Below, one piece after another: positions 1 through 64,000 of a stretch of 64,000 nucleotides of DNA; position 1 is the stretch's first letter; each line of letters opens with the position of its first letter. The position numbers and the translations under genes were made by a program. The stretch spans positions 5,838,001-5,902,000 of the forward strand of contig NZ_CP085876.1 in assembly GCF_013284245.2 (NCBI RefSeq). Direction: 5' to 3'. Under the pieces are notes generated by a model. It did no database searches and was not told where the DNA came from. It worked only from the letters and a program-made list of their open reading frames with translations. This stretch comes from Brevibacillus sp. DP1.3A. Lineage in GTDB: Bacteria > Bacillota > Bacilli > Brevibacillales > Brevibacillaceae.

Positions 1-602
1 TTGCCGCTGACGGTCGTTACTTTTGGGCAGCCCATCAAGTACCAGCACAGATCAATGACATGCACGCCGAGATCGATGAGTGGACCTCCGCCAGATCTGT
101 CCTTGTCAGCGAACCAGCCTCCCGGATTGCCCAAACGACGCAGACAGGATGCCTTCGCGTAATAAATCTCCCCCAGCTCGCCCGCATCGATGAACTGCTT
201 GAGCAATTGCGCATTCGTATCGTACCTTCTCACAAAACCTACTTGGAGCAGCTTGCCACTCTCTTTTACGGCCTCTTCTATCAGGAGAGCGCTTTCAACT
301 GTTGTACTTAAAGGCTTTTCCAAAAGCACGTGCTTACCCGCTCTAAGGGCAGCGATAGCAATATCTGCGTGCGTGTTGTTCCACGTACAAATACTCACAG
401 CGTCTACCTGTTCATCTGTGAAAACATCCTCAAGCTTGCTGTAGTAGGTTTTGGCCCCGTACTTCTGTGCTTTTTCCCGTGCGCGCTCCTCGTTGAAGTC
501 GACGACGGCACGAATTTCTGTACGCTCGTTTTGCTGGTACGATTGCAAGTGCATGTCTGAAATTGATCCTGCACCAATCACCGCAACTCTCACTTTTGCC
601 AT
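1..602 (-). CDS. Gfo/Idh/MocA family NAD(P)-dependent oxidoreductase (3' end beyond window)
   Basis: N-terminal 200 residues of a sugar or inositol-type dehydrogenase, cut by the window edge. The protein opens MAKVRVAVIGAGSISDMH, a Rossmann GxGxxx(D/G) dinucleotide-binding motif at residues 10-15, and carries the family EKP motif in 'KHVLLEKPLS' near residue 100, which supplies the lysine next to the catalytic site. An AAGGAGGA ribosome binding site lies 7 bases before the ATG at 602. It follows a ROK sugar kinase on the same strand, so a carbohydrate-catabolic operon is likely; the substrate cannot be told from the sequence. Confidence 0.85.
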   Translation of the reverse strand, partial: MAKVRVAVIGAGSISDMHLQSYQQNERTEIRAVVDFNEERAREKAQKYGAKTYYSKLEDVFTDEQVDAVSICTWNNTHADIAIAALRAGKHVLLEKPLSTTVESALLIEEAVKESGKLLQVGFVRRYDTNAQLLKQFIDAGELGEIYYAKASCLRRLGNPGGWFADKDRSGGGPLIDLGVHVIDLCWYLMGCPKVTTVSG

Positions 603-706
603 GATGTTGTCTTCCTCCTTGCTTCTCATCTGTTAATTAGTTTTTTCAGTGGAGTAATTAATAAAATGATACAAAATTGTTTTAATTTTTGCAATACGGA
701 TTTCCA

Positions 707-1663
707 TTAAAAATTTGATGTTTTCTCTCCTGGTTGATCTAGCGCAAAAACTCCCCCTGCCGCTCCCATCACTCCAGCTTCCACCCCGATCTGACTAAGA
801 ATGACACGTACCTCCTGCGCCAGTCCAGCGATGCATCTCTCCCTCATGCTCTTCTCAATTTCCGGCATGAGTATGGTAGACGCGTTCATCACTCCACCTC
901 CGAAGACGATAACCTCCGGATTAAACAAATAGATTAGATTGGCTGCTCCAACTCCCAAGTAAAACCCTGCTTGCTTGATGAGTTGCTTGGAGAAAGGATC
1001 TCCTGCTAGCGCAGTCTCCCTGATTGCTTTGGCCGTAACTGGCCCATTTGTGGTTGCCAGCTTGTGGCGAGCGGCGTTTTCAATGGCAGTACCCGATGCG
1101 TAGTTTTCCAGGCAGCCTCGATTGCCGCAGCGACATGGCGGTCCGTTCCAATCGATCGAGATATGGCCAAACTCACCCGCACTCCCATCCCGCCCGCAAA
1201 CCAATCGACCGTCGCTGATCACTCCTGCCCCTACGCCTGTGCTGACGGTGACATAGATCATATTTTGGGTGCCAGCTCCTGCGCCCCATAGCCACTCCGC
1301 GATTGCCGCTGCATTCGCATCATTGAACAGCCGGACGGGCAGTCCGAACCTCTGCTGGATCAGGGCGCCAATCGGTACATTTCGCCAGCCTAGATTGCTC
1401 GCAAATACTACTTCACCGTTCGCGCTATTAATCACCCCAGCTGAAGCAATTCCTACGCCGCGTACTTTTTGGGGATCGATGCCGCTTGCTGATAGGACAT
1501 CATCAGTAGCAGACAACACCCTTTCGACCACTGCTTTTTCTCCCTCTTCCGCTAAGGTCGGCAGCTGCTTTTGTGCAATTATCCTGCCTGTGCGATCAAC
1601 CAAACCAGCCAAGATTTTGGTCCCACCCAGGTCCAGTCCAATCGCATATTCTTCTTTTGCCAT
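707..1663 (-). CDS. ROK family sugar kinase (glucokinase-like)
   Basis: Cytoplasmic ATP-dependent hexose kinase of the ROK family, 318 residues. Seen: phosphate-binding loop DLGGTK at residues 11-16, catalytic-type Asp115 in FNDAN, zinc ligand His167 in GEFGH and the ROK zinc motif CRCGNRGC (Cys177, 179, 184) followed by LENYASG. These fit a catalytic kinase; there is no N-terminal helix-turn-helix, so it is not a ROK repressor. The ATG at 1663 is preferred over an in-frame ATG seven codons upstream because AAGGAGA sits 6-8 bases in front of it. The gene lies about 100 bases upstream of the oxidoreductase and probably shares its transcript. Exact sugar is unknown. Confidence 0.88.
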   Translation of the reverse strand: MAKEEYAIGLDLGGTKILAGLVDRTGRIIAQKQLPTLAEEGEKAVVERVLSATDDVLSASGIDPQKVRGVGIASAGVINSANGEVVFASNLGWRNVPIGALIQQRFGLPVRLFNDANAAAIAEWLWGAGAGTQNMIYVTVSTGVGAGVISDGRLVCGRDGSAGEFGHISIDWNGPPCRCGNRGCLENYASGTAIENAARHKLATTNGPVTAKAIRETALAGDPFSKQLIKQAGFYLGVGAANLIYLFNPEVIVFGGGVMNASTILMPEIEKSMRERCIAGLAQEVRVILSQIGVEAGVMGAAGGVFALDQPGEKTSNF

Positions 1664-2051
1664 GCTCGTCTCTCCTTCGTTCACCTTTGCTGTTTTAAAG
1701 TTAATTTCTCCAATGACTTTATAAATTCAACTTAGCTTTATTTGTAGCACACTACCTTTCTTTCGTCCAGATTATTCAGAAAAATAGGGGCGTAGCTATT
1801 ATCTCTCGCTCTTTTCACAAATCGTGCGTTGTGATAAATCCCGTCACAAAAAATGTTTCTACTTTGTCTACCATTCGACAATATCTCCTAAAGTAAAAGG
1901 AATAGATATCCTATAAAATGGTATATATAGGCATTCTTGGAGAGGGGCGATGATATCCATCTTCTATATGTGATGGAGTACCGCAACATCTGGCATCCAC
2001 TCGATGATCGTTTCGGAGCTACTTTACCACTATCTTGAAAGGTTGATGTTC
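1664..2051. other. intergenic region without a gene
   Basis: About 390 AT-rich bases between the divergent ROK kinase and repeat-protein genes. It should hold both promoters. A run reading TATATAGG near 1922-1930 is followed by GAGAGGGGCG and an ATG that opens only a seven-codon frame, which is too short to call as a leader peptide. No repeat, RNA gene or operator stands out. Confidence 0.4.
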
Positions 2052-2615
2052 ATGTTTAAAAAAGCCTTGATCATCCTGACATTAAGCTCAGTTGTCGCTG
2101 TACCAAGTGTAGCCGCACAAGCCCAAGGGGCATCTCTACCTCTACAGGAGAAGGCGCCAGCCTCCCAAAAAACAATAATCAAAAATGCCGCATTTGGTCA
2201 GGAAGTCTGGGTAATGCTCGGCTCCCCTATTCCAAGCGGTTGGGTCGTAATCAGATCTTCTGGCAATATGAACCTGATTAAGGATATCAACAATGCTCCT
2301 GCCGGTTACGAGGTTTGGGTAATGCTCGGCTCCCCTATGCCTGACGGATGGGTCGTGATCAGAAGTACTGGGACTATGAACCTGATTAAAAATTTGAACA
2401 GCGCCTCTTCTAATGAGGAAGTTTGGGTGATGCTCGGCTCCCCTATGCCTGACGGATGGGTTGTCATCAGAAGTACTGGGACTATGAACCTGATTAAAAA
2501 TTTGAACAACGTTTCTTCTGGTCAGGAGGTATGGGTGATGCTAGGCTCGCCTATTCCTGACGGATGGATTGTGATCAGAAGTTCGGGGAATATGAACCTG
2601 ATCAAGCGCCTATAG
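2052..2615 (+). CDS. secreted protein of four 36-residue tandem repeats, unknown function
   Basis: 187-residue exported protein. A signal peptide (MFKK, hydrophobic core ALIILTLSSVVAV, AxA-type site near SVAAQA) is followed by a linker of about 25 residues and four repeats beginning at residues 51, 87, 123 and 159. Each repeat has the pattern EVWVMLGSPxPxGWVVIRSxG, then xMNLIK and a variable Asn/Ser spacer; DNA periodicity is 108 bases. The ATG at 2052 is preferred over ATG 2046 because GAAAGG lies 9 bases upstream and the signal peptide is then compact. The last repeat ends the protein. The gene is monocistronic with its own terminator. I do not recognise the repeat as a named domain; Trp and Pro-Gly content suggests a small beta module exposed outside the cell. 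Confidence 0.8.
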   Translation: MFKKALIILTLSSVVAVPSVAAQAQGASLPLQEKAPASQKTIIKNAAFGQEVWVMLGSPIPSGWVVIRSSGNMNLIKDINNAPAGYEVWVMLGSPMPDGWVVIRSTGTMNLIKNLNSASSNEEVWVMLGSPMPDGWVVIRSTGTMNLIKNLNNVSSGQEVWVMLGSPIPDGWIVIRSSGNMNLIKRL

Positions 2616-2650
2616 GCTAATCAGAATAATTGGAAAACCGTATCCAACTC

Positions 2651-2680
2651 CTACCCTTTAGTAAAAGGGTAGGTTTTTTT
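2651..2680 (+). terminator. rho-independent terminator of the repeat-protein gene
   Basis: CTACCCTTTA pairs with TAAAAGGGTAG across a two-base loop, followed by eight T. Confidence 0.85.
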
Positions 2681-2979
2681 ATTCCCCCATTCATCCTTTT
2701 TGATCAGACCCCCCGACAAATTTCGGTAAAAAACGACTATTGAAATGGCATGAACGATTAGAAAACATGGTAAAGAAGTTCTATTATTGTAAATTTTTTG
2801 TAATTAACTTGAAAATACTGGATTCGTATTTTACCATTAGAAAAACAATTTTAAACTACTTAAAAGAGATGGACTAGTAGGAATGAAATTGTTTTTGTAA
2901 TCAAAAAAAAATGAGAAGGAGGTCCACAGAGAACTGTACTGGGAAACACGAAAACTCTTGCTTGGAAAGGAGTCTCATG
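2681..2979. other. AT-rich intergenic region upstream of the metalloprotease
   Basis: No gene is supported here. The stretch holds an inverted repeat AAAATAC-7-GTATTTT (2812-2832) next to a TTGAAA box, which may be the promoter or operator of the protease gene. A strong AAGGAGG at about 2917-2923 has no start codon at a usable distance and is probably fortuitous. Confidence 0.4.
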
Positions 2980-3747
2980 ATGTTAGAAAGAATTTTGGGT
3001 AAACTTTTATTGTTCACTATTACTCTTGTCACTCTTGTAAATGGATATTTTGTTATGCCGACAAACGCACAGGATCAATCCGAATATCGCGTAGATTTTA
3101 GCGGTGTATCCGCTCCGATCCCTGTCAATATCCGTACCGGACCGACTACTTCTGCTGCTATCATCGACAGGCTTCAACTAAATACCCGTGTACAATTTTC
3201 TGGTTGGACCCGAGGCACCTCGTTAACGGACTATTGGACAAGTGCCCCTGATAATAGATGGTTCTTCTACGAGAAAAACGGCGTGAAATACTATGTTGCG
3301 TCTGCTTTTATTAATGGAAACCCACCTGCAACCGATCAAAACAAGCCCTTCGTTTCGTATCAGGTAACCATTACGACGAATATCCCTGCTCTCAGACAGG
3401 CCTATGAAAATGCCATACGGAATTGGAACAACACAGGCATTGTTTCATTAACACCAACACAAAATGCTCCCATTACCTTAGGTGAAGGTTATGCGAGGGG
3501 GTATGATGGATTTGGCTGGTGGCAATCGAATGGTTCCAGAATAACTGGTGGCACAGTCATCCAATGGAACAGAGTGAGCAACAGAAACGCCGCTTATTTA
3601 GAAGCTTTGGCTACTCATGAGATTGGACATGTGCTGCGACTAAATCATAGGTCGGATCACTCGATCATGAATAACTCTTGGTTAACGAGAATCACTGGTC
3701 CTACCCAAAACGACATCAATGAGCTTAGAAACATCTATAGTCGATAA
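2980..3747 (+). CDS. secreted SH3-like / matrixin-like zinc metalloprotease
   Basis: 255 residues. A signal peptide (MLERILGKLLLFTITLVTLV, cleavage near TNAQD) leads into a bacterial SH3-like region (about residues 35-115, with 'VNIRTGPTTSAAIIDRL'), then a metalloprotease domain. The zinc motif HEIGHVLRLNH is at about residues 213-223 and a Met-turn-like SIMNN follows. It matches HExxHxxxxxH; the Gly normal at the eighth position of metzincins is Arg. ATG 2980 is 7 bases from AAAGGAG; ATG 2977 is the alternative. The SH3 part suggests binding to the cell wall, and the enzyme should act outside the cell. It is followed directly by a terminator, so it is probably monocistronic. Confidence 0.8.
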   Translation: MLERILGKLLLFTITLVTLVNGYFVMPTNAQDQSEYRVDFSGVSAPIPVNIRTGPTTSAAIIDRLQLNTRVQFSGWTRGTSLTDYWTSAPDNRWFFYEKNGVKYYVASAFINGNPPATDQNKPFVSYQVTITTNIPALRQAYENAIRNWNNTGIVSLTPTQNAPITLGEGYARGYDGFGWWQSNGSRITGGTVIQWNRVSNRNAAYLEALATHEIGHVLRLNHRSDHSIMNNSWLTRITGPTQNDINELRNIYSR

Positions 3748-3759
3748 AGGACCTCTTTT

Positions 3760-3788
3760 GGCTGTCGAGAAAGTCGACGGCCTTTTTT
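3760..3788 (+). terminator. terminator of the metalloprotease gene
   Basis: GGCTGTCGA-gaaag-TCGACGGCC hairpin followed by six T. Confidence 0.8.
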
Positions 3789-3886
3789 GATGAACAGCCC
3801 CACTCTTGCTGATTGACTCCTTTCCTTCTCATTCATCTGCGTATACTATTATAAATATTCCTAACAATTACCAAAGGAGAATCGCC

Positions 3887-4411
3887 ATGAATAATCAAAT
3901 TCTCAGTGCGCGCCTGACTCTCACCAAAGTGGCATTACCCGATTGGGAGCTGATCCGCTCCATCTATTCCAACCCGACACTGATGGAGCATATCGGAGCG
4001 ACCATGAGCGATGAAGATATCCGCCGTAACTTTGAGAAAGAACTCGCTCCGTGGAGCCTAGAATCGACCCACTGGCTAACCTGGATCATACGTGAAACCG
4101 ACTCCGGTAACGATGTTGGCTTGATTAGCATCTGCACTCGTAACCGAGAAACTCTCACTGCGGAAGTAGGCTTCATCATACTGGACGGATTCAAAGGCAA
4201 GGGCTATGCAACGGAAGCAATCAGACGCGTATTTGATTTTGCTGTAGATACTTTTGGATTCAAAAAATTTACGGCTGTTTGTTCTGAAGAACATGTGGCT
4301 TCACGACGCGTTTTGGAGAAGGCTGGAATGAAGCTGGATAAAATCGTGCCCGAAAGCACTGAAATTGCAGGTAAGATGGTGAGTGACTGCATTTATTCGT
4401 TGGAGAAGTAA
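3887..4411 (+). CDS. GNAT family N-acetyltransferase (RimJ/RimL-like)
   Basis: 174-residue cytoplasmic acetyl-CoA-dependent acetyltransferase. It opens MNNQILSARLTLTKV, the beta strand typical of RimJ/RimL-like enzymes ('RL.L...'), and the acetyl-CoA loop is 'GFKGKGYATEAIRRVFDFA' at about residues 100-120, followed by the 'SRRVLEKAGM' motif. AAAGGAGA lies 7 bases before the ATG at 3887; the longer frame upstream has no ribosome binding site. Substrate unknown; it stands alone between converging and tandem neighbours. Confidence 0.82.
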   Translation: MNNQILSARLTLTKVALPDWELIRSIYSNPTLMEHIGATMSDEDIRRNFEKELAPWSLESTHWLTWIIRETDSGNDVGLISICTRNRETLTAEVGFIILDGFKGKGYATEAIRRVFDFAVDTFGFKKFTAVCSEEHVASRRVLEKAGMKLDKIVPESTEIAGKMVSDCIYSLEK

Positions 4412-4483
4412 GCGTATCTAAGATGGACTCCCGAGCAAATCCGCTGATTTCCATAGCATGCCCGTACCTATGAAATGATTTAC

Positions 4484-5740
4484 TTACATCGCTTTTGGCG
4501 GTATTGTACTCGGTGGAGTCGTTGCCTTTGAACCAATAGAACGATTTCTAGCTGCACCTAGACCAAATATAAAGAGCAAGATTGACGCACAAACCAAAAG
4601 TAGAAGTGGAACAGTCCAGCTATCCGTTACATCATGCAGATATCCGAAAAGGGTCGGGCCTATTGCAGCGAGCAGGTATCCAACTGATTGAGCCATACCG
4701 GATAGCTCGGCAGCCTGTTGAGCATTCTCTGTTCGTAAGCCAAAAAACATCATCGATAAACTAAATGCAAAACCTCCACCAATTCCCAGCATGATGATCC
4801 ACCAAACAATAAAATTCGAGCTTCCGTAAAGTAATCCAAGCGTTCCAGTTAAAAGCAAAATTGTCGTAATCGTAACTAATGAACGTTGACTGGACATACG
4901 CCCTGCGATAATCGGAACGACAAAAGTAAATGGCAGTAAGGCTAACTGCATAATGGAAAGTAACCAACCAGATTGATCTGAACTTGTTCCTTGCTGTTTT
5001 AAGATTTCAGGTAGCCATGTGATAAGTACATAGAAAAGCATAGATTGGAGTCCCATAAACAAGGTTACCTGCCATGCTAGTGCGGAACGCCATAAATTCA
5101 CACTGCTATCAGCCGATTGATTTTGAACGGCAGCTGTTTCCCTATTGCTGCGTTTCATTTGAGGTAACCAAAATAATACAGATGCCAAACTAAGAATGCC
5201 CCATATACCCAATGCCCCTTGCCATCCAATTCCTATTCCAACTGCAATGGGAACACTAATACCAGATGCTATTGCTCCCAATAAATTCATAGAAACGGAA
5301 TATACACCAGTCATTAAACCAATGCGTCTAGGAAACTCTCGTTTAATAAGACTAGGTAACAATACATTAGAAACGGAAATCGCCAATCCAAGAACAGCAG
5401 TACCGATATATAAAGTAGCGATTCCTGAGAGGGAACGCATAAAAACCCCAAAACTAAGAAGGATGATGGAAATTAGAATCATTACTTCTACTCCAAACTT
5501 TCGTCCTAATTTAGGAACAAAAGGAGAAAAAAGTGCAAAGGCTAGTAGAGGCAACGTGGTAATCATACCTGCTAGCGTATTCGAAATATGAACATCGTCC
5601 CTAATAAGACCAACTAGTGGCCCCACCGAGGTTAAAGGAGCCCGTAAATTAGCTGCAATAAATATTATCCCTACAATAACTACCCAAACCGCTGATCTAG
5701 TAACACTTGGATTTGATTTTATATCTTGAGTGCTCATCAT
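4484..5740 (-). CDS. MFS transporter, CynX/NimT family
   Basis: 418-residue membrane protein with about 12 hydrophobic segments. The first helix and loop, with 'ANLRAPLTSVGPL', is characteristic of the CynX/NimT (cyanate/2-nitroimidazole) branch of the major facilitator superfamily. The gene lies downstream of an XRE-cupin regulator on the same strand, separated by a terminator and by a palindromic promoter, so it is probably the regulator's target. Start is ATG 5740 or ATG 5737; AGGAGG is 4 or 7 bases away, which slightly favours 5737. The transported compound is unknown; export of a small toxic organic anion is a reasonable inference. Confidence 0.85.
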   Translation of the reverse strand: MMSTQDIKSNPSVTRSAVWVVIVGIIFIAANLRAPLTSVGPLVGLIRDDVHISNTLAGMITTLPLLAFALFSPFVPKLGRKFGVEVMILISIILLSFGVFMRSLSGIATLYIGTAVLGLAISVSNVLLPSLIKREFPRRIGLMTGVYSVSMNLLGAIASGISVPIAVGIGIGWQGALGIWGILSLASVLFWLPQMKRSNRETAAVQNQSADSSVNLWRSALAWQVTLFMGLQSMLFYVLITWLPEILKQQGTSSDQSGWLLSIMQLALLPFTFVVPIIAGRMSSQRSLVTITTILLLTGTLGLLYGSSNFIVWWIIMLGIGGGFAFSLSMMFFGLRTENAQQAAELSGMAQSVGYLLAAIGPTLFGYLHDVTDSWTVPLLLLVCASILLFIFGLGAARNRSIGSKATTPPSTIPPKAM

Positions 5741-5797
5741 TTTCCCTCCTAGTCTATTAGAGTGGATACAGGAGTTAATTCGTAACCGAAGAAAGTG

Positions 5798-5813
5798 GTA
5801 TATTATAATATAC
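5798..5813. promoter_or_regulatory. perfect 16-base palindrome over the -10 region of the MFS gene
   Basis: GTATATTATAATATAC is fully self-complementary and contains TATAAT on the transporter strand, as expected for a repressor site covering a promoter. The adjacent XRE-cupin protein is the natural candidate to bind it. A related sequence, GTGGTATATAATACAC, occurs at 6661-6676 in front of the regulator's own gene. Confidence 0.5.
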
Positions 5814-5889
5814 TTTTAAATCCACAAAACACACTATAATATAACAAACGAAAATTGTCCAATATCTATCATCTCTAATAAATCACAAC

Positions 5890-5932
5890 AAAAAATAACC
5901 CTCTAGCAACCATTCGGTCGATAAAGGGTCAT
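5890..5932 (-). terminator. terminator of the XRE-cupin regulator gene
   Basis: On the minus strand TGACCCTTTA pairs with TAGAGGGTTA, followed by a run of T, 40 bases after the regulator stop codon. Confidence 0.6.
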
Positions 5933-5969
5933 AGTCGTCGTAGTCTATGAGAATACAGGGGATCGATTT

Positions 5970-6539
5970 TTAGACCCCGTATTTCAATATAATATGGATG
6001 ACAACAAGATCGTCGGAGTGATTTATATATGAATGCGTACCATCTGCACAAAAACTAATCGAATCATATTGATTCAAGGTGTATGACTCATTATTTACAT
6101 GGATGGAAAGGGTTCCTGACATTACCGTCGCAATTTCGGTTGTATTGTGGTGATGCTTCTCTGGATAGTATGAGCTATTCGGTTGTAAATAAGCTCTATA
6201 CGTTTCAATTTCATTACTTACGTTCTGAAAGATTGGCTCAATCACCCAATCTTTATTATCCCCAGCAATTCTGAGTCCCTGCCCAGCTCTGGACAGATTC
6301 ACACTGTTTTCGGTTGAGAATAAAGCCAAGAGTGGTATAGATAAGCATTTCGAAATTTTCCACAATACCCCGATTGTGGGATTGGTTTCTCCACGTTCAA
6401 TATTTCCAAGTGTCAGCTTGCTCACACCCGATAATTCTGATAAATCTTCAAGGCTCAAATGTTTCTCTTTACGAATTTTTTTTAATACCCCTCCAACCTG
6501 TAAAACAACTTGTTTGGGATCATCGGTTTCTAGATTCAC
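5970..6539 (-). CDS. XRE-family transcriptional regulator with C-terminal cupin domain
   Basis: 189 residues: an N-terminal Xre/Cro helix-turn-helix (about 15-70, 'LSLEDLSELSGVSKLTLGNIERG') and a small-molecule-binding cupin (about 110-185, 'HHHNTTEIATVMSGTLSIHV'). Such proteins are usually metabolite-responsive repressors or activators of an adjacent transporter or catabolic gene. The start is GTG at 6539, with GGGAGG six bases upstream. The next gene downstream is an MFS exporter whose -10 region lies in a perfect palindrome, so ligand-controlled expression of that exporter is likely. An IS200/IS605 element is inserted about 135 bases upstream and may have altered its promoter. Confidence 0.85.
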   Translation of the reverse strand: MNLETDDPKQVVLQVGGVLKKIRKEKHLSLEDLSELSGVSKLTLGNIERGETNPTIGVLWKISKCLSIPLLALFSTENSVNLSRAGQGLRIAGDNKDWVIEPIFQNVSNEIETYRAYLQPNSSYYPEKHHHNTTEIATVMSGTLSIHVNNESYTLNQYDSISFCADGTHSYINHSDDLVVIHIILKYGV

Positions 6540-6676
6540 TTTAAGCCTCCCTTTGCCATATCGATGGAAACTATAAAAAAATATGCGATTAGCATTTCAT
6601 ATACGATAGTGGATGAAATCATACTAAATATACCAGATCATCAATCATTACATTCATTATGTGTATTATATACCAC

Positions 6677-6800
6677 TTGACACTCCCCATGCCTAAAGGC
6701 GGGGGATTCTTGGGTAGTCACTCCTAACGGAGTGAATTTTACCAAGCTATCCCTGTGTGTCCCACAGTTTAGTTGACTACGCCAACACTCGAAGTCCTTC
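6677..6800 (-). ncRNA. predicted omega RNA (TnpB guide RNA scaffold) at the IS right end
   Basis: In this family the 3' end of tnpB and the right end are transcribed as the omegaRNA that guides TnpB. The region holds a CACTCCGTTAGGAGTG hairpin and the terminal GCC-TAAA-GGC stem. If the element ends at TCAA, the guide would be the flanking sequence starting GTGGTATATAATACAC (minus strand from 6676 down). The 5' limit is a guess. Confidence 0.45.
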
Positions 6801-7874
6801 TTGCTCAATATTGATAGCAGCGTTTTGGTCACGATCATGTTGTACGCCACAGTGCGGGCATATCCAACTGCGCAAGTTGAGACTTTTCACTGCTTTGTTG
6901 CGGTATCCACAGTTTGGAGTTGAGCAGAGCTGGCTTGAAGGAAATTGTTTTCCAACAATGGAGATCCTTCTTCCATACCATTCTGCCTTATACTCCAGCA
7001 TCGTACGAAACATAGACCACGAAGCATCTGCAATGGATTTGGCTAACTTGTGATTTTTTACCATGTTTTCCACTTGCAAGTCCTCCAAACAGATCACTTG
7101 GCTTTCGTGGATCAGCTTGGTTGACAGCTTATGTAGAAAATCGTTACGGGTATTTGCAATTTTTTCGTGGAGTCGAGCTACTTTGGTACGCGCCTTGTTC
7201 CGGTTGGTGCTGCCTTTTTGTCTACGAGATTGAATCCGTTGCCATTTCGCCAGTTGTTTTTCATACTTGCGATAGTATTTGGGATTTGCCACCTTCTCAC
7301 CAGTAGAGAGTATGGCGAAATCCTTGATCCCAAGGTCAATCCCAACTGTTTGTTCTACTTTTGGGAGTAATTGACTCTCTGTTTCACACAATACTGACAC
7401 AAAGTATTTACCTGAAGGATTACATCTAATCGTAGCCGATAGGATTCGCCCTTCGACTTCTCTGGATTTAGCAAACGATACCCATCCCAGCTTAGGAAGT
7501 TTGATGCGATTCCGTTCTATTTTGATGTCCATCTTGCATGTATAGGATTGCTTTGGGTTCTTCTTGCTCTTGAATTTGGGATAGCCTTTTTTCTCTTTGA
7601 AAAACTTTTTGTATGACGAATCCAAATCTTTTAAGGTTGATTGCAGGGCAGTGGAGTCCACTTCTTTCAACCATTCGAATTCTTTTTTTAGTTGCGTGAG
7701 CAAAGCAGAACAGTCGTTGTAATTCAGCGTTTTGTTTTCTTGTTCGTAAGCATCTTTTCGTTTCGCAAGAAAGTGATTGAATACAAAGCGAGTACATCCA
7801 ATTGTCTTGTTGATGAGTGTTGCTTGTTCTTTGTTTGGATACAAACGGAATTTGTAGGCTCTATGCAAGTTCAA
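6777..7874 (-). CDS. tnpB: TnpB RNA-guided nuclease of IS200/IS605 element
   Basis: 365 residues, an intact OrfB/TnpB protein. An N-terminal wedge/REC part precedes a RuvC-like nuclease split over three motifs: Asp180 in GIDLGIKD, Glu264 in LEDLQVENM and Asp349 in [11 protein letters not shown]. The zinc ribbon is Cys317, Cys322, Cys339, Cys342. All catalytic residues are present, so it should be an active omegaRNA-guided DNA endonuclease that cuts the empty donor site and thereby maintains the element. Its start overlaps the last codon of tnpA (ATGA). It is not a nuclease-dead TldR-type derivative. Confidence 0.93.
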
Positions 7875-8280
7875 TCATTCCTTTCTTTTTGAGACTCCAT
7901 GTATTTCTGAATCACATCGAGTTGCACCGTGCCAACCGTTGCAACAAAGTAGGAGTTTGTCCATAGCAAGGGAAGTCTGCTTTTGAGATGTTTAAATTCC
8001 ATCCGCAACACTCTGGATGTATAGCCCTTCAAATGTTTTACGACTCGGTGGATTCCGAATTGCGGATCGCATTTGATGACCAAATGAACATGATCAGGCA
8101 TGATTTCCATTTCAACAACTTCCGCACGTAGTTCCATTGCCTTTTCAAGAAACAACTCTTTTAATCGAATGTCCACTGGCACTTTCAAAACCTTTTACGA
8201 TACTTCGGACAAAAAACAACGTGATATTTACAGTCAAATACGACATTGTGGTTACTTTCCACTGATCTACTCAAAACCAT
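7871..8280 (-). pseudogene. tnpA: IS200-type TnpA (Y1 HUH transposase), disrupted by a frameshift
   Basis: The reading frame starts at ATG 8280 (MVLSRSVESNHNVVFDCKYH, then VVFCPKYRKRF) and hits TGA at 8187-8185. The rest of the protein continues in the next frame from about 8188 (KVPVDIRLKELF) to the stop at 7871, and contains the HUH motif HVH in 'PDHVHLVIK' and the catalytic-type Tyr in 'IQKYMESQ'. Total length is one base short of a whole number of codons, so a single-base loss in the AAAAGGTTTTG stretch explains it. Transposase is probably inactive unless ribosomes shift there or the base is a sequencing error. Confidence 0.8.
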
Positions 8281-8446
8281 CACATATGGTTAATTATACC
8301 ATTTCGTTAGATAAAGAAGACATCTCTAACAGATTTGGAAAAAAAAGGACTATTTTTGTTTGCTCTTAGTACCCCCTACAAGGGATGCAGAGCAAAGTGC
8401 CTTATATCCCCATAGCTAAAGCAAGGGGTTTTACGGCACGAGTGAT

Positions 8447-8479
8447 AAAAAAACCCTTCCTGCCAAAACAGAAAGGGCC
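8447..8479 (-). terminator. terminator of the des-desK-desR operon
   Basis: Minus strand: CCCTTTCTG-ttttgg-CAGGAAGGG followed by seven T, 17 bases after the desR stop. The IS element starts immediately beyond it. Confidence 0.85.
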
Positions 8480-8495
8480 TCCTCCAGCTGGTCTG

Positions 8496-9095
8496 CTACT
8501 TAAACCAGCCTTTTTCCTTTGAATGCATAATTGCCTCGATCCGATTGCTCACACCGAGCTTGTCGAGAATAACGGAGATGTAATTCCGCACAGTCCCTGT
8601 CGTAATGTACAGCTGGCTGGCAATCTCCTTGGTGTTCTTCCCGTCTGCGATCAAGACCAGGACTTCCTTTTCCCGCTCCGTCAGCGGATTCTCCTGCCCG
8701 TATGCCTCATCGACCAGCTCAGGCGCATAGATCCGCCGCCCTGCCATAATGCTGCGAATCGAGCTGGCCAGCTCTTCGCTCGGACTGTCCTTGAGCAAGT
8801 AGCCGTTTGCACCTGCCTTCAGTGCTCGTTCGAAGTAACCTGGGCGAGCAAAGGTCGTGAGAATCATCACCTTGCAGCCGCTACCTTTCAATTCCTCAGC
8901 AGCGTCTAATCCGCTTTTGACTGGCATTTCAATATCCATGATGCAAATGTCGGGTTGATGCTGATGCACGAGCTTGACGGCATCCTCACCATTACTTGCT
9001 CTTCCGACGACCTTCATATCCTCTTCCAAATCGAGCAGGGAAGCAAGGGCTCCCAAGAGCATCCGCTGATCCTCTGCAATGACAATGCGAATCAT
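8496..9095 (-). CDS. desR: DesR response regulator (membrane fluidity)
   Basis: 199-residue NarL/LuxR-type response regulator. Receiver domain 1-120 with phospho-acceptor Asp54 (IMDIEMP) and the segment 'LTTFARPGYF' nearly identical to Bacillus subtilis DesR; LuxR helix-turn-helix about 135-195 ('LTEREKEVLVLIADGKNTKEIA'), ending KEKGWFK as in DesR. When phosphorylated by DesK at low temperature it activates transcription of the desaturase gene. Its start overlaps the desK stop (ATGA), so the two are translationally coupled. Identification is strong because kinase, regulator and desaturase occur together. Confidence 0.95.
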   Translation of the reverse strand: MIRIVIAEDQRMLLGALASLLDLEEDMKVVGRASNGEDAVKLVHQHQPDICIMDIEMPVKSGLDAAEELKGSGCKVMILTTFARPGYFERALKAGANGYLLKDSPSEELASSIRSIMAGRRIYAPELVDEAYGQENPLTEREKEVLVLIADGKNTKEIASQLYITTGTVRNYISVILDKLGVSNRIEAIMHSKEKGWFK

Positions 9096-10234
9096 CCTCC
9101 CGCCTCCTGTTCCGGTTGTTTGAAGACGTTGGGTACCCGAATCACTAGCTGTGTTCCAGACACCGAGGACTGGATTTCCATACTTCCGTTGACAAATTCT
9201 AGCCGTTCCTTCATCCCACGCAAACCGTTTCCTCGGTAGACCAATTCCTCCGCCATTCCAATCCCATTGTCTGTTACGCTTACGACGAGATCGGTACGAG
9301 TGGGTTCGATGACGATGGAGCAGGAGCTGGCATTGCTATGCTTCACAATATTGTTGACCGCTTCTTTCAGGCACATGCACAACACGTTTTCTGTCATCAG
9401 CGAAGTGTTGGTCAGATTCGTATCGCCTTCCAGCACGAATTCAATTTCGGCCGCCTTGAAAATTTGCTTGATCCGAAACATCTCATCCTCTAGCCGCGTC
9501 CCACGCATTTGCGTGACCATTTCCCGTACTTCTTTCAACGCGATACGGGCCGTTTGCCTGATTTCCTCCAGCTCCGTTCTCGCCAAAGTAGGATTTTTGT
9601 TGATCAGCTTGTTCGCCAAATCGCTTTTCAACCCAATTAAGGAGAGCTTCTGCCCCAACGTATCGTGCAAGTCGCGGGCAATGCGTTGGCGTTCCTCGAG
9701 CTTGACCAGCTCTGAAATTCGCTTGTTCGCATGCTCCAGCTCTCCCTGCAGCTTCTCTCGCTTATTCCAGTTGTACGTGGTCACCGGCAAGAGAATGACA
9801 GCTATCATGCTAACCAAAACAAACGGAAGCTGGCCAATCAATTGCGCGTTTTTGGTGAAAAAGCCGATGTTGACCGATATGGTGGTGCTAATCAAATGAA
9901 CCGTGTACAGCGTAACAAAGCCGATCTTGTTCTCGATATTCCCGATAAAAAACGCCAGGAAGAGCGAGAAATACACATAGCCGAACATCAAGGTCATGGC
10001 GATGGATATGATAATCTGCACACTCGTCCAAAAGTAAATCAGCCAACCCTTTGACAGGAAGGAGAATACATAGCAAATGAAAAACAGAATGATCATGATG
10101 ATTCCGATCACCGCTTCGTACGTCGAGGATGACCGGAAGATGAAATAAAATGGCAGGATGTAGAAGACAACCCACACATAAGGGCTCAAGCCCGTATTTT
10201 TTTGTAGAATGTGATACCACTTCTGCTTCTGCAT
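9092..10234 (-). CDS. desK: DesK thermosensor histidine kinase
   Basis: 380-residue membrane kinase. Four to five membrane segments in residues 15-155 form the lipid-thickness/temperature sensor; a short coiled coil (155-180) leads to the HisKA_3 dimerisation domain with phospho-His190 in 'ERQRIARDLHDTLGQKLS', identical around the site to B. subtilis DesK, and an HATPase domain (about 275-370, 'DNGIGM', 'GNGLRGMKERL'). The ATG at 10234 is preferred over the upstream TTG because AAAGGTGG precedes it and the length then matches the family. Lies between des and desR, same strand. Confidence 0.94.
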   Translation of the reverse strand: MQKQKWYHILQKNTGLSPYVWVVFYILPFYFIFRSSSTYEAVIGIIMIILFFICYVFSFLSKGWLIYFWTSVQIIISIAMTLMFGYVYFSLFLAFFIGNIENKIGFVTLYTVHLISTTISVNIGFFTKNAQLIGQLPFVLVSMIAVILLPVTTYNWNKREKLQGELEHANKRISELVKLEERQRIARDLHDTLGQKLSLIGLKSDLANKLINKNPTLARTELEEIRQTARIALKEVREMVTQMRGTRLEDEMFRIKQIFKAAEIEFVLEGDTNLTNTSLMTENVLCMCLKEAVNNIVKHSNASSCSIVIEPTRTDLVVSVTDNGIGMAEELVYRGNGLRGMKERLEFVNGSMEIQSSVSGTQLVIRVPNVFKQPEQEAGG

Positions 10235-10297
10235 GCTTGCCCACCTTTTCTTCGCCACTCTCTCAAGTGTATCGGAATTCAAAGGTTTATGGCAGGC

Positions 10298-11356
10298 TTA
10301 TTTTCCTTCCAAACTCGGTTTGGAGCTTTGGAGTGCATCTATGATTGCTTCCGACTGAGCAGCAGCCAACCGCTTGAAGCCTTTGAAGCTCACAAACCGC
10401 TTGTTGCTCTCATCCCACAAATGAAAACGCAGGCACTGCACGCTGGACGCCAGTGTAATCGTCGTCGCCATCTGAAGCGGCGGTGTGTCGTTATGTGCTT
10501 TTTCCAGGTTGTAGTTCGGTACGCGCGGGCTTAAGTGATGGACATGGTGAAAGCCAATATTGCCTGTGATCCATTGCAAAACCTTCGGCAGCTTGTAGTA
10601 GGAGCTTCCTTCTACTGCCGCTTTCACGTAGCTCCACTCTTCATCGTTCTCAAAGTAAGAATCCTCATACGTATGCTGCACATAAAACAGCCAAATCCCA
10701 AACAAGCCAGAGACGAAAAAGATCGGACCTTGAATCAACAGGAATGCTTGCCAGCCAGCCGCCCAGATCAAAAGCGCATAAAGACCGACCAGCAGCACAT
10801 TCGTCAAATACGTATTCAACCGCTCTTTACGGCGAGCTCGCTTCACATTAAAACGATACTGAATCAAAAAGACAAAAATAGGTCCCAAACCAAACATCAC
10901 GATCGGATTGCGATACAACCGATAAGCGATTTTATGCCAAGTAGAAGCCTCGAGATATTCATTGACAGTCATCATCCACAAATCGCCTACGCCACGTTTG
11001 TCGAGGTTGCTGCTCGTTGCATGGTGAATATTGTGACTGTTTTTCCATTGTTCATAAGGGACGAGGGTCAGCACACCGGTAATCGTACCAACGATGTCAT
11101 TCGCCAGACGATTTTTGAAAAAGGATTGGTGGCAGCAATCGTGGCAAATGATGAATGTACGGATGACAAAGCCGGCTGCGACAATGACGATAGGCAGCGT
11201 GAGCCAATAAGACACAGATAGACTGAGATAAGCACCGTACCAGAGTAGAATCAGCGGAACTAGTGTATTGATTAGCTGTCGGATACTCTTTTTCAAGTCT
11301 GCTTTTTCAAAGGGGGCAACATTCTTTTTCAATTGGGCAATGTTGGCTTGATGCAT
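10298..11356 (-). CDS. des: Des acyl-lipid fatty acid desaturase
   Basis: 352-residue integral membrane di-iron desaturase that introduces a double bond into acyl chains of existing phospholipids on cold shock. The three histidine boxes are present: HDCCH (72-76), HNIHH (108-112) and HHVHH (270-274). Four or more hydrophobic segments flank them. ATG 11356 is 9 bases after AGGAGG; an in-frame TTG at 11359 is the alternative. First gene of des-desK-desR, so its product and its regulators are co-transcribed here. A palindromic DesR site lies about 120 bases upstream. Confidence 0.93.
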   Translation of the reverse strand: MHQANIAQLKKNVAPFEKADLKKSIRQLINTLVPLILLWYGAYLSLSVSYWLTLPIVIVAAGFVIRTFIICHDCCHQSFFKNRLANDIVGTITGVLTLVPYEQWKNSHNIHHATSSNLDKRGVGDLWMMTVNEYLEASTWHKIAYRLYRNPIVMFGLGPIFVFLIQYRFNVKRARRKERLNTYLTNVLLVGLYALLIWAAGWQAFLLIQGPIFFVSGLFGIWLFYVQHTYEDSYFENDEEWSYVKAAVEGSSYYKLPKVLQWITGNIGFHHVHHLSPRVPNYNLEKAHNDTPPLQMATTITLASSVQCLRFHLWDESNKRFVSFKGFKRLAAAQSEAIIDALQSSKPSLEGK

Positions 11357-11424
11357 CAATTGTTTCCTCCTCGATTGATGCGCACAGGGACATGTGAATT
11401 CGCCGGACGCAATATTCTATCTTT

Positions 11425-11490
11425 ATTGTAGGAAATAGCGTCTGGCCGCTGTAGTCATAAACGTCAAGTCGTGGACATGACAAATGTCAT
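11425..11490 (-). promoter_or_regulatory. des promoter with DesR operator
   Basis: A perfect inverted repeat CATGACA-AA-TGTCATG lies at 11475-11490. On the minus strand a -10-like TACAAT occupies 11430-11425 without a good -35, as expected for an activator-dependent promoter. A further half-site GTCAT lies between (about 11455). The palindrome centre would be near -64, in the range where DesR binds in B. subtilis. Confidence 0.65.
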
Positions 11491-11682
11491 GGTTGAATAT
11501 ATATCTGGGAGATTGAGGGAGGAGTAAACTACAGCAAAAAGGAAGAATCCAGCGCATGAAGGATTGCTGAACTTCGCTCCTTAAAAATTAGTATTCCCAT
11601 TTTCCCCGTTTGGAAATCTTGAAAAGCTTCTATGATCTCTTCAAGGGTAGTCTCGTTGATTTTCACAGACCCGCAGGAGTGC

Positions 11683-11719
11683 AAAGAGACCCCATCCTTT
11701 CTTCGGATGAGGTCTCTCG
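11683..11719 (-). terminator. hairpin terminator, possibly bidirectional
   Basis: AGAGACCCCATCC pairs with GGATGAGGTCTCT across a seven-base loop, 18 bases after the stop codon of the binding-protein gene. The T tract is weak on both sides. Confidence 0.6.
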
Positions 11720-11736
11720 CTTTGACGCTTTTTGAT

Positions 11737-12765
11737 TTACTTCACATCGAGGCGCTTCACGATGTCATCGAGCAGCAAATTCGCTGCCTTGATGCCGCCT
11801 GCTTTGTTCCAAACCGTTTCGTCTACTTGGTAAACTTGGTTGGTTTTCGCCACATTCAGAGATTTGAAGACTGGACTTTCCATCCATTTTTTCGCGTTGT
11901 TCGCAATGTCTTTAGATTCTTTCGTTGGCTCGGTTACCCAGTAGAACAGGATGTCCCCGTCCATAGCGGACATACCTTCTTCACTGATCATTTCTGCAAA
12001 GTTGTTTACGTCCTGGGAAGCTGGACGTGCGAGTCCCAGCTGATCGAGCAGCACACCGCTAAAGGTATCTTTTTGATAGATTTGTACGCCTTTTTTGGAG
12101 AATTTCGCTACGGATACTTTAGTAGAAGCTTTAGGACCCAGCTTTGCTTTCGCAGTAGCTACACGGTCGTCGAATTCTTTCAGGACTTGCTCGCCTTCCG
12201 CCTTCTTGTTCAGTGCTTCTGCATAGAGCGTGAAGTTGCTTTTCCATCTTCCGGACAGCTCTTCAGAGAATACGGTTGGAGCGATTTTGGATAGTTGATC
12301 GTAAATCTTTTCATGACGTACTTTGTTTCCGATGATCAAATCAGGGCTCAAGCTTACAATCGCTTCGAGATTCGGCTGGTCTTCGAAGCCCAACACTTCT
12401 ACGCCTGTCATCTCATCTTTGATGTGAGGATACCAAGGATCTTCATCCCAGGACTGTACAGCAGCGATTGGCTTAACGCCAAGTGCAAGCAAGGCTTCGG
12501 TGCCTTCATTTGTTAAAATGACCACACGTTCTGGTGTTCCCTTAATCGGAGTGGTACCCATTGCGTGCTTCACTTCACGTACTTCATTAGAATCGGCTGG
12601 TGTGGTTTGCGCTGGCGTAGCCTCAGTCGTCGTTCCCGATGCAGCTGGCGTCTGTTGAGCTTGATTGGCATTGCCTCCGCAACCGGCAAGGACAACCAGC
12701 AAGCACAGCGCGAAGAAGCTGGTCATGATGTGGCGCATGGTACGTAAACTGGTCTTACTTTTCAT
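11737..12765 (-). CDS. iron-siderophore ABC transporter substrate-binding lipoprotein
   Basis: 342-residue class III (TroA/FhuD-like) binding protein. Lipoprotein signal with lipobox LVVLAGC (Cys about residue 29) followed by an Ala/Thr/Pro-rich linker and two alpha/beta lobes ('ERVVILTNEGTEALLALGVKP', 'VEVLGFEDQPNLEAIVSLSPDLIIG'). It delivers a ferric siderophore to a FecCD-type permease. The start at ATG 12765 gives a normal signal peptide. A Fur box lies 36 bases upstream. It sits next to an AraC/binding-protein fusion regulator, like the B. subtilis feu/btr and yfiYZ-yfhA loci. The siderophore is unknown. Confidence 0.88.
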   Translation of the reverse strand: MKSKTSLRTMRHIMTSFFALCLLVVLAGCGGNANQAQQTPAASGTTTEATPAQTTPADSNEVREVKHAMGTTPIKGTPERVVILTNEGTEALLALGVKPIAAVQSWDEDPWYPHIKDEMTGVEVLGFEDQPNLEAIVSLSPDLIIGNKVRHEKIYDQLSKIAPTVFSEELSGRWKSNFTLYAEALNKKAEGEQVLKEFDDRVATAKAKLGPKASTKVSVAKFSKKGVQIYQKDTFSGVLLDQLGLARPASQDVNNFAEMISEEGMSAMDGDILFYWVTEPTKESKDIANNAKKWMESPVFKSLNVAKTNQVYQVDETVWNKAGGIKAANLLLDDIVKRLDVK

Positions 12766-12800
12766 ATCGAGAATGCCCCCACTTCTGCTTATCAACTTAG

Positions 12801-12815
12801 TGATAACAATTATCA
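12801..12815. promoter_or_regulatory. Fur box upstream of the first iron-binding protein gene
   Basis: TGATAACAATTATCA matches the 7-1-7 Bacillus Fur consensus TGATAATNATTATCA at all but one defined position, in the promoter region of the lipoprotein gene. Confidence 0.8.
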
Positions 12816-12882
12816 ATTGATAGTATATAGAGACTCCTCTTACTTTTCCATGGACGTGATTGTCTAATTGCCATGGACCAGA

Positions 12883-14460
12883 TTACCCCTGTCCGACCTG
12901 GAGAAAGTACGCTGTGCTCCTTTGAATCGTATGCTCTCTGCCAAACGGTCCCCATGGGTCCCATTCATGATTGGCGGGATGGTACACTTTGTTTTCCCGC
13001 ACCGCACGCAAGTCTCTCCACAGCGGGTTGTTCCATAGCGCTGCTACATGCTCCCGCTCACTCCAGAACACGATGATTCTCTCCGGGTTCAATTCGATCA
13101 GATCGTTGAGCGCATTTGGTTTATAGGCCGCGTGGGTCACATTCGGGTCAGGCGCAAATCCAAGCTTGTGATAAAACAAGTCTGCGAGGGCGTGTCCCTC
13201 TACGCCGTACAAGCGCACCTCATCCTTTAGCACACGAATCATCGTCCATTCACCCGTGCGTGTAACCGGCAATAGTGCATCTCTTGCCTGTTTTTCTACT
13301 TTGTCGATGTGCTTGATGATTTTCTCTGCCTGACTCTCTTTCTTGAAGAGCGTCGCCAATTTGGTTTGGTAGTCAATCCAGTTCGGATAGCCGTCAAAGG
13401 AGACCGTTCCTTTTATTTTCTCCCAATCTCCTGCCTCCCGATTGTTGAAAAAATTCATCCTGACAATCACATCAGGCGACAAAGTCAAAATCTCTTTCGG
13501 ATCGATCAACTGCTCTGCATTCAGTGCTTTTGTCCCGCGCAGCTTTTGCTGCAAATAAGAAGGAAAGCCCGTCCTCGTTTCAAAGTAGTTCGGGAAGGAG
13601 GGGGCAGCAATCGGCTGAATTCCCATCGCAAGAAAATGATCCTGCAAAAACAGCTTGCTGACCACGACTACCCGCTGGTCACTTTGCTTCATATAAATTT
13701 GCGGTGACAATCCTTCTCGTTTTTTAAAGAGCCTGCTAAAATACAGCTCATCGGCATAACCTACGTTACGAGCCACATCCTTCACACTTCCTCCAGAATG
13801 GGCAAGCAGCTCCTTGGCATGCTCCATCCGCAACCCAGTCAAATACTCCCCGGGTGTCATTCCCGTCGCACGTTTGAAAGCACGGCAATAAGAGCTGGGG
13901 GTCAACCCCGCCAGTTTCGGCAAGCTTCCCAATTCCAGTGACTCGCGGTAGTGCTTTTGCATGTAGGTGATAGTCTCCTCAATCGCTCCAATGCCCTTTT
14001 CCTCTTTCTTTTTCTGTTCATCATGAACAACACCAAGCAGCTCGTAGAGTAGCGCTTGGCTCCGCAAAAAAGAAGAGTAGTCCCGCTTCCTTGTCAATTG
14101 CGAGAGCTCATCCAATACCGTCAGAAATGAGGCGGGAGTAGAGACAGCCAAGACCTTGACTTCTTTCCTCTCGGGAGAGCTCTCATGCTGATCGCGTCTC
14201 GCTTCCACGTAATGCAGCCTGTATATGTGCAACGGTCCTGATTGGCACCGCAATTCTTCTATCTTCGTCGTCGGGCGCAACAACAAGAGCTTTCCGGCGT
14301 CGAGCACCTGCTTTTGACCATCAACCGTAATCTCTGCACTTCCTTCTGCCACATAGCAAAGGACATGGGTGTTTACCTCCACCTGACGCAGGCGAAAATT
14401 TTTCAATCGCTGTTTGCGAAAGGCGGTCATCAAAAAGCCAGGATAATCTTGATTAATCAT
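12883..14460 (-). CDS. AraC-family regulator fused to a siderophore-binding domain (Btr-like)
   Basis: 525 residues in three parts: N-terminal cupin-like sensory region (1-130), AraC double helix-turn-helix (about 155-260, 'YCRAFKRATGMTPGEYLTGLRMEHAKELL' split over two motifs ending 'FSRLFKKREGLSPQIY') and a C-terminal TroA-type periplasmic-binding domain (about 265-520) without signal peptide. B. subtilis Btr has this architecture: it binds the imported ferric siderophore in the cytoplasm and activates the uptake genes. ATG 14460 is chosen; TTG 14463 and GTG 14472 are possible, with AGAAGGA upstream. Flanked by two binding-protein genes and the permease, which are its likely targets. Confidence 0.87.
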   Translation of the reverse strand: MINQDYPGFLMTAFRKQRLKNFRLRQVEVNTHVLCYVAEGSAEITVDGQKQVLDAGKLLLLRPTTKIEELRCQSGPLHIYRLHYVEARRDQHESSPERKEVKVLAVSTPASFLTVLDELSQLTRKRDYSSFLRSQALLYELLGVVHDEQKKKEEKGIGAIEETITYMQKHYRESLELGSLPKLAGLTPSSYCRAFKRATGMTPGEYLTGLRMEHAKELLAHSGGSVKDVARNVGYADELYFSRLFKKREGLSPQIYMKQSDQRVVVVSKLFLQDHFLAMGIQPIAAPSFPNYFETRTGFPSYLQQKLRGTKALNAEQLIDPKEILTLSPDVIVRMNFFNNREAGDWEKIKGTVSFDGYPNWIDYQTKLATLFKKESQAEKIIKHIDKVEKQARDALLPVTRTGEWTMIRVLKDEVRLYGVEGHALADLFYHKLGFAPDPNVTHAAYKPNALNDLIELNPERIIVFWSEREHVAALWNNPLWRDLRAVRENKVYHPANHEWDPWGPFGREHTIQRSTAYFLQVGQG

Positions 14461-14499
14461 CAACAGATTCACATCCTTCTATCACCGGAAATAACAAGA

Positions 14500-14544
14500 A
14501 AAAGTAGACAAGCTGATTGCCAGAATCAGCCTGTTCTACTTTTA
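14500..14544. terminator. bidirectional hairpin terminator after the permease gene
   Basis: AGTAGACAAGCTGATT pairs with AATCAGCCTGTTCTACT (one bulge), flanked by A on one side and TTTT on the other. It separates the permease from the Btr-like gene. Confidence 0.75.
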
Positions 14545-14586
14545 TCATGTTGGAGATCTTTGTATTTGGCAAGTACTTGCCTACGT

Positions 14587-16668
14587 CTATTGTAAGGAAC
14601 GATTCGAACGGAACATCAGCAAGAACAGATAGGGAGCGCCTAACAACGCCACCACGACCCCCGCCGGAATATCTTTCGGGATCATGACGATCCTTCCCAG
14701 CAAATCAGAAGCAGCCAGCAATACAGCTCCAAGCATGGCTGAGACGACAACTGCACGGCGATGATGAGGTCCAACCAGCATACGTGCCGCATGCGGAGCG
14801 AGAAGACCGATAAATCCTACGGCTCCGACACTGGCAACTGCCGCTGAAGCGAGCAGCACTGCAATGACTGCCACAGACAATCTCGTCATCCGCACCTTTA
14901 ACCCCAATCCAGTCGAGCTCTCGTCGTTAAATGACAAGAGGTCCACCCGACGTCCTAACCACCACGCGATCGGTGCTAAGACGAGGATCGCAGGCAACAG
15001 GCGACCTACTTCCATCCATCCCCGCCCATATGTACTTCCTGCCAGCCAAGTGAGTGCAGGGGCTGCCAAGATCATGGAATGTACGATCAAGATATTGATA
15101 AAGGCGGCACCTGCTGCAGAAACGGCAATACCTACTAGCGTCAAGATGATTGGATTGAGTCCCCTTCTCCAAGAGACCGCATACACAATCGCGGCAGAGA
15201 TGATTCCCCCTACAACGGCCCCAAGCGGCATCCAAGCCGAGAGTTGAGGAAACACAAGGAGCACGATAATCGCCCCTACACCCGCACCGCTCGTGACACC
15301 GACAATCTGCGGATCAGCCAGCGGATTACGTACTGCACTCTGCATGAGACTTCCGCTGATCGCGAGTGCCACACCTGCCAACATCGCTGTTAACAGTCGC
15401 GGCATTCGAAGCTCAAGCACCAATTGACTGTACATCTCGTTTCCTTGTCCCATAAAAATGGCGATGATCTCTGTCCACGGCAAGTACAAGTTTCCGCTAG
15501 ACAAGCTGAGCATCCAAACGACCACAAGCAGCACAGCAAGCGTACACACAATCAACGGATACGAAACTTTGCGTTGTGCTCCTCCGACGCTCATCGAGCC
15601 ACCAGTCCCAGCACTCATACTGCGCGAGACACGCAAAGCCAGCCAGATCAACCATGGTCCACCAATAGCTGCCGTGATGGCTCCTGCCGGAAGTTCACCA
15701 TAATGATTGATGAACATACGTGCAATCGTATCAGAAGCTACAAGCAGCGCTGCCCCCCAGATGGCACAGAGCGGTAACAGCCATCTATGCTGCGTGATGC
15801 CGGACAATCGTACCAGATGCGGCGCCACAAGTCCGATGAAACCGATTGGCCCGACCACACTGACACTGACGCACGTAACCAAGATCGCAATAAACATGGT
15901 GAAAAGCCGTGTTTTTGCCACCTTTTGCCCCAATGATTTCGCCGTTTCTTCATTAAAGCTAAGTACATCCAGCTGCCTAGCCATGAAAAAGCTGACCAAA
16001 ATCCCAACTACAATCCAAGGCCAACTAAATTCTACACCCGACCAGTCATTTTGTTTCAAGGAGCCTGAGCCCCAGAGGAAAATGCCATTTGTCGTTTCTT
16101 CGTTAAACAAGATGATGGCACTCGTCAAGGAGGAGTACACCAAGGTGACAATCATCCCGGACAATGCCACACGCACTGGCGAACCTTTTCGCCCGCCAGA
16201 CATGAAATATACGGTAACGGCTGCGAGTATTCCGCCCGCCATCGCAAAGGGAAGCGGGTGTTCATGCAAGAATGATGGCCAAAAAACCATCCCGAACACC
16301 ACGAAGAAATAGGCACCCGCATTTACGCCCAGTGTCGTTTCCGAAGCGAGTGGGTTTCGTGTCACCGTCTGCATCAATGCTCCGGCAATAGCCAATGCTG
16401 CACCAGACAAAAGCCCCATGACCGTTCTTGGAAGCCTGACACCTTGTATCATATGGTGATCGGAAATGTCTTGCGGAGCAATAATGGCCTGTACGACAGA
16501 ACGCAGAGAAATGTCTGCCATCCCCTGTGTCAAACTGACAAATGTAAGCACTAACAGAGCGACAAGTCCACCCCCTAACATCAAGAACAATCTCCAGCCC
16601 CCTCTTTGTGAGGAAGTGGCTGGAGTGATGTCAGTTCGTGTAAACTTTTTATTTTTGGCCAAACTCAT
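14587..16668 (-). CDS. fused double FecCD-type iron-siderophore permease (FhuB-like)
   Basis: 693-residue inner-membrane permease made of two homologous FecCD halves (about 30-345 and 365-690). Each half holds the family signatures: 'MQTVTRNPLASETTLGVNAGA' split over the loop in the first and 'SAVRNPLADPQIVGVTSGAG' in the second, and 'GPIGFIGLVAPHLVR' / 'GAVGFIGLLAPHAAR' as the ATPase-coupling region. It has about 18-20 membrane segments. E. coli FhuB has the same fused form. The start codon overlaps the stop of the upstream binding protein (TAATG), so the two are coupled. No ATPase gene follows; one encoded elsewhere must power it. Confidence 0.92.
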   Translation of the reverse strand: MSLAKNKKFTRTDITPATSSQRGGWRLFLMLGGGLVALLVLTFVSLTQGMADISLRSVVQAIIAPQDISDHHMIQGVRLPRTVMGLLSGAALAIAGALMQTVTRNPLASETTLGVNAGAYFFVVFGMVFWPSFLHEHPLPFAMAGGILAAVTVYFMSGGRKGSPVRVALSGMIVTLVYSSLTSAIILFNEETTNGIFLWGSGSLKQNDWSGVEFSWPWIVVGILVSFFMARQLDVLSFNEETAKSLGQKVAKTRLFTMFIAILVTCVSVSVVGPIGFIGLVAPHLVRLSGITQHRWLLPLCAIWGAALLVASDTIARMFINHYGELPAGAITAAIGGPWLIWLALRVSRSMSAGTGGSMSVGGAQRKVSYPLIVCTLAVLLVVVWMLSLSSGNLYLPWTEIIAIFMGQGNEMYSQLVLELRMPRLLTAMLAGVALAISGSLMQSAVRNPLADPQIVGVTSGAGVGAIIVLLVFPQLSAWMPLGAVVGGIISAAIVYAVSWRRGLNPIILTLVGIAVSAAGAAFINILIVHSMILAAPALTWLAGSTYGRGWMEVGRLLPAILVLAPIAWWLGRRVDLLSFNDESSTGLGLKVRMTRLSVAVIAVLLASAAVASVGAVGFIGLLAPHAARMLVGPHHRRAVVVSAMLGAVLLAASDLLGRIVMIPKDIPAGVVVALLGAPYLFLLMFRSNRSLQ

Positions 16669-17687
16669 TATTTTACCAACAGATCTACAGCTTTATTCGC
16701 GAGAATCTTTGCAGACATGGTACCACCATACGGCCACAGATCTCCGCCCAGAGCATAGACGCGATTTTCTTTCACAAAAGTAAGACCGTTCCAAACTGGG
16801 TTGTTCTTCAATTGATTCTCAATCACGTTGTCATCATTTTGAATGATATGGAGGAAATTCGCATCCTGCAACGCTGGAAGTGCCTCCACATCTGCCAGTG
16901 TCATTCCTGTTTGCTCAAATTTCTTAGGCTTATACTTATTTGTCAGACCAATATTAATCAAGATGCTTGCTGCTGTAGAGTTATCCGTAGACAAACGGAA
17001 TTCTACCGCATTTTGACTGCTGTAGCCCATCGCGAGGACGAATGGAACTTTATCTGCACCAGCCTTGGTCAACTTTTCTTTTGCTTCCGCATAAGTCTTG
17101 TCGAGGTCTTTCAAAGCGACTTCGGCTTCTGCATTTTTACCCGTGATATCCGCAATTTGCTTGAAGATCTCGATCATTCGATCATACTGTGATCCCTGAC
17201 CTTCAGCCGGATTCGTATCAAAAGCAATCGTTGGAGCAATTTTACTCATTTCGTCGTAATTCGCTTCTACATTTCGTTTAATACCGATAATCAAATCTGG
17301 CTTCAACATCATGATCGATTCCAGGTTTGGTGAAGTACGACTCCCTACATCCACTACTTCAGGAGCAATCTCCACAGGGAGCTTCACCCATTTTTTCATA
17401 TTAGGGATATCTGCAATCCCTACAGGCTGAATACCAAGAGCCAACAAATGCTCTGCTGAGCTCCATTCCAATGCAACGATACGCTTAGGAGTGCCTTTGA
17501 TAGTCGCCTCTCCCATCATGTGCTTCACTGTGCGCACTTGCTCTTCAGCCGGCTTCGCCGCGTCAGGCTGAGCTGTAGCAGCTTGGTTGGAACCAGATTG
17601 TGCAGTTGACCCTGCATTACCGCAAGCAGCAAGTAGCAGCATCGCAGACAAAAATACAAGAATCACTGGTAATTTCATAAGACGCAT
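16668..17687 (-). CDS. iron-siderophore ABC transporter substrate-binding lipoprotein
   Basis: 339-residue class III binding protein with signal peptide and lipobox LLLAAC (MRLMKLPVILVFLSAMLL core, then CGN), Ala/Gln-rich linker, and two lobes ('RIVALEWSSAEHLLALGIQP', 'RTSPNLESIMMLKPDLIIGI'). It resembles the FhuD/YfiY group. ATG 17687 is preferred because AAGGGGG precedes it at 9 bases; longer in-frame starts lack a site. First gene of a two-gene operon with the fused permease; a near-consensus Fur box lies about 90 bases upstream, so it is expressed under iron limitation. Confidence 0.9.
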   Translation of the reverse strand: MRLMKLPVILVFLSAMLLLAACGNAGSTAQSGSNQAATAQPDAAKPAEEQVRTVKHMMGEATIKGTPKRIVALEWSSAEHLLALGIQPVGIADIPNMKKWVKLPVEIAPEVVDVGSRTSPNLESIMMLKPDLIIGIKRNVEANYDEMSKIAPTIAFDTNPAEGQGSQYDRMIEIFKQIADITGKNAEAEVALKDLDKTYAEAKEKLTKAGADKVPFVLAMGYSSQNAVEFRLSTDNSTAASILINIGLTNKYKPKKFEQTGMTLADVEALPALQDANFLHIIQNDDNVIENQLKNNPVWNGLTFVKENRVYALGGDLWPYGGTMSAKILANKAVDLLVK

Positions 17688-17777
17688 GAAAAATTTCCCC
17701 CTTACTTTTCTAGGTGATACTTCGAATGATAAAGGATGTTGCATGATGGACATGATTTCCAATCAATCATTAAATAT

Positions 17778-17796
17778 GATAATGATTATCATTATC
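17778..17796. promoter_or_regulatory. Fur box upstream of the binding protein-permease operon
   Basis: GATAATGATTATCATTATC matches the classical 19-base Fur consensus at 18 of 19 positions and is itself a perfect inverted repeat around the central base. Confidence 0.9.
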
Positions 17797-17882
17797 TTTG
17801 TCAACTGTGGGATGTGTTCAAAGACTTAGGCTCGCATGATCATTCGCTAACGGGCAGGAAAGTTCAAAAATCCAAAGCCAGT

Positions 17883-18125
17883 CTAACACTTTATTTTCGT
17901 CCTTTTGCTATTAAGACGGGCTTCCAGTCCTAGCTTTATCTGTAGCCAGACGGCCCCATGCTGTACCTTTTTTGTATTTCGATCAGATCTCGTGGCGAAA
18001 TACTCGCGCAGCTTTTTTTCGTCAGGCCCTATCAGGTATATTTTAATTGGTGGAGCCGCTGTGTTAGCCGTAGCCGAAACCGGGGTCGAGAATACTTCAT
18101 ATGGTAGTGATAAAACGTAAAGGGG
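17883..18125 (-). pseudogene. possible decayed open frame without a start codon
   Basis: An 80-codon open frame on the minus strand ends at TAG 17885-17883. It lacks ATG, GTG or TTG and is closed upstream by a TAG inside the hairpin at 18122-18166. The translation contains 'APPIKIYLIGPDEKKLREYF' and a basic C-terminus ending KRTKIKC, which looks protein-like, but no family is recognised. It could be the tail of a lost gene. The rest of the 550-base gap holds only the Fur box and this hairpin. Confidence 0.3.
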
Positions 18126-18166
18126 CTATCTAGAAAGTCAGTCTAAGCCGACTTTCTAGATAGCCT
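18122..18166 (-). terminator. long perfect hairpin after the duplicated-domain protein gene
   Basis: GGCTATCTAGAAAGTC pairs perfectly with GACTTTCTAGATAGCC (16 bases) across a ten-base loop. It lies 73 bases after the stop at 18239 and has a short T-rich stretch on the minus strand. The arm resembles the terminator stem at 3760. Confidence 0.6.
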
Positions 18167-18238
18167 CACTCCAAAACAACTTTGGCATCTAAACAGGTTC
18201 AGTCTACAACACTATTTCCTACAAACAAAGATAGCAGA

Positions 18239-18862
18239 TTAGAGCTCTTGCTTCTTCGTAGGAATAATCTCTCCCGTTTTCACATCTATTCCAATAGTGA
18301 TAGATTGTTTGGGATCTTTTCCAGTAAACGTAAGGTTATATCTGCTAAATTTGTTTACAAAGTTGTCTACAATATTGGCACTTGAAATTACATAGGATTT
18401 TGCTTCTGGACGTGAGGCATAGAATTTATCTACCCCGGATTTTACATTTGGGTATGATAGAACTGTAGCAGCATCCAATGATTGTATGGTATAGCTAAGG
18501 TTCCCCGTTTTCGAATCTATTGCAAAGTGAAAAAAGTTTTTTGAATCTTTTTCAAGTCTAATAACATACTTATCATACTCACCTTTTGAAACCACATCTT
18601 GATAAGCAATGATCTCATAAGATTTTGTTTCTGGAAACTGTGCATAGACGTTATCAATTGCTGCTTTCACAGCCTTGTCGGCAAGAGCTTCGGAAGCTGA
18701 GAGCTTTTTGTAAGTTCCTGCATACAATTCTTCGTTTTGAGCTACAGTCTTTTGAGTTGGCTTTTCATTTGCACTTACTACTAAAGCTCCAGATAGGGAA
18801 ATCGCAGTAGCCAATCCTAAAGCTGCCAAACATACGGATGTTTTTTTAAGGTTTTTTTTCAT
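18239..18862 (-). CDS. secreted protein with two PepSY-like repeats, unknown function
   Basis: 207 residues. Signal peptide MKKNLKKTSVCLAALGLATA with cleavage near VVSANE, then two related modules of about 65 residues (about 60-125 and 135-200). Each has a helix followed by 'PE(T/A)KSY' and ends in a strand pair closing on '(D)xKTG(N/E)' ('AIDSKTGNLSY' and 'GIDVKTGEIIP'). This layout resembles PepSY or YpeB-type secreted domains, which often inhibit or bind exported enzymes, but the match is by eye only. AAGGAGAA lies before the ATG. It is monocistronic. Confidence 0.75.
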   Translation of the reverse strand: MKKNLKKTSVCLAALGLATAISLSGALVVSANEKPTQKTVAQNEELYAGTYKKLSASEALADKAVKAAIDNVYAQFPETKSYEIIAYQDVVSKGEYDKYVIRLEKDSKNFFHFAIDSKTGNLSYTIQSLDAATVLSYPNVKSGVDKFYASRPEAKSYVISSANIVDNFVNKFSRYNLTFTGKDPKQSITIGIDVKTGEIIPTKKQEL

Positions 18863-19044
18863 ACCAATTCTCCTTCGCGTTTATGATTTCTTTCATAGGT
18901 ATAAGTTAGAAAAAACTTCTAAAATATAAAGTGGGATAAACTTAAAATTTTCATTAAAGTTCTTTGGTCAAATAGCTTATCCCATGTTTTTGTCCCTTTA
19001 GCAAGTTGAATGGTCCTTTGCTTATAACGGTCCGGTTAAAAGAC

Positions 19045-19076
19045 AAAAAATCCCCCTCAAATGAGGAGGATTTTTC
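19045..19076 (-). terminator. terminator of the BceAB-like operon
   Basis: AAATCCTCCTCA-ttt-GAGGGGGATTT hairpin followed by T on the minus strand, directly after the permease stop. Confidence 0.85.
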
Positions 19077-19085
19077 CGATTAACA

Positions 19086-20963
19086 TTACGCTTCTTTTGG
19101 CAACACAATTCCACGATAAAGCTGAACCGTGATGTAATAGTAAATCGCATAGATCACAACGAAAATCAGCGTTGGAATCCAGATGTTCAGATACGGATCC
19201 AAGAGGATGAACGAGAACATCTCCATACCGATCAATACATGCATCAGACCGATAATCGCTGGGAAAATGAATACCATGAACAGCTCTTTATAGATCGAAC
19301 CTACCAGCAACGATTGACGTACGCCGATTTTTCTCAGCATGCTGTAACGGTCTTTGTCACGGGAAGCACCGGACAAGATTTTGAACATCAAGCAGCTCGC
19401 CATCATCGCCAGGAAGGCAATTCCGAGGAAGAAGCCCATGAACATCGTCCCGCTTGTGAAAATATACATGCTCGCATACGTGCTGTATTTGGAAGAAGTG
19501 TATACGTCTTTCGCTTCCACATTTGTGATAGACCCAATCAATTGCTTTTGACGTTCATCCATTGCTTTTAATTCCTGCGTGTATTTCAAATAGTCGTCTA
19601 CCTTAGCAAGAAGAACCTTGTGTTCACTTCCAGTGGTTTGCTCATACGTCGCCTGATCCACAACCAGAACAGATTTGCTCTCAATCATCTGGTAGTTGAT
19701 AAAATTAGTGAATAACGCTTTGTCCCAATCCTCAGGAATGGCATCGTATTTACCTTTGTCTTCTTTTGACGCACTTACGATATACGTTTCTTTCGGAAGC
19801 GGATCTGTCACAAGTTTTGGCTTGTTGTCAGCAGAGTAATTTTGCATGCTGTTCGTGGAAATCAACAGCGGATTTGCCAGCAAGTCTTCCTTCAAGTAGT
19901 AATACGCCTTGTCGTCGACTTTGTATCGATACGTATTTTGCTCCAGGACGTTCATTTTTTTCAATGCCTGATAATCCGCTTCAACCGGATCATGCAGATT
20001 CACGTCATACACATGGAACACCGTAGTAAACAAATTGACGTTTTGCTGGAAGGCCAAGCCCCCTGCCATCGCCCCGACACCAAGCCCGATCAACATTGCT
20101 ACTGTACCAAGGATTTTGGTCAGGTTGTTCACCCGAAAGCGCAGCTGGGCAAAGGTAAATGCGTTCAACTTGCTATCATTCAGCTTTTTATTTTTCTTCA
20201 AAGCCTGTACAAGAACTGGCAACAACGAGATGAAAATCAAATACGTCCCGATTGTGCATGAAATTGCCCCTACGACAAAGCCGAGTGCCTGCAGGTACAT
20301 AAGCAAGTGCAAGCATGTGTAGCCCAAAGCCAACAGGATAACTCCAAGGATAGCGACTAAAACCGCTCCGATTCCTTTTGACTTGATTTTGTCATTTTGT
20401 TGCTCAGCACGGATGAGAGCGAGCTCAGTTGCACGAGCCAAACGAGTCGCATTAATCGTGGATGTGATGATAAACAGGATGAGGAAGAATCCCCATGTCA
20501 CCCAAACCGCTGGCAGATATAAAGGATAGTACCCCTCTGTCGAAATCTCCAGCATATTCATGAGCAAAACGCCGATACCGCTTGCAAGCGCAATACCAAC
20601 CAGGCTTCCAATCACTAAGGAAATGATTCCCATCGTCAAAGTTTCCAAGAACAAAATCTGGCTGATTTTCCCCTTCTTCGCCCCTAAAACCATGTACATT
20701 CCGAGCTCTTTGCGCCGCAGCGAGAGTAGGAATGAGTTGGCATAGAAGATATAAAAAATCGTGATAAACGCCAGCAGGAACGCCCCTACATTGAAAACGA
20801 TCTGAATCGAAGAGATCATCGAGTTGTTCTTCGTGTAATCAGAATTGAGGGCAAGCGTCTGGAACATGTAAAAAATCGAAATGGAGATGACCAGACCCAC
20901 AAGCAGAACCAGATAGTCCTTCATCATCTTCCGCATACTGGACAAGGATAGCTTTAAAAGCAT
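19086..20963 (-). CDS. BceB/YxdM-type peptide-antibiotic ABC transporter permease
   Basis: 625-residue membrane protein with the BceB layout: one N-terminal helix, FtsX-type helices (about 55-320), a large extracellular domain of about 200 residues (about 320-510) and three C-terminal helices. This class senses or removes bacitracin, lantibiotics or defensins from lipid II-cycle targets, and usually also signals to a BceS-type kinase. It lies 13 bases downstream of its ATPase gene. No BceRS-like two-component pair is in the vicinity, so signalling must run through a distant system or the pair is resistance-only. Confidence 0.88.
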   Translation of the reverse strand: MLLKLSLSSMRKMMKDYLVLLVGLVISISIFYMFQTLALNSDYTKNNSMISSIQIVFNVGAFLLAFITIFYIFYANSFLLSLRRKELGMYMVLGAKKGKISQILFLETLTMGIISLVIGSLVGIALASGIGVLLMNMLEISTEGYYPLYLPAVWVTWGFFLILFIITSTINATRLARATELALIRAEQQNDKIKSKGIGAVLVAILGVILLALGYTCLHLLMYLQALGFVVGAISCTIGTYLIFISLLPVLVQALKKNKKLNDSKLNAFTFAQLRFRVNNLTKILGTVAMLIGLGVGAMAGGLAFQQNVNLFTTVFHVYDVNLHDPVEADYQALKKMNVLEQNTYRYKVDDKAYYYLKEDLLANPLLISTNSMQNYSADNKPKLVTDPLPKETYIVSASKEDKGKYDAIPEDWDKALFTNFINYQMIESKSVLVVDQATYEQTTGSEHKVLLAKVDDYLKYTQELKAMDERQKQLIGSITNVEAKDVYTSSKYSTYASMYIFTSGTMFMGFFLGIAFLAMMASCLMFKILSGASRDKDRYSMLRKIGVRQSLLVGSIYKELFMVFIFPAIIGLMHVLIGMEMFSFILLDPYLNIWIPTLIFVVIYAIYYYITVQLYRGIVLPKEA

Positions 20964-20976
20964 GAAACGTTACCTC

Positions 20977-21744
20977 CTAGCGTACATCATGTGATGCACC
21001 TAGCTCGGCCAGTACATCCAGAATTTGTTTGAAAAATTGCTGACGATCCCCCGTACGTTGAATCTCGGTGTACAGCTTGCCGTCCTGAATGAACAAGATA
21101 CGTTTGCAATAACTCGCAGAAAACGCATCATGCGTAACCATCATGATGGATACTTGGTAGTTCTCGTTCAAATCTGTCATCGTTTCCAGCAAGCTTTTCG
21201 CATTCTTCGAGTCGAGGGCGCCTGTCGGTTCGTCCGCCAGCAAAATCGCAGGATCATGCACAAGTGCGCGTGCTGCTGCGGCGCGTTGTTTTTGTCCTCC
21301 AGAAATTTGAACCGGATATTTTTGCAAAATCTCTTCGATCCCGAGTGTTTGTGCTACTTTACTTACTTTGGTGCTGATCTCTTTGGAAGGGACACCTTGC
21401 AAAGACAGCGGCAGTGCAATGTTCTCATACACGGACAAATTCTCTAGCAGGTTGAAATCTTGAAAGATAAAGCCGAGCTTTTGCGAGCGAAAATCTGCGA
21501 GCTGGTCACGCTTCATCTGTGTAATGTTCGTTCCCGCAATTTCAATAAAGCCTTCCGTTGGACGATCCAGTGTGGAAATCACGTTAAGCAGAGTCGTCTT
21601 TCCCGAACCAGATGGCCCCATGATTCCCACGAACTCTCCTTTATCTATGGTCAGCGATACGCCTTTTAAGGCATGCGACTGGCTTTCACCTTTTGTCCCA
21701 TATATTTTTTGAACGTCTTTCACTTCTAGTACAGCAGTACTCAT
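20977..21744 (-). CDS. BceA/YxdL-type ABC transporter ATPase
   Basis: 255-residue ATP-binding protein of the MacB/LolD-BceA branch. Walker A GPSGSGKTT (about 44-52), Q-loop 'FIFQDFNLLENLSVYENIALP', signature 'ISGGQKQRAAAARAL', Walker B 'ILLADEPTGALDSKN' and H-loop 'VTHD'. The ATG at 21744 has GGAGGA 9 bases upstream; the in-frame ATG at 21759 overlaps that site and is unlikely. Operon with the permease gene below it. A TTACA-TTT-TGTAA palindrome upstream could be the binding site of a BceR-like regulator. Confidence 0.93.
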   Translation of the reverse strand: MSTAVLEVKDVQKIYGTKGESQSHALKGVSLTIDKGEFVGIMGPSGSGKTTLLNVISTLDRPTEGFIEIAGTNITQMKRDQLADFRSQKLGFIFQDFNLLENLSVYENIALPLSLQGVPSKEISTKVSKVAQTLGIEEILQKYPVQISGGQKQRAAAARALVHDPAILLADEPTGALDSKNAKSLLETMTDLNENYQVSIMMVTHDAFSASYCKRILFIQDGKLYTEIQRTGDRQQFFKQILDVLAELGASHDVR

Positions 21745-21836
21745 TCTACGTTCCTCCATTCTATCTATTGGCTAGCGTTCGTTGTTTCCGTCGCTATTAA
21801 CTGTAACCAAATTCCAGAATAGGAGCTATTGATGTT

Positions 21837-21865
21837 CCTTACAGTTACCTTTACATTTTGTAAGG
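21837..21865. promoter_or_regulatory. candidate BceR-like operator upstream of the ABC operon
   Basis: TTACATTTTGTAA (21851-21863) is an inverted repeat TTACA-3-TGTAA, with a further CTTACAG half-site at 21838-21844. BceR-type regulators are reported to bind TNACA-N4-TGTAA-like sites, so the spacing here is one base short. Purely motif-based. Confidence 0.4.
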
Positions 21866-21881
21866 TTTATTACGTGAGACG

Positions 21882-21911
21882 AAAAAAAGCCATCCGACGA
21901 GGGATGGCTTC
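21882..21911 (-). terminator. terminator of the third iron-binding protein gene
   Basis: AAGCCATCC-ctcgtc-GGATGGCTT hairpin followed by a run of T on the minus strand, next to the stop at 21921. Confidence 0.85.
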
Positions 21912-21920
21912 CGTTGTAAG

Positions 21921-22928
21921 CTATTTTTTACTTTTGTTCTCTTCGTGTCTTTTGATCAGCATATCTACGATCATATCAATATGTGCTGTGATCGCGATTG
22001 GGTCATAGCGATAGAATGTATCGTAGTCGTTGTAGAAAATCTGATTGTTTTTGGCGGCAGGGGTCGCTTTCCAGACAGCGGACTCCTGTAAGGTTTTCAA
22101 GGCTTCGCTATTTTTTTCCGGATTGTAGAAAGTCACGAACATGTAATCCGCAGCGTACTCTGGCAAGGTTTCCATCGACAGCTGTACGGTTTGCTCTTTG
22201 GATTTGTCTGCGTGCGGCATTTTCAGCTTCAATGCATTGTACACTGTTTGTCCACCGCGCCCTGCGTTGTCGCCGAAGATCCACAAATCTCCTTTGTTGG
22301 TCAGCTCGTAGAGACCGACAGTCGCATTCTCATCCACGATGCCTTTCAATTTTTCGCGACCCTCGGCAGCCTTCTTGTCAAAGTCTGCAATGAACTTGTC
22401 TGCCTTGTCTTTATCGCCAACCACTTCTCCGAACAATTTGACCGTATCGTAAATGTTAGTCGCCGTACCGTACGGGAGATAAACGGTTGGAGCGATTTTG
22501 GACAAGGCTTCATAATTGTCATCATACATGACGACGATGAGGTCAGGAGCGAGCTCTAACGTTTTCTCCACATTGATCCGCGGGCTACCTACGTCCTGCG
22601 CATTTTTTAATTGTTCCACGGTAAATGGGCTTTTGAAAGCTTCCGTCTCTGCACCGATTACATTTCCGCCTACTGCAATCAACTCGCCTGCGTAGTAGTC
22701 TGTCACAATACGTTGTGGCTTGTCAGGAATTTGAATCGTTCCTTTTGGTGTTTCGATGCTGCGCATTTTGTTCTCAGTAGGGGCTTCTGTTGACTTGTTA
22801 GCTGGCTTGGAAGCAGAATCCGTCGCGGGTGCTGGCGTTGCCGTATTTGCTCCACCACATGCTGTCAAAAAAAGCGAGAACACAAAAATGACAGCAAGGA
22901 CAGCTTTTACTGTTTTGTTCGTAAGCAT
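21921..22928 (-). CDS. iron-chelate ABC transporter substrate-binding lipoprotein
   Basis: 335-residue class III binding protein. Signal MLTNKTVKAVLAVIFVFSLF with lipobox LTAC (Cys about residue 24), a long Ala/Pro/Thr linker and two lobes ('QRIVTDYYAGELIAVGGNVIG', 'GSPRINVEKTLELAPDLIVV'). It is closest in appearance to FhuD/YxeB-type hydroxamate-siderophore binders. It stands alone with its own Fur box and terminator, so it probably shares a permease encoded elsewhere or the fused permease at 14587-16668. Confidence 0.88.
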   Translation of the reverse strand: MLTNKTVKAVLAVIFVFSLFLTACGGANTATPAPATDSASKPANKSTEAPTENKMRSIETPKGTIQIPDKPQRIVTDYYAGELIAVGGNVIGAETEAFKSPFTVEQLKNAQDVGSPRINVEKTLELAPDLIVVMYDDNYEALSKIAPTVYLPYGTATNIYDTVKLFGEVVGDKDKADKFIADFDKKAAEGREKLKGIVDENATVGLYELTNKGDLWIFGDNAGRGGQTVYNALKLKMPHADKSKEQTVQLSMETLPEYAADYMFVTFYNPEKNSEALKTLQESAVWKATPAAKNNQIFYNDYDTFYRYDPIAITAHIDMIVDMLIKRHEENKSKK

Positions 22929-22981
22929 GATGGGCCTCCCTTATGTACGTTTGTAAGATAGATGTAAGAAATGCTTTTATC

Positions 22982-23000
22982 GATATTGATTATCATTATC
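22982..23000. promoter_or_regulatory. Fur box upstream of the orphan binding protein
   Basis: GATATTGATTATCATTATC matches the 19-base Fur consensus at 17 positions and lies about 55 bases before the ATG. Confidence 0.85.
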
Positions 23001-23060
23001 GTCAAAACTATAACAAAGAGTATTTTTACTGTCAATCGCTCGAGCTTTGCGAAAAGAGGC

Positions 23061-23088
23061 AAAAAAATCCCTTTCTCAGAAAGGGATT
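23061..23088 (-). terminator. terminator overlapping the stop of the deacetylase gene
   Basis: AATCCCTTTCT-g-AGAAAGGGATT followed by seven T on the minus strand; the stem includes the stop codon TAA. Confidence 0.8.
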
Positions 23089-24538
23089 AGTTGCCGGAGC
23101 GGCTTTGTTTGATCATATCGTCCATCTTTACAAAGGTGTAGCCTTTGCTTTTCAGACTTTCCAGTACAATCGGGAGTGCCTCAATCGTATGGATGTCATC
23201 GAGCATATGCAGCAAAATGACACTGCCATTTTTCGTCTTGCTCATGACGCCATTTACAATATCTTGGGCACTGTTTTTCTTGTCCCAATCCAATGTGGTG
23301 ACATCGTACAACGCAATGACCTTGTAACCCGTGGCCGCAATCACTTTGGCTGTATGATCGTCTACTACGCCAGTCGGCGGACGGAACAGCATGACGGGCT
23401 GCTGTTGGATCGCTTCGGTAATGACCTGGTGTGCTTTGACCACGTCCTTCTGCAATTCTTCCGTTGTCAGCGTCGTTATGACCGGATGGTTATAAGAATG
23501 GTTTGCCACATCATGACCACCCTCCACCATCGCTCTCGCCAAATTCGGATTGTTCTCCACCCCTTTTGCCCGCAAGAAGAACGTCGCTTTGACATCATGC
23601 TCTGCCAAAATATCTAATAGTTTCGTTACGGTTTTGTCGCTTCCCCAGTCATCAAAGGTTAGCGCGATCTGTTTTTTATTTGTGTCGACTTGATAGACGA
23701 GCTCGTACTTGGCATTTTCGAATTGCGGATTCAGTTTTGCTGCGTCAAAGCCCGGTATTTGTTCCAGCGGCTTGCGTTCCCCGCCGTTTTTCACCATTTC
23801 ACTGAGCGGGACAAACTGGTAGCCAATATCCGTTGCTGCCTTGGCGATCAACGGGATGGACGGAATCACCTCAGGATTTATGTCTGTATTGAGTGAGATA
23901 ATGCTGCCTCTGGACATGTAGCGAGCTATGTAATCTCCGATGGTTTTGGCGTCTTTCTGCAAATCACGGTCCTTCGGGTTGATGTTGTAGCTAACGACCG
24001 CTTCCATCCCAAGATGGGCGGCTGCCATACGAACGTCATCCGTCACATCTCCAGATTTGGTTCTCACATAGCGAGGCGAAATACCCGTCTCGCGTTTGAT
24101 TATCTCATTACTCAACTGAATCTCCCGATAAATCTGCTCGTAGCTGAGCTTGCTCATATCCAGTTGATTCAGTGTGTTGTTTTGGATTTCATGACCGCGG
24201 GTCAAAATGTCCTTTGCGATGTTTGGCTCCTCGGCAACCCGCATGCCCGGGAGAAAAAAGGTTGCTTTGATCTTATGAGTATCTAGCTGATCCAAAAGAC
24301 TTTTCATCATCTTATCGTCGCCCATGCCGTTAAACGTCAGAGCTAGTTCCTTGCGCCCCGTGTATACATGAGACAGTGCCTTGCTTTTTTCACCCGTGTA
24401 TCGAGTGATTTTCTGTTTCTTCTCTGTCTTCTGGCGCTCAGTGGATTCATCTTTGCTCGCAAACATCGAGCATCCGGAGACGAGCACGACTGTCAAGAGC
24501 AGTGCAATTCCTTTGCACAGTTTGGTGGAAATAATCAT
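23087..24538 (-). CDS. lipoprotein with two NodB polysaccharide-deacetylase domains, the first degenerate
   Basis: 483 residues with lipobox VSGC (Cys23). Two NodB (CE4) domains follow: residues about 62-250 and 288-480. The second is complete: TFDD (294-297), zinc HxxxH His347/His351 in 'GHDVANHSYNH', RPPTG (386-390) and LLHM (His444). In the first, TFDD is TFNG (68-71) and the zinc motif reads NTLNQ, with Asn121 and Gln125 replacing the histidines, so it cannot bind the metal. The active half probably N-deacetylates peptidoglycan or another wall glycan outside the membrane. AAGGAG lies 6 bases before ATG. Monocistronic. Confidence 0.9.
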   Translation of the reverse strand: MIISTKLCKGIALLLTVVLVSGCSMFASKDESTERQKTEKKQKITRYTGEKSKALSHVYTGRKELALTFNGMGDDKMMKSLLDQLDTHKIKATFFLPGMRVAEEPNIAKDILTRGHEIQNNTLNQLDMSKLSYEQIYREIQLSNEIIKRETGISPRYVRTKSGDVTDDVRMAAAHLGMEAVVSYNINPKDRDLQKDAKTIGDYIARYMSRGSIISLNTDINPEVIPSIPLIAKAATDIGYQFVPLSEMVKNGGERKPLEQIPGFDAAKLNPQFENAKYELVYQVDTNKKQIALTFDDWGSDKTVTKLLDILAEHDVKATFFLRAKGVENNPNLARAMVEGGHDVANHSYNHPVITTLTTEELQKDVVKAHQVITEAIQQQPVMLFRPPTGVVDDHTAKVIAATGYKVIALYDVTTLDWDKKNSAQDIVNGVMSKTKNGSVILLHMLDDIHTIEALPIVLESLKSKGYTFVKMDDMIKQSRSGN

Positions 24539-24622
24539 TTATGACTCCTTATCAACTGCCATAGCTAAAATTATACTCTGTTTAGCATTTTTGGTAGAGT
24601 AGATAATCTTTCCATTTTATAA

Positions 24623-24654
24623 CAAAAAAAGGCGGATCTGCTCCGCCTCTTTTT
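24623..24654 (-). terminator. terminator of the RND efflux operon
   Basis: AGGCGGA-gcaga-TCCGCCT followed by T on the minus strand, just after the adaptor-protein stop. Confidence 0.85.
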
Positions 24655-24667
24655 CTTCCATTTCTGC

Positions 24668-25897
24668 TTACTCCTGAATACTCACCTTGCCCCCATCCGT
24701 AAGCAGCGTCTGTCCTTTTACCACGACTTTATCTCCGTTCGCTAGGCCGGATACTGCTTCAATCAGCTCGCTTGTCGAGTTACCCGTCGACACTTCTACT
24801 TGCTTGGCTGTTTCCCCTTCCAGCTTGAACACATATTGTCTGCCTTCACGATCAAATACTGCCTTGCGAGGAATGACCAGTGACTTCGCTCCTTCTGAGC
24901 CTTGCGGGAAGGTAACATTCACGACCATATCGGACTTCAATTCATTGGAAGGATTCGGGATCGTAATTTCTACTGGATAGGCCTTGAGCTGCGAATCCAT
25001 GACCGGACTAATCGCCGTTACTTTTGCATCAATCGTTTTGCCTGTAGATTGCACGTTTACTTTGACGACTGTTCCTACCTTTACTTTCGTCACATCTGCT
25101 TCGGACAAATTCGCTTTGACCACAAGTGGATTCGTTTTGACGACGGTCACAATCGGTTGCTGGCCTGCCATCTGCCCTACTGCTCCGGTCACGCTTGCGA
25201 CAAATCCGTCGATTGGGGAGACAACCGTTGCATTCGCCAATTGCTCACGAGCATTTTGCAGTCTGACCTCGGACTCCGTTACACTCGCTGCCGATACTTG
25301 CACACCTGTTTTTTGTTTTGCGCCTTGCAGCTTCTGCTTTGCATTGTCATAGGAAATCTGTGCTTTTGTGAGCGTTGTATTTGCCTCATCCATTTTCTCA
25401 GCAGCAATTGCTCCCTGAGCAAACAGCTGCTGATTACGTTGTTGATTCAGTTTTGCGTCTGCAAGCCCTCGTTCTGCTTCCGTCAAATCATTTTGTGCTT
25501 CCACCAAGCCTTGGTTAGAGGTGCTGCCTGCTTGGTTTAAGTTCGCTTTTGCCACACGGAGAGATGCTTCTTGTTCTCTTACACTGTTAGACAACTCATT
25601 CGTATCGAGTGTAAACAATAATTGTCCTTTTGTTACGGCCTGACCCAGCTTTACTGGGAGTGATGCAATTTTCCCGCCAGTTTTTGGTGACATTTGGACT
25701 TCCTCACTCGGTGCCAATTTTGCTGTCAGTCCAGACTCAGATGTGACCACACCTTGTGCCACTGTTGCAACCTGTACAGGGGTAACCGTTTCTGCTGGTT
25801 GGGCAGCAGTCGTCGTCGCATCCTCCTGGCTTGCGCAGCCTGTGATCAAAGTAAGGGAAAGTAGCGCCACAATCGCGATTCTTTTATTTATGATCAT
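24668..25897 (-). CDS. RND efflux periplasmic-adaptor (membrane fusion) lipoprotein
   Basis: 409 residues. Lipobox LITGC near residue 20, then the membrane-fusion fold: barrel-sandwich/lipoyl half ('GGKIASLPVKLGQAVTKGQLLFTLD', about 75-100), a long coiled-coil hairpin (about 105-205, Gln/Ala/Asn-rich), second lipoyl half ('VVSPIDGFVASV'), a beta-barrel and a C-terminal membrane-proximal domain. ATG 25897 has AGGAGG 8 bases upstream. In a bacterium without an outer membrane it should act as a lipid-anchored partner of the adjacent RND pump on the outer face of the cytoplasmic membrane. The gene follows the pump gene, the reverse of the usual order. Confidence 0.9.
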   Translation of the reverse strand: MIINKRIAIVALLSLTLITGCASQEDATTTAAQPAETVTPVQVATVAQGVVTSESGLTAKLAPSEEVQMSPKTGGKIASLPVKLGQAVTKGQLLFTLDTNELSNSVREQEASLRVAKANLNQAGSTSNQGLVEAQNDLTEAERGLADAKLNQQRNQQLFAQGAIAAEKMDEANTTLTKAQISYDNAKQKLQGAKQKTGVQVSAASVTESEVRLQNAREQLANATVVSPIDGFVASVTGAVGQMAGQQPIVTVVKTNPLVVKANLSEADVTKVKVGTVVKVNVQSTGKTIDAKVTAISPVMDSQLKAYPVEITIPNPSNELKSDMVVNVTFPQGSEGAKSLVIPRKAVFDREGRQYVFKLEGETAKQVEVSTGNSTSELIEAVSGLANGDKVVVKGQTLLTDGGKVSIQE

Positions 25898-25917
25898 GAA
25901 TGGTTCCTCCTCTTTTC

Positions 25918-28900
25918 TCATGCATTTGTCGATTCCAAAGTGGTAAGGCTTTTCTTTTCCTGCTTTTGCTTGCGTTTGTTACGTCTCTTTTGTCCCATCT
26001 CGTCAAACCATACGGTAACCACAGGTACGAGTATCAGTGTGATCATGGTGGAGAAGATCAGACCATACATGACAGTAGTAGCCATTGGCGCTTGCAGCTC
26101 TAAACCAGACCCAGCAGCAACCGAGAGCGGAGCAATAGCCATAATCGTCGTGAGGGTTGTCATCAAAATCGGGCGCAGACGAGCAGGTCCTGCATGTAAA
26201 ATCGCTTCATGTAACTCCCAACCCTTTTCACGCAACTGATTGATCAAATCGATTAACACAATCGCATTGTTCACGACCAGACCGATCAGCAAAATGTACC
26301 CGATCAAAACAGATACGGTAATAGGCGTGCCTGTAAACAGAAGCCCCAATATGACCCCAGTAAGGCTCGGAGGAACCGAGAACATGATGATAAATGGACT
26401 GAAAAGGGATTCAAACTGAGCAGCCATGACCATGTACACAAGCACGACGGACAAGAGAATCGCAATACCCAGATTCACAAAAGAATTTCCCATATCCTCG
26501 CTTTGCCCACCCATTTCGATGGTGTATCCGTCCGGAACATTCAGCTTATTGATGATACTGGTAATTTCCGTCGAGGCCGCTTGCAGGTTATCCCCGATCA
26601 AATCGCTTGTGACCGTCACTTCACGCGTCATGTTTTTGCGCTCAATTGATGGTGGTACATCGACTTTGCTGATAGTCGCTACGGATGTGAGGCTGATTTG
26701 AGCGCCCGTCGGCGTGGAAATACGCAGGTTCTTCAAGTAATTGATATCTTCCTTATAGTCTTCTGGCAGCTTGAGATTGATATCAATTTCATCTTCGCCT
26801 GTACGATACTGGGTAACCGTTTGACCATGGAAAGAAGTTCGCACAGCAGAAAGGATTTCATTTGTTGTCAATCCGTACAAGCTCGCCTTCTCTGTATTGA
26901 CCTTCACATCGAATTCCTGACTCATTTCCTGAACACTGGTAGATACGTTCATCGTTCCCGGTACCTTGGCTATTTCCCCTTTCACAATCTCGCTCAGTTC
27001 TGTTAAGACGTCCAGATCATCTCCGCGAATTTCAATCGAGATGGCTGCTCCGCCCCCCATACCACCGGAAAGGGATTTCACCTTGATATCTGCTCCTGCA
27101 ATATGCTTGACTTGCTCTTGCAGGCCCACAGCTATTTCCTCTGTCGATCGCTGTCTCGTAGAAATCTCTCCTACATGCAGTTCGATCGTTGCGTTATGAG
27201 AAGTAGATGCACCGCTCTCTGAAATACCGTCGCCACCCCCGACCGAGGACTTGACCAATTTCTTTTCTGGCACCTGATTGACCACTTCTTCTACCTGCTT
27301 CATTACTTTTTCAGTTTCCGTCAAGATGGTACCCTTTGGCAGCTTGATCTCTACCTGGATTAATCCTTGGTCCATATCTGGGAAAAATCCTGCGCCGAGA
27401 GATGGAACTAGCAACAATGAGCCAATCAACATGGCAAAAGCAGATCCAATCACCGTTTTTCGATGACCCAATGCCCATTTGAGCACTCTTTGATAGCCTT
27501 TTTCTACTTTATGGAACCCGATATTAAACCAGATCAGTGGATTGAAGCCGCGATAGTTTTCGTGATTCGTATGCTCTGGTACTGTTTTTAACATGCGCGC
27601 ACTCATCATCGGAACCAACAAGAAGGTGAAAACGAGTGCTGCGATGTGTGAGAAAACAACCGTCAATGCTAACGGTGCGAAAAGCTCAGCAACAATACCC
27701 TCTGTAAGCGCAATCGGTAAGAATACGCAAATTTGTGCCAATGCGGAAGCCATTACTGCCGTTCCTACTTCTTTGGAACCGATCAATGCCGCTTCCATCA
27801 TGCTCTTGCCCTGCTCCCGTTGACGGAAAATGTTCTCCAGCATAACGACAGCAAAGTCTACTAATGATCCCAATCCGAGTGTGAGACCTGCTAGGGAAAT
27901 CAGGTTGATTGTTTGACCTGTCATGTACATCAAGAGGAAGGTTGATATGATCGATACAGGCAAGACAATGACCGCAATGAGCATAGACGACAGGCTGCCC
28001 AAGAAGAAGAACAGCATAAGTACACCAATTGCACCACCTGCCAGAGCGTGTACCACCGTGTTGTCAACGGAGCTCTGAATGTATGTGGAGGTATCGAGAA
28101 CGATACGTGTTTCTACATTTGCTGGAAGCGTGCTATTAATCTTCTCCAGCTCAGCCTTTACGTCTTTTGCGATTTTGATCGTATTGCCGCCGGTGCCTTT
28201 CATCACGGCAATTCCCAAGCTGGGTTTTCCATCAATGTAGCTCAAATTAGTCACTTCTTTGATGGTGTCTGTTACGTTGGCAATATCACTCAATCGGATG
28301 AAGCTCCCACCGACAGAGATCGGAGTGAGTGCAATGGTGTCCACATTGGTGAATTCACCTTGCACGCGAATACTGGTCTTTGCGTCACCTTCCCGTATCG
28401 CACCTGCTGATCCCGATACATTGCTGTTTTCTAATGCTGCCTTTATTTGATCCAAAGTCAGTCCGTAGGCGGCGAGTTTGGCTGGGTCCACGATGATGTC
28501 GACAATTCGCTCTTGCCCACCAGTGACAGTGACCGAAGCAACACCGTTAATTCGTTCCAAGCGAGTCTTAATTACATCATCCGCGATTTTTTTCAGTTTG
28601 TTGACATCTTGTTCTCCAGTTACAGCCAGATCAATGATCGGTTGGCTTGTCGGATCAAATTTCAACACCCTTGGTGAACCAGCTGATTCAGGCAAGCTCC
28701 CTCGGACCAAATCTACTTTATCTCGCATATTCAGTGTGGCTTGATCCATGTCTGTTCCCCACTTGAAATGGAGGATGACCGAGGAGGAGCCGTTCACAGA
28801 GGTTGATGTAACCTTGTCTAAATTCGGAACCGTACCTAATGCATTTTCGATCGGTTTGGTAACCAGCTTTTCTACCTCAGCTGGAGCCGCCCCCTCAACA

Positions 28901-29049
28901 GAGGTAACAACTACGGCGACCGGAGCATTTAACGACGGCATCAATTCAATAGCTAATCGAGGAAAGGTAACCAAACCAAAAATGAAGATGGCTACGGATA
29001 TCATAATCATCGTGACCGGACGTTTAATGGATAGTTCGGATATATTCAA
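25918..29049 (-). CDS. RND (AcrB/SwrC-like) efflux transporter
   Basis: 1043 residues, full length for the HAE-1/AcrB type: N-terminal helix, periplasmic-facing porter loop, helices 2-6 (about 335-470), second loop and helices 7-12. Recognisable segments: 'KRPVTMIMISVAIFIFGL' at the start and 'LAGLTLGLGSLVDFAVVMLENI' (helix 4 region; the Asp supports proton relay). It resembles SwrC/YerP of Bacillus, which exports surfactin-like lipopeptides and confers resistance to them. Proton-driven export of an amphiphile is inferred. It overlaps the adaptor frame by ATGA and follows a MarR gene by 38 bases. Confidence 0.93.
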   Translation of the reverse strand: MNISELSIKRPVTMIMISVAIFIFGLVTFPRLAIELMPSLNAPVAVVVTSVEGAAPAEVEKLVTKPIENALGTVPNLDKVTSTSVNGSSSVILHFKWGTDMDQATLNMRDKVDLVRGSLPESAGSPRVLKFDPTSQPIIDLAVTGEQDVNKLKKIADDVIKTRLERINGVASVTVTGGQERIVDIIVDPAKLAAYGLTLDQIKAALENSNVSGSAGAIREGDAKTSIRVQGEFTNVDTIALTPISVGGSFIRLSDIANVTDTIKEVTNLSYIDGKPSLGIAVMKGTGGNTIKIAKDVKAELEKINSTLPANVETRIVLDTSTYIQSSVDNTVVHALAGGAIGVLMLFFFLGSLSSMLIAVIVLPVSIISTFLLMYMTGQTINLISLAGLTLGLGSLVDFAVVMLENIFRQREQGKSMMEAALIGSKEVGTAVMASALAQICVFLPIALTEGIVAELFAPLALTVVFSHIAALVFTFLLVPMMSARMLKTVPEHTNHENYRGFNPLIWFNIGFHKVEKGYQRVLKWALGHRKTVIGSAFAMLIGSLLLVPSLGAGFFPDMDQGLIQVEIKLPKGTILTETEKVMKQVEEVVNQVPEKKLVKSSVGGGDGISESGASTSHNATIELHVGEISTRQRSTEEIAVGLQEQVKHIAGADIKVKSLSGGMGGGAAISIEIRGDDLDVLTELSEIVKGEIAKVPGTMNVSTSVQEMSQEFDVKVNTEKASLYGLTTNEILSAVRTSFHGQTVTQYRTGEDEIDINLKLPEDYKEDINYLKNLRISTPTGAQISLTSVATISKVDVPPSIERKNMTREVTVTSDLIGDNLQAASTEITSIINKLNVPDGYTIEMGGQSEDMGNSFVNLGIAILLSVVLVYMVMAAQFESLFSPFIIMFSVPPSLTGVILGLLFTGTPITVSVLIGYILLIGLVVNNAIVLIDLINQLREKGWELHEAILHAGPARLRPILMTTLTTIMAIAPLSVAAGSGLELQAPMATTVMYGLIFSTMITLILVPVVTVWFDEMGQKRRNKRKQKQEKKSLTTLESTNA

Positions 29050-29087
29050 AATTTTCTCACCTCTTTGTTTGTAGGGAGCTCAGCATC

Positions 29088-29471
29088 TCAGCTCAGTATT
29101 TCTTTCTCCAAAATAAGCGCGCGCAAGGAATGCAGCGATGCAGGTGTGCTAGCACTCCCTTCTTGTCCCGTCCAATTCGCTGGCACACGCTCCGTCAATG
29201 CTGCCCACACAATTCTCCGATCCGATTTATCACGAAATCTGCGCACCAAGTTCATCTGTTCCAACCGATTGATTAAACCTGAGGTCGTACTATACGAAAG
29301 ATCAATCGCCTTGCTGATTTCTCCCATTGTTTTCGGGCTTATCGCGATTTGCTCCAGAATGAGAACTTGTTGCCAGGTAATATCACTTGAATCCAATGCT
29401 TGCATGGAAAGCGTGGAAAACACGGTGCTCGTTTCCCGTAGAATCTTCGCTAACTGAAACAGTTCGTTCAT
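29088..29471 (-). CDS. MarR-family regulator of the RND operon
   Basis: 127 residues with the MarR winged helix (about 30-100): 'TMGEISKAIDLSYSTTSGLINRLEQMNLVRR' split over the recognition helix, and wing 'DKSDRRIV'. AGGAGG lies five bases before the ATG. First gene of the MarR-RND-adaptor operon, so it is probably the autoregulated repressor of the pump, released by an amphiphilic ligand. The C-terminal dimerisation part is shorter than usual (most family members have about 140-150 residues) and its sequence is atypical after the wing. Confidence 0.85.
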   Translation of the reverse strand: MNELFQLAKILRETSTVFSTLSMQALDSSDITWQQVLILEQIAISPKTMGEISKAIDLSYSTTSGLINRLEQMNLVRRFRDKSDRRIVWAALTERVPANWTGQEGSASTPASLHSLRALILEKEILS

Positions 29472-29699
29472 AAAAGCCTCCTACCCATTCTCTATTTTTC
29501 GGACTATCGTTTGGGGTGTTCCCCTCCACAGATCAAATTGTACTTATACGATTCGTCCCCGAAGTCTATCGAGTAGTCAAATTGTGGAATTTGATTTTAT
29601 CTATCCAGAGATAGAAGACCGTACACCCGGAGATAGACGACAGCGCATGCTAAAATGAAACTATAATGGTTACGTATTCCAAGAAAGGAGGTTGTCTTC

Positions 29700-30863
29700 T
29701 TGAACGCTTCAACTGCATCTATACGCTCCCGTTTCCTGCTCATTTGTTTTTTTGTATTGATCTCATTTTTTCTCATTCCAACTGCTTACATGCATGAACC
29801 CACCATTCCCTTTATCATCTCTCTGATCATCATCTTCTGCTTCCTGCTGGTGTTTCTCAGACCAAAAAAAAATTGGAGACCTTTTCAAAAAGACATCGCC
29901 ATTATCGTTCTTGGTACCGTGTCATTTATAAAGGTTCTATATGTAGGGCAAGAGATCGGTCTATCCTTGCCATTAGTAGCTTTTATTGGATTTCACATTC
30001 TTGAACGCCGCGGATTGTACTATGCGATTTTTTTTGGCACATGCTCCTTTTCATACATGTTCTTTTATAAAGACTATATTTTTGAGGAGGTAATCGGTTA
30101 TGTCGTGGCCTATATCGGATGGTATATAGGTGCACGAGGATTATCTCTTCAAAATCAAGCAAAGGAATCGAGTCAGCAGCATCTTAAACAATTGCAAGAG
30201 GCGCATGTTGAACTTCAGGAAGCTCATTCTGAACTTCAAGCAGCCTCTGTGAATACACTCCGTGCCGCTGTTCTGGAGGAGAGGACCAGAATCGCCCGTG
30301 ATGTTCACGACGCCTTGGGACACAGTCTCACATCGTTAATCGTTCAATTGAATGCCTTGAAATACATGCTACAAGGCGGCCCCAGTGACGCACAGGAGGC
30401 TGTGCGAGACATGCTTTCGGTATCCAAGCAAAGCCTCGATGATATACGCTCGTCTGTACATACATTAGCCGCAGACAAATCCTCTCTGGGAATCACACCG
30501 CTGCGTATACTCTTATCACGAGCACAACAGCATACCGACATCAAAATGCAGTTGATCAGTCCCAATCCAGATATTCCGCTCTCACAGCAGATGACCATTA
30601 CGCTTTACCGGATTCTCCAAGAAGCGATTACCAATTCCATTCGACATTCGGATGCAACAGAGATTTTCATCACGATTGAAAAAAAGCAAAACTTCCTATT
30701 CCTGGCTATTTGGGACAATGGGAATATTACGAATCATCATCAAATCAAACTGGGCTCTGGTTTAACAGGTATCGCAGAACAAACCAAGCAATTAAATGGA
30801 GACCTTTCCTATTCCATTCGAGAGCCCCACGGCTTTCAAATTGACATCAGCTTTCCGCTTTGA
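29700..30863 (+). CDS. NarL-type (HisKA_3) sensor histidine kinase
   Basis: 387 residues: five to six membrane helices with very short loops in 1-150, a coiled coil (about 155-195, 'LKQLQEAHVELQEAHSELQ'), HisKA_3 with phospho-His in 'RTRIARDVHDALGHSLTSL' and HATPase with 'LQEAITNSIRHS' (N box) and 'LGSGLTGIAEQ' (G box). Lack of an extracellular domain suggests sensing within or at the membrane. It starts at TTG 29700; AAGAAAGGAGG lies 8 bases upstream and no ATG is available. Paired with the response regulator downstream, and divergent from the RND operon. Confidence 0.9.
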   Translation: MNASTASIRSRFLLICFFVLISFFLIPTAYMHEPTIPFIISLIIIFCFLLVFLRPKKNWRPFQKDIAIIVLGTVSFIKVLYVGQEIGLSLPLVAFIGFHILERRGLYYAIFFGTCSFSYMFFYKDYIFEEVIGYVVAYIGWYIGARGLSLQNQAKESSQQHLKQLQEAHVELQEAHSELQAASVNTLRAAVLEERTRIARDVHDALGHSLTSLIVQLNALKYMLQGGPSDAQEAVRDMLSVSKQSLDDIRSSVHTLAADKSSLGITPLRILLSRAQQHTDIKMQLISPNPDIPLSQQMTITLYRILQEAITNSIRHSDATEIFITIEKKQNFLFLAIWDNGNITNHHQIKLGSGLTGIAEQTKQLNGDLSYSIREPHGFQIDISFPL

Positions 30864-30898
30864 TAAGCAAATAGCGATATATACGGAGGAATGCCAGC

Positions 30899-31612
30899 AT
30901 GGTAAATCAAAACAAAAAAGAGACCATTCGTGTGGTCCTGGTCGATGACCAAACGATGATCCGTCAAGGATTGGGGTATGTCATAAAAATGCAGAAGGAT
31001 ATGGAAGTAAGCGGGGAGGCTTCTAATGGAGAAGAAGCCGTGAAGCTCGTAGGAGAAATCATTCCTGATGTAGTCTTAATGGATGTACAGATGCCGAACA
31101 TGTCAGGAATCGATGCAACCCGAGAAATCACTCGCCTCCATCCTTCGATAAAAGTATTAATCCTCACAACCTTTGACACGTACGATTACATCGTAGACGG
31201 TATTCGAGCAGGTGCTGTCGGCTATATGCTAAAGGATTCCGATTCACAGGATATGTTGGACCTCATTCGCAGAGCCCATCAGGGAGAGGCACTTTTTTAC
31301 ACGGCTACTGCTGCCAAGGCTCTAGCGGAGGTTCTACAGTTTCAACAAAAGAATCACGAGTCTTCCTCTCATTTTGACTCTGATGCTGACTCTGTGCTTC
31401 CCCCTCTTGTCATGTTAGATCAGTTGACCGACCGAGAGCAGGACGTATTAGAGCAGCTATCCTACGGTAAACGGAACGATCAAATTGCGCAGCACTTGCT
31501 CATTGCCGAGGGAACCGTCAAGACGCATATCCATCGGATTTTGCAGAAAATGGGCGTAGAAGATCGTACACAAGCAGTTGCGAAGGCGATCCGGTATAAA
31601 ATCGTGAAATAA
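30899..31612 (+). CDS. NarL/FixJ-family response regulator
   Basis: 237 residues. Receiver domain (10-130) with Asp62 in 'LMDVQMPNMSGID' and the conserved 'LTTFDTYDYIVDGI', a longer than usual Ser/Asp-rich linker (about 150-175), then LuxR helix-turn-helix (about 180-235, 'LTDREQDVLEQLSYGKRNDQIA'). Cognate of the kinase 35 bases upstream. Target genes cannot be read from the sequence; the divergent RND operon is the nearest candidate but already has a MarR. Confidence 0.92.
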   Translation: MVNQNKKETIRVVLVDDQTMIRQGLGYVIKMQKDMEVSGEASNGEEAVKLVGEIIPDVVLMDVQMPNMSGIDATREITRLHPSIKVLILTTFDTYDYIVDGIRAGAVGYMLKDSDSQDMLDLIRRAHQGEALFYTATAAKALAEVLQFQQKNHESSSHFDSDADSVLPPLVMLDQLTDREQDVLEQLSYGKRNDQIAQHLLIAEGTVKTHIHRILQKMGVEDRTQAVAKAIRYKIVK

Positions 31613-31625
31613 GGAAGGAAACACA

Positions 31626-31656
31626 AAAAAACCCAAGCACCTAAGCCATGCTTGAG
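31626..31656 (-). terminator. terminator of the GNAT gene
   Basis: CAAGCA-9-TGCTTG followed by GGTTTTTTT on the minus strand; weak stem. Confidence 0.5.
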
Positions 31657-31702
31657 CGTTGATGCTGATTGAAATAGACGGCAGCTAGTCCATACTCCGT
31701 AC

Positions 31703-32161
31703 CTATCCGATCTCCACTTCCAACAACGGCAATACTCTTCCGGGGAACACGGTAGACGCGATTTCTCCTACTCGCTTTGCTCCCCTCGACAAGTAAAACG
31801 GTTCTGCGTACGGGTCACTGTGGATGGTGATGACTGGGATATCCAGCTTTTGTGCCACCTCCACCATATGCTGCCACAGAGCCTTTCCGTAACCTTTTCC
31901 TACTGCCTCCGGTTCCATGAACAAAAAGCCTAATAGCCACTGCTCTTGCTCTGCATCCTTTTCCAGACTCATGAAGCCCTTGATGCTGCCCTCAGCCTCT
32001 AGCACATATACTTCGTGTTTCTCGATATAGACAGGTGATAGCGTCAGGTCGTCGCGACAGGCCTCCATGAATTCATCACTGTATCCCCAATAAGCTTTGG
32101 AGCGATAGGCTAGCTCGCTCAGTTCGCTTGCTTCATATCCTTTTGCTCTGCGGATGTTCAT
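31703..32161 (-). CDS. GNAT family N-acetyltransferase
   Basis: 152 residues. The acetyl-CoA loop is 'VGKGYGKALWQHMVEVA' (about 90-106) preceded by the strand 'WLLGFLFMEPEA', and the C-terminal 'PYAEPFYLSRGAKRVG' matches the family. It opens MNIRRAKGYEASELSELAYRS, typical for small cytoplasmic GNATs. Substrate unknown. Single gene converging on the upstream two-component pair. Confidence 0.82.
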   Translation of the reverse strand: MNIRRAKGYEASELSELAYRSKAYWGYSDEFMEACRDDLTLSPVYIEKHEVYVLEAEGSIKGFMSLEKDAEQEQWLLGFLFMEPEAVGKGYGKALWQHMVEVAQKLDIPVITIHSDPYAEPFYLSRGAKRVGEIASTVFPGRVLPLLEVEIG

Positions 32162-32252
32162 CTTGAGCCTCCCGTTTATACAATATTTGTAAACTACCTA
32201 GCGTTTACCTGATTCTTCACGTACAAAAAGAATCCTTCCCGCCCTCACGCAC

Positions 32253-32287
32253 AAAAAAATGGTCATCGCAATGGACGACCATTTTTC
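32253..32287 (-). terminator. terminator of the amidohydrolase gene
   Basis: AAATGGTCGTCC-attg-CGATGACCATTT followed by T on the minus strand. Confidence 0.85.
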
Positions 32288-32292
32288 CTCTC

Positions 32293-34014
32293 TTACTTTG
32301 CTTCCTTTTGACGATAGACTTCCTTCCCTTCAACCAAGGTCAGCACAACTTTCGCATCCTTGATTTGAGTGACCGGAATTTTAAACAAGTTTTTATCGAG
32401 CACGATGAGATCTGCCTTCTTGCCGACTTCGATCGAGCCTGTGATGTCATCCACGTGGTTGGCGTAAGCACCATCAATCGTGAAGCTGGCGATCATTTCC
32501 GCAAGTGTCGCACGCTCGTCTGGGTTGGCAATTTTGCTCGGATCGGTTACACCGTCCTCGATCCGCGTAATGCCTTGTTGAATGCCGTGCAGTGGATTGA
32601 ATTCTGGCGTTACAATGTAGTCAGACGAAGAAGCTACATGCACCCCTTTATTCAGGAAGCTCTTCATCGGGTATTCTTTTTCTGCGCGTTCGCGACCCAA
32701 GTACGGTACTTCGATCTCATCGTAGTAGCCCTCTTCCTGCATAAACCAGAACGGCTGCACGATTCCGACTGCACCCAGCTTTTTGAAGCGCTCGATGTCT
32801 TTATCATTGACCAGTTGCAAGTGAACGAGCGAGTGGCGAGCATCGTGCTTGCCATTTTGTTTTTCAGCGAGCTCCATACCGTCCAGTGCAATACGGGTAG
32901 AAGCGTCCCCGATGGAATGGACGTGCAATTGGAAGCCTGCCTTGTCTACTGCGGCAGCTGTTTGATTGTAAACCTCTTGCTTCCAGATTAATTCTCCGTT
33001 TGTTTCTTTATGGACATATGGTTTTTCTAAGTAAGCTGTAGCACCTTCTACGACACCATCCAAGAAGATCTTAACGGCGTTGACTTGGAATAGCGGGTTT
33101 TGATTGCGCTCACGGATTTTTACGAATTCTGCGACCTGCTCAGGTCCTTTTTCCGGATTCGCTGTCAAAGCATTGCGGAAGCGGATGGTCAGCTTGTCCT
33201 CTTTCGCGAGCTCCTCGTATGCTTCCAGTACGTTCGGATAGCGCAGCATATCCGGGTCGCGCACGGTCGTTACACCGCGTTCAACCGCTTTTTCTTGGTA
33301 AGCTTCAATTCCGGACTTGTATTGTTGTACGGTGTATCCGCCGATTTTTGACAGTACCAGATCCATTGCGCTTTCACGCAACGTTCCAGATGGTTCTCCT
33401 GTTTTCGGATCGCGCTCGATAATGCCGCCCTCAGGATTTGGCGTGTCTTTCTTGATTCCGGCCAGCTTCATTGCCGCCGAGTTCACCCACAAAGAATGTC
33501 CATCATCCGAGGTCAGCGCGATTGGAGTCGTTGGAACGATCTTATCCAATACTTCCTTGCGCGGACCGATACCAGGCACTACCGGATTGCTCCAGCCGCG
33601 TCCTTGCAATGTTGGTTCGTTTGGACGCTCTTTTACGAATTTCTCGATGGTTGCAACGTATTCCTCGACAGAGCCTCCGTCAAACAAATCGATGGAGAAA
33701 ATGAGTCCCGTCGTTTTGCTCGCATGCGTATGGCTGTCGATAAAGCCAGGCAGCACCATTTGGCCTTTCAGATCGATTACTTTCGTATCCTTGCCGATGT
33801 GTGCTTTTGCATATTCATCTGCGCCGACAAAGACGATTTCGTCACCGCGAATGGCCACGGCCTCTGCCCAGCTGTCCTTCGTGTCCACTGTGTAGACCGC
33901 GCCGTTGGTTAGCACGACATCTGCTGGCTGTTTTGTCTCTTGCGCTGCAAAAGCCGACATCGGGCTCATCAGCGCTGTGGCGAGCAATGCGCAGGTTAAT
34001 TTTTTCCCAAACAC
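32293..34014 (-). CDS. secreted YtcJ-like metal-dependent amidohydrolase
   Basis: 573 residues with a signal peptide (MFGKKLTCALLATALMSPMS, site near AFAAQ). Amidohydrolase-3 fold: metal motif DSHTH (about 95-99) after 'GQMVLPGFI', 'LHVHSIGDAS' and 'SSSDYIV' as further ligand motifs, and the C-terminal 'GSIEVGKKADLIVLDKN'. Family members hydrolyse N-acyl amino acids, hydantoins or formamides. Export is less common for this family and suggests action on an external amide. Start is GTG 34014 with AGGTGG about 10 bases upstream. Divergent from a MarR-MFS operon. Confidence 0.88.
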   Translation of the reverse strand: MFGKKLTCALLATALMSPMSAFAAQETKQPADVVLTNGAVYTVDTKDSWAEAVAIRGDEIVFVGADEYAKAHIGKDTKVIDLKGQMVLPGFIDSHTHASKTTGLIFSIDLFDGGSVEEYVATIEKFVKERPNEPTLQGRGWSNPVVPGIGPRKEVLDKIVPTTPIALTSDDGHSLWVNSAAMKLAGIKKDTPNPEGGIIERDPKTGEPSGTLRESAMDLVLSKIGGYTVQQYKSGIEAYQEKAVERGVTTVRDPDMLRYPNVLEAYEELAKEDKLTIRFRNALTANPEKGPEQVAEFVKIRERNQNPLFQVNAVKIFLDGVVEGATAYLEKPYVHKETNGELIWKQEVYNQTAAAVDKAGFQLHVHSIGDASTRIALDGMELAEKQNGKHDARHSLVHLQLVNDKDIERFKKLGAVGIVQPFWFMQEEGYYDEIEVPYLGRERAEKEYPMKSFLNKGVHVASSSDYIVTPEFNPLHGIQQGITRIEDGVTDPSKIANPDERATLAEMIASFTIDGAYANHVDDITGSIEVGKKADLIVLDKNLFKIPVTQIKDAKVVLTLVEGKEVYRQKEAK

Positions 34015-34189
34015 GTTAAAATCCCACCTATCTATTTATCTAAGATGAAAAGAATGCCAAAACCGATTGTAGCATCGCAACTCTGAAAATTCCATGAAAT
34101 CAGGTCGAAAATTAGTATTTTTCCCCGATTTATGCCGAAATCAGTCACATAATGACCACCTGAATTGGTCAAATTGGTAAAAGGTTAAT

Positions 34190-34247
34190 TTGACTACGAT
34201 AGATGAGTCATTGTATACTCGTAAATGTTTTAGTGGGTAAACATTTA
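34190..34247 (+). promoter_or_regulatory. promoter and operator of the MarR-MFS operon
   Basis: A SigA-type promoter TTGACT (34190-34195), 18 bases, TATACT (34214-34219). The transcription start region is covered by a perfect inverted repeat TAAATGTTT-8-AAACATTTA (34222-34247), the expected position for a MarR repressor to block its own operon. Confidence 0.75.
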
Positions 34248-34288
34248 ACACCATATATAATTAAGTAGTGAAAACAGGAGAGGATACG

Positions 34289-34738
34289 ATGCAAAGCCAG
34301 GTCAATTTTGAAGAACTTTATATACAACTCCAACGAAAAGTTTCGGCTGAGTCACACAAGCGTCTGGACCCACTCGTGTCAGGATCACAAGCCATGCTTT
34401 TGCGAATTCTAGATATGAACGGTCCGCAGAAGGCATCTTCTATTGCAGAACGTATGAATATTACCCCCGGAGCCGTTACGAGTCTCGCTGATAAATTGAT
34501 TGCTTGCCGCTATGCCACGAGAAATCGCGACAGTACGGATCGTCGCGTCGTGCAACTGGACATAACCGATCAAGGAAGAGAAATCCTACGGCAATATAAA
34601 ACCATCGTGAGAAATACCATTGAACAGTTTTTTGCAGGCGTATCAGATGAAGACAAGCAGCACTTAGTCCGCATCTATCATCAGGTTCTGAAGAATATAG
34701 AGCAACAAAGAGAGGAGCATCAAGATTGCAACAGCTAA
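34289..34738 (+). CDS. MarR-family regulator of the downstream MFS pump
   Basis: 149 residues, normal length for MarR. Winged helix at about 40-105: 'KASSIAERMNITPGAVTSLADKLI' and wing 'RDSTDRRVVQLDITDQG'. ATG 34289 has AGGAGAGG 5 bases upstream; the GTG seven codons earlier is not needed. It overlaps the pump gene by 13 bases and a palindromic operator covers the operon start, so it is probably an autoregulated, drug-released repressor. Confidence 0.9.
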   Translation: MQSQVNFEELYIQLQRKVSAESHKRLDPLVSGSQAMLLRILDMNGPQKASSIAERMNITPGAVTSLADKLIACRYATRNRDSTDRRVVQLDITDQGREILRQYKTIVRNTIEQFFAGVSDEDKQHLVRIYHQVLKNIEQQREEHQDCNS

Positions 34739-36342
34739 CAGACAAAAAGAAAGTGACGATTATGATCGCGATTATTACGGCCATGTTTTTCGCCGCGATC
34801 AACCAGACGATTATCGGGGTTGCCATGCCGCGTATTATTTCGAAGCTGGGTGGCATGGATTACTATTCGTGGGCGATTACGATTTATTTGCTGACCTCAA
34901 CTGTCGCTTCTGTACTGGTTGGGAAGCTCTCCGATATATATGGAAGAAAACCATTTATTTTAACGGGTATCGGATTGTTTAGTATCGGAGCCTTGTTATC
35001 CGGGTTTTCCACCGATATTTTTCAACTGATTACGTATCGTGGCATTCAAGGGGCGGGTGCCGGGATCATCATGTCCACTGCTTTTACCGCCATGGGTGAT
35101 CTGTACGAACCTCGTGAGCGTGCAAAATGGGGCGGTGTCATGAGTGCCGTCTTCGGCGTGTCCAGTGTGCTTGGTCCTCTGATGGGCGGCTATATCGTCG
35201 ATCATCTCGACTGGCACTGGGTGTTCTGGATCTTCTTGCCGATTGGCGTAATTGCCTTCCTGTTGATCATGATTCATTTCCCGAAGGTACCGAAGCAAGA
35301 AGGAGAGTCTGTCGACTACTTCGGCTCGCTGTTCCTGACGCTTACCATCGTACCAATGCTGCTTGCCTTCTCATGGGCAGGAAATGGTCCGGGCAAATAC
35401 GCTTGGGGCTCGTGGCAAATTATTGGTTTGTTTGCCGCCACAATCATTGCGTTGATCGTGTTTATTATGATTGAAATGAAAGTAAAAACGCCTGTACTTC
35501 CGCTGGGCTTGTTCAAAAACAGTATTTTTACTGTCTCCAATCTGGTCGGATTCTTCCTCAACGCAGGGATGATGGGCGCAATCATTTATGTGCCGTTCTT
35601 TGTCCAAGGGGTCAAAGGCATCTCTCCGACGATGGCTGGTTATGTGGCGATGCCAATGTCTATTGCCATGCTTGCAACCTCCGCAATCGCCGGACAAATC
35701 ATGACCAAGACAGGAAAATATAAAAAGATGGCGCTGGGTGGACTTCTCGTCATGACCTTGGGCATGGTGCTGATGTATTTCATGTCGCCAACCACACCGA
35801 TTTACTTGCTCGTGATCTACATGATCATTCTCGGTTTGGGGATCGGGATTGCTATGCCGGTCTTCTCCTTAACCGTGCAAAATGCAGTCGCACCGCAGCA
35901 ACTGGGTGTCGCTACGGCAACGTCGCAGCTCTTCCGTAACCTCGGTGGGACCATTGGAATTGCTGTTATGGGAACCGTCATGAGTGCCAGCATGTCAGCG
36001 AAAATGACGCAACTGTCGGGAGCCATGGGTCAAGGGAACAATCCCGCAGCAGCTGATCCTGCTCTGGCAGAGAAGCTGGCGCTCTTTACGAATCCGCAAA
36101 ATTTGTTGGATCAGCCGAAAATTGAAGCCACGTTGGCTAGTCTTCCACCGGATTTGCAACCGCTGTTTACTCACATGCTGGATATGATCCGGGAAGCGAT
36201 GAGCTATGGGATTACGACTACGTTTTTGACTGGAGCAATCGTAGCGGGTATCGCTGTCATTATCGCGCTGTTCCTGAAGGAAGTTCCACTGCGTAGTGGG
36301 AAGATGGGACAGAAGCCGGAGGGCGAAGCAGGAAAGGCTTAA
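34726..36342 (+). CDS. DHA2-type (EmrB/QacA) MFS multidrug exporter
   Basis: 538 residues, 14 predicted helices. Motif A 'GKLSDIYGRKPFILTGIGLF' (about 63-82), motif B-like 'RGIQGAGAGIIMSTAF' and motif C 'GVSSVLGPLMGGYIVD' mark a proton-coupled drug antiporter of the DHA2 class. It starts at TTG 34726 with GAGGAG 8 bases upstream and overlaps the MarR frame. The cytoplasmic C-terminal tail is short. Terminator follows. Confidence 0.92.
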   Translation: MQQLTDKKKVTIMIAIITAMFFAAINQTIIGVAMPRIISKLGGMDYYSWAITIYLLTSTVASVLVGKLSDIYGRKPFILTGIGLFSIGALLSGFSTDIFQLITYRGIQGAGAGIIMSTAFTAMGDLYEPRERAKWGGVMSAVFGVSSVLGPLMGGYIVDHLDWHWVFWIFLPIGVIAFLLIMIHFPKVPKQEGESVDYFGSLFLTLTIVPMLLAFSWAGNGPGKYAWGSWQIIGLFAATIIALIVFIMIEMKVKTPVLPLGLFKNSIFTVSNLVGFFLNAGMMGAIIYVPFFVQGVKGISPTMAGYVAMPMSIAMLATSAIAGQIMTKTGKYKKMALGGLLVMTLGMVLMYFMSPTTPIYLLVIYMIILGLGIGIAMPVFSLTVQNAVAPQQLGVATATSQLFRNLGGTIGIAVMGTVMSASMSAKMTQLSGAMGQGNNPAAADPALAEKLALFTNPQNLLDQPKIEATLASLPPDLQPLFTHMLDMIREAMSYGITTTFLTGAIVAGIAVIIALFLKEVPLRSGKMGQKPEGEAGKA

Positions 36343-36346
36343 TAGG

Positions 36347-36380
36347 AAAAGGAAGAGGGCACTTGTCCTCTTCCTTTTTT
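36347..36380 (+). terminator. terminator of the MarR-MFS operon
   Basis: AAAGGAAGAGG-gcacttgt-CCTCTTCCTTT followed by T. Confidence 0.9.
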
Positions 36381-36405
36381 CATGGTGTATGGATTTGCTC
36401 GCGAA

Positions 36406-37815
36406 TTACTTCTCTCCCCCCACGGAACACCCCTGTAAGGTAAAAGCAAATACAATCTCCTCCCCTTCTATCTGCACATCATACTGAGCCTGATGTTTGT
36501 CCAGCACGGCTTTGACGATGGATAGTCCTAGTCCCGTTCCGCTAAGCTGTTTACTGCGAGACTGCTCGATCACATAAAATGGCTCCCAAATTTGCTTCAA
36601 TTGCGCGGCGTCTATACGTCCGACCCCATTTTTGATCGAAAAAACGACGGTATCCCCCGCCTGTCTGATCGAAATATCAATGCGTCCATTTGTCGTGTAC
36701 GTGACAGCATTGCCAAGCAGATTACCGAGCACCATTTCCAGCTTGTCACGATCAGCCCACACACAATCATCCGCATCCGATTCCTTCTGGATCGTGAGCT
36801 GGATTGCTTCCTGCTGGATAAGCAACTGGTATTTCTCCAAGGTTTGTTCCAGCACAGCATGAAGAGAGACGGCCGTAAACGAATATTGATCCGTTTGATA
36901 GCGGGACAATTCCAACAGCTTATTGACCAACTCCGCGATACCGTCTGTCTGTTTTTCAATGACGGTCAGGAAGGTCCCGTCATCAAGGCCATCCTTGATA
37001 CCCGCTGTATACGCCTTAATTAGAGCTAGTGGTGTTTTTAACTCATGGGAAATATCCGAAATAAACGTACGCAGATTCCGGTTTCTCGCTTCCAGCTCTT
37101 CGTGAGCGCGTTGGAGCTTGTCACTCATCCGGTTAATGCTCTGCGCCAATTCCTCCATCTCATCGCCCGTCCGAATGTCTGCCTTTTGAAAACGCAGATT
37201 CGAAATCTCCTCCGCCGTATCCTTCAGTTGTGCAAGTGGGTCAATCATCCGTTTGGCAAACATCCCGCCCACGACAACGGTCAAGAGCAACGCCCCCAGA
37301 AAAATATACGTATTGAACTGATTCACAATGCGAATCGTATCACTGGAATACGCAACCGATTCACTGATCGCGAAAACCACTTGCTCCTTCATCATGAACC
37401 GGACGAGTACATTCGATTTCAATTTTTCTTGCATATACAGCTTGTTTACGTATTCTCCATCCTGTAAGGAAGCGACACTCTCCTCGGTGACCCAAAACTT
37501 GCTGAGCGGCAATCCTTTTTGGGCAAAAAGAGCGCGCAGAGCTTCGTTCAAATCATCGTTTTTTCCCGTATACGAAGCATACACTATCGTGACGCGGTAT
37601 TCATTTTCAAGCCGTTCGACCTCTTTTTGCAGAGCATCTGCCGTGAATTCTTCCATCTGGGAAGTAATCGCGGACAACGTATTTTTCTTCTCATACAAAA
37701 AATACTTCGGCAAAAAGAACGTGTTAATGAGAAAAGACAAGACGTACACGACAGCGACCACAATGGCAATCTGCACAAACAGCCGCCGCCCCATCTTATT
37801 TATCCGGATTTTCAA
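36406..37815 (-). CDS. HAMP-type sensor histidine kinase
   Basis: 469 residues: helix 1 (10-32), extracellular sensor of about 130 residues (35-165), helix 2 (170-187), HAMP (190-242), HisKA with phospho-His257 in 'FISDISHELKTPLALI', HATPase with 'LGNLLGNAVTYT' (N box) and 'LSGTGLGLSIVKAV' (G box). It overlaps the response-regulator gene by 20 bases if TTG 37815 is the start; ATG 37794 directly after the regulator stop is the alternative. Last gene of an operon with two envelope-glycan genes, so it probably senses wall or polymer status. Confidence 0.9.
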   Translation of the reverse strand: MKIRINKMGRRLFVQIAIVVAVVYVLSFLINTFFLPKYFLYEKKNTLSAITSQMEEFTADALQKEVERLENEYRVTIVYASYTGKNDDLNEALRALFAQKGLPLSKFWVTEESVASLQDGEYVNKLYMQEKLKSNVLVRFMMKEQVVFAISESVAYSSDTIRIVNQFNTYIFLGALLLTVVVGGMFAKRMIDPLAQLKDTAEEISNLRFQKADIRTGDEMEELAQSINRMSDKLQRAHEELEARNRNLRTFISDISHELKTPLALIKAYTAGIKDGLDDGTFLTVIEKQTDGIAELVNKLLELSRYQTDQYSFTAVSLHAVLEQTLEKYQLLIQQEAIQLTIQKESDADDCVWADRDKLEMVLGNLLGNAVTYTTNGRIDISIRQAGDTVVFSIKNGVGRIDAAQLKQIWEPFYVIEQSRSKQLSGTGLGLSIVKAVLDKHQAQYDVQIEGEEIVFAFTLQGCSVGGEK

Positions 37816-38443
37816 AACTGTACCCCATCCCTCGATGTGTTTTTATCCAGTTATCGCCGATCTTCTCTCGCAAACGGCGAATATGAGTATCCACGGTTCT
37901 TTCCTCACCGAAATAGTCGAATCCCCACACATGATCGAGTAAGGCTTTTCGCGTCAATACTTTCCCTTCATGCTGCACAAAGTACTTCATGAGCTGGAAT
38001 TCCTTGTTGGTCACATGTAGGTCTCGTCCAGCATGGTATATTTTTTGCGCCTCCAAATCCACCTTGATCTGTCCAAACGTGTACTGCCCATCCAGATGCA
38101 GCATCTTTTTGGCACGCACTAACAAGATTCTCGGGTCAAACGGCTTTCGTACGTAATCGTCGGCTCCCGCTTGCAAGGCGTGAAGCTCGTCATCGATTTC
38201 CCCTTTGGCAGTCAGCATCAAGACTTTTACGGTACTGTTTGCCTTGATTTCCTTGCATACCTCGATGCCACTTACTTGAGGCATCATCCAGTCCAGGATC
38301 GCCAGGTCGATTTGTTCGTTGTACACCATATTGAGCGCTTCTTGCCCATCTTTGGCGGTATATGTAGTGAAGCCTTCTTTTTCGAAGTAGGCTTTCACGA
38401 TTTTGACCATGTATTCTTCATCATCCGCGATCAAAATGTTCAT
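37796..38443 (-). CDS. OmpR/PhoB-family response regulator
   Basis: 215 residues: receiver (1-115) with Asp51 in 'ILDWMMPQVSGIE' and Lys in 'VRKPFDPR', then a winged-helix DNA-binding domain (about 125-215, 'NKEFQLMKYFVQHEGKVLTRKALLDHVWG' split over the fold, 'RTVDTHIRRLREKIG'). Its start lies 23 bases inside the MurG-like gene, so it is co-transcribed with glycan genes that it may regulate. Confidence 0.92.
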   Translation of the reverse strand: MNILIADDEEYMVKIVKAYFEKEGFTTYTAKDGQEALNMVYNEQIDLAILDWMMPQVSGIEVCKEIKANSTVKVLMLTAKGEIDDELHALQAGADDYVRKPFDPRILLVRAKKMLHLDGQYTFGQIKVDLEAQKIYHAGRDLHVTNKEFQLMKYFVQHEGKVLTRKALLDHVWGFDYFGEERTVDTHIRRLREKIGDNWIKTHRGMGYSFENPDK

Positions 38444-39503
38444 GCGCAGCTCCTTTTAGCAATGCCCACACCTTGTCGACTGCTCTTTCATCCTTATTTT
38501 TCCTCATTTTCGCCAGATAAGTCTCGCGATTTTTGTACAGGGCAAGGATTCTCGTCACAAACATCTGTGTCGTCATCTGTTCCTGCAAAAGTACATCTGC
38601 GTAACCCGCAGCTTGAAAGTTTTGGGCGTTCACGAGTTGACCTGTACGTGCACCCCCGTTCGTATGCGGGAGGAGAAGCATCGGCTTTTGCAAGGCGAGC
38701 AATTCAGAAATCGCATTGGAACCAGCCCGGGATACAACCACATCGGCAGCTGCCAATAAATGAGCCAATTCCTCTCCTACGAAATCGTACTGCTTATAGC
38801 CCGGGTAATGAACAGAGTAATCGACCTTTCCTTGACCACATATGTGAATGACTTGGAATTCGGACAGCAAATTCGGCAGTGCCTCGCGAACGACACGGTT
38901 GATCGTCTCGGCCCCTTGACTTCCTCCCATGATCAACAGCACGGGCTGTTGTTCATGAAATCCGCAGGCGGTCATTCCACGCAGACGCTGGCCAGCCTTG
39001 AGCGACCCCTTAATGAGCGGCCCGACATGGATCGCTTTTTCGGTGTTTAGCTTTCTCTTTGTTTCCGCAAATGTCGTGCATACTGTATCTGCAAAAGGTA
39101 GGCAAAGCCGATTGGCAAGCCCCATATGCACATCTGGCTCATGAATGATGGTCCTGATCTTGTTCATGCGGGCACCGAGCACAACGGGAACCGAGACGAA
39201 GCCCCCCAGCGAGTACACGACATCCGGCTTTATTTTACGTATCAAGAAATAGGCTTGAAAGATACCGCGGAGCACCTGGAGAACATCCGTTACGTTTTTC
39301 CATGAGAAGTACCTCCGCAGCTTTCCAGTCGAGATACTGTGATACTGTACTGCTTTCTGTGCTTCTACGAGCTGTTTTTCTATTCCTGTCTCAGAGCCGA
39401 TATAGTGAACGCTCCAGCCTTCTTGTAAGCATTTAGGGATCATGACGAGATTGCCTGTTACGTGCCCGGCAGAACCGCCGCCTGTAAACAAAGTGGTCTT
39501 CAT
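38421..39503 (-). CDS. MurG-like UDP-N-acetylglucosamine glycosyltransferase paralogue
   Basis: 360 residues, GT28 fold. N-terminal 'FTGGGSAGHVTGNLVMI' corresponds to the MurG G-loop GGTGGH, second G-loop 'IMGGSQGAETINRVV', and donor-binding 'VVSRAGSNAISELLALQKPMLLLP'. True MurG genes sit in the dcw cluster between ftsW and murB; this copy is instead coupled to a CapD-like dehydratase and a two-component system, so it is probably a paralogue transferring GlcNAc (or a derivative) to a lipid-linked acceptor for an accessory polymer. Overlaps both neighbours (ATGA with the upstream gene). Confidence 0.85.
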   Translation of the reverse strand: MKTTLFTGGGSAGHVTGNLVMIPKCLQEGWSVHYIGSETGIEKQLVEAQKAVQYHSISTGKLRRYFSWKNVTDVLQVLRGIFQAYFLIRKIKPDVVYSLGGFVSVPVVLGARMNKIRTIIHEPDVHMGLANRLCLPFADTVCTTFAETKRKLNTEKAIHVGPLIKGSLKAGQRLRGMTACGFHEQQPVLLIMGGSQGAETINRVVREALPNLLSEFQVIHICGQGKVDYSVHYPGYKQYDFVGEELAHLLAAADVVVSRAGSNAISELLALQKPMLLLPHTNGGARTGQLVNAQNFQAAGYADVLLQEQMTTQMFVTRILALYKNRETYLAKMRKNKDERAVDKVWALLKGAAHEHFDRG

Positions 39504-40483
39504 GACAGGAAACCTCCTGCCCGCAGCATTGCTCTCGTCTCTTCCTTGGTCATGACCATCGACTCGGAATGGAAGCTGGAAAAGTCGACACTCTGATAGG
39601 CAGCGTAATACGCTTGCAGCTCTTCTTGTGGAAAAGCAGGCAGGATGACAAAGTATTGGTCGTTCAAGTCAATCGCTCTGTCGCTTTCCATCTCGGACAC
39701 CAGCATTTCATATCGCTTTTCACCCGGGCGCATCCCGATGGTGACAATACGGCTGCCCTCTGCTCCTGCCTCTTCTCTGAGGACCTCTGCTATATCCATG
39801 ATCCGGCAAGAGGGCATCTTCAGTACAAAGGTTTCCCCGCCCAGACTGCTATGCGTAGCCGTAAAGAGCAGGTGGATCGCCTCTTCCAGACTCAAGAAAA
39901 ATCTCGTCATTTGCCCATCTGTCACCCCAAGATCCAAACCTTGTTGCAATTGGCTTTTGAAAAGGGGAATCACACTGCCTGTCGATCCCAAAACATTGCC
40001 GCTTCGCACACAAACAAACCGGGTACTAACATCCCGTGTGTTGGCCTGAATGATCAGCCGCTCCCCAATCGCCTTGGTCATCCCATACGTACTGGAAGGA
40101 TTGGAAGCCTTGTCTGTGGAGACGTAGATGACTTTTTGCACACGATTGGCAATGGCAGCCTCGATGACATTTTGCGTGCCGATCACGTTTGTTTTGAAGG
40201 CAATATACGGTTGGTTTTCGCAAATCGGGACATGCTTCAATGCCGCAAGATGATACACATAATCGACCTGCTGGCACGCCTGCATCAATTCCTCCTGATC
40301 CCGAATGTCTCCATTCATAAAACGCAGTCGTTTATCTTGAAAATGATGGCTCATTTCTACTTGTAGTGCTTCATTGCGTGAAAAAATACGGATTTCTTTT
40401 GGCTGCTGCGGCAGGAGTTGCTTCACGAGCTCCCAACCCCAAGAACCTGTACCACCCGTTATTAAAATGGTTTTGTTTTTCAT
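39500..40483 (-). CDS. CapD/FlaA1-type NAD-dependent nucleotide-sugar dehydratase/epimerase
   Basis: 327-residue extended short-chain dehydrogenase. NAD-binding 'LITGGTGSWGWELV' (GxxGxxG), catalytic 'VSTDKASNPSSTYGMTKAIGE' with Asp124, Lys125, Tyr133 and Lys137, as in UDP-GlcNAc 4,6-dehydratases (PseB/FlaA1) and the soluble half of CapD. It lacks the membrane half of CapD. Product is likely a 4-keto-6-deoxy or epimerised UDP-HexNAc used by the adjacent MurG-like transferase. ATG 40483 has GGAGG 8 bases upstream; the frame extends further but overlaps the neighbouring terminator. Confidence 0.88.
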   Translation of the reverse strand: MKNKTILITGGTGSWGWELVKQLLPQQPKEIRIFSRNEALQVEMSHHFQDKRLRFMNGDIRDQEELMQACQQVDYVYHLAALKHVPICENQPYIAFKTNVIGTQNVIEAAIANRVQKVIYVSTDKASNPSSTYGMTKAIGERLIIQANTRDVSTRFVCVRSGNVLGSTGSVIPLFKSQLQQGLDLGVTDGQMTRFFLSLEEAIHLLFTATHSSLGGETFVLKMPSCRIMDIAEVLREEAGAEGSRIVTIGMRPGEKRYEMLVSEMESDRAIDLNDQYFVILPAFPQEELQAYYAAYQSVDFSSFHSESMVMTKEETRAMLRAGGFLS

Positions 40484-40501
40484 CTGCTGTACCTCCGAAG
40501 C

Positions 40502-40522
40502 ATTCATGTGACTGACATGAAT
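40502..40522. promoter_or_regulatory. inverted repeat directly upstream of the CapD-like gene
   Basis: ATTCATGT-gactg-ACATGAAT lies five bases upstream of the GGAGG site. It may be an operator or an RNA hairpin that affects translation of the first gene of the operon. Confidence 0.45.
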
Positions 40523-40571
40523 ATCGTAGAGGTCGTGTGTTACACCAGTATGACAAATCTTCGTAGATACG

Positions 40572-40606
40572 AAAAAAATGACGCCAGATACGATCTCTAA
40601 CGTCAC
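40572..40606 (-). terminator. terminator of the phosphoesterase gene
   Basis: TGACGTTAGA pairs with TCTGGCGTCA (two G-U pairs) and is followed by seven T on the minus strand. Confidence 0.75.
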
Positions 40607-40613
40607 TTTGTCC

Positions 40614-41369
40614 TTACAGCTCCGCTCTTCCCGTTCGGATCGCATGGGCATAGTCTCTACGACCGTTTTCCTCAGCTTTTCTAGCTGCCTGCTCGAAATC
40701 ATAAGGAACCAATACGTGCTCGACCAGCCACGAGCCGCCTTGTTGTTTTACCGTGACGTACTTGGCATGGGGCGTCTTCGATTCCATCGAATGCGGGTAC
40801 GGCGCTTCCTCAAAATACGCTGGAAGCCCAACGCTCCCCGGGTTTACCACGAGCTTTCCATCCGGGAGCCATACGGATTTGGGCACATGCGAATGTCCGC
40901 AAAAAATGACCTGCTGCTGGATACCCGTTAGCTCGATCATTAAGGCATTTGCGCTTTTGTCTTCTATCCCATATGGAGCAACATTCTCCAATAAATACAC
41001 ATCATCGGCAAAAGGTGTGCCGTGGCAAAACAAGAGATCGCCATACGTCCACTGCTTTTGGAATGATCCGATCCAGCTGAGCATTTCTTGTGTCAGCAGT
41101 GGCTTCACGTATTCGAACGTGATGGACTCCATTTGCTCTTCCAGTAAGTATCTGTCACAATTACCCATGATGTGGGTGATAGTAGATCGCTCCATTAAGA
41201 GCTCTGCCGTTTTGATCGGATCAAGCGGGCCAAACAACGTATCGCCCAGGTTCACAATGGTTTGAATACCGCGGGAATCAATGTCGTGCAGCACGGCTTC
41301 CAATGCATAGGCGTTGCTGTGTATGTCGGAGATCACCGCGATGGAATGGTTGGTTTGGCTCAAGGTCAT
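40614..41369 (-). CDS. calcineurin-like metallophosphoesterase (YfcE-type)
   Basis: 251 residues with the metallophosphoesterase signatures in order: DIHSN (15-19), GD in 'IVNLGDTLFGP', GNCD in 'HIMGNCDRYL' (usually GNHD/E; Cys replaces His), 'LFCHGTP' and 'GHSHVP'. A two-metal phosphodiesterase acting in the cytoplasm is expected; the GNCD form is known in some family members, but the general-acid His is then supplied differently. Substrate unknown. Divergent from the ECF sigma operon. Confidence 0.85.
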   Translation of the reverse strand: MTLSQTNHSIAVISDIHSNAYALEAVLHDIDSRGIQTIVNLGDTLFGPLDPIKTAELLMERSTITHIMGNCDRYLLEEQMESITFEYVKPLLTQEMLSWIGSFQKQWTYGDLLFCHGTPFADDVYLLENVAPYGIEDKSANALMIELTGIQQQVIFCGHSHVPKSVWLPDGKLVVNPGSVGLPAYFEEAPYPHSMESKTPHAKYVTVKQQGGSWLVEHVLVPYDFEQAARKAEENGRRDYAHAIRTGRAEL

Positions 41370-41543
41370 ATACTCCTTTACGAAATTCGAAGCATCTATG
41401 CTTTTAGTATTACTGCAAAATTATGTAGATTTCCTGCTCCATTTAAGTGATGGCGGCATACGTGACAGATCAAGAGGATGCCCTTCTATCAAACGAAGAG
41501 AGGCATCCTCTTCCTATGCCATTTTCAAATTTCATGAAAAAAG
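41370..41543. other. divergent intergenic region with an orphan hairpin
   Basis: Between the phosphoesterase and the ECF operon. AAGAGGATGCC (41472-41482) pairs perfectly with GGCATCCTCTT (41502-41512). Neither neighbour ends here, so it terminates no annotated gene; it could end a short untranslated RNA or be an operator. Confidence 0.4.
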
Positions 41544-41693
41544 TTTGAGAGGGGTCCCCTCTCCTCATCGTCTATAGTAGTGAACAACAAAATGGTTTCG
41601 TTCGTTTTGTTTGACCGCAAGCGGTCAGATTACATTTCATGAAAAACGCCGAGACGTTTTTCACAAAAAGGAAAGCTGCGCAGCACCTTTTTG
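41544..41693 (+). promoter_or_regulatory. ECF-type promoter and three-hairpin leader of the sigma operon
   Basis: A candidate ECF promoter: -35 TTTGAGAGG (41544-41552), 16 bases, -10 CGTC (41569-41572), consistent with self-activation. GAGAGGGG-T-CCCCTCTC overlaps it. The leader then has three stems in a row: TGACCGC-AA-GCGGTCA (41612-41627), TGAAAAACG-6-CGTTTTTCA (41640-41663) and CAAAAAGG-14-CCTTTTTG (41664-41693) with an inner GCTG-CG-CAGC. The last ends one base before the AAGGAGG ribosome binding site. Confidence 0.55.
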
Positions 41694-41709
41694 CAAGGAG
41701 GTAACAAAC

Positions 41710-42267
41710 ATGCAGGACGATCGAGAGGTCATTGCGGAGGTTCTTCGAGGAAATAAAGAGGCTTATGCTCTGATCGTCAATAAATACAAGGGAAAAATCG
41801 CTTCGATTCTTGGACGCACGCTCCACCATTCTCATGATGCTGAAGACATGGTGCAGGAGGTTTTTATCAAGGCGTACTACAGTCTGCCAGATTATAAACC
41901 CAACTACTCCTTTTCTGCCTGGCTGTATCGAATCGCGATCAATCGCGGGATTGACGAGCTGAGAAAGCGAAAGCGGATGCCTTCCGTAACGGAGACGGAT
42001 GTCGAGGTCAGAGACGAATGTCCGATCCCGGAGGAAGATTATCTGGAAAAGGAACAGCGTCATGCTTTGCGACAGCAGATGATGGCACTGGACAAGAACC
42101 ACAGGACGATTCTCGATTTGCATTATCTCCAGCATTTAAGCTACAGGGAGATCGGCAACAAACTATCTTTGTCCGTAGATACCGTGAGAATGCGCCTTTC
42201 CTATGCCAGGAAAAAGCTGCGAGACCAGCTAAGCAAGCCGGAGAAAAAAGGGGGTACCCCGCTTTGA
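41710..42267 (+). CDS. ECF-type RNA polymerase sigma factor
   Basis: 185 residues with region 2 (about 15-85, 'DAEDMVQEVFIKAYYSLPDYK', 'FSAWLYRIAINRGIDELRKRKR') and region 4 (about 120-175, 'LSYREIGNKLSLSVDTVRMRLSYARKKL'). No region 1 or 3, so it is an extracytoplasmic-function sigma. ATG 41710 is 8 bases after AAGGAGG. Its stop overlaps the start of a DUF4179-type transmembrane anti-sigma factor, which should hold it inactive until an envelope signal. Structured leader upstream. Confidence 0.93.
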   Translation: MQDDREVIAEVLRGNKEAYALIVNKYKGKIASILGRTLHHSHDAEDMVQEVFIKAYYSLPDYKPNYSFSAWLYRIAINRGIDELRKRKRMPSVTETDVEVRDECPIPEEDYLEKEQRHALRQQMMALDKNHRTILDLHYLQHLSYREIGNKLSLSVDTVRMRLSYARKKLRDQLSKPEKKGGTPL

Positions 42268-44009
42268 ATTGCCTTACGCAAAGACAGCTGATCGCCTACG
42301 TGGAAGATCGTTTATCGCCAGTAACCAAACGAAATGTCGAAAGTCATCTCGATCATTGTACACACTGCCAACACCAACTGGAGCAATGGATCGATGGACT
42401 GCACCAAACGGAAGAAACGATGTGGGAAGACTCCCTCTCAACAAATATGGATCAAAAGATTATTCAGATGCTCTCCCCTTATCCCGTGAGAGTATTGAAC
42501 CCTGTTACCCCTTCACACCAACCACCTGCGTGGAAACAAAGGAGTATCACAATCATGAAAAGAATGGCACTTGCCACCGCTGCATTAACCGTCGTCGTAT
42601 CGGGAGGAATGCTAGTCTCTCCAACCTTTGCTAGTTATGTCAATGCTGCTTTTACGAACAACCCGATTGGCAAAGCTGATCCTGTAGCGCCTGTGACCAA
42701 TAGCCTCTTGGAAAAACTAGCGGACAAAGGAATTGTACAAGCGGCCAAGAATGGATTTGCTCAGTCCGTGAATGTAAGTGCGACCGATCAAGGCCTCACT
42801 TTTGCCGTGCATGAAGTGGTGGCTGACCCGCTGCGTATTAGCATAGCAGCTTCTTTAAAAGACAAGAACGGCAAGGCAATAGATAGCTTCATGTCGGAAA
42901 TGATCGACAGATCCATTAGAGAGCCACTTATCACCATTAAAGACAAACAAGGGAACGTCCTTGCACCCTCTGAGGAAAAAGATGCTCGCTACCCCAATAA
43001 ACCATGGGATGTTTCCATGAATGTCACTCATGGTGTTATGACCTTGGATCGCGAGCTGCGAAGCTATTTTGATGATCTAACCAAGGTGCCTGACGAGCTG
43101 ATCGTAGAGTTTAACATCAATCAATTGGATGATATCAAGGGGAACTGGAAGCTGTCCGTACCTGTAGATATGAAAAAAGCAAAAGCAGCAATGAAGACGC
43201 ATGAAATTAACAAAGCCTACACGACCCCACAAGGACTCAAGCTGAACGTCAAACAGATTACGTTTGCGCCAAGCGGAGTGGAGATGGTCATTGATCGAAC
43301 CCTTGCTGCTAACGAGAATAACGCATACAGCTATGAGCTGGTAGACGCGAAAGGCAAAGTGGTCACTGCTTGGGATTCGACTTCGGTTATTCGTGAAGCC
43401 AACAAACGAAGTAATGTGATCAGTGATGTGAAATGGGATCATACCCAATCCACCGAAAGTGGAGCAAGAGACTTCCATTACTTCTATCCAATTGACGAAA
43501 GCCAAAATCTCACCTTCAAGCTCGGGTCTGTATATACAGAGGAATCCGCTAAGCTTAACGCGAAGTTGGACGCCAATCTCCTCGAAAAGAAAGAAGTCAT
43601 CTCGGCGGAAGACCAGGGAGATCAGTTTACTTTCAAAAAATATCAAAAGGATCCAAACGCAGTCGTTGATTTTGAAGGCTATGACGGCCATCACCGCGTG
43701 AACGACGATGGGACTACCACGAAATTGGAAGGCTACGACCTGGCATTCGAGGCAACTCTCTCTCCAGTTACTGCCGCTATGGGTCCCTATCAAAACTGGA
43801 CCATCACAGACGAAACCGGGAAAAAATACGAAGACGTCGACTACCTTATCAATAAGACTGAGTATGAAAATGGCCAGGCGATTTTTGGAGGTACCGTCTT
43901 CTTGAAAAACCTCACAACCCTGCCAAAGCAATTGATCATTACTTCCGAGAAACGAATGGTTGAACACAAAAATGTAGAGTGGGAAGTACCAATTTACTCT
44001 GGAAAATAA
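42264..44009 (+). CDS. transmembrane anti-sigma factor with DUF4179-like ectodomain
   Basis: 581 residues. The cytoplasmic N-terminus carries the zinc-binding anti-sigma motif HxxxCxxC (His28, Cys32, Cys35 in 'SHLDHCTHC'). One helix follows (about 98-118, 'ALATAALTVVVSGGMLV'), then about 460 extracellular residues rich in beta strands as in DUF4179 proteins. Starts at TTG 42264, inside the sigma stop codon, with AAGGGGG 9 bases upstream, so it is translationally coupled. It should sense envelope damage outside the cell and release the sigma factor, perhaps by regulated proteolysis. Confidence 0.88.
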   Translation: MNCLTQRQLIAYVEDRLSPVTKRNVESHLDHCTHCQHQLEQWIDGLHQTEETMWEDSLSTNMDQKIIQMLSPYPVRVLNPVTPSHQPPAWKQRSITIMKRMALATAALTVVVSGGMLVSPTFASYVNAAFTNNPIGKADPVAPVTNSLLEKLADKGIVQAAKNGFAQSVNVSATDQGLTFAVHEVVADPLRISIAASLKDKNGKAIDSFMSEMIDRSIREPLITIKDKQGNVLAPSEEKDARYPNKPWDVSMNVTHGVMTLDRELRSYFDDLTKVPDELIVEFNINQLDDIKGNWKLSVPVDMKKAKAAMKTHEINKAYTTPQGLKLNVKQITFAPSGVEMVIDRTLAANENNAYSYELVDAKGKVVTAWDSTSVIREANKRSNVISDVKWDHTQSTESGARDFHYFYPIDESQNLTFKLGSVYTEESAKLNAKLDANLLEKKEVISAEDQGDQFTFKKYQKDPNAVVDFEGYDGHHRVNDDGTTTKLEGYDLAFEATLSPVTAAMGPYQNWTITDETGKKYEDVDYLINKTEYENGQAIFGGTVFLKNLTTLPKQLIITSEKRMVEHKNVEWEVPIYSGK

Positions 44010-44030
44010 GCGACACCCTTCATACGCAAA

Positions 44031-44068
44031 AGGCTGGTGGTACCCTTCGTACCGCCAGCCTCTTTTTC
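44031..44068. terminator. bidirectional terminator after the anti-sigma gene
   Basis: AGGCTGGTGGTAC-ccttc-GTACCGCCAGCCT followed by five T on the plus strand; the 3' end of the convergent GNAT gene overlaps it. Confidence 0.85.
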
Positions 44069-44600
44069 AAGCGATATATTCCTGCTGCAAAATCCCCATG
44101 TGCACGAGATCATGCCATTTTCCCTCGCGAAACAAAAACTGCCGCGAAATCCCTTCTTGCTTGAATCCGAGCCTCTCATACAGCTTTATGGCTTTTTCGT
44201 TAAAAGAAAAAACACGCAGCGATACCCGATGCAAATTCATTTCCAAGAATGCATAATCCAGCAGCAGCTTCAGCGCTTCTCGTCCATACCCTTTACCCCA
44301 GTATTCCTTCTCTCCAATATCGATGATGCACTCCGCATTGCGGTTTTTCAGGTCGATTTGAATGAGGGAGGTAATCCCGATCGATCGATTGGTTTGGCTG
44401 TCTACGATCATGTAGCTCTTCGAGGAGCTTGCATGCAGGATGACCTGATTCACAAACCCGTTCGTATCGTCCCAGGTAAAGACGTCCATGGACGGACTCG
44501 TTGTCCGCATGACTTCCACGTCATTTCTCCACGTATGGTAGATGTCCACATCCTCCCCCGTCATTTTTCTCAGATAGATTCTCTCTGATTGAAACAACAT
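44067..44600 (-). CDS. GNAT family N-acetyltransferase (RimJ/SpeG-like)
   Basis: 177 residues. Opens MLFQSERIYLRKMTGEDVD; the acetyl-CoA loop is 'EKEYWGKGYGREALKLLLDYA' split near residues 97-117; 'AIKLYERLGFKQEG' marks the C-terminal part. The pattern (Arg-Leu-Arg start, WGKGYG) is that of RimJ/RimL/SpeG-type enzymes acetylating protein N-termini, polyamines or antibiotics. It shares a strand with the TetR gene 12 bases upstream and may be co-transcribed and controlled by it. Confidence 0.85.
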   Translation of the reverse strand: MLFQSERIYLRKMTGEDVDIYHTWRNDVEVMRTTSPSMDVFTWDDTNGFVNQVILHASSSKSYMIVDSQTNRSIGITSLIQIDLKNRNAECIIDIGEKEYWGKGYGREALKLLLDYAFLEMNLHRVSLRVFSFNEKAIKLYERLGFKQEGISRQFLFREGKWHDLVHMGILQQEYIA

Positions 44601-44612
44601 TCTTCCCCCTCC

Positions 44613-45230
44613 TTATTGAACCGGTCCCAGCAGCGCTCTCAATGAAAACAACAGTGCTTCCATTTGCACGGACACCTTCGTTTTCTCTGCGCCCAAATGC
44701 GCGGTATCCAGCATCAGTCCATCGATAACCGAGATGAGATAGCGAGCGATCGCCTCGGGTGGAAGCTGTGGCTTGAACTCACCTGTCGCTGTCCCATGCG
44801 CGAAGAAAGCTGTCAACACATCCACCATTTTTTCATAGCGAGTCGTGATGTATGGATAGCTCTGTTGCTTTTGCTGATCTTTCAGTGACAGGAAAAACTC
44901 TGAGTTGGCTTGGGACAGTGTTTGTTCGATTTTCTCGATCTCGACCTGCTGCTTGTAGACCCATTTGGTGATTTGATTCCAAGACGTTTCGCCAGCAATT
45001 GGTGTAAAAAACTGAACATCCTGTTGATCCTCGAATTGCAGCAGCTCCAAATATATGTGCTCCAGGTTATCAAAGTAGGCGTACAAGGCTCCTCGCGATA
45101 CACCAGCCTCGTCCATGACGTCTTGCATAGTGGCCCGTGTATAGCCTTTTGTGATGAACACGCGTTTTGCCGCTTGTAGCAGTTCAATTTTCTTTTTTGT
45201 TTTGTATTCGTCGCTTACTTTTGGCGCCAT
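44613..45230 (-). CDS. TetR-family transcriptional regulator
   Basis: 205 residues. N-terminal helix-turn-helix (about 15-62): 'ELLQAAKRVFITKGYTRATMQDVMDEAGVSRGALYAYFDN' in outline, with a C-terminal ligand domain of the TetR_C type. The only start is ATG 45230; AAGGAGG is 14 bases away, longer than normal, so translation may be weak. CGACA/TGTCG repeats upstream are likely operators. First gene of a probable operon with the GNAT gene. Confidence 0.88.
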   Translation of the reverse strand: MAPKVSDEYKTKKKIELLQAAKRVFITKGYTRATMQDVMDEAGVSRGALYAYFDNLEHIYLELLQFEDQQDVQFFTPIAGETSWNQITKWVYKQQVEIEKIEQTLSQANSEFFLSLKDQQKQQSYPYITTRYEKMVDVLTAFFAHGTATGEFKPQLPPEAIARYLISVIDGLMLDTAHLGAEKTKVSVQMEALLFSLRALLGPVQ

Positions 45231-45270
45231 GGGGTTTGGGTCTGCCTCCTTTGAACAAAATATACATGAT

Positions 45271-45314
45271 TGTCGTTTTTCTTCGTAACAAAATTATAAA
45301 CGACATTATTGTCG
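45271..45314. promoter_or_regulatory. candidate TetR operators
   Basis: Three copies of one pentamer lie upstream of the TetR gene: TGTCG (45271-45275), CGACA (45301-45305) and TGTCG (45310-45314). The last two form CGACA-TTAT-TGTCG, and the first is preceded and followed by the same flanks (AT-TGTCG-TTT versus AAA-CGACA-TT). Confidence 0.5.
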
Positions 45315-45330
45315 ATTTTCAATAAATAAA

Positions 45331-45376
45331 AAAGAAAAAAGCACCCTACCTACTCATGAGAGTATTCGGATGCTCG
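45331..45376 (-). terminator. terminator of the hybrid kinase operon
   Basis: Minus strand AGCATCC-...-ACTC-tcat-GAGT-...-GGGTGCT followed by six T, just after the stop of the DUF6933-like gene; imperfect stem. Confidence 0.6.
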
Positions 45377-45387
45377 CCGTTCTTCCG

Positions 45388-45912
45388 TTATGTGTTAACC
45401 AACGATAAATTTTCTAACGCGTGTTGCATCGCATCGCGTGGAAATATTTGCGGTAATTTAGACATGGGATATTGATTCGACAATCGATTGATTTGATTCA
45501 ATTCCTCTACACCGATTTCCCTTACGTTATTATCCATATTGTACCTTGCCAACAAAATCATGTCGTTCAATTGACTAATTATGCTTCTATCACTTGTCTG
45601 AGTGAAAGTAGCCTCACTAGCATGATGCAAATACTTTTGAATTAACGATTGCTCTATGCCATCCGCAAGAAGATTCTCAGAGATTTTTTCTGAAAATATC
45701 TGAGCAAATCGTTTAAAGTCTGCTTTCTTTAATCCATAGATGATGAAATTGTACCTGGTCACATTATTCATCACTGCTACACACTTCCTGCGATTCAGTA
45801 AAATCAGGTGAGCATGCCATCTGTATAATGGCTGTGAAACCATTTTCTCCTTATCGGATAGCGTTACGGGTAGTTCCTCTGCAAGCTTTTTGGTGCATTG
45901 GAGGGTAATCAT
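45388..45912 (-). CDS. small cytoplasmic protein, DUF6933-like
   Basis: 174 residues, no signal peptide or membrane helix. It opens MITLQCTKKLAEEL and contains 'LYRWHAHLILLNRRKCVAVMNNVTRY' in outline followed by 'IYGLKKADFKRFAQIF', a pattern I associate with DUF6933 proteins of unknown function. Its start overlaps the stop of the hybrid kinase (ATGA), so it is translationally coupled and may take part in the same signalling chain. Family assignment is from memory and moderately sure. Confidence 0.65.
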   Translation of the reverse strand: MITLQCTKKLAEELPVTLSDKEKMVSQPLYRWHAHLILLNRRKCVAVMNNVTRYNFIIYGLKKADFKRFAQIFSEKISENLLADGIEQSLIQKYLHHASEATFTQTSDRSIISQLNDMILLARYNMDNNVREIGVEELNQINRLSNQYPMSKLPQIFPRDAMQHALENLSLVNT

Positions 45913-48900
45913 GCCTGTTCACCTCGATGTTTTTCAGTTAAAGCCCGATACGGTATGACAAAGGAGACCGTCGTTCCTTCACCCGGCTTACTCGTGATGC
46001 GCAGGCCCTTCCCGTACATTTGCGTCAGTCTCCGATTCGTGTTGGACACTCCGATTCCGCCTCTTTCCTTCTTCGACAAGTCGAGAATTTGCCGCACAGT
46101 CGCTTCCTCCATCCCGATACCGTCATCCTTCACCTCAAAAAGAGTAGCGTTCTTTTGCCGGACGATGCGGATATGGAGAGTTCCCCCCTCTATTCTGTTA
46201 AAAAGACCATGGTTGATTGCATTCTCAACCAACGGCTGAATGGTGAGTGGCGGGATGAGCAGATCGATGTCAGGCTCAACCTCCCACACGATCTGTATCC
46301 GCTCGCCAAATCGTTCCTCTTCAATGTAAAGATAGGCTTGGACGAGCTCCAGCTCATGGGAGAGTGTAACTTGTTTTCCTGTATTCAAAAAGTCGAAGCT
46401 GATATGCAAGAAGGCGGTAAACGCATCCCCGAGTTTACGCATCTTCTCCGTATCAATGTCACTCAACGCCATAATCGAGCTAAGTGTGTTGAACAAGAAG
46501 TGCGGGTGAATCTGCGCCTGCAAGTAGGCAGCCTCCATGCGCAATCGTTCATCGACTGTTTGCTTGAGCGTCGTCAACGACCAGACGCGATATTTCAGCT
46601 CCATTCCATCGACTGGTTTGCAAACATAGTCATTCGCACCAGACAAATACCCGGTGTATACATCCTCAGACTGGCTTCGCGCAGTTAAGAGCAAAATCGG
46701 AAGCTCGGAAACAGAGAAATGCTCCCTGACCTTTTGCGTCAACTCATAGCCCGACATATGCGGCATCATGACATCGATGATAAGCAAGTCCCACTGCTCT
46801 GTAAAAAGCAGATCGAGCGCGTCTCTTGGCGATGTGCAAGTAGTGATTTGGTATTGCGAGGATGAGAGCATTCGATCCAGCACCCTTAGGTTAACCGGGT
46901 CGTCATCGATCGCCAAAATGTTCGCCTTTCTTTCAACAAACGCATGTGCAGCTGTTTCCTGAAAAGCCAAGATATCTGGAGCTTCACTATGCCTCATCTG
47001 GTTGATAGCCGTCACTTGATTGTTGTTATCTATCTGCTCCACATATTGGGTCTCTGCTGCTCTCATCTCATCTGTACTAACCACAGGCAGCCAGAAGCTA
47101 AATACGGAACCTTTGCCCGGTTCAGACTCGACTCTCAGCTCGCTATCATGCAGGTCTACCAGCTGTGTACAAATAGCAAGACCGAGGCCGATTCCTCCTC
47201 CATCGTTCGTTGCTTGAGCTCCCTGCTCATACGGCAAAAATATACGTGCCTTGGTATACTCATCCATCCCAATTCCTGTATCGGATACATAGATCACCAC
47301 CTGTCCGTCCACGATCTCAGCAGAAACGACGACAGATCCTTTTTCCGTGAATTTGAGTGCATTGTGAACAAGATTGAACAGAATCTGGACTAGCCGCTTC
47401 TCATCTGCCAAGATTGGCGGGATGGACTCTGGTATGTCCATTTTCAGTTGAACAGGCTTGCCTTCTACCATGTAGGTGAGCATGCTGATGATTCCGGAAA
47501 CAACCGATTGAATATGCAACGGCTTCTTCTGCAACACGATATGCTTGTCCTGCAATCGTACGACATCTAGCAAATCGTCTAGTAAATGCGACATTCTGCG
47601 GCTGATCGTGACTAAGAGCTCCATGTCCTGCGTGCTGCGACCACCCATGACATGCTTTTCATTGTTGACGACAGTCTGGGCGATATTCATGATGCCGTGC
47701 AATGGCGTCCTCAGCTCGTGAGAGGTATGGGCCAGAAACTGGTCTTTGAGCTTGTCAGCTTCTTTCAATTGCTCCGTTAGCTTTGCCTTTTCCTCTGAAT
47801 TGCGAAAGAATCGCTTGAACCAGTAAGCAGAAAAACTAACAAGTGCAGCAATCAGGTCGAGCGGATAATACACGTACTTGATATCGATGATTTTATATTC
47901 CATCATTGCGGACCAAATGACATTGGAAAAAATACTCATTGCAGCAATGAGCAAAAACACAGCGTCATGCTTGTTTTGCATGAGCATGCGGCTGATTCTG
48001 AAAATAAACAGCAACAACGGGCCGAAATAAATAATGACCAAAAATGGCGTTCCAGCTAAAATATACACCCATTGTGCCGTTCCCAGTATGATGACTGCCG
48101 AAAAAAGACTGAGCACGGAAAAATACGCCCTGAACGGTTTGGCGTTTTCTTTCTCCCCCTGATCAGATAGACTTCTGATCAATAATATCATCAGCAAAGG
48201 CTGCCATATGTAGGTGAGCACTTCCACCTTTAGCGCCCATGTATAATCGATCGGGAGCCAAAGTAACAGCAGATTGTCATAATCAGACACAGTCTTTATC
48301 CCCACACAGGAAAGCAACAGCAAAAACACCAGAAACTCTTTGTGACGGGCATTCAATATGTACAGGATGCCGGCATACAAGCCATGTAGCAACAAGATGA
48401 GGAAGGTTGTCATCTGGAAGCCGATAGAATACCAACGTTCGGTGTCAACAGCGGCCTGCGACCCGAAGTAAATCGATCTGACGATGCCCCCTTCGAGTGG
48501 ATTATGAAAGTTGGCCGTTCGGACAAGCACTTCAATGACCTTTGCATCACCTGCAATGTACGTAACCGTGAAGGATGACTTCCGCGGCGTGTACTCTTCC
48601 GCTGTTGTCGCAGGCACTCCGCCTCTGGCTAATATCTCTCCGTTAACCTCTACGGTAGAAGATGCTTCCACTTGCGGAACCCATAAGGTGTATGGCTGAT
48701 TTAGCGGTTGATCGACCAAGATCCGTAAACGGTATGTTCCATAACCATACGATGATGGAGAGTCCCTGGAAAAAGCGCTGCTCCAATTGCCAGGCACTTG
48801 AAGGAATTGTCGTTCGTCATTCGATGATTGCTTGAAATCTTCATGCGTGATCAAAGATTCAGGGAAAAACTCCCATTCCCCATCCAGTGAAATGGACGGG

Positions 48901-49112
48901 GAATTTTCAAAGTCCCACCCGCGCATATCAAGAACCCCTTGAACCGCACGCGGATGCTCTGGAAACGCATGAAACGAAAACCAGAATGTTCGAAGACCTA
49001 GGAGAAATGCTAAAAACAAGAGAAGAATGACAAGATGCTTACTTATGAGTGCTTTTGAATTGCGCTGATTATGGGTACTTAGCTTTATCATAGTAAGATC
49101 ATCTTTCGACAC
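45909..49112 (-). CDS. 7TMR-DISM hybrid sensor kinase with receiver and second LytS-type kinase module
   Basis: 1067 residues. In order: signal-anchor helix (about 25-48), extracellular jelly-roll (about 60-215), seven-helix 7TMR-DISM block (about 235-430), HisKA with 'HTSHELRTPLHGI', HATPase ('NLVHNALKF', 'DTGIGMDEY', 'GGIGLGLAI'), receiver ('IDDDPVNLRVL', phospho-Asp in 'LIIDVMMPHMSG', 'CKPVDG'), then a LytS-like His_kinase segment 'LQAQIHPHFLFNTLSSI' with its own HATPase ('PLVENAINHGL', 'DDGIGM'). Two complete kinase cores therefore flank one receiver. Start GTG 49112 (AAGGG about 10 bases upstream) or ATG 49091. Sugar-like or polymer ligands are possible for the ectodomain. Confidence 0.88.
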   Translation of the reverse strand: MSKDDLTMIKLSTHNQRNSKALISKHLVILLLFLAFLLGLRTFWFSFHAFPEHPRAVQGVLDMRGWDFENSPSISLDGEWEFFPESLITHEDFKQSSNDERQFLQVPGNWSSAFSRDSPSSYGYGTYRLRILVDQPLNQPYTLWVPQVEASSTVEVNGEILARGGVPATTAEEYTPRKSSFTVTYIAGDAKVIEVLVRTANFHNPLEGGIVRSIYFGSQAAVDTERWYSIGFQMTTFLILLLHGLYAGILYILNARHKEFLVFLLLLSCVGIKTVSDYDNLLLLWLPIDYTWALKVEVLTYIWQPLLMILLIRSLSDQGEKENAKPFRAYFSVLSLFSAVIILGTAQWVYILAGTPFLVIIYFGPLLLFIFRISRMLMQNKHDAVFLLIAAMSIFSNVIWSAMMEYKIIDIKYVYYPLDLIAALVSFSAYWFKRFFRNSEEKAKLTEQLKEADKLKDQFLAHTSHELRTPLHGIMNIAQTVVNNEKHVMGGRSTQDMELLVTISRRMSHLLDDLLDVVRLQDKHIVLQKKPLHIQSVVSGIISMLTYMVEGKPVQLKMDIPESIPPILADEKRLVQILFNLVHNALKFTEKGSVVVSAEIVDGQVVIYVSDTGIGMDEYTKARIFLPYEQGAQATNDGGGIGLGLAICTQLVDLHDSELRVESEPGKGSVFSFWLPVVSTDEMRAAETQYVEQIDNNNQVTAINQMRHSEAPDILAFQETAAHAFVERKANILAIDDDPVNLRVLDRMLSSSQYQITTCTSPRDALDLLFTEQWDLLIIDVMMPHMSGYELTQKVREHFSVSELPILLLTARSQSEDVYTGYLSGANDYVCKPVDGMELKYRVWSLTTLKQTVDERLRMEAAYLQAQIHPHFLFNTLSSIMALSDIDTEKMRKLGDAFTAFLHISFDFLNTGKQVTLSHELELVQAYLYIEEERFGERIQIVWEVEPDIDLLIPPLTIQPLVENAINHGLFNRIEGGTLHIRIVRQKNATLFEVKDDGIGMEEATVRQILDLSKKERGGIGVSNTNRRLTQMYGKGLRITSKPGEGTTVSFVIPYRALTEKHRGEQA

Positions 49113-49161
49113 GATTCGAATTATCCCTTGTCAAATTACAGTTCACTTAGTCCTATTTTTC

Positions 49162-50310
49162 TCACACAAACTGTCTGCTATCGTTATTCCGCCCAAACCG
49201 ATAGATGGCGATCAAGGCAAAAACTGTAGCGAATGCGAGCAAAATGGCCATGTTCAAATACAAGCTCCCCAGACTGTATCCTTGTTGAAGCTTATTTACC
49301 GTATCGAGCAACCAATGCTGGGGCAAGAATGTTGAAATTTTGCGCACGGTATCCGGCATGATTTCCATTGGAAAGAAGCAGCCAGCCAGGAGGCACGTCG
49401 GTACAATGATCAGGTTGGAAATCGCTCCGGCACCTGCTCTACTCTTCGCAAAGGCAACGGTCATCAGAGAAAGTGCGATTGCCCCCAGCGCGAACACGAA
49501 CAACGGCAGAATCATTTGACCATACGAGACGCCTGCATCTATGCCGAAGACGTTTTTCATGACGAGCAAGGTCACGATGATTTGCAGCAGTAAAATAAAC
49601 ATGCTGACGATAATATTCGAGAATACATAGGATCTAGCCGACATCGGCGAAGAAAGAAGTCGCAAAAAGGTGCGATTCTCTTTTTCTTTTAAAATGATCT
49701 CCGACATGTTCACCGCGGAAAACATCATGAACATAATGAGGAAACCAATCGATTGATTCGTCATACGCGTCACGTTCGAGGTGTCTTGAAGCGTTACCGT
49801 ATTGAGCTTGTAGCTTTGCTCGTGGTATGCCGTATACAGCTTCGTGAACTGAGCCTCATCCGCTTGTGCCGCTTTTCCAATCGCGGCAAGATTGCCGATA
49901 TAACTGTGCAGCATGGCCTTCACGTAGGCAGTAACCTGTTCACCTTTTACGGATACCATATTCAAATGCGCTGGCGACCCTTTCCGAACACTAGCAGCAT
50001 ACCCTGACTCGAAAACAATTCCGCTATCCAGCTCACCAGAAACGATTTGTTCACGCATCGTTTGTTCGTCGATGATTGTGACCTTAATATGATTCAATCT
50101 CTCGATAAACCGGATCGTGTCCTGCGTGATCATCTGGCCCCCATCTTGATTGATGATTCCGACATGGATCGTGCCGCTGCCTGCATTGCTGTAGAGGGTA
50201 AGAGACAGCAGAACCCCAGCGATCGGCAAACCCAAGTAAGTGAACCAGCTTTTTTTACTGCGAAACGTCTCCATCAGCGTTTTCCGAATTAGCCATAGCA
50301 TTTCACTCAT
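49162..50310 (-). CDS. ABC-2 type permease (LnrN-like)
   Basis: 382 residues: helix 1 (about 20-40), a large extracellular region (about 45-185) and five C-terminal helices, the layout of ABC-2/YhaP-type drug exporters. 'LKEKENRTFLRLLSSPMSARSYVFS' in outline is the conserved cytoplasmic coupling segment after helix 2. It is the last of three genes (ATPase, permease, permease) and overlaps the previous permease by ATGA. The pair should form a heterodimeric membrane channel with the ATPase at 51453-52391. Confidence 0.88.
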   Translation of the reverse strand: MSEMLWLIRKTLMETFRSKKSWFTYLGLPIAGVLLSLTLYSNAGSGTIHVGIINQDGGQMITQDTIRFIERLNHIKVTIIDEQTMREQIVSGELDSGIVFESGYAASVRKGSPAHLNMVSVKGEQVTAYVKAMLHSYIGNLAAIGKAAQADEAQFTKLYTAYHEQSYKLNTVTLQDTSNVTRMTNQSIGFLIMFMMFSAVNMSEIILKEKENRTFLRLLSSPMSARSYVFSNIIVSMFILLLQIIVTLLVMKNVFGIDAGVSYGQMILPLFVFALGAIALSLMTVAFAKSRAGAGAISNLIIVPTCLLAGCFFPMEIMPDTVRKISTFLPQHWLLDTVNKLQQGYSLGSLYLNMAILLAFATVFALIAIYRFGRNNDSRQFV

Positions 50311-51437
50311 ACAAAAGCACCCTCCCGTCTACGCATCGTGATAATAGAAATGATGATGAACGCCGTAGCAATGCTCAGATTCATCGCAATCGCAAACCAT
50401 GCGCCTCTCGGATTGTCTGTGTAGATGATTTGCATCAGACCTGTATTCGACCAGTGAAGGGGCGAGAATTTGGACAGAAGGCTGAAGATACCAGTTGATT
50501 GATCAACAGGAAAATAAGCACCGCCTACAAAGGAGGCGACTTGCGTAACAATATTGTTGATTGCCCTTACCCCTTCCCCTTTGAAAAGAAAGCTGATCCC
50601 CAGACCCAAGCTGACCGCAAGCAGTACCTCTGTCAAAAGTACGAGGATAACCATTCCGTAGTGGTTGCCCCAATCTGCTTGGAACACGAACTTGCTGACT
50701 AAGAACACGACGAGTACGAAAAACAGATTGACGAACGTACTGCCGATCATTTTGCCGGTAAAAATGGCACCTTTGCTGACAGGTGCTGCCATTAATCGTG
50801 TGGACGTTTTGTTCGTTCGCTCCCCGGTGAACGAATAACTCGCAGAGAACATCGAGTAGAGCCCAATCATGGTCGTCATCGCAATCGCGTAATAGTCGAT
50901 TGCCCCCGGTTTTTTATTTGGATTCAAGGTCGTTTCATGAATAAAATCATCACGCTGTCCAGTACCCTTGACTATTGCCGAAGCAGATTCGGGATCTATC
51001 TGATAAGCTGCGGATGCGAGCGAGTACCGATCTGCAAAAACGGTTAGCATCCCCGCAAGGATATTGCTTCCTATCGCATTCTTGCTGCTTCCATAAAACT
51101 CAATCCCCGCATCACTGACGACTGCGTACCCCGTATAGCGATCCGAGCGAACTTCCTCCTGCCCGTTCATGCCTGAACTTACTTGAGCGACCTCCACTCC
51201 TTTATCACCCAATGCTTTTATAAACGAGTTCCACGCTATAGACATTTGCTCATTCGTCCCGTTGCTTTTATACAGCAAGCGCATGTCTCCAACGGTCCTT
51301 GTATCGTCGAATGCATTGGAAAGGGCGGAACCTAATATCAACATCAGAATGATGGGAAGTGCTAGCATAAACATAAACGTTCTCTTTTCGCGAAGGCTGG
51401 ACTTGATTTCTTTTACAGCGATACTCCATATATTCAT
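50307..51437 (-). CDS. ABC-2 type permease (LnrM-like)
   Basis: 376 residues, same architecture as its neighbour: helix 1 about 20-42, extracellular domain about 45-170, five helices to the end; coupling segment 'GERTNKTSTRLMAAPVSKGAIF'-like around residue 210. With the sister permease and the ATPase it forms an exporter like B. subtilis LnrLMN, which removes membrane-active polyenes (linearmycins). The assignment rests on gene order and the linked NarL-type two-component pair. Confidence 0.86.
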   Translation of the reverse strand: MNIWSIAVKEIKSSLREKRTFMFMLALPIILMLILGSALSNAFDDTRTVGDMRLLYKSNGTNEQMSIAWNSFIKALGDKGVEVAQVSSGMNGQEEVRSDRYTGYAVVSDAGIEFYGSSKNAIGSNILAGMLTVFADRYSLASAAYQIDPESASAIVKGTGQRDDFIHETTLNPNKKPGAIDYYAIAMTTMIGLYSMFSASYSFTGERTNKTSTRLMAAPVSKGAIFTGKMIGSTFVNLFFVLVVFLVSKFVFQADWGNHYGMVILVLLTEVLLAVSLGLGISFLFKGEGVRAINNIVTQVASFVGGAYFPVDQSTGIFSLLSKFSPLHWSNTGLMQIIYTDNPRGAWFAIAMNLSIATAFIIISIITMRRREGAFV

Positions 51438-51452
51438 GGCAAAGCCCCTCCT

Positions 51453-52391
51453 CTAGTCTCGCAAGTTTCGACCGGTTAAGGTCAAGAACACAGTCTCCAG
51501 ATTTGGCGCTTGCTCTTCAACGGAGCGGATTTCTACCTGATCCTTGATGAATTGTTGAATGATCCGGTTCAGGCTGTTGATCTCCGTTTTCGATACGATT
51601 TTGATCGTATTCTCTTCTTGAAGCACCGCATTCACACCAGGAATCGCCTTAATAGCTTCGAGGTTTAACGGTTCATCTGCCCGAACGCCAATCCAAATTT
51701 CCTTCGCGTCGGTAATAATCGCTTTTAGCTCCTCCTTCGAGCCTTCCGCGATGACTTTTCCATGGTCAACAATGGCAATACGGGTGCAGATTTCTTCGAC
51801 TTCCTCCATGTAATGGCTCGTATAAATGATCGTGCAGCCCATGTCGTTGAGCTTGCGTACCGAATTCAAGATATAATTGCGCGAATGAGGGTCAATCCCG
51901 ACAGTAGGTTCGTCCATGATGATCAGCTTCGGCCGATGGGCAATGGCGCAAGCGATGTTTAACCGACGCTTCATCCCGCCAGAGAAGTTTTTGGGAAAGC
52001 TTTTAGCTTTGTCGCCGAGACCTACGAATTCAAGCGCCTCTTCCGTCCGTTCCCGAAGCAGTGATCCACGCAGTCCGTACAAGCCAGCAAAAAACCTCAC
52101 GTTTTCATAGGCAGTCATATCCTCGTAGATGGCGATATCTTGTGGTACGATACCGATGTTCATTTTGGCGAATTTGCTGTGCTTCTCAATGTTTTTTCCC
52201 AGCAGGGTAATCTCACCCTTTGTTACGCGCAACAGGGAGGCGATCATGTTGATGGTCGTGCTCTTTCCCGCTCCGTTGGCCCCCAGGAAACCAAAGATTT
52301 CTCCTTCACGTACGTTCAGAGACATATTGTCGACGGCGACGAAGTCACCGAATTTTTTCGTTAACTGACGAATTTCCAATACATGACTCAC
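51453..52391 (-). CDS. ABC transporter ATPase (LnrL-like)
   Basis: 312 residues. Walker A GANGAGKST (about 38-46), Q-loop 'GIVPQDIAIYEDMTAYENV', signature 'NFSGGMKRRLNIACAI', Walker B 'LIIMDEPTVGIDPHSR', H-loop 'TSHYMEE', and a C-terminal regulatory extension after 230 typical of DrrA/CcmA-type drug-export ATPases. GTG 52391 has AAGGGAG 8 bases upstream and is preferred to GTG 52400. First gene of the three-gene exporter operon. Confidence 0.92.
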   Translation of the reverse strand: MSHVLEIRQLTKKFGDFVAVDNMSLNVREGEIFGFLGANGAGKSTTINMIASLLRVTKGEITLLGKNIEKHSKFAKMNIGIVPQDIAIYEDMTAYENVRFFAGLYGLRGSLLRERTEEALEFVGLGDKAKSFPKNFSGGMKRRLNIACAIAHRPKLIIMDEPTVGIDPHSRNYILNSVRKLNDMGCTIIYTSHYMEEVEEICTRIAIVDHGKVIAEGSKEELKAIITDAKEIWIGVRADEPLNLEAIKAIPGVNAVLQEENTIKIVSKTEINSLNRIIQQFIKDQVEIRSVEEQAPNLETVFLTLTGRNLRD

Positions 52392-52421
52392 GTAACTCAC
52401 TCCCTTCGTGGTTATGTCTGC

Positions 52422-52491
52422 ATTGTAATAAAAAAGGATGCCCCTATGTCAGTGCATAAGTTCATCCCTCGGCACATGAGAATTCTCATGT
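52422..52491 (-). promoter_or_regulatory. promoter and palindromic operator of the LnrLMN-like operon
   Basis: ACATGAGAATTCTCATGT (52474-52491) is an 18-base perfect palindrome. On the minus strand it is followed by TGACAT (52451-52446), 18 bases, and TACAAT (52427-52422), about 30 bases before the ATPase start. The palindrome would sit near -67, as for an activating NarL-type regulator such as the one encoded upstream. Confidence 0.65.
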
Positions 52492-52509
52492 TGTTGCTCA
52501 TGATCTTTT

Positions 52510-53625
52510 TCATTCGTTGCGATAAGGCAGCAGTGTGGTCACGCTAAAGCCTCGCGTACCGTCTACAATCACTGTTCCACCAGCAGATGCAGCTCTCTCC
52601 TCCATCCCGAGAATGCCAAGCCCTTTTACAACCTTTTCTGCGCCGGCCCCATTGTCTGTGACCACTGCTTTTATGAATGTATTCAGCACCCGTACCTCTA
52701 GGGAAATCACTGTCGCCTTTGCATATTTGAGTGCATTCGTGACCGCTTCCGTCGCATTTTGCTGAATGATTTTCCACTGAATCGGTGAGATGACGTCAAT
52801 GTCTCCGTCAAAAGTAAGCGTGGCTATCACTGTCTCTCTCGCAGACAGCTCATCGACAAACAACCGGAGTCGATTGATTCCCAGCTCCTCCGGCCGAGGC
52901 TTCACATCCTTGAGTGTCACTCTGATTCGCTCCAGCCCTTCCTTCGATATCGTGATCGCATTGCGGAGCAGCTCGGATGCCTTGTCCTGATCAGTCGCCA
53001 TCAGCAGTCGTGACGCTTCCATTTGTATCAGCGCACCTGCAACTGCATGCCCCACATCGTCGTGAATTTGTTGGGAGAGGCGATTGCGCTCCTCCAGTTG
53101 AATCGTGTAAGTCGACTGGCGGAAGTATTCACTGCTTTCGTTTAAGGAGCGGGTCAAGCTTTGTAAATCCTCTTGCATCTTCTCCCGTTCAGCTTCTAAC
53201 CTGCCGAGCTTGTCAGTTAGCCTGCTACCACTCCTATACAGCAAAAAGCTAAGAAAGGTCGTTAATAAATACAAGGGCACCCATTCAGGTGGCACTATGA
53301 ACAAAGGCAACAACATACAGAGAAATACGACCACCCGGTGCTTACCTGCCAAAAAAGCTAGCTCTAAAACGTTGATTGGCAAGAGCAGCATAAACAACGG
53401 ATCCAGTACGAATTCACTCGCCAACACAAACATGATGGATAGCCAAACAAACCATTGCTTATGATTCATCTGTTTCAAAATGAGAATAGTAAGATTGATA
53501 GCCAGATACAACAAGTACACGAGAATTTGCCACGGGTCAACTTCAGAAGTGGGACGAGCAAGAAAAGAAGTCACGATGATAAAACCAAGCACCGCTGTCT
53601 TATTCGCCATTGTCCATAACGCCAT
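52510..53625 (-). CDS. NarL-type sensor histidine kinase (LnrJ-like)
   Basis: 371 residues: five to six membrane helices in 1-135 with short loops, a coiled coil (about 140-175), HisKA_3 with phospho-His in 'EERNRLSQQIHDDVGHAVAGAL' in outline, HATPase with 'NATEAVTNALKYA' and 'VKGLGILGMEERA'. AAAGGAGG lies 9 bases before the ATG. Intramembrane sensing suits the inferred role of detecting membrane-active lipid antibiotics, as in B. subtilis LnrJ. It follows the response regulator gene by 16 bases. Confidence 0.88.
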   Translation of the reverse strand: MALWTMANKTAVLGFIIVTSFLARPTSEVDPWQILVYLLYLAINLTILILKQMNHKQWFVWLSIMFVLASEFVLDPLFMLLLPINVLELAFLAGKHRVVVFLCMLLPLFIVPPEWVPLYLLTTFLSFLLYRSGSRLTDKLGRLEAEREKMQEDLQSLTRSLNESSEYFRQSTYTIQLEERNRLSQQIHDDVGHAVAGALIQMEASRLLMATDQDKASELLRNAITISKEGLERIRVTLKDVKPRPEELGINRLRLFVDELSARETVIATLTFDGDIDVISPIQWKIIQQNATEAVTNALKYAKATVISLEVRVLNTFIKAVVTDNGAGAEKVVKGLGILGMEERAASAGGTVIVDGTRGFSVTTLLPYRNE

Positions 53626-53641
53626 CGGTTGTGACCTCCTT

Positions 53642-54343
53642 TCAATCAGACATGTTCGTTTCGCCCGTCAAATAATAGATGGCGATCTGCGTACGATGTT
53701 CAAGTGCTGTTTTATTCAAGATGGAAGTAATGTAATTCGCAACTGTCCCCTCGGAAATATACAGCTTCTTTGCGATTTCTTTGTTCGATAGCCCTTTGGC
53801 GATCTGCTTCATGACATCGAGCTCCCGTTCCGTAAATAAGCTTTGATCGATTTTACTTTTGGTAGGGATGGCTGCTTTCGCTTTGGAAGGAGCGGTAGCG
53901 GACACGGTATCCGTCGCGTTCTTCCCTGTATTCAGGTTCATTTTGATCTTATCCAGGACGACATCCTGCAGCACATGATGGTTGTTATAGACACTCTTGA
54001 TGGCATCTCGAATGCGGTTGGGATCATTGTTTTTCAATAAATAGCCGCGTGCCCCCGCTTGAATGGCTTCGAGGACAAATTCGTCATCGTCGAATGTGGT
54101 CAAAATGAGCGGTTTGACCGTAGTCTCGGCAGTCAGCACACGAGTCGCTTCCACTCCGTTCATGTTCGGCATCCGAACGTCCAAAAGCGCGACGTCTACC
54201 TCGTTCTGTTTGCAAAACGTCACCGCCTCGACCCCATCCTCCACACTCCCCACTACTTCAAACTCCTCGAAGCTCGTCAGGATGATTTTCATGCCTTCCC
54301 GTATAAACGAATTGTCGTCTGCGATCAACACTTTGATTTTCAA
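53642..54343 (-). CDS. NarL-family response regulator (LnrK-like)
   Basis: 233 residues: receiver (1-125) with Asp55 in 'LLDVRMPNMNG' and 'LTTFDDDEF', a Lys/Ala/Thr-rich linker (about 140-170) and LuxR helix-turn-helix (about 172-230, 'FTERELDVMKQIAKGLSNKEIA'). The start is TTG 54343 with AGGAGG 8 bases upstream; an in-frame upstream ATG would add 31 residues unlike any receiver domain. It precedes the kinase gene, the reverse of the B. subtilis order, and probably activates the exporter operon through the 52474-52491 palindrome. Confidence 0.88.
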   Translation of the reverse strand: MKIKVLIADDNSFIREGMKIILTSFEEFEVVGSVEDGVEAVTFCKQNEVDVALLDVRMPNMNGVEATRVLTAETTVKPLILTTFDDDEFVLEAIQAGARGYLLKNNDPNRIRDAIKSVYNNHHVLQDVVLDKIKMNLNTGKNATDTVSATAPSKAKAAIPTKSKIDQSLFTERELDVMKQIAKGLSNKEIAKKLYISEGTVANYITSILNKTALEHRTQIAIYYLTGETNMSD

Positions 54344-54610
54344 AGAAGCTTGCCTCCTGTCGAACAAACCCTCGACCGCATAATGAGCGGACGTATATAT
54401 TTTTCCCAATATTACCACTGTCCTGCTTTGCTTCACAATTGTAGAATCTCACCCCGAATTGTTCTCACTTTCACATCACACATGGAAAAATTAACACTTC
54501 GAAAATATATAGACACGAATCCACTGTGTCAGTATGATAAATAACCTAAGCCCTCGTAACCAATATACGGGGCCAATTTTTTGAATGGAATACTCTATGG
54601 AGGGGAATTT

Positions 54611-55396
54611 GTGGAAACAGCACAACTAAATAAAACGGCTTGGAACACTGGGGCATATCAAGCGTGGCTGAAACGCTTTGGAACACCTGTTGAGGCAGCG
54701 GTCAAAATTAAAGAAGACCCTCAAAAGCGAATCGGTAAAGTATATGAGCACATGGGGGATATTCGCGGCAAGAAGATTATCAATTTACTCGGTTCAAATG
54801 GAAACAAAGCCATTGCACTCGCCTTGCTAGGTGCCGACGTGACCATCGCCGATTTCTCTTATGAGAATGAGCAGTACGCCAAGGAACTGGCTGCAGCTGC
54901 CGAAGTTGACCTGACTTACATCGTTTCGGATGTATTGCAGCTACCTCCAGATGCATTGTCTGGTGAGTATGATCTCGTTTTTATGGAATTCGGTATTCTT
55001 CATTACTTTTTGGACTTAACCGAATTATTCCAGGTGGTCAACTCGCTCCTGCGAAAAGGCGGCGTGCTCGTCCTCCAAGATTTCCATCCGGTATCCACAA
55101 AACTCATCTCCTCCCGCGGAACGACTGCTACTATCCGCAAACATAAAGTAACAGGCGATTATTTCGACACCTCGCTTGAGGAAAAGGACATTGCTTTCTC
55201 CAAATTCCTTTCGAACGGGATGAATGACACTGAATCAAAAGTAATGTTACGCAATTGGACCTTAGGGGAAATCGTTACGGCCATTGCAAGCAAAGGGCTG
55301 TGCCTAAAAATGCTGGAAGAGCTCCCGAATCTTTCCTCGGAAGTTTTTGATAAAGGAATCCCGAAAACCTTCACGATTATCGCCGAGAAATTATAA
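54611..55396 (+). CDS. class I SAM-dependent methyltransferase
   Basis: 261 residues. Rossmann-like methyltransferase: motif I 'KIINLLGSNGNKAIALALLGA' in outline (about 52-72, GSNGNK in place of the common GxGxG), acidic 'VTIADFSYENEQYAK', motif III 'YIVSDVLQLPPD' and 'YDLVFMEFGILHYF'. Start is GTG 54611 because GGAGGGG lies 5 bases upstream; the ATG at 54581 has no site. Small-molecule methyltransferase is likely. It is divergent from the LnrJK-like operon and ends in its own terminator. Confidence 0.85.
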   Translation: METAQLNKTAWNTGAYQAWLKRFGTPVEAAVKIKEDPQKRIGKVYEHMGDIRGKKIINLLGSNGNKAIALALLGADVTIADFSYENEQYAKELAAAAEVDLTYIVSDVLQLPPDALSGEYDLVFMEFGILHYFLDLTELFQVVNSLLRKGGVLVLQDFHPVSTKLISSRGTTATIRKHKVTGDYFDTSLEEKDIAFSKFLSNGMNDTESKVMLRNWTLGEIVTAIASKGLCLKMLEELPNLSSEVFDKGIPKTFTIIAEKL

Positions 55397-55437
55397 CGAA
55401 TGTTTGCCATCATCTTACTAAATTCCTAATACCGAAC

Positions 55438-55463
55438 AGAGGAGATTTTCCCTCCTCTTTTTC
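55438..55463 (+). terminator. terminator of the methyltransferase gene
   Basis: AGAGGAG-7-CTCCTCT followed by T. Confidence 0.8.
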
Positions 55464-55478
55464 TTTCACGCACTTATA

Positions 55479-55493
55479 GACTGACGGTCAGTC
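55479..55493. promoter_or_regulatory. perfect palindromic operator of the TetR-MFS operon
   Basis: GACTGAC-G-GTCAGTC, a 7-1-7 palindrome 50 bases before the TetR start, is of the type commonly bound by TetR proteins controlling their own efflux operon. Confidence 0.75.
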
Positions 55494-55542
55494 GTATGGT
55501 AATCTGTATCCAACCACTTACTGACAATCGAAGGAGGCGCCG

Positions 55543-56154
55543 ATGAAAAGAATCGTGAAAGACCCCACAACACGGCGAGCAGAAATATTGGAAGCTGCCG
55601 GGGAGCTATTTCGAAATCAGGGTTATGTCCATACAACAGTGGATGCGATCATTCAAAAGGTAGGCGTAGCGAAAGGAACCTTTTATTACTACTTCAAATC
55701 GAAGGAAGAGATCCTTGAAGCATTTGTCCAGTCCATGGTCGATACACTTTGCGAAGAATACAAAAAAATCGCAGATGACGCTACCTTACCTGTCATGGAG
55801 AAGGTTCGCCAGATGCTGCGCAGCCAAAGCCACCCCATCGACAAGCAAGCAGAATGGATGGAAAGCTTGCATCGCCCTGAAAACAGAGAGCTTCACGAGC
55901 GTCTGAACATCGCCATTATCTTGAAAATTGCCCCTGCCCTTGCACAAGTCATTGAACAAGGAAATCAAGAAGGCGTTTTTCATGTGGAGAATGCCTTGGA
56001 GACCGTTCAGTTTCTCCTCGCTGGCTCACAATTTTTGTTGGAATCAGGCATTTTTCATTGGGAGCAAGAGGAGCAGACAAAACGATTACAAGCCATGCAG
56101 GTGATTATTGAAAGGTCACTAGGAGCTGCGCCGGGGTCCTTCTCGTTTCTATAA
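55543..56154 (+). CDS. TetR-family repressor of the MFS pump
   Basis: 203 residues. Helix-turn-helix at about 10-58 ('RAEILEAAGELFRNQGYVHTTVDAIIQKVGVAKGTFYYYF' in outline), ligand domain beyond. AAGGAGGCGCCG precedes the ATG. It is 22 bases upstream of an MFS exporter gene with the palindrome GACTGACGGTCAGTC in its promoter, so an autoregulated drug-responsive repressor is likely. Confidence 0.9.
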   Translation: MKRIVKDPTTRRAEILEAAGELFRNQGYVHTTVDAIIQKVGVAKGTFYYYFKSKEEILEAFVQSMVDTLCEEYKKIADDATLPVMEKVRQMLRSQSHPIDKQAEWMESLHRPENRELHERLNIAIILKIAPALAQVIEQGNQEGVFHVENALETVQFLLAGSQFLLESGIFHWEQEEQTKRLQAMQVIIERSLGAAPGSFSFL

Positions 56155-56176
56155 TGGATGAAAAGGAGAAAAGACA

Positions 56177-57481
56177 ATGATCGCTCATGATAAAGCCTTT
56201 CGCAGATTCCTGATCATTTGGTCAGGACAGCTGTTTTCAGCTATCGGAAGTGGACTTACCGCTTTTGCCTTGGGTGTATTTGTTTTTCAACAGACCCAAT
56301 CTACCATGAGCTATTCGTTAATCATTCTCTATTCTTTTCTCCCCTCCTTCCTTTTACTTCCCTTTAGCGGGGTGCTGGCAGACAGATTTGACCGCAAAAA
56401 AATGATGATCATTGGCGATCTCGGTTCCATAGCTGGTATCTTGTTCATCTCGCTTGTCATGCTGTTCGGCCGTATGGAATTATGGCACATCTATTTGGGG
56501 GTCGGCATCAGCTCGATCTCTGCCGCTATTCTAAACCCAGCCTTTAAAGCAGCCGTCTCCAATCTGGTTTCGGAAGAGATGTACTCACAGGCAAGCGGGC
56601 TCATCCAACTGGCAAGTTCAGCTCAATATCTTATTTCTCCACTCGTTGCAGGATTTCTACTCAGTGCATTTGATATCCAGCTCGTCTTACTCATCGATAT
56701 GATGACCTTCCTTCTAGCCGTCGGCGCCGTGCTGATGATTATGAAACACGATGCCACTCCCCAGAGACAGGAAAGACAAAGCTTTTTTCGCGAAATGTCT
56801 GAAGCCTTCCGCTATCTCCTTTCAAAGAAAGGGGTTTTCTCGTTAGTTCTGTTAATGTCTGTTGTGTGCTTTTACATCGGGCTGCTGCAATCGCTTTTTG
56901 GGCCAATGATGCTGACATTAACTGATTCCAAGACGCTCGGTATTGCCCTCTCTACATCTGCATCGGGCATGCTCGTCAGCAGCCTTTTGATCGGACTCTT
57001 CGGGATGGGAAAGAGCAAGGTGTTTATGCTGTCCTTCTCTCTCGTAGTTGCTGGCTTATTTTATGCCCTGATGGGTGTGTTCACCTCCGTTTGGCTGATT
57101 ATGGTTTTTGGCTTCCTCTTTTTTATCACGCTTCCCTTTGTGAACACGAGCCTTGAGGTTCTCATCCGAACGAACGTCGAGAATGAACGGCAAGGCAGAG
57201 TATGGTCAATGATCACGGCTATTTCGCAAATCGGGTTCGTACTGGCATTTGGATCGGCAGGATTTTTAGCGGATCATGTATTTAACCCGCTTTTTTATCC
57301 AGATCAATTGCTTGGGCAAACTGTCGGGCAGATCATCGGAACGGGGCCTGGCAGAGGAATTGGCTTTCTGTTTGTTCTCTCTGGCGTACTTGTGGCGCTA
57401 CTGGGAATCGTAATCGGACGTGTAAGGAAGATACGGGATTTGGAAGGAATGACAGTGAAAGGTTTCTATTCGTACAAATAA
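56177..57481 (+). CDS. MFS exporter (DHA3/MefA-type)
   Basis: 434 residues with 12 predicted helices. 'FRRFLIIWSGQLFSAIGSGL' in helix 1 and motif A 'GVLADRFDRKKMMIIGD' mark the DHA3 macrolide-efflux-like branch of the major facilitator superfamily; 'NPAFKAAVSNLV' is also typical. Probably a proton-coupled drug exporter controlled by the TetR gene before it. AAGGAGAAAAGACA precedes the ATG. Confidence 0.9.
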   Translation: MIAHDKAFRRFLIIWSGQLFSAIGSGLTAFALGVFVFQQTQSTMSYSLIILYSFLPSFLLLPFSGVLADRFDRKKMMIIGDLGSIAGILFISLVMLFGRMELWHIYLGVGISSISAAILNPAFKAAVSNLVSEEMYSQASGLIQLASSAQYLISPLVAGFLLSAFDIQLVLLIDMMTFLLAVGAVLMIMKHDATPQRQERQSFFREMSEAFRYLLSKKGVFSLVLLMSVVCFYIGLLQSLFGPMMLTLTDSKTLGIALSTSASGMLVSSLLIGLFGMGKSKVFMLSFSLVVAGLFYALMGVFTSVWLIMVFGFLFFITLPFVNTSLEVLIRTNVENERQGRVWSMITAISQIGFVLAFGSAGFLADHVFNPLFYPDQLLGQTVGQIIGTGPGRGIGFLFVLSGVLVALLGIVIGRVRKIRDLEGMTVKGFYSYK

Positions 57482-57576
57482 AAATATTTTCTCAAAACCT
57501 ATGCAACATATTCATATTTTCCTCCGTCTGGAATGTCGAGTTCATGAGACTTACACCTAGAAGGAGGAAGATTCAA

Positions 57577-58437
57577 ATGAAAAAAGCGATATCTACTTCG
57601 TTGGTTGCTATTCTACTCGCAACAAGTGTACCTGCTGCTCTGGCGGCTGACCTGGAGAGCAAAGGAAATGGGAACGGCAAGCCCGAAGTAAAGGCAGAAG
57701 CAAAAGATAAATCGAAAGAAACTTCTGTCAAAGAATCTGATACCGATACTGATAGCGACGATGAGGACTCAACCGAAGCAAGCACAGAAACCAACATCAA
57801 AGACGTAAAATTGAAAAAACAGCTGATCGAGCTTCGCCAAGAGCTCAAGCATGCTGCTGAAATCACAGAAGATCAAAAAGCGAAATACGAGCAGCTGGTA
57901 GCTGAACTGGAAAAAACCACTGACAAACAGGGAGCTTTGGACGTACAGCTTGAGCTTCTTCAGCGCACGTACCAAAAAGGAGATTACACACCATTCAAAA
58001 AGCTTGGAGAACTCCTTGAGGATACTGGCTCTACAGAAGTGAAAGCATTCGTAGATGGAAATCAGGTAAAAGCGGATGTGGCACCGTTTGTACAAGGTGG
58101 AAGAGCTTTGGTGCCTGTACGTGCTATCAGCTCCGCATTGAAAGCGGAAGTAAACTGGAAGCCAGAGACTCGTACCGTCGAAATTTCGCGTGGCGAAAAA
58201 TCTATCACGCTGTACCTCGATAAAAAAGAAGCAACTGTAGACGGGAAAACCATTTCTCTGGACACTGCACCTGTACTGAAAAATGGACGTGTATTCCTGC
58301 CTCTGCGCTTCATCAGTGAACAACTGAACGCGGAAGTAAAATGGCAAGAAGAAGGCAAAATCGTTATCATTGACGACATTCAAGCCTCTAACGAATCCGC
58401 CCAAGATACAGACTCCGACGATACATCTGCAAAGTAA
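57577..58437 (+). CDS. secreted protein with coiled coil and copper-amine-oxidase-N-like (stalk) domain
   Basis: 286 residues: signal peptide (MKKAISTSLVAILLATSVPAALAA), a charged Lys/Glu/Asp/Ser/Thr-rich stretch (25-75), a helical coiled-coil segment (about 75-140) and a Cu_amine_oxidN1-type domain (about 155-270) with the repeated pattern 'VPVRAISSALKAEVNW' / 'LPLRFISEQLNAEVKW'. Such domains occur on many Paenibacillus and Brevibacillus exported proteins and are thought to attach to the wall or other proteins; no oxidase active site is present. AGAAGGAGG before the ATG. Terminator follows. Confidence 0.87.
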   Translation: MKKAISTSLVAILLATSVPAALAADLESKGNGNGKPEVKAEAKDKSKETSVKESDTDTDSDDEDSTEASTETNIKDVKLKKQLIELRQELKHAAEITEDQKAKYEQLVAELEKTTDKQGALDVQLELLQRTYQKGDYTPFKKLGELLEDTGSTEVKAFVDGNQVKADVAPFVQGGRALVPVRAISSALKAEVNWKPETRTVEISRGEKSITLYLDKKEATVDGKTISLDTAPVLKNGRVFLPLRFISEQLNAEVKWQEEGKIVIIDDIQASNESAQDTDSDDTSAK

Positions 58438-58472
58438 TACAGGCTACCTTGACTCATATGGCATAGAAAAAA

Positions 58473-58522
58473 GATAGTGGTTCTCATTAGCTCCTTTTAG
58501 CTATGAGATCCGCTATTTTTTT
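58473..58522 (+). terminator. terminator of the CuAO-N-like gene
   Basis: ATAGTGGTTCTCATTAGCT pairs (few mismatches) with AGCTATGAGATCCGCTAT, then seven T. Confidence 0.8.
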
Positions 58523-58622
58523 GTTTTTACCATCACTTTTGCCCATGACATTGTGGGAGGATAGCGGCTTTCGCCATTTTTCCGCGTCTGAAAACAAGCT
58601 TATTTCCCCTATAGTTCGTCCA

Positions 58623-58650
58623 GTCATGTCCAAGTGGCATTCATAAAATA
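58623..58650 (+). promoter_or_regulatory. candidate mother-cell sporulation promoter (SigE/SigK type)
   Basis: CATAAAATA (58642-58650) fits the CATA-N3-TA -10 of SigK and the CATACAAT-like -10 of SigE. GTCATGTC at 58623-58630 resembles the SigE -35 but with a spacer of only 11 bases. It is placed 28 bases before the small-protein start. Confidence 0.4.
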
Positions 58651-58677
58651 TTGTATGAACGCTAAGGAGGTGGATGT

Positions 58678-58911
58678 ATGTCTTGTGGTTGTAATGATCG
58701 AGAAAAAAAACACGAGATTGAAAAAGATTGTGACACAGACATAGAAAGGGATTTCGATAGAGACTTCGACGAAGATTTTGACCGCGATCATGATCGTTGT
58801 GGTTGTCGCCGCCGCCGTCGTCGTCGTCGCTGCCGTTTTTGTTCCTTCTTCCGTCGCCGTCGTCGCCGCTGTCGTTTCTGTTTCCTCCGCTGTCGACGTC
58901 ACCGCCGTTGA
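58678..58911 (+). CDS. 77-residue Asp-rich / Arg-Cys-rich protein, possible spore coat component
   Basis: A strongly bipartite protein. Residues 1-40 are acidic with (F/D)DRD- and DFDR-type repeats; residues 41-77 hold 21 Arg and 7 Cys, including runs of eight and six Arg and CRFC repeats. Total Cys is 10. AAGGAGG lies 8 bases before the ATG, a sporulation-like -10 precedes it and a terminator follows, so it is a real gene despite its low complexity. Cys- and charge-rich small proteins expressed in the mother cell are often spore-coat proteins cross-linked by disulfides; that role is inferred. No known family recognised. Confidence 0.75.
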   Translation: MSCGCNDREKKHEIEKDCDTDIERDFDRDFDEDFDRDHDRCGCRRRRRRRRCRFCSFFRRRRRRCRFCFLRCRRHRR

Positions 58912-58936
58912 TAGTAGTGTCCTTCTAATAATGAAG

Positions 58937-58966
58937 AAACGTCCGAATCATTTGACTCGGACGTTT
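58937..58966. terminator. bidirectional terminator between the small protein and the radical SAM gene
   Basis: AAACGTCCGA-10-TCGGACGTTT with T-rich flank on the plus strand. Confidence 0.85.
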
Positions 58967-58974
58967 TGCTTTTG

Positions 58975-59850
58975 CTATGCTCCAAACCTCTGACGGTACC
59001 CACATCTTCTGCATAATTCCTCGACAGCCTCCCTGCGAGAAAATCCATCTATCAGGTTATTCGCCCGCTCGCCATCCACAATATCAGTGAAAGAGGTCTG
59101 ATTGATATTCCCTAGATTAATAACCCCTTCCCCATCGAGACAGCACGGCACAACCGTTCCATTTTCGAGAATCGCCGCCTGCGTGCGCAGTCCATGGCAA
59201 AAGCCTTTTCCATCATCCTCAGGTGCTGTTAGACTCGGCCACTGGAATTCGTAATCTTGGTTCAAATAAACGCGGTCATCGATTTTTACCCCGCTGCCCG
59301 GCATTACTTTTTCTTCAATTCGATAGTCCAGCCCAAATTCTTTCTCAATCACTTCAAGCGTCTGGCGGTTTCTACTCTTTTGAATGTTCGTGGCGTTATC
59401 CTGTGTCAAATTCCACAGACGGAAAGAAAAAATCACTTGTTGCTCCTGAGCTTCCCGAACAAATGAAAGAATCTCCCGCAAATAACCTTCGCGGTTGGTT
59501 GAGCCGATATGTCCGTCAAAGCTGTGAAGCGAGAAGTTCATTTGTCGGAGTGCAGGCTTGCCTAGCAATTTATGCCGATTTTTCGCGATCAGCGTACCAT
59601 TTGTGGTGATATTGACCTTGAAGCCTTTCTCATGACTGATATCGAGCAGCTCATCGATTTTGGGATGGAGAAGCGGTTCCCCTTTGACGTGCAAATAAAT
59701 GTAATCGGTGTGCGGTTTGATCTCATCCAGCCTTTTCGCAAAGTCTTCTACTTTAATAAAACTTTTACTGCGCTCCGTTGGCGGACAAAAGGTACAGGCC
59801 AGATTGCAAACGCTGGTGATTTCTATATAGACTTTCTTAAATGTTTTCAA
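58975..59850 (-). CDS. radical SAM protein with SPASM-like C-terminal cluster motif
   Basis: 291 residues. The [4Fe-4S]-SAM motif is CxxxCxxC in 'SVCNLACTFCPP' (about 14-22), followed by the GGE-like 'VKGEPLLHPKI' and 'NITTNGTL'. The C-terminal part has 'FCHGLRTQAAILENGTVVPCCLDG' in outline and 'LCRRCGY', a partial SPASM pattern (cysteines around 217, 235-236, 281, 284). It should generate a 5'-deoxyadenosyl radical on an unidentified substrate. Similar proteins are widespread in Bacilli with no assigned role. Convergent with the Cys-rich small-protein gene. Confidence 0.85.
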   Translation of the reverse strand: MKTFKKVYIEITSVCNLACTFCPPTERSKSFIKVEDFAKRLDEIKPHTDYIYLHVKGEPLLHPKIDELLDISHEKGFKVNITTNGTLIAKNRHKLLGKPALRQMNFSLHSFDGHIGSTNREGYLREILSFVREAQEQQVIFSFRLWNLTQDNATNIQKSRNRQTLEVIEKEFGLDYRIEEKVMPGSGVKIDDRVYLNQDYEFQWPSLTAPEDDGKGFCHGLRTQAAILENGTVVPCCLDGEGVINLGNINQTSFTDIVDGERANNLIDGFSRREAVEELCRRCGYRQRFGA

Positions 59851-59951
59851 GATGTTTTCCCCATTCCAGATGCCTATGATTGATCATACCCATCATAGTA
59901 ACATAGGAGGGCTTTTACAGGTAACGGTGTATTCTGGTGAAGGAGCTATAT

Positions 59952-60530
59952 TCATCCCCTAGCTTTTTCATAGTCCTCTTTCAGCATTCCGTAAATCTCT
60001 ACATCCACGATTCCTTTGCCCGACCAAAGCGTTGCTTGTCTAAGCGTTCCTTCCTTCATGAAGCCATTCTTCAACAATACTTTCTTAGAGGTCTCATTCG
60101 GAGGCATCACTTCCGCCTGTATTCTGTTGACGCTGACATCCATGAACAAAAAGTGGAGCAATATGTTTACCGCTTCCGTCGCAATCCCTTTTCCCCAATG
60201 CGCTTCGGACAAGAAGTAGCCAATCGTCACCATGTTTACCTTTTGATGAAAGTCGAAAGCTTCGATAATGCCAAGCAAGTGATCGGGGTTATCATTGGCG
60301 AATATCCCCCATTTGATCTTGGATTTTTTCAAATAGTCTCTCTCAAAATGCCCGATCATACTTTTCACTGTCGCTTTATTATGCTTGGGGATAATCCCGC
60401 AGTATGCAAATACATGGTCATTGCTGTAGATTTCAAATACTTCATCCACATGCTGCTCTTCGATTTTCTTCAAGGTGACACGCTCTGATTTTAAATTGGG
60501 AAACTGGTTAAAAAGGACGTCAACGTTCAT
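59952..60530 (-). CDS. GNAT family N-acetyltransferase (RimJ-like)
   Basis: 192 residues. N-terminal 'FPNLKSERVTLKKIEEQHVDEVF' in outline, acetyl-CoA loop 'EAHWGKGIATEAVNILLHFLF' near 110-130, then 'NRIQAEVMPPNETSKKVLLKNGF', the hallmark of RimJ/RimL-type N-terminal or small-molecule acetyltransferases. Single gene, substrate unknown. Confidence 0.85.
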   Translation of the reverse strand: MNVDVLFNQFPNLKSERVTLKKIEEQHVDEVFEIYSNDHVFAYCGIIPKHNKATVKSMIGHFERDYLKKSKIKWGIFANDNPDHLLGIIEAFDFHQKVNMVTIGYFLSEAHWGKGIATEAVNILLHFLFMDVSVNRIQAEVMPPNETSKKVLLKNGFMKEGTLRQATLWSGKGIVDVEIYGMLKEDYEKARG

Positions 60531-60611
60531 GATTTCAGCTCCATCTTTTGAGATTATCTAACTTCTTATTTTTTCCAACACGACTCTTTTTCCTCCTTAT
60601 CCACCCAATAG

Positions 60612-60641
60612 AAAAAAGGTATGGAAGCTTGCCTCCATACC
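60612..60641 (-). terminator. second (distal) terminator of the nucleoside operon
   Basis: GGTATGGAGGC-aa-GCTTCCATACC followed by six T on the minus strand. Confidence 0.8.
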
Positions 60642-60680
60642 AGCATCAAAAAGCGAGTAGTACTAACTTCGCGTAGTACC

Positions 60681-60715
60681 AAAAAAACGAGGGCATGGAT
60701 TACTCCAGCCCTCGT
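60681..60715 (-). terminator. first terminator of the nucleoside operon
   Basis: ACGAGGGCTGG-agtaat-CCATGCCCTCGT followed by seven T on the minus strand, 20 bases after the transporter stop. An AGTACT/AGTACT-type stem separates it from the distal terminator. Confidence 0.9.
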
Positions 60716-60735
60716 ACTTATTTCTACCCAATCAT

Positions 60736-61950
60736 CTAAATGAGCATCCCCGCAATCGCTGCGCTCAACAGATTCGCCAAGGTTGCCGCAACTACTGCAC
60801 GCAAGCCCATCTCCGCAAGGTCTGATCTTCTTGACGGAGCAAAGCCGCCCAAGCCACCAATGACCATAGCCAGCGCAGCTAGATTGGCAAAGCCACAAAG
60901 GGCGAAGCTGATGATCACAACGCTTTTTTGCGACAAATTCGCAATCTCAGGTGCAAAAGCTGTGTACGCGACAAATTCGTTGAGGACAATCTTTTGCCCG
61001 ATGAAAGAACCGGCTTTTAGCGCTTCCTCCCATGGAACCCCGATCATAAAGGCAATCGGTGCGAACAGGTAGCCTAAAATGTGCTCAAGCGTCAATGCTT
61101 CTATTCCCACTAACCCGCCAAGCCAGCCAATAATCGAGTTCAGCAAGAAAATCAACGAGATAAACGCGAGCAACAGCGCACCGACACCAGCCGCTACTTT
61201 TAGCCCGTCCGAAGCTCCCCGAGCAGCCGCATCGATGACGTTTCTGGACTCTGTATCTTTCATGACTTCCACATGTTCCACTCTATGTGGCTGTTCTGTC
61301 TCCGGCATTATAATTTTCGCAAGCAACAAACCACCGGGTGCTCCCATGAATGCTGCCGCCAGTAAATATTCAATCGGAACACCAAGCATCGCATACCCAC
61401 CGATAACCGAACCCGAAACGCACGCCAGTCCGCCTGTCATTACAGCAAACAGCTCGGACTTGGTCATTTTCTCAATATAAGGCTTTACGACAAGTGGCGC
61501 TTCAATCGGACCCAAGAAAATATTTGCAGAGGCTGACATGGATTCGGTTTCGCTCGTTTTGAGCACCCGAGACAAAAATCCACCAATAATTTTCGTAGCC
61601 CACTGCATGATTCCGAGATAATACAGGACCGAAATTAAGGAAGAGAAGAAGATAATGATCGGCAATACTTGCAGGGCAAATGTAAAGCCTGCATTCTGTG
61701 CACCGAGTATCCCACCAAACAAGAACTGAATTCCGGCATTCGTCGAATCAATGATGCTTTGTACGATCGACGCTAAGTACTCCAGAAGCTTTTTCCCAAA
61801 ATCCCATTTCAGTACGACCAAAGCAAAAATAAACTGAATCGCAAACGCACCAATGACCGTCCTCGGATGAATCGCTCTGCGATTTTTCGAAAACGCAATG
61901 GCTATTATAAAAATTCCCAGGATGCCGAGAACTCCCCAAATGTATTGCAT
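60736..61950 (-). CDS. NupC-type concentrative nucleoside transporter
   Basis: 404 residues, about 10 membrane helices. Family signatures: '[34 protein letters not shown]' in outline (N-terminal CNT domain), '[23 protein letters not shown]' in outline (the substrate-binding ETMxxxxxxFxGQTEAPL motif, with [13 protein letters not shown] here) and 'VLNEFVAY'. It imports nucleosides with H+ or Na+. It lies 57 bases downstream of a nucleoside hydrolase gene, so uptake and cleavage are coupled. Gln of the usual GQTEAPL is Pro (GPIEAPL). Confidence 0.92.
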
Positions 61951-62007
61951 GAACGTATCCTTTCTGTATCGCCAGCTGTGTCGATATCTCAGATGACTTG
62001 CTTTGTT

Positions 62008-62949
62008 CTAGATCGCTTTTTTCGCTAATTCTGTCATGTAATCAAAGAATGCATCGCGATCTACATCATAAACCACTTGTACAGGGCGTCCGTCAGCCGT
62101 CTCAACAGTTCGGCCTTGGCTTGCCCCTTCAGTAATGACGATGCTGTTAACCGTTTGCACCTTTACAAGATCACTATTGCCAACAAATGCTGTGGTTAAT
62201 ACATCCCACAGGTAGTAAGTCGAGTTGGTCGAGAAGTGTACGAGCGGCGGCACCATTGCATAGCATTGACCCAAGAAATCTACACCGATATGCTTGCGCT
62301 CTTTTGCCCAGCGCTCACGAACATCCAGTGTCAGTGGGACTTGGTTCGTGCTCTCCAGTGCGACCAAATCAATCTCCATTCCGCTTTTCCATACGCGAGC
62401 AGCTGCTTCCGGGTCCCAGAATACGTTCCACTCTGCTGTTCCATCGTGCTCAGGCTCATGCACGTTTCCTTCTTCACGGAATGTTCCGCCCATCCACACC
62501 AGGCGCTCTACTTTTTCTTCGATAGTTGGATCGATATCCAATGCACGCGCAAGGTCAGTCAAAGGACCCGTAAACAGCAAGGTCGTTTTTCCTTCTGTTG
62601 CACGCAGCGTTTCAATAATGTGAAGATGCGCAGGCTTGTCCGCTACTGGCGTAATCACTTCTCCTGATTCATTGAGCAAGGGCAGTGCGTCTACATAAAA
62701 TGCATGCATGCGCCAGTCCTTTGGAAAAGGGTTTTTCCCGCGGGAATTGGACTCTGCTACATCCAAACCGCCTTTACCGAAACGATCAATGATTTTCCGG
62801 CTGGCAAACATCGCTGGTTCCAAGTAGCAATCGGCTGGAATGACGGATACCCCCGTCAGATTCACATTGTCCATTTGGAGCAGCAAGAATAAAGAAATTA
62901 AATCATCAACGCCGCCATCATGGTTAAAGTAAATGTTTTTCTTCATCAT
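62008..62949 (-). CDS. inosine-uridine-type nucleoside hydrolase
   Basis: 313 residues. The calcium-binding N-terminus reads 'FNHDGGVDDLISLFLLL'; the family norm is DTDPGxDD, so the first Asp is His/Asp-shifted but both terminal Asp are kept. 'LLFTGPLTDLARAL' and 'WMGGTF...EWNVFWDPEAAARVW' match the family's substrate-binding segments. It hydrolyses the N-glycosidic bond of nucleosides to base and ribose. Start ATG 62949 (GGAG six bases upstream) or ATG 62946. First gene of an operon with the NupC transporter; an inverted repeat lies 25 bases upstream. Confidence 0.9.
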   Translation of the reverse strand: MMKKNIYFNHDGGVDDLISLFLLLQMDNVNLTGVSVIPADCYLEPAMFASRKIIDRFGKGGLDVAESNSRGKNPFPKDWRMHAFYVDALPLLNESGEVITPVADKPAHLHIIETLRATEGKTTLLFTGPLTDLARALDIDPTIEEKVERLVWMGGTFREEGNVHEPEHDGTAEWNVFWDPEAAARVWKSGMEIDLVALESTNQVPLTLDVRERWAKERKHIGVDFLGQCYAMVPPLVHFSTNSTYYLWDVLTTAFVGNSDLVKVQTVNSIVITEGASQGRTVETADGRPVQVVYDVDRDAFFDYMTELAKKAI

Positions 62950-62973
62950 TATTATCTCCAATCTCATACATGA

Positions 62974-62992
62974 ACTTGTAAGAAGTACAAGT
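62974..62992. promoter_or_regulatory. candidate operator of the nucleoside operon
   Basis: ACTTGTA-agaag-TACAAGT, a perfect 7-base inverted repeat with a 5-base spacer, just upstream of the hydrolase start. Its ACTTGTA half is reminiscent of GntR-family sites. Confidence 0.5.
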
Positions 62993-63082
62993 AAACCACT
63001 ATTATTTGGAACCCTTCAAAAAATAATACTAAAGTTTCACTAAAAAATATATAACCATTATGAACAACGCAGCTGAAGGACA

Positions 63083-63134
63083 AAAAAGAGAGACTATCCT
63101 CCAGTAGAAAATCTACTTTGGCGATAGCCTCTCT
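63083..63134 (-). terminator. terminator after trpB
   Basis: AGAGAGGCTATC...AGTAGA-ttt-TCTACT...GATAGTCTCTCT with six T on the minus strand, seven bases after the trpB stop. Confidence 0.9.
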
Positions 63135-63140
63135 ATCACT

Positions 63141-64000
63141 TTATTTGTTTAACAGATGGAAAACTTGCTCTACGTCTTTGTCACCTCGTCCTGAAAGATT
63201 AACAATCAGGATCTGTTCCGGTGAAAGAGTGGGAGCCACCTGCAAGGCATACGCAATGGCATGAGCGCTTTCCAAGGCGGGAATGATCCCTTCTGTTCTC
63301 GATAGTTCTTGAAAAGCCGCCAACACTTCTTCATTCGTCACCGTGTAATATTCCGCTCGTCCACTGACTTTTAGCTGGCTGTGCTCTGGGCCAATTCCAG
63401 GATAGTCCAACCCGGCAGCAATCGAATACGTTTTTTGAGGTTCTCCATTTTCGTCCAGCAATACGAGGCATTTAAAACCATGAATGACGGCTGGAACCCC
63501 TTTGGTCAAGGTAGGTGCCTGATCAGGCTCAACACCAATCAGACGTACGGATGGCTCCTCTATATAATGGGCAAAAGCTCCAATCGCGTTACTGCCCCCA
63601 CCAACTGCAGCGATGACCGCATCTGGCAAGCGACCTTCTTTTTCTAAGATTTGTCGCTTGGATTCTTCACTGATAATCGATTGAAAATACTTTACCATCG
63701 TAGGGAACGGATGCGGACCAACCGCAGATCCTAATAGATAGAACGTGTTCTGGTAGTTTTGAACCAAATCATTCAGCGCTTCATCAACCGCATCCTTCAG
63801 CCTTCCTTGCCCTTTGGACACCGCTACCACTTTTGCCCCTAAAAGCTCCATGCGAAATACATTTAATGCTTGTCTTTTCGTATCCTCCGCGCCCATATAG
63901 ATCACGCATTCCATGTCAAACATCGCGCAAACCGTCGCAGTAGCAACTCCATGCTGTCCTGCACCCGTCTCAGCAATAATACGCTGTGCACCCATTCGCT
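63141..64000 (-). CDS. trpB: tryptophan synthase beta chain (5' end beyond window)
   Basis: C-terminal 286 residues of TrpB, cut by the window edge. Seen: '[16 protein letters not shown]' (substrate carboxylate loop, includes the catalytic Glu), '[13 protein letters not shown]', the PLP-phosphate loop '[13 protein letters not shown]', '[14 protein letters not shown]' and the C-terminal 'NLSGRGDKD'. The PLP lysine lies upstream of the window. It condenses indole with serine. In most operons trpA follows; here a strong terminator stands directly after trpB and the next gene is a nucleoside hydrolase, so this copy is either the last gene of its operon or a second, stand-alone TrpB. Confidence 0.93.

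Follow-up and report, generated by a model that had tools for sequence, protein, structure and literature searches.

In the soil bacterium Brevibacillus sp. DP1.3A, a dehydratase (DH), a MurG-like glycosyltransferase, a response regulator (RR) and a sensor histidine kinase (HK) are encoded on the minus strand as a single overlapping operon, which probably serves as a self-activating envelope-glycan cassette, making a 4-keto-6-deoxy-HexNAc donor and transferring it to a lipid-linked acceptor. As far as sequence can tell, self-control of the operon is well supported, and we infer the chemistry of the DH and the MurG-like enzyme (donor and acceptor). The usual view of MurG is of an essential enzyme with one purpose. 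Here, one MurG clade seems to have had its substrate loops refashioned and to have acquired a sugar-modifying dehydratase as partner and an operator of its own, within a cassette that is gained and lost as a whole. None of the open-access papers listed in literature searches describes a combination of DH, MurG and sensor genes.

Within the window, as the analysed stretch of 64,000 nucleotides is called here, the first gene of the operon (39500..40483, minus strand, as are all four) encodes a FlaA1/PseB/CapE-type UDP-GlcNAc 4,6-dehydratase-like SDR of 327 aa (Polysacc_synt_2, PF02719). This is followed by a MurG-like GT28 glycosyltransferase of 360 aa whose HEQN-equivalent and donor loops are altered (38421..39503; NF009102), an OmpR-type RR of 215 aa with a receiver and a winged helix (37796..38443; PF00072, PF00486), and an HK with a HAMP domain read from a TTG start (36406..37815; PF00512, PF02518, PF00672). 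These coordinates bear out the overlapping four-gene operon described in a sequence-only reading of this DNA, including its ATGA overlap of DH and MurG (39500-39503) and its 23-nt overlap of MurG and RR (38421-38443), while the 20-nt RR/HK overlap hinges on start choice, as it holds if the HK starts at TTG 37815 and becomes a 1-nt gap if it starts at the alternative ATG 37794. Since an ORF-tool extension of the DH to 40702 would run into the upstream phosphoesterase gene, the DH start was set at the ATG at 40483, which is preceded by a good ribosome site. The 4-nt DH/MurG overlap is seen again in 12 of 20 other block or pair loci (once as TTGA), with seven loci of the L105 group showing an overlap of more than 4 nt and L200 a broken murG; the MurG/RR overlap is not general (53-nt gap in L102). 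A terminator-like hairpin positioned between the genes (40575..40609, minus strand) sets the operon apart from the phosphoesterase gene upstream, and a second hairpin read from the sequence, GGAAGAGG...CCTCTTCC (36351..36374), stands between the HK and a convergent MFS gene and is likely a terminator shared by both. Consensus scans for promoters and terminators did no better than chance and were not counted as evidence.

A survey of block conservation, proposed as a check in the earlier reading, located the DH-MurG pair with an orthologous sensor system beyond this strain, in 19 genomes from two families and in two gene orders, and a strain-specific oddity is therefore rejected. The pair also occurs without an adjacent two-component system (TCS) in two further genomes, G207 and G330, so that the TCS is not always joined to the sugar genes. 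Of the 61 Paenibacillaceae-type loci fetched, 46 in turn carry the same TCS family with no DH-MurG pair adjoining it, and in Paenibacillaceae-type genomes it stands before glycosidases and a phosphoesterase. These 61 loci (G233 as L105, plus 60) were drawn from 67 Paenibacillaceae-type HK matches, leaving out G539, G542, G546, G569, G573 and G586, and because the kinase was the query, Paenibacillaceae-type pairs without a TCS may be missed. A single-protein query of genome contigs, which has a shorter reach than an alignment query would have, found only two close relatives, B. porteri and B. fortis. Of 26 Brevibacillus genomes searched, 23 yielded no copy of the operon.

Upstream of the operon lies a candidate operator box, TGTCATACTGGTGTAACA (40538..40555, minus strand), with half sites TGTCAT N5 TGTAAC and an 11-bp period, which is the proposed RR site and occupies the place of a -35 element at a fixed distance from the -10 element TACGAT (40523..40528, minus strand) recognised by promoter alignment. 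The promoter box TGYCAYAYTGGYGTAACA stands 9 bp ahead of this -10, where, in 12 aligned promoters (positions 28-33), the first T is present in 11 (L200 reads CAAGAT) and the A and the last T in all 12. With up to two mismatches, TGYCAYNYTGNYGTAACR is found upstream of 21/21 block or pair DH genes (16 exact; L171 and L189 merely at two mismatches), including the pairs of G207 and G330 that have no adjacent TCS, and before none of 47 solitary murG genes (best three mismatches, in three of them) and none of 29 DH paralogue rows, which represent 27 distinct genes as two were entered twice (best four mismatches). The box came to notice when upstream regions were read through, and shuffles and controls served to test it afterwards; using a pattern derived partly from the same regions it was tested on, TGYCAYNNTGGYGTAACA with up to three mismatches occurs in 35/67 upstream regions versus 5/670 shuffles, and sites with at most one mismatch in 56/66 loci (absent from the other 10) versus 2/66 for the reversed pattern and 0/29 solitary-murG loci. 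An exact-word search for direct repeats (5-6-mers) gave no clear winner: the top word reached 5/60 regions, and none of the ten shuffles shown exceeded 2. Most of the loci examined that have the regulator family also carry the box, and it is very probable, judging from this conserved candidate operator, that the operon controls its own synthesis, as had been suggested. In the window genome, an exact match to the box is found only at this operon. A wider regulon there finds no support at this stringency (24 sites with up to two mismatches versus 15 for the reversed control), nor with a looser pattern (four sites with at most one mismatch versus three in the control). The one further exact site in G233 precedes a GH5-metallophosphoesterase gene pair, whose members share 69% and 73% identity with genes found beside the block TCS elsewhere.

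A canonical murG (332.8 bits, TIGR01133 cut-off 250.25) was sought elsewhere in the genome and is present at G000:C1:2533919-2534998, flanked by murB and a SpoVE/FtsW-type gene that is only partly inside the fetched stretch. The block murG is therefore rejected as the essential one, and its assignment as an accessory MurG outside the division cluster is supported. It had been called a second MurG and is actually the third MurG-type gene, as a further NF009102 member (C1:4201200-4202249), with no other block genes adjoining, is 51% identical to it. When 13 of the 21 block or pair genomes were tested, all 13 had at least one additional MurG-type gene besides the block copy; G719 has no match above the TIGR01133 cut-off, yet carries another MurG-type gene at 239 bits.

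The block MurG scores 452.6 bits with the NF009102 model (cut-off 339) and 225 bits with TIGR01133, under its cut-off of 250.25, and is located outside the dcw cluster, while its predicted model (pLDDT 87.5) finds MurG 1nlm/3s2u as first structural matches. Like MurG (TIGR01133) and NF009102 proteins of Bacilli, it has the GT28 fold with both GT28 domains, and the G-loop with GH (H14), GGS, SRAG and Q289 are kept in 19/19 block rows. Unlike them, block MurGs have xEPD in place of HEQN/HESD, GG...GQ in place of SRGDQ before Q289 and, in most rows, GGSQ in place of GGSL, fall below the TIGR01133 cut-off and form one clade of their own (SH-aLRT 97 in a quick tree). The HEQN loop, for which a role in acceptor handling is taken from PMC8256705, reads HEPD in the window copy, and E-P-D is found in 19/19 block rows. 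In solitary NF009102 members, the HESD..TPG and SRGDQ loops are highly conserved (HES(D), T, P and S, R, G, D, Q each in 46 or 47 of 47 rows), and both are altered in block rows: of three residues invariant in 47/47 solitary enzymes, S123 is replaced by P in 19/19, D288 by G in 18/19, and the HE-loop His is lost in 14/19, although it is retained in the window copy. Seven of 15 clade-diagnostic residues fall within 45 substrate-loop positions of 360 (hypergeometric p 0.0009, with loop limits drawn after the diagnostic residues had been seen), and phylogeny alone could explain the clade-specific residues. This comparison covers 19 block rows, without L167, where the gene is in pieces, or the broken copies of L171 and L200, and 47 solitary rows that are a fetched subset of matches in 182/398 genomes. 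The neighbourhoods of these 47 solitary murGs contain no DH, and the search there for a block-type TCS gave one RR merely 35% identical and a few kinase-like genes 23-25% identical.

The DH matches PF02719 with E 2e-94 (on the longer ORF), and its best solved relatives are 6bwc, 4j2o, 2gn4 and 3vvb. The [ST]DK..Y..K active site and TGGTGS cofactor loop of UDP-GlcNAc 4,6-dehydratases (FlaA1/PseB type) are present in 19/19 aligned block rows, where the active site STDK..Y..K has the letters S, T, D, K, Y and K throughout, and the score with the PseB equivalog is 314.5 bits, under the cut-off of 407.75. This pattern is assigned to inverting 4,6-dehydratases and Pen in Table 1 of PMC8987622. The DH belongs to the same SDR family as the Pdeg/Preq UDP-QuiNAc operon of Bacillus cereus, CapE, FlaA1/PseB and Pen, shares the DK..Y..K active site with FlaA1/PseB and Pen, and overlaps its neighbour by 4 nt as the Pdeg-Preq genes do (PMC4514872, PMC8987622). 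For Pdeg, a UDP-4-keto-6-deoxy-HexNAc product with m/z 588 (606 when hydrated) is reported in PMC4514872. Unlike in these systems, the DH has no adjoining 4-reductase, aminotransferase or epimerase and has a MurG-like transferase as its partner; a single query of its own genome for a 4-ketoreductase partner gave no match, an empty answer that is uninformative in such a search. The DH rows exclude L153 and L208, and one block row, L193, has a loose placement in the DH tree.

In the favoured model, the HK would sense an envelope signal, and the phosphorylated RR would bind the box and activate DH-MurG-RR-HK, forming a positive loop with its own operon as the only exact site in this genome. The DH, by its family and active site, would convert UDP-GlcNAc to UDP-4-keto-6-deoxy-HexNAc, and the MurG-like enzyme would take this product rather than UDP-GlcNAc, since the two are translationally coupled and commonly inherited and the substrate loops have changed. 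A polyprenyl-linked (lipid I-like) carrier at the inner leaflet would be the acceptor of the sugar, and under envelope stress the cell would in this way obtain a modified lipid-linked glycan, destined for the wall or for a secondary wall polymer. The lipid-linked amino-sugar pathway of the sequence-only reading is suggested by the 4,6-dehydratase active site, the MurG fold and the altered donor and acceptor loops, while ordinary lipid II synthesis is also conceivable because the overall fold of MurG is preserved in the block enzyme. A reporter built on the operator could be used at once to look for the signal, and a new lipid-linked sugar could be sought in a short assay with the two enzymes, which makes the question directly testable. 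A more specific reading, which we consider unlikely, is that of an inducible second lipid II, where the pair, under the self-activating sensor, would load lipid I, or a carrier resembling it, with 4-keto-6-deoxy-HexNAc in place of GlcNAc; if true, the resulting subunit, lacking a free 4-OH, would cap glycan strands or escape agents that bind lipid II.

The extracytoplasmic sensor region of the HK spans about residues 35-165 (by eye and from the model), with N90, F107, W108, Q129, K131 and L132 invariant across 31 aligned orthologues, and in a low-confidence model (pTM 0.42) the strands and helices predicted for residues 76-154 would at most fit a PAS-like domain. Among PADLOC anti-phage defence models, the sole match is a weak one to the kinase ATPase region (31.5 bits). 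It is unlikely that this sensor responds to lipid II-binding antibiotics and induces an altered wall precursor, as a van-like self-protection or resistance system would. Accounts of van operons describe murG genes downstream of van loci in Paenibacillus (PMC9689679) and after vanHAX in some actinobacteria (PMC8698665), which resemble the block in having a TCS adjoining an accessory murG, and the patchy gain and loss of the unit would also suit such a role. Unlike these operons, the block has a dehydratase and no vanHAX-type gene among the neighbours examined (0 of nine proteins scanned from 32-44 kb, with the remaining window ORFs judged by eye), its regulator and kinase are far under the VanR and VanS cut-offs (166.4 of 350 and 126.5 of 400 bits), and its Paenibacillaceae-type TCS relatives precede the glycosidases and phosphoesterase mentioned above.

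It is quite unlikely that the block encodes an inducible spare synthase, making ordinary lipid II from UDP-GlcNAc under stress while the DH serves an unrelated purpose. There is a precedent in MglA, an alternative lipid II synthase of Kitasatospora that is likewise encoded by an accessory MurG-like gene outside dcw, and in whose published description (PMC8092295), unlike for the block, the word dehydratase is absent. An NF009102-type enzyme is apparently the only MurG of some Bacilli (for example G050 and G112, with one TIGR01133 match each), and the block enzyme model has the MurG fold. Against this, block MurGs have lost S123 and D288 (and, in 14/19, though not in the window copy, the His), and DH and MurG are coupled in translation and co-inherited.

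Pho and Wal regulons are unlike a single-operon regulon. A PhoPR/WalRK-like paralogue, whose sugar genes would supply a substitute glycolipid or a secondary polymer during a shortage of phosphate or wall precursors, is distinctly unlikely, since the OmpR-type RR and the HAMP kinase, although they score highest with PhoB/YycF and WalK models, are under the cut-offs of all of these (the RR also under that of VanR; WalK 177.1 of 725, YycF 189.3 of 340), and since the operator TGYCAYAYTGGYGTAACA, although its box TGYCAY-N5-YGTAAC resembles, in its direct-repeat-like form and 11-bp period, the WalR consensus TGTWAH-N5-TGTWAH given in PMC9210968, and although a metallophosphoesterase is a frequent co-target, has one exact site in the window genome.

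Gain and loss of the cassette can be followed at empty sites in sister Brevibacillus genomes, from which a segment of about 4.2 kb (36400..40611) with the whole operon and its promoter is missing, its left edge varying between 36381 and 36400 by genome. Possible decay is seen in G409 (murG truncated), G461 (murG split), G436 (HK split) and G724 (without DH, and with murG in pieces), where the broken copies may instead be assembly errors. The empty site is clean in three sister species (G023, G005 and G012), with 0 to 37 bp between the flanks, while G006, G007 and G002 have 786-928 bp of other DNA there, in which no remnant of the four genes was recognisable. In G018, the MFS and phosphoesterase genes lie about 420 bp apart. 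The hairpin downstream of the HK is found also at the L268 empty site.

The window is C1:5838001-5902000 of a 6.66-Mb genome (G000). All four genes are encoded on its minus strand and, as the sequence-only reading had described, overlap one another by 4, 23 and 20 nt, the last of these overlaps (regulator-kinase) holding if the kinase starts at TTG. A dehydratase-like SDR (39500-40483; Pfam Polysacc_synt_2) is followed by a MurG-like protein with two GT28 domains (38421-39503), an OmpR-type regulator with receiver and winged helix (37796-38443) and a HAMP/HisKA/HATPase kinase (36406-37815). Against NCBIfam, the regulator and the kinase were under the cut-off for all 25 models listed for each, and the transferase is a member of NF009102 (452 bits vs a cut-off of 339) that fails TIGR01133 (225 bits vs 250.25). 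Its counterparts in Brevibacillus porteri and B. fortis are 97% and 95% identical. Near the operon, translations read by eye give a sensor kinase paired with a LuxR-type regulator, and a large protein resembling a hybrid kinase (29700-31612 and 45909-49112).

That this transferase is the essential MurG is ruled out by a canonical murG elsewhere in the genome (C1:2533919-2534998; 332.8 bits), which is flanked by a SpoVE/FtsW-type gene and murB. An accessory MurG outside the division cluster had been proposed, and this stands, except that the copy is the third in the genome rather than the second, owing to a further NF009102 murG at C1:4201200. The latter (4201200-4202249, locus L032) has no dehydratase or block-type two-component system adjoining and is of a kind common in the genus, NF009102-type murGs being present in 18 of 26 Brevibacillus genomes (E up to 1e-40). 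At least one additional MurG-type gene was found in all 13 genomes tested out of the 21 with the block or with the dehydratase-MurG pair alone. The NF009102 family as a whole can be true MurG, since its members seem to be the sole MurG in some Bacilli, for example in G050 and G112, where TIGR01133 has a single match each. In the 7.5-Mb genome G719 nothing exceeds the canonical murG cut-off, and the best match, a 239-bit MurG-type gene on C12, may be its working MurG. In one Brevibacillus genome (G003:C1:3797406-3798484) the canonical match is split into two overlapping pieces, which is a frameshift or assembly error in an essential gene.

The block MurGs form one clade in a quick tree (SH-aLRT 97), and 19 block rows were compared with 47 solitary NF009102 rows. 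Serine 123 is present in 47/47 solitary rows and is proline in 19/19 block rows; D288 and L280, also present in all 47, are G and H, respectively, in 18/19, and L196 (43/47 solitary) is Q in 17/19. The His of the HE loop is retained in five of the 19, including the window's copy. Seven of 15 diagnostic positions are among the 45 that make up the loops, which were delimited after the fact (p 0.0009). In E. coli MurG, Gln289, Gln288, Arg164 and Glu269 are described as important for UDP-GlcNAc; the lipid I site is placed at the HEQN loop (PMC10966019, PMC8256705). The structure model of the window's protein (pLDDT 87.5) has MurG structures as its top matches, and we infer that the block transferase is a MurG adapted to a different donor, a different acceptor or both.

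The dehydratase carries the active-site pattern STDK...Y...K in 19/19 aligned block rows, a type of pattern given for inverting 4,6-dehydratases and Pen (PMC8987622, Table 1). Its stereochemistry is not predictable from sequence, because Bacillus cereus Pdeg is described as similar to inverting enzymes and yet without 5-epimerase activity (PMC4514872). In L117-L119, dehydratase paralogues adjoin one gene of the UDP-GlcNAc 2-epimerase type and one of the RmlD type (Pfam for L117), and the block has neither. Direct transfer of the 4-keto sugar is possible, as the type 5 pneumococcal capsule is reported to contain 4-keto-6-deoxy-HexNAc in its finished glycan (PMC10027807). The sequence-only observation is confirmed, and its interpretation, a lipid-linked amino-sugar pathway controlling its own synthesis, is partly supported and sharpened: self-control now has a candidate operator upstream of the operon, while sugar and acceptor are inferred only. 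No description of the dehydratase, MurG-like and two-component combination was found among the open-access literature matches listed; related systems include MglA, described as an accessory MurG-like enzyme able to make lipid II (PMC8092295), and van loci with a downstream murG reported in Paenibacillus and actinobacteria (PMC9689679, PMC8698665).

The block is not unique to this strain. Among 26 genomes of the genus it is found in G000 (the window's own), G013 and G019 only, and across 398 class-wide genomes the dehydratase adjoins MurG in at least seven (these three, G133, G207, G330 and G233), a lower bound judged by eye among the matches listed. G133, of the same family, has identical gene order, with orthologues at 72/62/65/48% identity, and in G233, which belongs to another family, the genes run regulator-kinase-dehydratase-MurG. 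A search with the G233 kinase matches 67 of 394 genomes of its family (E up to 1e-80), and in 15 of 61 fetched loci the two-component system is accompanied by the dehydratase and by a MurG, complete or broken (seven near-identical L105-type genomes plus G719, G723, G409, G660, G507, G461, G436 and G641). The murG is broken in G409 and G461 and the kinase split in G436; G724 has murG pieces only, with no dehydratase. In total, 19 genomes of two families have the block (three Brevibacillus, G133 and 15 Paenibacillaceae-type), and two the pair alone. In three sister genomes (G023, G005, G012) the block flanks are adjacent, 0 to 37 bp apart, and the ~4.2-kb operon and promoter are absent; in G006, G007 and G002 the flanks are separated by 786-928 bp of other DNA (L270/L271/L272, between MFS and phosphoesterase genes), with short ORFs only (longest 110 aa) and no recognisable remnants of the four block genes. 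The flanks are 87-95% identical across the six, and by this comparison the operon is gained or lost as a single piece; the other DNA in three of them indicates that this place in the genome may be variable.

A box, TGYCAYAYTGGYGTAACA (40555-40538, minus strand, in the window), is common to the upstream regions of loci whose DNA is otherwise dissimilar; it is followed 9 bases further by a -10-like element (40528-40523, same strand), in which, over 12 aligned promoters, the A and last T are kept in 12/12 and the first T in 11/12. The pattern TGYCAYNNTGGYGTAACA (<=3 mismatches) occurs in 35 of 67 upstream regions vs 5 of 670 shuffled ones, and TGYCAYNYTGNYGTAACR (<=2 mismatches) lies upstream of the dehydratase in 21/21 block or pair loci, 16 of them exact, with 0/47 upstream of solitary NF009102 murGs and 0/29 dehydratase paralogue rows (0/27 distinct genes). 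Sites with <=1 mismatch are present in 56 of 66 loci of the two-component system or pair (reversed pattern, 2) and in none of 29 solitary-murG loci. In the window's genome the sole exact match is the operon's own, and <=2 mismatches give 24 sites vs 15 for the reversed control; in a 16-genome search, genomes picked for lacking the block (G003, G008, G184) gave no match. The pair loci of G207 and G330, with no adjoining two-component system, keep the box with one mismatch. G233 has just one further exact site, nearly 3 Mb off, before a GH5-type gene and a metallophosphoesterase (L265, G233:C1:4576500-4583500, 2196-4416), 69% and 73% identical to genes beside the two-component system elsewhere; this gene pair is likely a second, unlinked target of the regulator family. 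Taken together, these counts, controls and sites make the box the likely site of that family, and its half-sites and 11-bp period are similar to the WalR consensus, given as TGTWAH-N5-TGTWAH (PMC9210968). Genes with a site <=250 bp upstream, named from one Pfam-scanned representative per group, are the dehydratase (18 loci), metallophosphoesterase (17), GH129-related (14), regulator (13) and GH5 (8).

In the extracytoplasmic region of the kinase, residues N90, F107, W108, Q129, K131 and L132 do not vary across an alignment of 31 orthologues, whose identity to the window's kinase is 35-96%. This holds even where neighbouring targets differ, which suggests that the kinase family senses one shared signal. 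This two-component family (L152-L211) recurs next to genes for a GH129/DUF5696-related or GH5 protein or for a metallophosphoesterase, frequently with the box.
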